A DNA stretch of 19,087 nt, taken from contig JAPOQV010000031.1 of the NCBI GenBank assembly GCA_026710565.1, forward strand, positions 1 to 19,087, written 5' to 3'. How positions within the stretch are numbered: position 1 is the stretch's first letter; every line of letters starts with the position of its first letter. The notes beneath the pieces are model-generated. The model was not told the DNA's origin and ran no database searches. It saw only the letters and a program-made list of their open reading frames with translations. Of this stretch, positions 1 through 19,087 are shown piece by piece. The position numbers were made by a program, and so were the translations under genes. The DNA comes from Spirochaetaceae bacterium. GTDB taxonomy: Bacteria > Spirochaetota > Spirochaetia > SZUA-6 > Bin103.

Positions 1-317
1 CCTTGCGCCCCGTCGCGCCGCTCGATGCGGAGCGGCTGCATCGCACCGTCCTGGGGCCGTTGTTGGGGGTGGGCGACCCGCGCACCGACGACCGGTTCAT
101 CCCGGTGGGGGGGCGCGACAGCGTGACCCGCCTGGAGCGGCTGGTCGACTCCGGAGAGGCCGCGGTGGGGTTCTCGCTGGTCGCCCCGACCGTCGAGCAG
201 ATGCTGGCGGTCGCCGATGCCTGCGGGGTCATGCCGCCGAAGAGCACCTGGATCGAGCCGAAGCTGCGCAGCGGCCTGTTCGTGCATCCGTTCGAGGATG
301 CCTCGAGGACTGGCTGA
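1..317 (+). CDS. DUF1015 family protein, C-terminal fragment
   Basis: The reading frame enters from the left edge and stops with TGA at 315-317. About 104 C-terminal residues are visible and no true start is in the window. The ending, with a segment MPPKSTWIEPKLRSGLFVHP close to the terminus, matches the characteristic tail of DUF1015 proteins, a widespread bacterial and archaeal family whose members usually end in a motif like MPxKSTxFxPK followed by a G(L/V) strand. The preceding stretch VGFSLVAPTVEQMLAVADAC also fits the family's last alpha/beta unit. The biochemical role of the family is not established and none is assigned here. The gene converges on dnaE2 with only 10 bases between the two stop codons. 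Confidence 0.72.
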   Translation, partial: LRPVAPLDAERLHRTVLGPLLGVGDPRTDDRFIPVGGRDSVTRLERLVDSGEAAVGFSLVAPTVEQMLAVADACGVMPPKSTWIEPKLRSGLFVHPFEDASRTG

Positions 318-327
318 CGCCGCGGCC

Positions 328-3596
<3,269 letters not shown>

Positions 3597-3600
<4 letters not shown>

Positions 3601-5201
3601 TCCACCCATCCCTGCAGATACCAGCGGCCGGTCAGTCGGTCGTAGTAGACCCACTCCAGAGTGCCGTTCGGCGCGCGGATGAAGTAGTAGGCCCGGTCGA
3701 CGCCTCCAGGCAGCCCGGTGCCGCCGGCGTGCCACCAGCCGCGGGAGATCAGGAAGGGGCCGTGGGCTGCGGACTTCGGCTGCGGTACCTCGACCGGCTG
3801 CCGCAGCATCCGACGCACCAGCCAGCCCGTCGCTGGCGGCTCCCGGCCGCTGCGTGCGTCCGGTTCCGGCAACACGACCGCGGCCACCGGCTGCCAGCGG
3901 AACTGCGCTTCCGGCAGATGCTCGTCGGAGAGCACAGCCCGGACCACGGCGTGGTTGCCGAACTGGGCGCGGATGCGCGCCAGCGCCTCCGACCCGGCCG
4001 CCGGGTCACGCTGCCTGAGCGTCCGGAACAGGGTCGCCTGACCCGCGTCCGCTCTCACGTGTTCGGCATCGACGGCCAGCTCATCGACCCCGGAGCTCAG
4101 GTCGAGTGCCCGCAGGCGGAGCTCGATCAGGTCGACCAGCGGCCGCCGCTCGCAGGTAGGAGCGGCAGGACGGATCATCTCGTGGCGGTGCGATCCGTCC
4201 TCCAGCAGCAGCCGCAGGTGCAGCGCCGCGACCGCCCGGTCCTCCTTCCGCAAGCGGTCGAGCAGCGTATCGAGCAGGCCCTCGACGTGCCGCTGCAGGC
4301 GCCCGGCGTCGGTCTCCGCATGAGACAGCCGCTTCCGGTGCAGGAACGGCGATACCGGGATGTCTCCCTGGACCGGCAACTCGAGCGCCGGCAAAACAGA
4401 GTCCTCCGGACTCTGTTTTGCCCCCATCCCCAACCTGCCTGAGAATCTGCCGCTGGCGCGGCAATTCCGACCGACTCCCAGCTCACCGCGGACCGAGCGG
4501 TGAACCGCCGCGGCATTGCCCCCGAAGCGCCGCAGCACCTCCGCGTAGGGAAGCCGCAGGAAGGCGTCGACCGTGGTGACGTCCAGCTTCTCCAGCAGGT
4601 CACGGACCTCGGGCTCCAGCGGCAGCCGCTCCAGCGGAGCCTGCCGGGCGGCGCTGCGCTCGGCGGCGGCATCTTCCACCACCAGGCAGCCGCGGCGCGC
4701 ATCGAGCGCCAGCAGGCGAGTGCCGATGCGGGTGTAGCCGATGACGACCGCGGCGTCGAACCGCACCTCGCCCAGGCGGTCCCGGATGGTCCGGGCCAGC
4801 GCCGCGGGCGATCGGTGGTGGCGCTGCAGGCCGGACACGTCCAGCCAGAACACGCCCGGCTCCGCGCACGCGGCATGCGACTCCGCATCCGTTCCCGAAC
4901 CGGCCCCTTCGACGAAGGGGCTGATGGAGAGCAGGCGGTCGATGATCAGCTCGACGCCGGCTGCCACTTCCCCTGGGCCGACGGTGCCCGCCTGCAGGTC
5001 CGCGGCCAGCGAGAGCGCCGCGGCGTAGCGCATGCCCACCCGCACCCCGGCGGCACGGGCCGTCCGGTTCACCGACACCACGATGCCCAGCGGCTTGTCC
5101 TCGCTGACTACCGCGGCGGGCCGGTCATGCCAGTCGGGATGACGGCGGAGCAGCAGTTGCAGAGGAAAGGAGCCGACTTCAACACACGCCGTACGGCGCA
5201 C
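3597..5201 (-). CDS. imuB: ImuB, inactive Y-family polymerase-like mutasome hub
   Basis: Y-family polymerase homologue of 534 residues that links DnaE2 to the replication clamp during damage-induced mutagenesis. The N-terminus LLLRRHPDWHDRPAAVV and the segment GVFWLDVSGL are typical of ImuB. The acidic metal-binding residues of active Y-family enzymes are not seen: the first motif reads ACVEVGSF rather than the DxD type, and the SxDE motif is missing. This agrees with the known non-catalytic role. QATLF at 388-392 fits the beta-clamp binding consensus QLxLF. The C-terminus, YYDRLTGRWYLQGW, is the conserved ImuB tail. The start overlaps imuA by 23 bp and the stop overlaps dnaE2 by 4 bp, so translation is probably coupled. 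A perfect 15-bp inverted repeat is embedded in frame around residues 260-270 and may be an inserted element. Confidence 0.95.
4390..4422. repeat. Perfect 15-bp inverted repeat inside imuB
   Basis: Arms GGCAAAACAGAGTCC (4390-4404) and its exact reverse complement (4408-4422) are separated by three bases. On the coding strand it is read in frame as AKQSPEDSVLPA. The segment is A+T-richer than its surroundings and sits where ImuB proteins are poorly conserved, just ahead of the little-finger-like region. It may be a small mobile palindromic element inserted in frame, or a structured mRNA segment. No second copy was noticed in the window. Confidence 0.75.
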
Positions 5202-5871
5202 GGTAGGTGGTGTCCAGAGATCGGCCCGGCCCCCGCCGCCGGTCCTTGATCACGTCGATGCGGTAACGGAAGCGGCCGTGCCGCGGAGCGGCGTGGCGCG
5301 CGCCCCGGCCGCGCAGCGACACCAGCGAGCCCAGCTCGGTGCCGGGCGTGGTGAGGAAGAGCAGGGCGGTGTCGTGCTGCCGGGCCAGGCGCATCAGGCG
5401 CCCGAGCACCGCCGCCGGGATGATCCGGCCGGAGTCCAGCTCCAGCAGGACCAGGCCGAACGCACCGGAGCGGGTCAGGCGCTCGGCGGCGGTGACCGAG
5501 GCGCGCAGGTCGGGTACCTGCACCACCGGCAGCGCCGCCAGGTCGACTCCGGCCCGCGCCAGGTCGGGCGGGAAGAAGAGGTCGGAGCTGGTCGTGACCC
5601 AGGCCGTGGTCTCCGCCGATCGCTGGAACTCGCGGACGATCGCGCAGGCCAGCGTCAGATGGACCCGCCGCGGGGCCGCGCAGAGCTCGCAGAGACGGCC
5701 CGCCAGCTCTGCCGGCCCCCAGACGCCGGTCTGCCCGTCAGCGGCGGGTGCTCCCGGATCGACTGCGAGGTCGGCAGCGCGCATCAGCCGGCACGGGAGC
5801 CCGCTCAGGGCGCTGCGGCGCGCGTGGTCATCGTGGCTTTGCAGCTCAGCCCGAGGATACCTGTTGAACAT
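5179..5871 (-). CDS. imuA: ImuA, RecA-like mutasome accessory protein
   Basis: Small RecA-fold protein of 230 residues encoded first in the imuA-imuB-dnaE2 run. It is recognised mainly by position and by the core GVWGPAELAGRLCELCAAPRR plus FFPPDLARAGVDLAALPVVQ and LTRSGAFGLVLLEL, which match the strand-helix pattern of ImuA/SulA-type RecA relatives. There is no Walker A GxxxxGK[ST] motif, so ATP binding in the RecA manner is unlikely, a common situation in ImuA. In well-studied species ImuA is needed for the mutasome but has no polymerase activity. The ATG at 5871 is the first start after the operator region; no clear ribosome binding site was seen, so the exact start is uncertain. A pair of LexA-box-like sites lies 8-41 bp upstream, making it the second LexA-controlled promoter of the cassette. 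Confidence 0.85.
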   Translation of the reverse strand: MFNRYPRAELQSHDDHARRSALSGLPCRLMRAADLAVDPGAPAADGQTGVWGPAELAGRLCELCAAPRRVHLTLACAIVREFQRSAETTAWVTTSSDLFFPPDLARAGVDLAALPVVQVPDLRASVTAAERLTRSGAFGLVLLELDSGRIIPAAVLGRLMRLARQHDTALLFLTTPGTELGSLVSLRGRGARHAAPRHGRFRYRIDVIKDRRRGPGRSLDTTYRAPYGVC

Positions 5872-5878
5872 GGTACGA

Positions 5879-5912
5879 GCACAAATGTCTTTCTTGATGA
5901 AGACATTTGTCT
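5879..5912. promoter_or_regulatory. Probable paired LexA operator in front of imuA
   Basis: ACAAATGTCTT (5881-5891) and AAGACATTTGT (5900-5910) form a perfect 11-bp inverted repeat with an 8-bp spacer. Each arm lies in a 12-bp site resembling AGACAWWTGTCT (5879-5890 and 5901-5912). The two centres are 22 bp apart, about two helical turns, so two repressor dimers could bind on one face. The right-hand site extends into a 19-bp stretch (5896-5914) whose minus-strand reading, ACAGACAAATGTCTTCATC, recurs with one mismatch at lexA. The operator role is inferred from this sharing. Confidence 0.75.
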
Positions 5913-5940
5913 GTAATTGGATCGGATGTCGTCGCCTGCG

Positions 5941-6588
5941 TCAACCCGCGGGCGACGATCCTTCCAGATAGCGGCGCACCTCGATCACCCTGCCCAGGAT
6001 CCTCACCTCGTCCGGGGCGGGAGTGATGGGATCGAAGGCGGGGTTGGCCGGGTGCAGCTCGATCCTGCCGGCGCGCAGCTTCAGCCGCTTCACCGTCGCC
6101 TCGTCCTCCACCAGGGCGACGACGATGTCGCCGGAGCGGGCGCTGTCCTGACGAAGCACGATCACCACGTCCCCCGGCAGGATGGCGGCATCGCGCATGC
6201 TGTCGCCGCGAACCCGCAGGGCGAACAGCTCGCCGCGGTCGGCGGACGATTGCACCGCCACGAACCCCTCCGGATCTTCGACCGCCGTGGTGAGGGCGCC
6301 CGCCTGCACGCGGCCGACCAAGGGGATCAGGACGGTGGGGTGACCGGAGCCGGCGGGCAGCCGGTAGCCGCGCGCCTTGCCCGGCTCCTTGTCCAGCAGC
6401 CCGTCGCGCACCAGCGCTTCCAGATGCGCTCGCGCGGACTGCACGGCGCGAAAGCCGAAGTGCTCCTGCACCTCACGGGTCGTGGGTGGCGAGCCGGCCA
6501 GGATGCGGTCGCGCACGAACAGGAAGATGCGGCGCCTGCGCCCCTCGGACCGTGACGAGGAGCGTCCGGCATCGCGCATGGCTGCCAT
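5941..6588 (-). CDS. lexA: LexA repressor (SOS regulator, S24 self-cleaving)
   Basis: About 215 residues. An N-terminal winged helix contains SPPTTREVQEHFGF and the recognition region around 47-60. A linker follows, then the S24 latent protease domain. The self-cleavage Ala-Gly bond is in VGRVQAG (96-97), the catalytic serine is S130 in VRGDSMRDAAILPGD, and the lysine is K167 in EDEATVKRLK. LexA represses SOS genes until RecA filaments stimulate cleavage. The frame stays open to a TTG at 6615, but that codon is inside an operator palindrome and forms a TTGACA promoter-like hexamer, so I place the start at ATG 6588; ATG 6579 is also plausible. Neither has an obvious ribosome binding site. The gene heads the imuA-imuB-dnaE2 cassette (70-bp gap to imuA), a known lexA-linked arrangement. 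Confidence 0.95.
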   Translation of the reverse strand: MAAMRDAGRSSSRSEGRRRRIFLFVRDRILAGSPPTTREVQEHFGFRAVQSARAHLEALVRDGLLDKEPGKARGYRLPAGSGHPTVLIPLVGRVQAGALTTAVEDPEGFVAVQSSADRGELFALRVRGDSMRDAAILPGDVVIVLRQDSARSGDIVVALVEDEATVKRLKLRAGRIELHPANPAFDPITPAPDEVRILGRVIEVRRYLEGSSPAG

Positions 6589-6616
6589 TGACAGACATAT
6601 GTCTTCATCTGTCAAT
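6587..6616. promoter_or_regulatory. Probable LexA operator and promoter of lexA
   Basis: ATTGACAGA (6587-6595) and TCTGTCAAT (6608-6616) are exact reverse complements, and within them AGACATATGTCT (6593-6604) is a perfect 12-bp palindrome. The plus-strand run ACAGACATATGTCTTCATC (6591-6609) differs by one base from the minus-strand run in front of imuA. TTGACA on the minus strand (6615-6610) could be a -35. The stop codon of the M23 peptidase gene (6612-6614) lies inside this element. Autoregulation is inferred. Confidence 0.75.
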
Positions 6617-7610
6617 CATCCGGCAGATCGACCAGCGGTGCTGCCACCAGGAGGTCAGGGTCGACGGCCACGCCGGCGGCGCGCACTTCCCAGTGCAGGT
6701 GCGGTCCCGTGGCCAGGCCGGTGCTGCCGACGGTGCCGATCGGTTCTCCCGCGAACACGCGCTGGCCTTCCCGCACCGCAAGGCCGTCCAGGTGGTAGTA
6801 GAGCGAGTAGACGCCGGGAAGATGTTCGATCACGACCGTGAACCCGGTGACGATGCGTTCGCGGGCCATCGCGACCGCGCCGCCGCCGGCCGCCGCCACC
6901 ACCGTGCCCGTGGGAACGCCGAAGTCCACGCCGTTGTGGATGGTGGTGGCGGTGTTGCCGTCGGCATAGCGGTAGAGCCTGCGATCACCGAAGCCGCCGG
7001 TGCGCCGCACGTCGCCCAGCGGCAGCCGCAGCGGTCCGTAGTGCGGCCACGCGACCGGCCGCGAGGCGCTCAGCAGCAACCAGAGCTCCCATGATTCCGT
7101 CTTGCGTTGCGGATCGGTCGTGCGCCGCAGGTTGGAGAGACCGGTGTTCAGGGGGATCTCCTCGACGGCGAACTCGCGCTCGCCGATGACGAGCGGCTGC
7201 TCGTGCAGCATCACGCGCGTCTCTGCCCGAGACGCGCTGCCGGCCAGGAGTCCGGAGATCGTCAACCGTGCCTCACCCGCCGGGGCATTGCTGGGAATCC
7301 CGAGCACCGCCGCCCACGTCGTCCCGGCCGGGCCTCTGCGCACCGCGAACCCGGAGCCGGCGACCCGTTCTCCGTCGGCCAGCTCCACCGCGAGCTCGAG
7401 CTCGGCAAGCGGCGCGGCGCTCGTCACGTAGGCGCTCAGAGGATCGCCCTGGGCCAGCGTCCCCGGCGTATGGAGGACTTCGACGGGAAGCGACGGCTCC
7501 GTTCTGGAGACTGTTGGAGACGAATCCGACTGCGCGGCAAGCGACGCGGCGACCGCGACCATGCCCGCCGCCACGGACAGCGATTTCCAGAGACGGCGCA
7601 CGCGCACCAT
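6612..7610 (-). CDS. Exported M23-family (LytM) metalloendopeptidase
   Basis: Cell-wall peptidase of 332 residues. A basic N-terminus and a hydrophobic segment (about 8-25) ending SLAAQS give a probable signal peptide, so the protein should act in the periplasm or at the cell surface. A beta-rich region (about 43-135) resembles an Ig-like or M23 N-terminal domain. The C-terminal M23 domain carries the zinc motif HxxxD in HNGVDFG (H225, D229), a conserved histidine in YYHLDGL (H273) and the HxH motif in GPHLHWEV (H304, H306), so all usual catalytic residues are present. Members cleave peptide cross-links in peptidoglycan or act in pairs with amidases during division. Its stop codon lies inside the lexA operator. 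A gap of 47 bp separates it from the upstream membrane gene, so co-transcription is possible. Confidence 0.93.
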   Translation of the reverse strand: MVRVRRLWKSLSVAAGMVAVAASLAAQSDSSPTVSRTEPSLPVEVLHTPGTLAQGDPLSAYVTSAAPLAELELAVELADGERVAGSGFAVRRGPAGTTWAAVLGIPSNAPAGEARLTISGLLAGSASRAETRVMLHEQPLVIGEREFAVEEIPLNTGLSNLRRTTDPQRKTESWELWLLLSASRPVAWPHYGPLRLPLGDVRRTGGFGDRRLYRYADGNTATTIHNGVDFGVPTGTVVAAAGGGAVAMARERIVTGFTVVIEHLPGVYSLYYHLDGLAVREGQRVFAGEPIGTVGSTGLATGPHLHWEVRAAGVAVDPDLLVAAPLVDLPDD

Positions 7611-7625
7611 CGTATCGCTCGAAAC

Positions 7626-7648
7626 CGATCGCCGCCGGCGGCTCGATC
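7626..7648. other. Intergenic G+C-rich hairpin
   Basis: The gap between the small membrane gene and the M23 peptidase gene contains the perfect 12-bp palindrome GCCGCCGGCGGC (7631-7642), flanked by CGATC and GATCG that can extend the stem with a two-base bulge. There is no T-run after it on either strand. It may be an mRNA processing or attenuation structure, or chance in G+C-rich DNA. Confidence 0.35.
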
Positions 7649-7657
7649 GCCCGGGCG

Positions 7658-8071
7658 TTATGGCTGCGGGCGCGGAGCGGTCAGGTCACGCCACCGCACC
7701 GGCGGAGGAGCGCCCGGCCCCTTGATGAACGAACGGAGGTTGATGAGCGCGGCGGCGGCCCATGCGCTCCCCAAGAGGACGCCACCGACGACTTCGCCGG
7801 CCCGAGTGTCGAACCACCGAACGGTCGACGTGAGCAGGAGGGTGGCACCGGCAGCCGCCAGAATAGCCCCGGCGCCCAGGATCTGAGAGGGTCGCGTGCG
7901 GTCCCTCTTGTAGCGCTCAAGCAGCCAGGAGCCGGTCATGGAGAGTGACAGGGAACCGGCCCACAAGACGGTGAGAGCGATCCATCCCTTGCCGATCCCG
8001 AAGATCGCGCCCGCCAGCACGGTGACCGCGGCCGCCGCGGCGAAAGAGCACGTCTTCGCCTGCTGGGTCAT
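7658..8071 (-). CDS. Small four-helix membrane protein, function unknown
   Basis: Predicted protein of 137 residues that I cannot place in a family. Four hydrophobic segments (about 9-25, 31-50, 64-81 and 93-112) are joined by short loops, with a basic loop ERYKRDRTR between the second and third. The C-terminal tail is rich in proline and arginine, probably cytoplasmic by the positive-inside rule. A GGAAG stretch six bases before the ATG may be the ribosome binding site. It starts 21 bases after the M81 peptidase stop on the same strand, so it could be the last gene of that operon, but nothing in the sequence ties it to the same pathway. The frame is well supported by the membrane pattern and by the absence of any competing gene here. 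Confidence 0.65.
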   Translation of the reverse strand: MTQQAKTCSFAAAAAVTVLAGAIFGIGKGWIALTVLWAGSLSLSMTGSWLLERYKRDRTRPSQILGAGAILAAAGATLLLTSTVRWFDTRAGEVVGGVLLGSAWAAAALINLRSFIKGPGAPPPVRWRDLTAPRPQP

Positions 8072-8092
8072 GAGAGCTTCCGGAAGCGTACC

Positions 8093-9586
8093 TCAGATCG
8101 GATCGATCGGGTATACCGGGCGGCCCAGGTTGCGGTAGCGGATGTGCGACGGGTCGTGCACGCTCGGTTCGTTCACCGTGCGGATCACGCCCGCGAACGG
8201 CTCGAAGTGGGCGCGAAAGTGCCCGGTCGACTTCACGCCGATGTAGCGCATCCGCCGCGGCTGAAGGCCCAGGCTGCGCGCCAGCGCGGAATCGAACGGC
8301 TGGTCGCGGTAGGTGACGACGATCACCTGCACACCTCCCGTGCGCACGTGCGCCGATGGCCCGAGCGTGGTGGAGAGGCCGGCGAGCATCGGGCCGTCGT
8401 AGGTGTATGCGCCGTCGGAGACCGCCACCACCTGCCACTCCGCTTCCACCGGCTCGCCCTGCGCGGGGTCGGACTTGCCGCCCATGGCCATGCGCAGCGT
8501 GGCTCCCGCGCCGGCGCGGTGGCACTCCAGGGCCGCCTCAGGATCGACGATGTAGAGCACGCAGGCATCTTCCAGCGAGCGCTCGATGAAGGTGCGCAGC
8601 ATGCCGGTGCTGTCGCCGGGCGAGCCGCCGCCGCAGTTGTCGTTGCTGTCGGCGATCACGATCGGGTAGGGGCCGGTCGAGCCGAGCTCGTCGATCACCT
8701 CCGCGGTCGTGGGGATGGCCATCTGCCAGTCGGCGCGCCGCGCGAAGATCCAGGCCGCCAGCTCGTCGGCGCCGTCCTGCGCCTGGTCCTGATCGCCGTC
8801 GGCGATCACGGTGACCGAGGAGCCTACGTGGGGGGCGTCTGCCAGCGGAAAGCAGGTGGAGATCGACGCGTACAGGATGCCCGGACGCGCCTCGATCTCG
8901 TGCAGGCGCTCGATCGCCTGGCGCATCGGCGGGTGCGCGGTGATCTGGTTCTTGCCCCAGATCATCGGCAGCGGCGCCAGCGCCATGGCCGGCCGCACGC
9001 CGTCGCGCAGCACGCGCGCCATCAGGTCCGCGCACTCGCGGCCGCGCTCGGCCTGGTCGATCTCCGGATAGGTCTCGTGCACGATGATGCCGTCGGCGAG
9101 CTCGACCATCTCCGCGGAGACGTTGGAGTGGATGTCGAGCTGGACGATGATCGGCAGCGTGCCGACCGCCCGCCGGACGGCGCGCAGGATGGCGCCGTCC
9201 GCGTCGTCCTCGCCCTCCGCCACCATGGAGCCGTGCAGTTCCAGCAGCACGCCGTCGAGGGCGCCGGCGCCGGTGATCGCCTCGACCAGGTCGCCCACCA
9301 CCCGGGTGAAGTCGGCCGCGGGCAGCGGCCCGCCGGGATGCGCCTCCCAGTAGATGGTCGGCACCAGTTCGAAGCCGTGGTGATCGCCGCCCTCGATGAA
9401 GCCTCCGACCGGAGTGTTGCTGCCGCGGAAGTCCGTGAAGAGATCCTGGCCGCGGACGTATCCGAACCGCTCGTCGGCGCTCGCCAGCGTGGTCGGCACC
9501 GGGGTGAAGGCGCTCGTCTCGTGGGCGATGCAGCCGAACGCGATCCGTTCGCCCTTCGGGCGTGGCTCGCTTCGCTCGCGTGCCAT
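8093..9586 (-). CDS. M81 family metallopeptidase (MlrC-like)
   Basis: Zinc peptidase-like protein of 497 residues from the family of microcystinase C, which hydrolyses linear peptide fragments of microcystin; most relatives have unknown substrates. The N-terminal domain has the family features IAFGCIAHETSAFTP, LLELHGSMVAEG and the metal motif DIHSN (D151, H153). The usual third ligand position falls in ETYPEID, where Glu175 stands in place of the histidine of the more common YPHxD form. The C-terminal MlrC domain has DSNDNCGGGSPGDST, typical of the family. The start is the ATG at 9586, one base after the MFS stop, with GGTGAG five bases before it. The first 14 residues are encoded by short repeats and hairpins and look added. 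It probably works with the co-oriented carrier, perhaps on imported peptides (inference). Confidence 0.9.
   Translation of the reverse strand: MARERSEPRPKGERIAFGCIAHETSAFTPVPTTLASADERFGYVRGQDLFTDFRGSNTPVGGFIEGGDHHGFELVPTIYWEAHPGGPLPAADFTRVVGDLVEAITGAGALDGVLLELHGSMVAEGEDDADGAILRAVRRAVGTLPIIVQLDIHSNVSAEMVELADGIIVHETYPEIDQAERGRECADLMARVLRDGVRPAMALAPLPMIWGKNQITAHPPMRQAIERLHEIEARPGILYASISTCFPLADAPHVGSSVTVIADGDQDQAQDGADELAAWIFARRADWQMAIPTTAEVIDELGSTGPYPIVIADSNDNCGGGSPGDSTGMLRTFIERSLEDACVLYIVDPEAALECHRAGAGATLRMAMGGKSDPAQGEPVEAEWQVVAVSDGAYTYDGPMLAGLSTTLGPSAHVRTGGVQVIVVTYRDQPFDSALARSLGLQPRRMRYIGVKSTGHFRAHFEPFAGVIRTVNEPSVHDPSHIRYRNLGRPVYPIDPI
9544..9580. repeat. Short repeats and a hairpin encoding the M81 N-terminus
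   Basis: The 5' end of the M81 gene contains CGCCC-TTC-GGGCG, a perfect small hairpin, and directly repeated GCTCGC units separated by TTC. They encode a charged stretch (RERSEPRPKGER) that precedes the first conserved strand RIAFGCIAHET. Such compact repeats are common outside genes in G+C-rich genomes and may have been captured by the reading frame. Confidence 0.45.
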
Positions 9587-9587
9587 G

Positions 9588-10940
9588 TCAGCTCACCGCC
9601 AGCGGGGCAGCCGCGCCGCCCGGCCGTGCCCGCAGACCCTCGGCGACCCTGGTCAGGATCCCCACCGCTGCCAGGATGCCGGCGGAGGCGATGGCGAACA
9701 CCACTCCGTAGGCGACCGCCGGCGAGCCGCCAAGCACCAGGCCCACGTCGCGGATCAGCCCTCCGGCACCGATGCCGACTCCGCGAAATACCACCTGAGC
9801 GATCGTCCACAGGCCGAGCTCCGCGCCAGCCTCCTGGTCCGTGGTCATGGCTGCCATCAGGGAGAGACCTCCAAAGGTATACACGCCGAAGCCGGCACCA
9901 TAGGCGATGAGGGCAGGCATGACCAGTACGCCCATGCTCGTGAACGACGCGGCCGCCAGCAGCGCCATGCCGGCCGCCATGAAGGACAGCCCCGCGCCGG
10001 CGATGCCGCCCTGGCGCTCCGGCCGACGGTTGCGCCACAGCGCCATGCTGACGACCAGCGTCAGCAGCGTCGGCGCCAGCCATACCGTGTTCAGCCGTGT
10101 CGTCTGCCCCAGCGTAAGCTCGAGCACCTCAGCCCCGAACGGCTCCAGCACCGCCTCCTGCAACCAGGCTGCCGCGGCGGCAACCGACAGGAACAGGAAA
10201 AACCGTATCTTGCTCCGATCGCCGAGCAGGGTGCGCACCCGCTCGGCCACCGGCCGTTCTGGCGGCTGCAGCAGCTCACCGGCGGCGCGCAGCTCGTCCT
10301 GCACGCGGCGCTCCACGCCCGCGATCGACACCAGCCAGAACAGTCCGCCGACACCGGCCGTCAGTGCCACCAGGCGCCAGAACAGGCGCAGCTCGTAGTG
10401 CTCCATCAGCAGGCCGAACCCCAGCGCGGCCAGCGGGAAGCAGGCGATCAGCACCGTCTCCACGATCGCGATGGCCATGCCCTGCTTCTTCGCGGGCGCA
10501 GAGTGCCGCACCAGCGCCAGGAAGGGACTGCCGGAGATCAGGCCGCCGACCCCGTAGGAGAGGAATCCGGCGATCACGGCCAGCCAGCCGACCAGCGGCC
10601 GGCCTCGGCCGAACCAGGCCAGGCTGATACCGATCAGCCCCAGGCCGATCATCATCAGCGCGCGGCCGGCCCAGATGAAGCGGGTCCGGCCATTCGGCGC
10701 GGCCGCGGAGACGTCGCTGCGCGCGCCGGCCCAGAGGCTCAGCGGCGACAGCAGGTAACGCAGGCCGAGCAGCAGCGCCACCGGCCACGCCATGAATCCG
10801 AAGTGGCTGATCAGGACGCGGTTGAGCACGCTGGAGACCAGCACGTCGCTCATCGCCGAACCGATGTGAAAGGTGCCGAGCCGCAGCGTGCGCACGGTGC
10901 GGAACCGCCGTTCCCCGGCGGACGGGCTGCTATCGTCCAT
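9588..10940 (-). CDS. PucC/BCD-type MFS transporter
   Basis: Polytopic membrane protein of about 450 residues with around twelve hydrophobic segments. The opening LRLGTFHIGSAMSDVLVSSVLNRV, then LLLGLRYLLSPLSLWAGARSD and later LGLWTIAQVVFRGVGIGAGG, resemble the PUCC family (bacteriochlorophyll delivery, BCD) of the major facilitator superfamily. In phototrophs PucC and LhaA help assemble light-harvesting complexes. No pigment or antenna gene is present here, so the substrate is unknown and a general solute-carrier role is possible. I place the start at ATG 10940, seven bases after the upstream stop with GAGG six bases before it; starts at 10955 and 10964 would overlap the upstream gene. It lies between the ceramidase-like gene and the M81 peptidase gene with almost no gaps, so the three are probably one transcript. 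Confidence 0.85.
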   Translation of the reverse strand: MDDSSPSAGERRFRTVRTLRLGTFHIGSAMSDVLVSSVLNRVLISHFGFMAWPVALLLGLRYLLSPLSLWAGARSDVSAAAPNGRTRFIWAGRALMMIGLGLIGISLAWFGRGRPLVGWLAVIAGFLSYGVGGLISGSPFLALVRHSAPAKKQGMAIAIVETVLIACFPLAALGFGLLMEHYELRLFWRLVALTAGVGGLFWLVSIAGVERRVQDELRAAGELLQPPERPVAERVRTLLGDRSKIRFFLFLSVAAAAAWLQEAVLEPFGAEVLELTLGQTTRLNTVWLAPTLLTLVVSMALWRNRRPERQGGIAGAGLSFMAAGMALLAAASFTSMGVLVMPALIAYGAGFGVYTFGGLSLMAAMTTDQEAGAELGLWTIAQVVFRGVGIGAGGLIRDVGLVLGGSPAVAYGVVFAIASAGILAAVGILTRVAEGLRARPGGAAAPLAVS

Positions 10941-10947
10941 GCGTGCC

Positions 10948-12393
10948 TCAGGCATCGCTGCCACCGCGGACCATCCGATCGCACAGCTCCACGGCCGGAG
11001 TGATCAGCAGGTCGCCGGCAGGCGCCCGATACTGGGTCAGGAACCGGGTGTGGCGGTAGAAGGCGCTCATGTATTCGTTTCCGTCCAGGTCCCGTGCGCC
11101 GGGAATATACGCCCATTTCGCCGTTCCGGGGTCATCGGGCCACGCCGCGCCGCAGCAACAGGCGAACATGAGCCGGGTCGAGGCCGCACGCTCCCGTACC
11201 GCGAGCCCGATGCTGCCGAACACCTCGGCCCAGGTCGTGACGAACGCGAAGCCGCCGACCCCGTGTCCGTGCAGGCGGAGATCGACGTGAGTACGGACCG
11301 GAGCGCCGGTCTCGTGCGCCCGCTCGGCCCACTCGACCCAGTCCTCGATGCGCCGCAGGTACGCCTCCCGGAACTCAAGCGAGGCGTCGTCCGGCAGGTT
11401 GTAGCCCAGCCCGATCCGCGTCGCCTGCAGGTCGCCGCTTCGCACGGCGGCGAAGAATCGATCCAGCTCCGCCCGCGCGGACGCCAACTCTTCCAGGCCC
11501 GGCAACTCCTGCAACGGCAGCCGTACGGCCACCGAGTCGGTCGTGAGCGTGCGGCCGGGCAGGGGGCGGCCGGCCACGGGGCGGGCGGCGTCGACCAGAT
11601 CCTTCAGGCACGACCCGAGCAGGCGCCCCTCGGTCCGCGCCACCTCGTCGCCGGCGAACATGTGCTTGAGAGCGACGTCGCCCTTGGCGCCTTGCAGGTA
11701 GAGCACGGGGAACTCCGGCGCGATCGCGTCAGCCAGGGCCATGCAGGCGTAACCGTTCACGTCCGGGCTGATGACCGGGTCGGTCATGGAGGTGGCGATG
11801 CAGGGGTCGCCCGTGTACTGGACCACCGCCGCCATCGGGCGCTCGTCGGCGCAGCGGTCGACGCGCAGCACGGCCACGCGCGGATCGATCAGTCCCACCG
11901 GCTCCGGCCGGGCGACGCGATCGGGCTCACGCCGGAAGAACGTGGTGCCGTCGGCGGCGACGCCCTTGCGGTTGTACTGCAGCCGCGGCCAACTCCCTTC
12001 CGCGAACGCGACGCGGGCGGGCGCCAGATCCGCGACAGACGCGGCGGCGGCAGCCGCGATCCCGTCGAGCAAACGGTCGTGCTGCGGCCCGCGCGGCGCG
12101 TCCGGGAACGGCACGGGCGAGGAGAGGTTGCGGGTGCAGGCGATCACGAGCGCGTCCGGGGCGACGCCTGCGGCCGTCCGCACCGCGTCGGCGATGGCCT
12201 CCTGCAACTCCACGGTGACGTAGCAGAGGTTGAGACTGAGCCAGGCGACCCGCGCCGCGCCGTCCTCCAGCAGCAGCAGCGCGCCGCGCAGCGGGCCGAG
12301 GATGGCGGCAGCGCCGCGGTCCAGCGGATCCGGCACCGGGACGCCGACGGACGGCGTGAAGTCGATCGACCGCGCGGCGGCGTGCAGGGACAT
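10948..12393 (-). CDS. Neutral/alkaline ceramidase-like protein, metal site apparently lost
   Basis: Protein of 481 residues resembling the N-terminal catalytic domain of neutral/alkaline non-lysosomal ceramidases. Family features are the opening ARSIDFTPSVGVPV, DPRVAVLRVD (170-179), ISPDVNGYA (208-216) and VLYLQGAKGDV (230-240). Active ceramidases bind zinc through histidines in a THTHSGPG-like loop and a later (A/C)HP motif. Here the loop reads ACTRNLSSP (85-93) and the second motif reads YTGDPCI (193-199), so both histidine sites appear replaced. No signal peptide is seen, unlike secreted ceramidases. It may bind rather than hydrolyse a ligand, or be an enzyme of different chemistry. ATG 12393 was chosen over the frame's earlier start at 12489 because it begins the conserved domain and lies 8 bases after a good promoter. 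First gene of an operon with the MFS and M81 genes. Confidence 0.75.
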   Translation of the reverse strand: MSLHAAARSIDFTPSVGVPVPDPLDRGAAAILGPLRGALLLLEDGAARVAWLSLNLCYVTVELQEAIADAVRTAAGVAPDALVIACTRNLSSPVPFPDAPRGPQHDRLLDGIAAAAAASVADLAPARVAFAEGSWPRLQYNRKGVAADGTTFFRREPDRVARPEPVGLIDPRVAVLRVDRCADERPMAAVVQYTGDPCIATSMTDPVISPDVNGYACMALADAIAPEFPVLYLQGAKGDVALKHMFAGDEVARTEGRLLGSCLKDLVDAARPVAGRPLPGRTLTTDSVAVRLPLQELPGLEELASARAELDRFFAAVRSGDLQATRIGLGYNLPDDASLEFREAYLRRIEDWVEWAERAHETGAPVRTHVDLRLHGHGVGGFAFVTTWAEVFGSIGLAVRERAASTRLMFACCCGAAWPDDPGTAKWAYIPGARDLDGNEYMSAFYRHTRFLTQYRAPAGDLLITPAVELCDRMVRGGSDA

Positions 12394-12401
12394 CGCGCGC
12401 G

Positions 12402-12430
12402 AGTGTACGCGCAGGCCGGGCTCGCCCCAA
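12402..12430 (-). promoter_or_regulatory. Promoter of the ceramidase-MFS-M81 operon
   Basis: On the minus strand TTGGGG (12430-12425) and TACACT (12407-12402) are separated by 17 bp, and the hexamer ends 8 bases before ATG 12393. The transcript should begin at or very near the start codon, so translation would be leaderless. The spacing is right for a housekeeping sigma factor. Confidence 0.5.
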
Positions 12431-12459
12431 GGGCAGGCGACGCGCAGCCGCGCCGGCGG

Positions 12460-12465
12460 TAGTAT
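12460..12465 (+). promoter_or_regulatory. -10 element of the carbon-nitrogen hydrolase gene
   Basis: TAGTAT stands 7 bases before GTG 12473 in otherwise very G+C-rich DNA, as expected for a leaderless transcript. No convincing -35 is seen 16-18 bp upstream. Together with the oppositely directed promoter at 12402-12430 it makes the 79-bp gap a divergent control region. Confidence 0.4.
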
Positions 12466-12472
12466 CGGCGCC

Positions 12473-13333
12473 GTGGCCAGACTTGCCATCGCGACCTGCC
12501 AGTTCGTGATCGACCCTGCCGTGGAGCCGAACCGGGCCGCGGTCGAGCGGCTGATGCGTTCGGCCGAGCGGCGAGGGGCGCGGCTCGTTCACTTTTCGGA
12601 AGCATGCGTCTCCGGCTACCTGGGAGCGGAGGTCGACAGCGGCGACCAGCTCGATTGGCAGGCCGTGGGCGGTGCCATGGAGTCGATCATGCGGCTGGCG
12701 GCCGAGCTGGATCTGTGGGTGGTGATCGGCTGCAACCACCGCCTCACCGGCTCCCACCGGCCGCACAACTCGCTGTACGTGATCGATCCTTCAGGACGGA
12801 TCGTGGACCGCTACGACAAGATGTTCTGCACCGGAGCCGACTGCGACGATGGGGATCTCAAGCACTACAGCCCTGGCAGCGCCTTCACCACGTTCGACGT
12901 GGACGGCGTGCGCTGCGGCCTGCTGATCTGCCACGACTACCGGTATCCGGAGCTGTTCCGTGAATACAAGCGGCGCGGGGTGGAGCTGATGCTGGTGTCA
13001 TTCCACAACGCCGGCATGACGGCCGACCGCGACGCCCACTACCTGATGTCCGTGCCGGCCACGCTGCAGGCGGCGGCGGCCAGCAACTTCTTCGCCGTCA
13101 GCGCCACCAACGGCGCCCGCCGCTACGCGTGGCCCAGCTTCGTGATCAACCAGGAAGGGTGGGTGATCGACCGGGCACCACGCCATCGCGCCGCCGCGCG
13201 GGTGAACACGATCGACACGGAGGCGAGACTGTACGACGCGAGCGCGTACTGGCGGGAGCGATGCCTGGCCGGCACCTACCACTCGGGCGAGGTGGTCACG
13301 GACCCGCGCAGCGCCGTCCGCACCGTTCTGTAA
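12473..13333 (+). CDS. Carbon-nitrogen hydrolase (nitrilase superfamily)
   Basis: Nitrilase-superfamily protein of 286 residues. The Glu-Lys-Cys catalytic triad is complete: E43 in VHFSEACVSGY, K116 in DRYDKMFC and C153 in LLICHDYRYPE. Members hydrolyse or condense amides, carbamoyl groups or nitriles at a reactive cysteine thioester; the sequence resembles aliphatic amidase or N-carbamoyl amidohydrolase branches more than true nitrilases, but the substrate cannot be read from it. I chose GTG 12473 because it opens the first conserved strand (MARLAIATCQF) and is preceded by TAGTAT at 7 bases; the frame stays open further upstream into the neighbouring gene's leader. It is transcribed divergently from the ceramidase-like operon, so a shared role in amide or peptide catabolism is possible but unproven. 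Confidence 0.9.
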   Translation: MARLAIATCQFVIDPAVEPNRAAVERLMRSAERRGARLVHFSEACVSGYLGAEVDSGDQLDWQAVGGAMESIMRLAAELDLWVVIGCNHRLTGSHRPHNSLYVIDPSGRIVDRYDKMFCTGADCDDGDLKHYSPGSAFTTFDVDGVRCGLLICHDYRYPELFREYKRRGVELMLVSFHNAGMTADRDAHYLMSVPATLQAAAASNFFAVSATNGARRYAWPSFVINQEGWVIDRAPRHRAAARVNTIDTEARLYDASAYWRERCLAGTYHSGEVVTDPRSAVRTVL

Positions 13334-13378
13334 GCGGCGCACCTCTGTGACCGGGCACGGAGCCGTCGAGTCCTGCGC

Positions 13379-14362
13379 TCAGTCCCAGGCGGACATCTCG
13401 GCGTGCAGTTCCGCCGGTATGCCTTCGTGGAAGGCCCGCAGGGCGTTGTCGAGGTGGGCGGTGGTGCGCGCGCCGAACAGCGTGCTGCCCACCGAGCGGT
13501 TGGCGATCACCCAGGCGGCGGCCAGGTAGACCATCGACTCGTCCAGTTCCGCAGCCTTCGCGCGGAGCTGCTCGACGACTCGGAAGTTGCGTTCGGAAAA
13601 GTATACGTCGCAGTGCCCGGGAATCACGTGGAAGCGGGTGCGTTCGGGGAGGGCGTCACGGTCGGCCGTGTACTTGCCGGCCAGAACCCCCGCGCCGAGC
13701 GGGCTGTACGCCAGGAAGGTGATGTCCTCGTCAGCGCACACGGCCATGCTGTCCCGCTCCTCTTCGGGCCGGGCCAGGTTGTAGATGTTCTCGACGATCT
13801 CCATCCGCGCATAGCCGTTGGCGGTGCTGATCGCCAGCGCATCGCGGAGTTGCGTTCCGGTGAAGTTGCTGCAGCCCAGCGCCTGCGCACGGCCGTCGGC
13901 CACCGTCCGGTTGAGCGCGTCCATGGTCTCGTCCAGCGGTACCTCGTCGTCGTAGTTGTGCACCATGTAGATGGGTACGGAGTCGAGCTGCAACCGTTCC
14001 AGGCTGGCGCTCAGGGCACGCTCGATGTTGCCCGGGGAGTTGCCGCTCGACACCTTGGTGAGCACCGTCACCTCGTCGGCCACGCCCCGGTCGCGCATCC
14101 AGGTGCCGATCATGCGCTCGGAGCTCGACACCTCCCCCGTGGTCTCGCGCACGTCCTGCACGCCCATCACGTCGCGCCGGTACAGGCGCGCGTTGCCGCC
14201 GCCATACGCCTCGGCCGTGTCCAGCAGGGTCAGGCCGTGCCCGACGGCGTAGTCCAGGATCCTGCGCGTTGCGTCTTCATCGATCTCCCGGCCGAACGTC
14301 GTGGTCCCCAGGGCGATGCGGCTGACCGTCCGTCCCGTCCGTCCGAGTGGTACCTGTTCCAT
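13379..14362 (-). CDS. Aldo/keto reductase
   Basis: NADPH-dependent oxidoreductase of 327 residues with a TIM-barrel fold. The catalytic tetrad is visible: D48 and Y53 in LLDTAEAYGGG, K103 in VLTKVSSG and H135 in YMVHNYDDE. The GCSNFTGTQL strand and the late AYSPLGAGVLAGKY are also typical. Between Tyr53 and the lysine there are about 20 extra residues (around 58-80) compared with the usual GGGxSExxxG pattern, so a loop over the active site is enlarged. The start at ATG 14362 has GGAG seven bases upstream; an ATG immediately before it (14365) is an alternative. The frame's longer version would run through the divergent VanZ-like gene. Substrate unknown. It faces the nitrilase gene tail to tail with a 45-bp gap and no clear terminator. 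Confidence 0.92.
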   Translation of the reverse strand: MEQVPLGRTGRTVSRIALGTTTFGREIDEDATRRILDYAVGHGLTLLDTAEAYGGGNARLYRRDVMGVQDVRETTGEVSSSERMIGTWMRDRGVADEVTVLTKVSSGNSPGNIERALSASLERLQLDSVPIYMVHNYDDEVPLDETMDALNRTVADGRAQALGCSNFTGTQLRDALAISTANGYARMEIVENIYNLARPEEERDSMAVCADEDITFLAYSPLGAGVLAGKYTADRDALPERTRFHVIPGHCDVYFSERNFRVVEQLRAKAAELDESMVYLAAAWVIANRSVGSTLFGARTTAHLDNALRAFHEGIPAELHAEMSAWD

Positions 14363-14380
14363 CATTTCGCTCCGCGGTGC

Positions 14381-14390
14381 ACGGTAGCAT
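14381..14390. promoter_or_regulatory. Overlapping divergent -10 elements
   Basis: TAGCAT on the plus strand (14385-14390) stands 7 bases before ATG 14398 of the VanZ-like gene. TACCGT on the minus strand (14386-14381) serves the aldo/keto reductase with a leader of about 12 bases. The two hexamers overlap by two bases, so the promoters would compete for polymerase. No good -35 was found for either. Confidence 0.35.
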
Positions 14391-14397
14391 GAGTTCA

Positions 14398-14769
14398 ATG
14401 CGGTGGGTGAGTGTTTCCGGGTACGCCGCCACGCTGGTTGTGGCCACGCTGGTGCCGTGGAGTCACCCCGGCCGCACGGTCCCGCGCATCGACATGGCAC
14501 TGCACTTCGTGGCCTGGACGGTGCTGGCGTTCCTGACCGCATTCGCGTGGGCGAAGTCCCGCGCGCCGATCGTTGCGGCGGCGCTGGCTGCCCTGGCCGC
14601 CATCTGCTTCGGGGCCCTGATCGAGGTGCTGCAGCCGCTCACCGGTCGGACGGCGGAGATTCACGACCTGGCCGCCGACGCCCTCGGCGCCGTCCTCGGC
14701 GCAGCCGCCGCCGCGATCGCCGTGTGGAGCGGCCAGCGGGTTGCAAAGCGCACGGACAACCCCGGATAG
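14398..14769 (+). CDS. VanZ-like integral membrane protein
   Basis: Protein of 123 residues with four hydrophobic segments (about 7-21, 35-51, 56-74, 92-110). The family pattern is clear: a conserved histidine in IDMALHFVAW (H36), then ALIEVLQPLTGRTAEIHDL with Glu, Gln and Asp, then ADALGAVLG. VanZ itself gives low-level teicoplanin resistance, but most small VanZ-like proteins have unknown roles and resistance should not be assumed. I prefer ATG 14398, which follows a TAGCAT hexamer by 7 bases, over ATG 14389, which lies inside that hexamer. The gene is divergent from the aldo/keto reductase and 141 bp ahead of the histone-like gene, which has its own promoter. Confidence 0.85.
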   Translation: MRWVSVSGYAATLVVATLVPWSHPGRTVPRIDMALHFVAWTVLAFLTAFAWAKSRAPIVAAALAALAAICFGALIEVLQPLTGRTAEIHDLAADALGAVLGAAAAAIAVWSGQRVAKRTDNPG

Positions 14770-14820
14770 CGTTGTGCTCGCGCCCGGAACGAGCGTTCTA
14801 TCGGGGTTTCGGGCATGGCG

Positions 14821-14850
14821 TTGCCATGTCCGACAAACTCGTCCTAGACT
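14821..14850 (+). promoter_or_regulatory. Promoter of the histone-like gene
   Basis: TTGCCA (14821-14826) and TAGACT (14845-14850) are separated by 18 bp, giving a predicted start near 14857 and a leader of about 54 bases. The remainder of the 141-bp gap from the VanZ-like gene shows no further gene. Confidence 0.4.
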
Positions 14851-14897
14851 CCTGCGATTGCGGGGCCCAACACCGGGCACCCGCAGCTCAGCCACTC

Positions 14898-14904
14898 AGG
14901 AGGT
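14898..14904 (+). promoter_or_regulatory. Strong ribosome binding site of the histone-like gene
   Basis: AGGAGGT ends six bases before ATG 14911, a near-perfect match to the anti-Shine-Dalgarno sequence. It stands out because most neighbouring genes have weak or no such site, and it suggests high protein output. Confidence 0.8.
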
Positions 14905-14910
14905 GCGCTC

Positions 14911-15096
14911 ATGTCGAACGAGGTCCTGGTAGTCGCGTCCAAGGTAAAGGCCTATATCAAGTCCGCAGCAGGATTTAACACGTCCGCTACGGCAGTCGAC
15001 GCACTGTCGAGCAAGGTCAAGGAAGTCTGCGACGCGGCGATCGAAGCGGCGCGCAAGGATCGGCGCAAGACGGTGAAGGACCGGGACATCTCGTAG
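14911..15096 (+). CDS. Bacterial histone-fold protein (Bd0055-like)
   Basis: Protein of 61 residues with a minimal histone fold. Helix 1 is VVASKVKAYIKSA (7-19), loop 1 is GFNTSATA, the long helix 2 runs about 28-50, and loop 2 carries RRKTVKDRDI (51-60), which matches the archaeal histone signature GRKTVKxEDI almost residue for residue. Helix 3 is essentially absent, as the protein ends one residue later, a feature of short bacterial histones. The length and the N-terminal pattern match Bd0055 of Bdellovibrio bacteriovorus, a DNA-binding chromatin protein, and related Leptospira proteins. Eleven Lys/Arg residues against nine Asp/Glu give a slightly basic protein. It should act as a dimer that bends or coats DNA. 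It has its own promoter, a very strong ribosome binding site and a downstream hairpin, so it is probably an abundant single-gene transcript. Confidence 0.88.
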   Translation: MSNEVLVVASKVKAYIKSAAGFNTSATAVDALSSKVKEVCDAAIEAARKDRRKTVKDRDIS

Positions 15097-15112
15097 CGCC
15101 GGCGCACGTCCC

Positions 15113-15154
15113 GAGACGGACAGGAGCCGGCGTTCCGCCGGCGCTGCCCGTCTC
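15113..15154 (+). terminator. Strong hairpin after the histone-like gene
   Basis: GAGACGG (15113-15119) pairs with CCGTCTC (near 15148-15154), CAG with CTG, and GCCGGCG with CGCCGGC around a TTC loop, leaving one mismatch and a small bulge. No T-run follows, so it may be a U-less terminator or a 3'-end stabiliser. It starts 16 bases after the histone stop codon. Confidence 0.55.
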
Positions 15155-15195
15155 GCGCGCCGTTGCCGGGCCCCACACAGCGACATCAGCCGAGC

Positions 15196-16308
15196 ATGGG
15201 ATCGCGGATCGAAGGCCCACGCGCCTGCCGTCCGGACGAGCGCTCCGAGCTGCTGGCGCTGGCCAACCTCGTGTTCCGCGTGTCCCGCGGCAGATGGCCG
15301 TCGATCGAGCGCGACTCGCCGCACGTCTACCGGACGGAGAACCTCGGCAACGTACGGGTGATCCGCGCCGACGGCGGGCTCCGCGCGTCGGTGGGGACGC
15401 TGCACATGCGCATCGCCGCCGGCGGCGCGGTGCTCGACACGGTGGGGGTCAACTGCACCACCACCCATCCCGACTGGAGGAAGCGGGGGTTCGGCGGCCT
15501 GCTGATGCGCGACGTCGAGGAGCGGGCGCGCGCCGCAGGGCGAGACCTCGTACACCTGGACGCGGGCGTGCCGGAGTGGTATCGCCGCTTCGGCTTCGAG
15601 GACGGCGGATGCCTGCTCACCTACGAGCTGAACCGCGGCAACGTCGGGCTGCTGCCCGACCCCGCCGACCTGGAAATCGGCATCGGGCTCGCGCGGTACG
15701 CTGCCCAACTCCACCGCATCCACACGGCCGACGGCGCGGGGACGATTCGTTCGGAGGAGGACGTGCCCGTCATTGTGGGCCGCACCTCGCCCGAGCTGTT
15801 CGTCGCCGAGCGCCGCGGCCAGGTCGTCGCGTACGCCGTGGTGCAACCGGCGTCGCGGCTGGTGAAGGAGCACGGCGGGCCGCCGGAACTGGTGGCGGCT
15901 CTGCTGCGTGCCGTCTACGCGCGGGTTGACGCGGTCAACGAAGGGCGGTCCACGACCGCGCGCGACGACCGGGACCGGGTCGATCTGACCAGCGGCCTCC
16001 AGGTCGAGGTCATCCCGCAGCAGGCCGGCCTGATCGCGCTGCTCGACCGAATCGGCGTCCCGGTGGCGCGCGCGCCGTGGCACATGCTGCAGCTCATCGA
16101 TCCTGCCGCGGTCCTGCGCAAGCTGGGCCTGAACGACGTGGCGGTGAGCAGGCGCGGTGACCTGTTCGTGCTGAGCGGCCCGGGCGGCGAGGAGGCGCTG
16201 ACGCGCCGGATGCTGGTCAAGGCGCTGTTCGGCCCGGAACGGGTGACGGAGGTGGCGGGCGACCGGCTGCCGGTCCTGCTGTCCACGCCGAGCACCGACC
16301 ATGTCTGA
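15196..16308 (+). CDS. GNAT family N-acetyltransferase
   Basis: Two-domain acetyltransferase of 370 residues. The N-terminal GNAT domain (about 1-145) shows the acetyl-CoA pyrophosphate loop RKRGFGG (95-101), preceded by the strand VGVNCTTTHPDW and followed by the PEWYRRFGFE motif common to this fold. A second GNAT-like or Eis-like region of about 220 residues follows, with a C-terminal segment (DVAVSRRGDLFVLSGPGG) reminiscent of the sterol-carrier-like end domain of Eis-type enzymes; this second assignment is weaker. The acceptor is unknown. ATG 15196 is the first ATG of the frame, although an upstream TTG at 15163 cannot be ruled out; no clear ribosome binding site precedes either. The stop overlaps the start of the next gene by 8 bp, so the two are probably translated together. 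Confidence 0.85.
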   Translation: MGSRIEGPRACRPDERSELLALANLVFRVSRGRWPSIERDSPHVYRTENLGNVRVIRADGGLRASVGTLHMRIAAGGAVLDTVGVNCTTTHPDWRKRGFGGLLMRDVEERARAAGRDLVHLDAGVPEWYRRFGFEDGGCLLTYELNRGNVGLLPDPADLEIGIGLARYAAQLHRIHTADGAGTIRSEEDVPVIVGRTSPELFVAERRGQVVAYAVVQPASRLVKEHGGPPELVAALLRAVYARVDAVNEGRSTTARDDRDRVDLTSGLQVEVIPQQAGLIALLDRIGVPVARAPWHMLQLIDPAAVLRKLGLNDVAVSRRGDLFVLSGPGGEEALTRRMLVKALFGPERVTEVAGDRLPVLLSTPSTDHV

Positions 16309-17242
16309 GGCGGCCGACGCCGCCCATGCGCCCCGGCTGCCGCTCTCCCTGATCCTGGACGACTGCGCGCCGATCAACGCCGCGTACTTCATGCATCCGG
16401 AGCAGGAGCACGTCCTGTCGATCCCGAACTCGTTCGCCGACGAGTTCGCGTCGGTCTGCGAATCGCACGGCGTCCGTGGCAAGTATTCGGTGTTGCCCAT
16501 GCCGTCCGGGGCCGGGCGCATCGACCGCCGGGTCAGCTACGTCGCCCCGTCCGACCTGGAACGGTTCCTGGACATCGTCCGCTCCCGTTTGACGGTCCGT
16601 TTCGACATCACGGCGGAGATCCTCACGCACCTTGCCGCGTACGACATCGACAATGACCGGCTGCTCCACCGCTACGAAGATGAATGGATCGCCACAGCCA
16701 GCGTGGCGGAGATGGTGCGCTACATCAGCCTGGCGCTCACCATCCTGAACAACGTCGGCCTGCCGGCGAACGGCGTCACGTCATGCTGGCGTGCCGGCAT
16801 GGGCAAGGAGGAGCAGTTCGCCCGCGCGATCGGAGAGGCGCAATACGCGGTCAACGGGCGCACGTTCAGTTGGTACTTCATGCACATGGACGTGCGCGGC
16901 CGTCCCCGCGACCCGTTCGTGGCATGGCGGGATGCGGACCGTGGGATCGCGGTGGTGTCGCAGCCGTGCGGGGTCGCGGACCTGCTCGGCCGTCACCCCT
17001 CCGAGATCGACGGCATCATCAGTTCCGACGGCCGAAGCGGCCGGATTCCGGAACTGATCCGCTACGGACAGCCGGTCGTCATGCTCACGCATTGGCAGTC
17101 GCTGTTCGACGACGGGTCGGCCGCCGGTCTCAGGGACCTCGATGAGGTGCTAAAGCGAATCGGCCGCCACTACGGCGGCCGACTCATCTGGATGCGGTGC
17201 AGCGAGATTGCCCGCACCGCGCTGGAAAGAGAGTTGAGTTGA
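16301..17242 (+). CDS. Polysaccharide-deacetylase-like protein, function unknown
   Basis: Protein of 313 residues that looks like a divergent member of the glycoside hydrolase/deacetylase (NodB-like) fold. The opening strand LPLSLILDDCAPINA places two aspartates (D20, D21) where NodB enzymes have their catalytic DD pair. HGVRGKYSVLPMP (56-68) corresponds to the next strand of the barrel, and the late VVMLTHWQSLF to a histidine-bearing strand. The HxxxH zinc motif of true deacetylases is not evident, so the chemistry may differ. No signal peptide is seen, so the protein is probably cytoplasmic. It overlaps the GNAT gene by 8 bp; an acetyltransferase beside a deacetylase-like fold suggests one pathway acting on an amino sugar or similar compound, which is inference only. 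Confidence 0.6.
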   Translation: MSEAADAAHAPRLPLSLILDDCAPINAAYFMHPEQEHVLSIPNSFADEFASVCESHGVRGKYSVLPMPSGAGRIDRRVSYVAPSDLERFLDIVRSRLTVRFDITAEILTHLAAYDIDNDRLLHRYEDEWIATASVAEMVRYISLALTILNNVGLPANGVTSCWRAGMGKEEQFARAIGEAQYAVNGRTFSWYFMHMDVRGRPRDPFVAWRDADRGIAVVSQPCGVADLLGRHPSEIDGIISSDGRSGRIPELIRYGQPVVMLTHWQSLFDDGSAAGLRDLDEVLKRIGRHYGGRLIWMRCSEIARTALERELS

Positions 17243-17251
17243 TACGCAGGC

Positions 17252-17301
17252 GGCGTTCACGCTCGTCGAACGAGAATGCTCGTCGAACGAGAATGAACGC
17301 C
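17252..17301. terminator. Tandem 17-bp hairpin repeat between convergent genes
   Basis: CTCGTCGAACGAGAATG occurs twice head to tail (17262-17278 and 17279-17295). Each copy can fold on itself (CTCGT-CGA-ACGAG), and the pair is enclosed by GGCGTTC (17252-17258) and GAACGCC (17295-17301), which are reverse complements. It sits between the ends of the deacetylase-like gene and the RRM gene and may end transcription from both sides, although there is no T-run. Confidence 0.55.
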
Positions 17302-17321
17302 GTCCCGGCAGGCTGCCCGGC

Positions 17322-17669
17322 CTACCAGCGCCTGGGGCCGCCTCCGCCTCCGCCTCCGGGTCCGCGGTCGCGGCGGCCGCCTCCGCCTCCGCCGCCGCCG
17401 CCTCCGCCGCCGCGATCACCGCGCGCGCTGCGCGCTTCCTCGCCGGTCAGGTCCCGCCCGTCAAGCTCTGCCCCGTTCATTCCGCGAACCGCGGCGGCGG
17501 CTTCCTCGTCCGAGCCCATTTCCACGAATCCGAAACCGCGCGAGCTTCCGGAGTAACGATCCGTCACCACCTCAGCGGATTCAACCTTGCCATGCTGTGC
17601 AAACAGCTGGAATAGCGTTTCATCGGTAGCGCTGAACGGCAGGCCCCCGATATAGAGTCTTTTTCCCAT
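17322..17669 (-). CDS. Single-RRM glycine-rich RNA-binding protein
   Basis: Protein of 115 residues. One RNA-recognition motif fills about residues 3-79 with both signature motifs intact: RNP2 LYIGGL (5-10) and RNP1 RGFGFVEM (44-51), which bring aromatic residues to single-stranded RNA. The tail (about 84-115) is glycine-rich with interspersed arginine and ends GPRRW, like the cold-induced Rbp proteins of cyanobacteria and similar proteins elsewhere in bacteria. Such proteins bind RNA, often as chaperones during cold or stress responses; the target here is unknown. The tail is encoded by repeated GGC/GGA triplets, so its length may vary between strains. On the minus strand TTGCCT and TAAGCT at 17-bp spacing end 9 bases before ATG 17669, predicting an almost leaderless transcript. 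Confidence 0.93.
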   Translation of the reverse strand: MGKRLYIGGLPFSATDETLFQLFAQHGKVESAEVVTDRYSGSSRGFGFVEMGSDEEAAAAVRGMNGAELDGRDLTGEEARSARGDRGGGGGGGGGGGGRRDRGPGGGGGGGPRRW

Positions 17670-17678
17670 CTCGCGGAC

Positions 17679-17707
17679 AGCTTAGCAGGAGCCGCGCACT
17701 TAGGCAA
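17679..17707 (-). promoter_or_regulatory. Promoter of the RRM gene
   Basis: Minus-strand TTGCCT (17707-17702) and TAAGCT (17684-17679) are 17 bp apart. The predicted start lies about three bases before ATG 17669, so the message would be nearly leaderless. It lies wholly in the 47-bp gap after the aldo/keto reductase gene. Confidence 0.5.
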
Positions 17708-17716
17708 CGGCCTATT

Positions 17717-18667
17717 TCAGGATTTCCATTCTGATGCTTCATCGAGGTGCTCCAGGTGCTCGGCGGAGAGCCGGTACCCGACGGCGCCGGCCAGCTCGGC
17801 CACCTGCCCGGGCGTGGAGGCCCCGACCACCGGAGCGGTGACGCCGGGCTTTGAGAACAGCCAGGCGAGCGCCGTCTGCGCAACCGTGCGCCGGTCGCGC
17901 GATGCGATCTTGCCGATTTCGGTCACCAGGGCGGCGGCGCGGCCGGGGTCCAGGTCGTAGCCGTGCGGCCCGCTGCGCCAGCGCGCTTCCGGGATGACTT
18001 CCCCGTGATAGCGCCCGGCCAGGATGCCGCGCGCCAGCGGCCGGTACGGCAGCACGGCGACGCCGAGCGCGACCGCGGCGTCGGCCAGCTCGCGCTCGAA
18101 CCCGCTGCGTGCCAGCAGGCTGTAGTGCGGCTGCACGCTTGCGTATGAGACCAGGTGCGACGCGGCGCTGATGCCCTGTGCGTGCGCGAGGCGCCAGGCG
18201 GGCACGTTGGAGCACCCCACGTAGCGGACCTTTCCCTGGCGTACCATCTGGTCAAGCGCGGACAGCGTCTCCTCGTCCGGCGTGTCGGGATCCGGCCAGT
18301 GCGTCTGATACAGGTCGATCCAATCGGTCCCCAGCCTGCGGAGACTGGCCTCCACGGCGGAAAGCAGGTGCCGCCGGCTGAGCCCGCGGTCGGTGGGGTA
18401 CGGGCCGGTCGGCGAGCCGCCCTTGGTCGCTACCACCAGCCCCTGACGATTGCCGCGCCGCCGCATCCAGTCGCCCAGGGCAGCCTCCGATGAGCCTGCC
18501 TCCGGCCCGTAGATGTCCGCGGTGTCGATGAAGGTGCCGCCGCACTCGACGAAGGCATCGAGCACCGGATCGCTCGTGTCGGCGAACGGCTGCGCGCCGA
18601 AGCCTGCCGTTCCCAGGCAGAGCTCGGACACCATGAGCCCGGTGCGGCCAAGACGTCGCTTCACCAT
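17717..18667 (-). CDS. Aldo/keto reductase (second copy)
   Basis: NADPH-dependent TIM-barrel reductase of 316 residues with the full tetrad: D48 and Y53 in FIDTADIYG, K82 in VVATKGGSP and H123 in LYQTHWPDPDTP. The latter, with KVRYVGCSNVPAW and LPYRPLARGILAGRY, is close to the YhdN/Tas-type group of bacterial aldo/keto reductases. It is only distantly similar to the reductase at 13379-14362 and lacks that protein's extra loop, so the two are not a recent duplication. ATG 18667 was selected because it begins the conserved first strand and follows TATGAT by 9 bases; the frame remains open upstream but into the leader of the divergent gene. Substrate unknown. Confidence 0.93.
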   Translation of the reverse strand: MVKRRLGRTGLMVSELCLGTAGFGAQPFADTSDPVLDAFVECGGTFIDTADIYGPEAGSSEAALGDWMRRRGNRQGLVVATKGGSPTGPYPTDRGLSRRHLLSAVEASLRRLGTDWIDLYQTHWPDPDTPDEETLSALDQMVRQGKVRYVGCSNVPAWRLAHAQGISAASHLVSYASVQPHYSLLARSGFERELADAAVALGVAVLPYRPLARGILAGRYHGEVIPEARWRSGPHGYDLDPGRAAALVTEIGKIASRDRRTVAQTALAWLFSKPGVTAPVVGASTPGQVAELAGAVGYRLSAEHLEHLDEASEWKS

Positions 18668-18676
18668 GCGGGAAGG

Positions 18677-18682
18677 ATCATA
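18677..18682 (-). promoter_or_regulatory. -10 element of the second aldo/keto reductase
   Basis: TATGAT on the minus strand, five of six bases matching the -10 consensus, ends 9 bases before ATG 18667. No clear -35 is present. A leaderless or nearly leaderless transcript is predicted. Confidence 0.45.
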
Positions 18683-18706
18683 CCGTGCCTGGCGTATCGC
18701 ATGCCC

Positions 18707-18735
18707 TTGGCTCGGCACGGCGGTTGCGCTACCGT
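18707..18735 (+). promoter_or_regulatory. Promoter of the truncated right-edge gene
   Basis: TTGGCT (18707-18712) and TACCGT (18730-18735) are separated by 17 bp, and the -10 ends 7 bases before GTG 18743. This is the same layout as the other leaderless promoters in the window and supports the choice of start. Confidence 0.45.
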
Positions 18736-18742
18736 CGCGGCG

Positions 18743-19087
18743 GTGGACCGCTCGTTGGGATGGCGGCTGATCGCGGCGCTGGTCTTCGTGACGCTGCTCG
18801 GCGCGCCGGCCGTCGCCCAGGAAGCGCCGGCGGAAACGAACGGGCCGTCCGAGGATGCGCCCGTGCACGCGCTATCCGGACCCGCGCCACCCGCGGAGCC
18901 GGTCAGGGACTACTGGCCGCTGCTGGTGGCCGGCATCGGCGTGGTGGCGGGGGGTTTGGCCGGTGCGCGGCTGGCGAACGTGGAGGCCGAACGGTGGGAG
19001 GCGATGCCGGTAGCCACGGCGAATCGACAGCAGCAGATCGACGCCTGGAATACCTGGACGGTGGCCGGCTCCGTGGCGGGCACGGGC
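18743..19087 (+). CDS. Secreted or membrane protein, N-terminal part only
   Basis: An open frame of 115 codons from GTG 18743 to the right edge. The first 25 residues form a clear signal peptide: a short basic start (MDRSLGWR), a hydrophobic core (LIAALVFVTLLG) and a cleavage-like end APAVAQ. An acidic, proline-rich linker follows, then a hydrophobic segment (WPLLVAGIGVVAGGLAGARLA, about 66-86 and counted as one helix). After it comes a polar region containing RQQQIDAWNTW and the start of another hydrophobic stretch (VAGSVAGTG). This pattern suggests an exported protein anchored in the cytoplasmic membrane. No family was recognised and the rest of the gene lies outside the window. It is divergent from the second aldo/keto reductase with a 75-bp control region. 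Confidence 0.6.
   Translation, partial: MDRSLGWRLIAALVFVTLLGAPAVAQEAPAETNGPSEDAPVHALSGPAPPAEPVRDYWPLLVAGIGVVAGGLAGARLANVEAERWEAMPVATANRQQQIDAWNTWTVAGSVAGTG

Follow-up and report, generated by a model that had tools for sequence, protein, structure and literature searches.

A stretch of DNA of 19,087 nucleotides, hereafter the window, carries a real histone gene of the HBb type, which belongs to a family that has already been described. We consider it very likely that the product is a dimeric histone that bends DNA independently of sequence and works beside HU, as judged by analogy with HBb of Bdellovibrio bacteriovorus. The class and its hosts among the Spirochaetia are already published, and the window gene adds a sound further member.

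Family assignment and predicted fold

The open reading frame comprises 61 codons and a stop codon (ATG start, TAG stop) and encodes the protein MSNEVLVVASKVKAYIKSAAGFNTSATAVDALSSKVKEVCDAAIEAARKDRRKTVKDRDIS, which contains RRKTVKDRDI. A first-pass annotation of the sequence had called this product a short bacterial histone like Bd0055 (HBb), and profile and homology searches bear this out. The PF00808 (CBFD_NFYB_HMF) model matches with an E value of 7.1e-5 and 23.4 bits, above its gathering cut-off of 21.4 bits, in a match confined to residues 28-61. The archaeal histone model NF043032 (an NCBIfam superfamily model) matches at 2.8e-6 and 27.7 bits, below its 50-bit cut-off. Among proteins of solved structure, the top sequence match is Bdellovibrio HBb/Bd0055 (2.3e-11), with 29 of 57 residues (51%) identical in the BLASTP segment; Leptospira HLp is next (1.7e-9), followed by weaker matches that include archaeal histones. 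A protein search yielded 112 candidates, 111 of which are homologues at E ≤ 0.001, the best being 98% identical. The nearest named locus, L001, is from an uncultured Spirochaetia bacterium, and its histone is 90% identical.

An AlphaFold2 single-chain model, based on a 65-row alignment (pLDDT 82.9, pTM 0.61), predicts helices at residues 7-20, 26-49 and 57-60 (Table 1). The long central helix that a histone reading had called for is therefore present in the model, and the claim that almost no third helix exists also agrees with it, since helix 3 is a single turn. A helix 3 of only three or four residues is characteristic of the class of bacterial dimers. In a Foldseek comparison with the PDB, HBb entries rank first (8FVX, TM 0.83), followed by HLp (TM 0.75-0.76) and the archaeal histone HTkC.

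Table 1. Features of the histone gene and its flanks (window coordinates)
Feature	Position	Strand	Basis or remark
Candidate promoter-like -35 hexamer TTGCCA	14821..14826	+	CGTTGCCA conserved at this position in L001
Candidate promoter-like -10 hexamer TAGACT	14845..14850	+	18-nt spacer
Shine-Dalgarno site AGGAGGT	14898..14904	+	6 nt before ATG; L001 has AAGGAGGT
Histone-fold protein gene	14911..15096	+	61 aa; profile, homologue and fold searches
Helix 1, codons 7-20	14929..14970	+	model; S10, K11, K13 and K17 correspond to HBb DNA contacts
Central helix 2, codons 26-49	14986..15057	+	model; probable dimer interface by analogy with HBb
Loop 2 DNA-binding motif and R52-D59 clamp, codons 52-59 (RKTVKDRD)	15064..15087	+	family conservation
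One-turn helix 3, codons 57-60	15079..15090	+	model
GC-rich hairpin after the stop codon	~15099..15169	+	folding energy; lacks a T-run

Ten residues of HBb that contact DNA are given in PMC11317129, and nine of them are identical in the window protein when the two sequences are aligned. The exception, T8, is replaced by alanine, as it is in 109 of 112 protein rows. The basic ridge of the window protein is made up of S10, K11, K13, K17, N23, S25, K53, T54 and R58. Across the 112 rows, query included, some of these contacts are nearly fixed (S10 in 112, K11 in 112, K13 in 111, T54 in 111), and others are less constant (N23 in 48, K53 in 69, R58 in 57). The clamp residues R52 and D59 occur in 111 and 112 rows, respectively. 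The helix 1 lysines K11, K13 and K17, together with an RKTxxxD motif (here RKTVKDRD), are further characteristics of the bacterial dimers that the window protein displays. PMC11317129 also names five interface residues of HBb, of which V11, L31 and I59 are retained as V12, L32 and I60, and I35 and L38 are valines (V36 and V39). HBb (PDB 8FVX, 8CMP, 9EZZ, 9F0E) resembles the window protein in length as well, and has an aspartate, D49, at a position where the window protein also carries D; it differs in that the host of the window gene is probably a spirochaete.

HBb is reported to be exclusively dimeric and to bend DNA (PMC11317129), and the best reading of the window protein is as a small, basic α3 histone of the bacterial dimer class (HBb type), with its dimeric state taken from HBb. 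Two copies would pair through helix 2, and the basic ridge of the dimer would touch the DNA backbone at minor grooves, without sequence preference. The dimer would then bend DNA as HBb does, and would neither form tetramers nor wrap DNA in the manner of archaeal histones or Leptospira HLp.

Other histone classes share less with this protein. Archaeal nucleosomal histones (HMf type) have the RxTxxxxD motif and the overall histone fold in common with it, but their helix 3 has about ten residues (PMC11390915) rather than four. The archaeal tetramer contact that PMC10627809 describes involves a histidine, and the window protein has none. The ZZ histones (L010, Bdellovibrionaceae) have a related histone part, 57% identical in L010, whereas the window frame consists of the histone fold only and lacks the N-terminal ZZ zinc finger. 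In L010 itself, a longer frame (5704-6183) has a Cys-rich N-terminal region ahead of the histone fold, which fits the ZZ class described in PMC11390915.

Dimers and face-to-face tetramers

Face-to-face (FtF) tetramers and bacterial dimers are both placed among the α3 (short helix 3) histones in PMC11390915. The window protein could instead be an FtF histone that wraps approximately 60 bp of DNA, as does the tetrameric, DNA-wrapping HLp of Leptospira perolatii (PDB 9QT0; PMC12701072). Leptospira probably belongs to the same phylum as the host of the window gene, HLp is the next solved structure after HBb in both sequence and fold searches, and it shares short helices 2 and 3, the RD clamp and the helix 1 lysines. 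The first-pass annotation had predicted that a truncated helix 3 would change how dimers contact each other and DNA; such effects are indeed known, but they have already been published, for both HBb and HLp.

The FtF reading is nonetheless unlikely. The FtF tetramer residues of HLp are R49 and N53 (PMC12701072), which we take to be the R48 and N52 of the numbering in PMC11390915. They align with A46 and D50, so the window protein lacks the arginine and asparagine at the tetramer interface that characterize FtF α3 histones (HLp, HTkC). The pair occurs in 44 of the 112 protein rows (query included, itself without the pair) and in 59 of 79 named genome loci, which by their titles are mostly from Planctomycetota. 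It is found in none of the 13 histones of L001's order (12 aligned rows plus that of genome G001, represented by L001). In the phylum as a whole, 30 of the 48 matching loci were fetched, and 29 plus G001 (as L001) were classified, the 18 weakest being left unclassified; six of the 29 carry the pair.

A tree was also inferred, which we treat as a hint only: its 125 rows were compared over 59 columns, its bootstrap had not settled and its root was set at the midpoint. Left out beforehand were P0066-P0112, the majority of FtF loci, HTkC and rows whose cores were identical. A 34-row clade (97/96) contains both the sampled FtF rows and the window clade, a placement that would favor the FtF reading but that comes from 59 columns under midpoint rooting with unsettled bootstrap. 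The position of the FtF rows hints weakly that the FtF and bacterial dimer types of α3 histone might not be separate branches. A further hallmark of the bacterial dimers is clustering with HBb in a published CLANS sequence map; HBb is the top PDB sequence match of the window protein, but it does not lie beside the window clade in this 59-column tree.

Histones without the FtF pair were also seen at L005, L006 and L009, in metagenome-assembled genomes titled Gammaproteobacteria, Myxococcales and Chromatiales. For L006, transfer or a binning error is possible, because the tree pairs it with L008, from a Spirochaeta metagenome-assembled genome (100/90).

Signals flanking the gene

The gene had been proposed to have its own promoter, a near-perfect ribosome site in contrast to the weak or missing sites of its neighbors, and a strong downstream hairpin. 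The statement about the ribosome site holds. The duplex energy of AGGAGGT with the ribosome is -11.6 kcal/mol, and no other of the 382 ATGs on the two strands of the window pairs as strongly. At the first listed starts of 16 other genes the value is +1.2 to -6.4 kcal/mol; these first listed starts may not be the true ones, and alternative starts reach -9.8 kcal/mol. The heptamer itself is present at two further places in the window. AGGAG lies no more than 22 nt from the start in 23 of 30 relatives with a plausible histone frame, a tally that was made by eye and is biased upward, since the start was chosen by the best site. A good ribosome site therefore appears usual in the family.

The candidate promoter TTGCCA-18-TAGACT, which matches at only 9 of 12 positions, is the only such site in a 1,401-base region, where 0.1 would be expected. 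L001 has TTGCCA-17-CAGAAT at the same place (likewise 0.1 expected). The sequence CGTTGCCA is the longest run conserved with L001 upstream of the ribosome site.

The hairpin is indeed strong, and it recurs in L001, but without the T-run of an intrinsic terminator. It folds at -48.3 kcal/mol (z -3.1), a value matched by 2 of 200 shuffled sequences, and ranks first in stability among the 17 gene ends of the window. Of 254 sliding stretches taken across the window, 3.1% reach this z score, and lower values occur at two other ends, those of the convergent orf16301 and RRM genes, whose strong hairpins (17242-17322) have z scores of -5.0 and -4.7. A hairpin of different sequence stands at the same place in L001, with a z score of -8.5; none of the other seven gene ends tested in L001 is as stable. 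A terminator scan found no T-run after the hairpin in the window or in L001; the one terminator-like site in L001 lies upstream of the histone start. We therefore rejected a canonical intrinsic terminator for the window hairpin, which possibly marks a transcript end or acts as a 3' stabilizer.

Codon usage is harder to interpret. As a reference, we used 12 genes of G001, with starts partly set by hand, which we take from general knowledge to be those of the S10 operon region; the first quarters of window genes were dropped before counting. Within this reference, in which ribosomal and ordinary genes differ little, a codon score at least as high as that of the window histone is found in 61% of ribosomal pieces, 1.2% of background pieces from L001 and 11% of those from the window. 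For the L001 histone, the corresponding figures are 2.25%, 0% and 1.65%. Third-position GC is 0.79 in the window histone, and both histone genes are below every other gene measured, so the codon score may partly reflect base composition. Overall, the gene is probably transcribed alone and translated from its strong ribosome site, and the signals around it suggest high expression, insofar as such signals predict it. The abundant chromatin protein of the first-pass annotation is likewise a suggestion drawn from sequence signals.

Relatives, HU and a putative role

Nine genes occur in the same order in the window and in L001, at 63-96% identity: lexA, M23, M81, MFS, an aldo/keto reductase, VanZ, the histone, an RRM protein and a second aldo/keto reductase. 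L001 has no match to four window genes that are interspersed with these nine or adjoin them (orf7658, orf10948, the carbon-nitrogen hydrolase gene and orf16301). Of the GNAT gene next to the histone on its downstream side, L001 matches only 42 residues, at its positions 6203-6328, directly after its own histone. The two histone genes differ at 22 nucleotides (15 silent, 7 replacement) over 61 codons, with a dN/dS of 0.12 (Nei-Gojobori). The histone has been kept by selection, and kept in place amid the turnover of its neighbors. As judged from L001 and the shared gene order, the host very probably belongs to the class Spirochaetia.

Two neighboring regions merit separate mention. The RRM RNA-binding protein (17322-17669, minus strand) has a glycine-rich tail, and its first 82 residues are 96% identical to the L001 copy, a value above that for the adjoining histone. 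On the minus strand at 328-6615, lexA, an ORF without a Pfam match, imuB (IMS domain) and a gene for a dnaE2-like polymerase form one run. This is presumably the layout of an SOS mutagenesis cassette, with the Pfam-less ORF assumed to be imuA-like by its position. In G001, lexA is kept and a 48-residue match to the imuA-like ORF lies within ~8 kb beside it; imuB and dnaE2 have no match in the ~8 kb next to lexA.

A profile built from 65 close relatives, whose matches do not distinguish histone classes, gives a single histone match apiece in 13 of the 26 genomes that represent the order of L001, and across the phylum it matches 48 of 392 sampled genomes; many relatives therefore do without one. 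In a survey of 18,343 bacterial genomes by Hocher et al., 1.86% had a histone fold and 92.8% had HU (PMC10627809). The first-pass remark that few lineages are known to have histones of this kind has in part been overtaken, since PMC11390915 already names the class Spirochaetia among hosts of bacterial dimer α3 histones. The HU family (PF00216) is present in all 26 genomes of the order, and two Leptospira species studied in PMC12701072 are without HU. In 12 of the 13 histone-bearing genomes, the HU match is in a frame of at most 131 residues, and in the remaining one (G017) it is found only in a 297-residue frame. Because HU is universal in the order, the histone would work as an architectural protein alongside HU, rather than as its replacement.

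The same figures can be read differently. A protein found in only half of the order's genomes, all of which have HU, might have a job outside chromatin, for example as a member of a complex, like eukaryotic TAFs, and roles of this kind have been raised for some prokaryotic histone-fold proteins (PMC11390915, PMC10627809). We regard this as improbable. The DNA contacts S10, K11, K13 and T54 are nearly fixed, though N23, K53 and R58 vary. Moreover, no neighboring gene recurs in more than four of 43 histone loci, window included and with flanks often only ~1.5 kb, so no partner is suggested; the recurring families comprise the histone, frames that overlap or run antisense, and local synteny shared by three or four loci. 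In many Leptospira, SMC, MAP and DUF350 neighbors are reported (PMC12701072); these are absent from the Pfam matches of the 16 window neighbors, four of which have no match. Finally, the patchy distribution could reflect a silent relic or a recent transfer with no present function, but this is highly improbable because, as the first-pass annotation had maintained in denying a relic, the low dN/dS, the conserved gene order and the upstream signals shared with L001 indicate a maintained gene.

The dimeric HBb-type histone therefore remains our preferred reading. Whether it is, in addition, a strongly expressed, major nucleoid protein of an HU-keeping spirochaete lineage is a more tentative matter, and on the sequence signals we think it possible but somewhat doubtful. 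If true, histone- and HU-based DNA bending would operate together in bacteria other than the predatory bdellovibrios. PMC12701072 describes HBb as the only bacterial histone besides HLp that has been studied by experiment, and in the literature searched we found no experimental work on an HBb-type histone from a spirochaete. The window gene clearly represents the HBb type, and its host probably shares a phylum with Leptospira, whose histone is tetrameric. Through the clade of the window gene one could test the kinship of dimeric benders and tetrameric wrappers, as well as the contribution that a histone makes in cells already equipped with HU.
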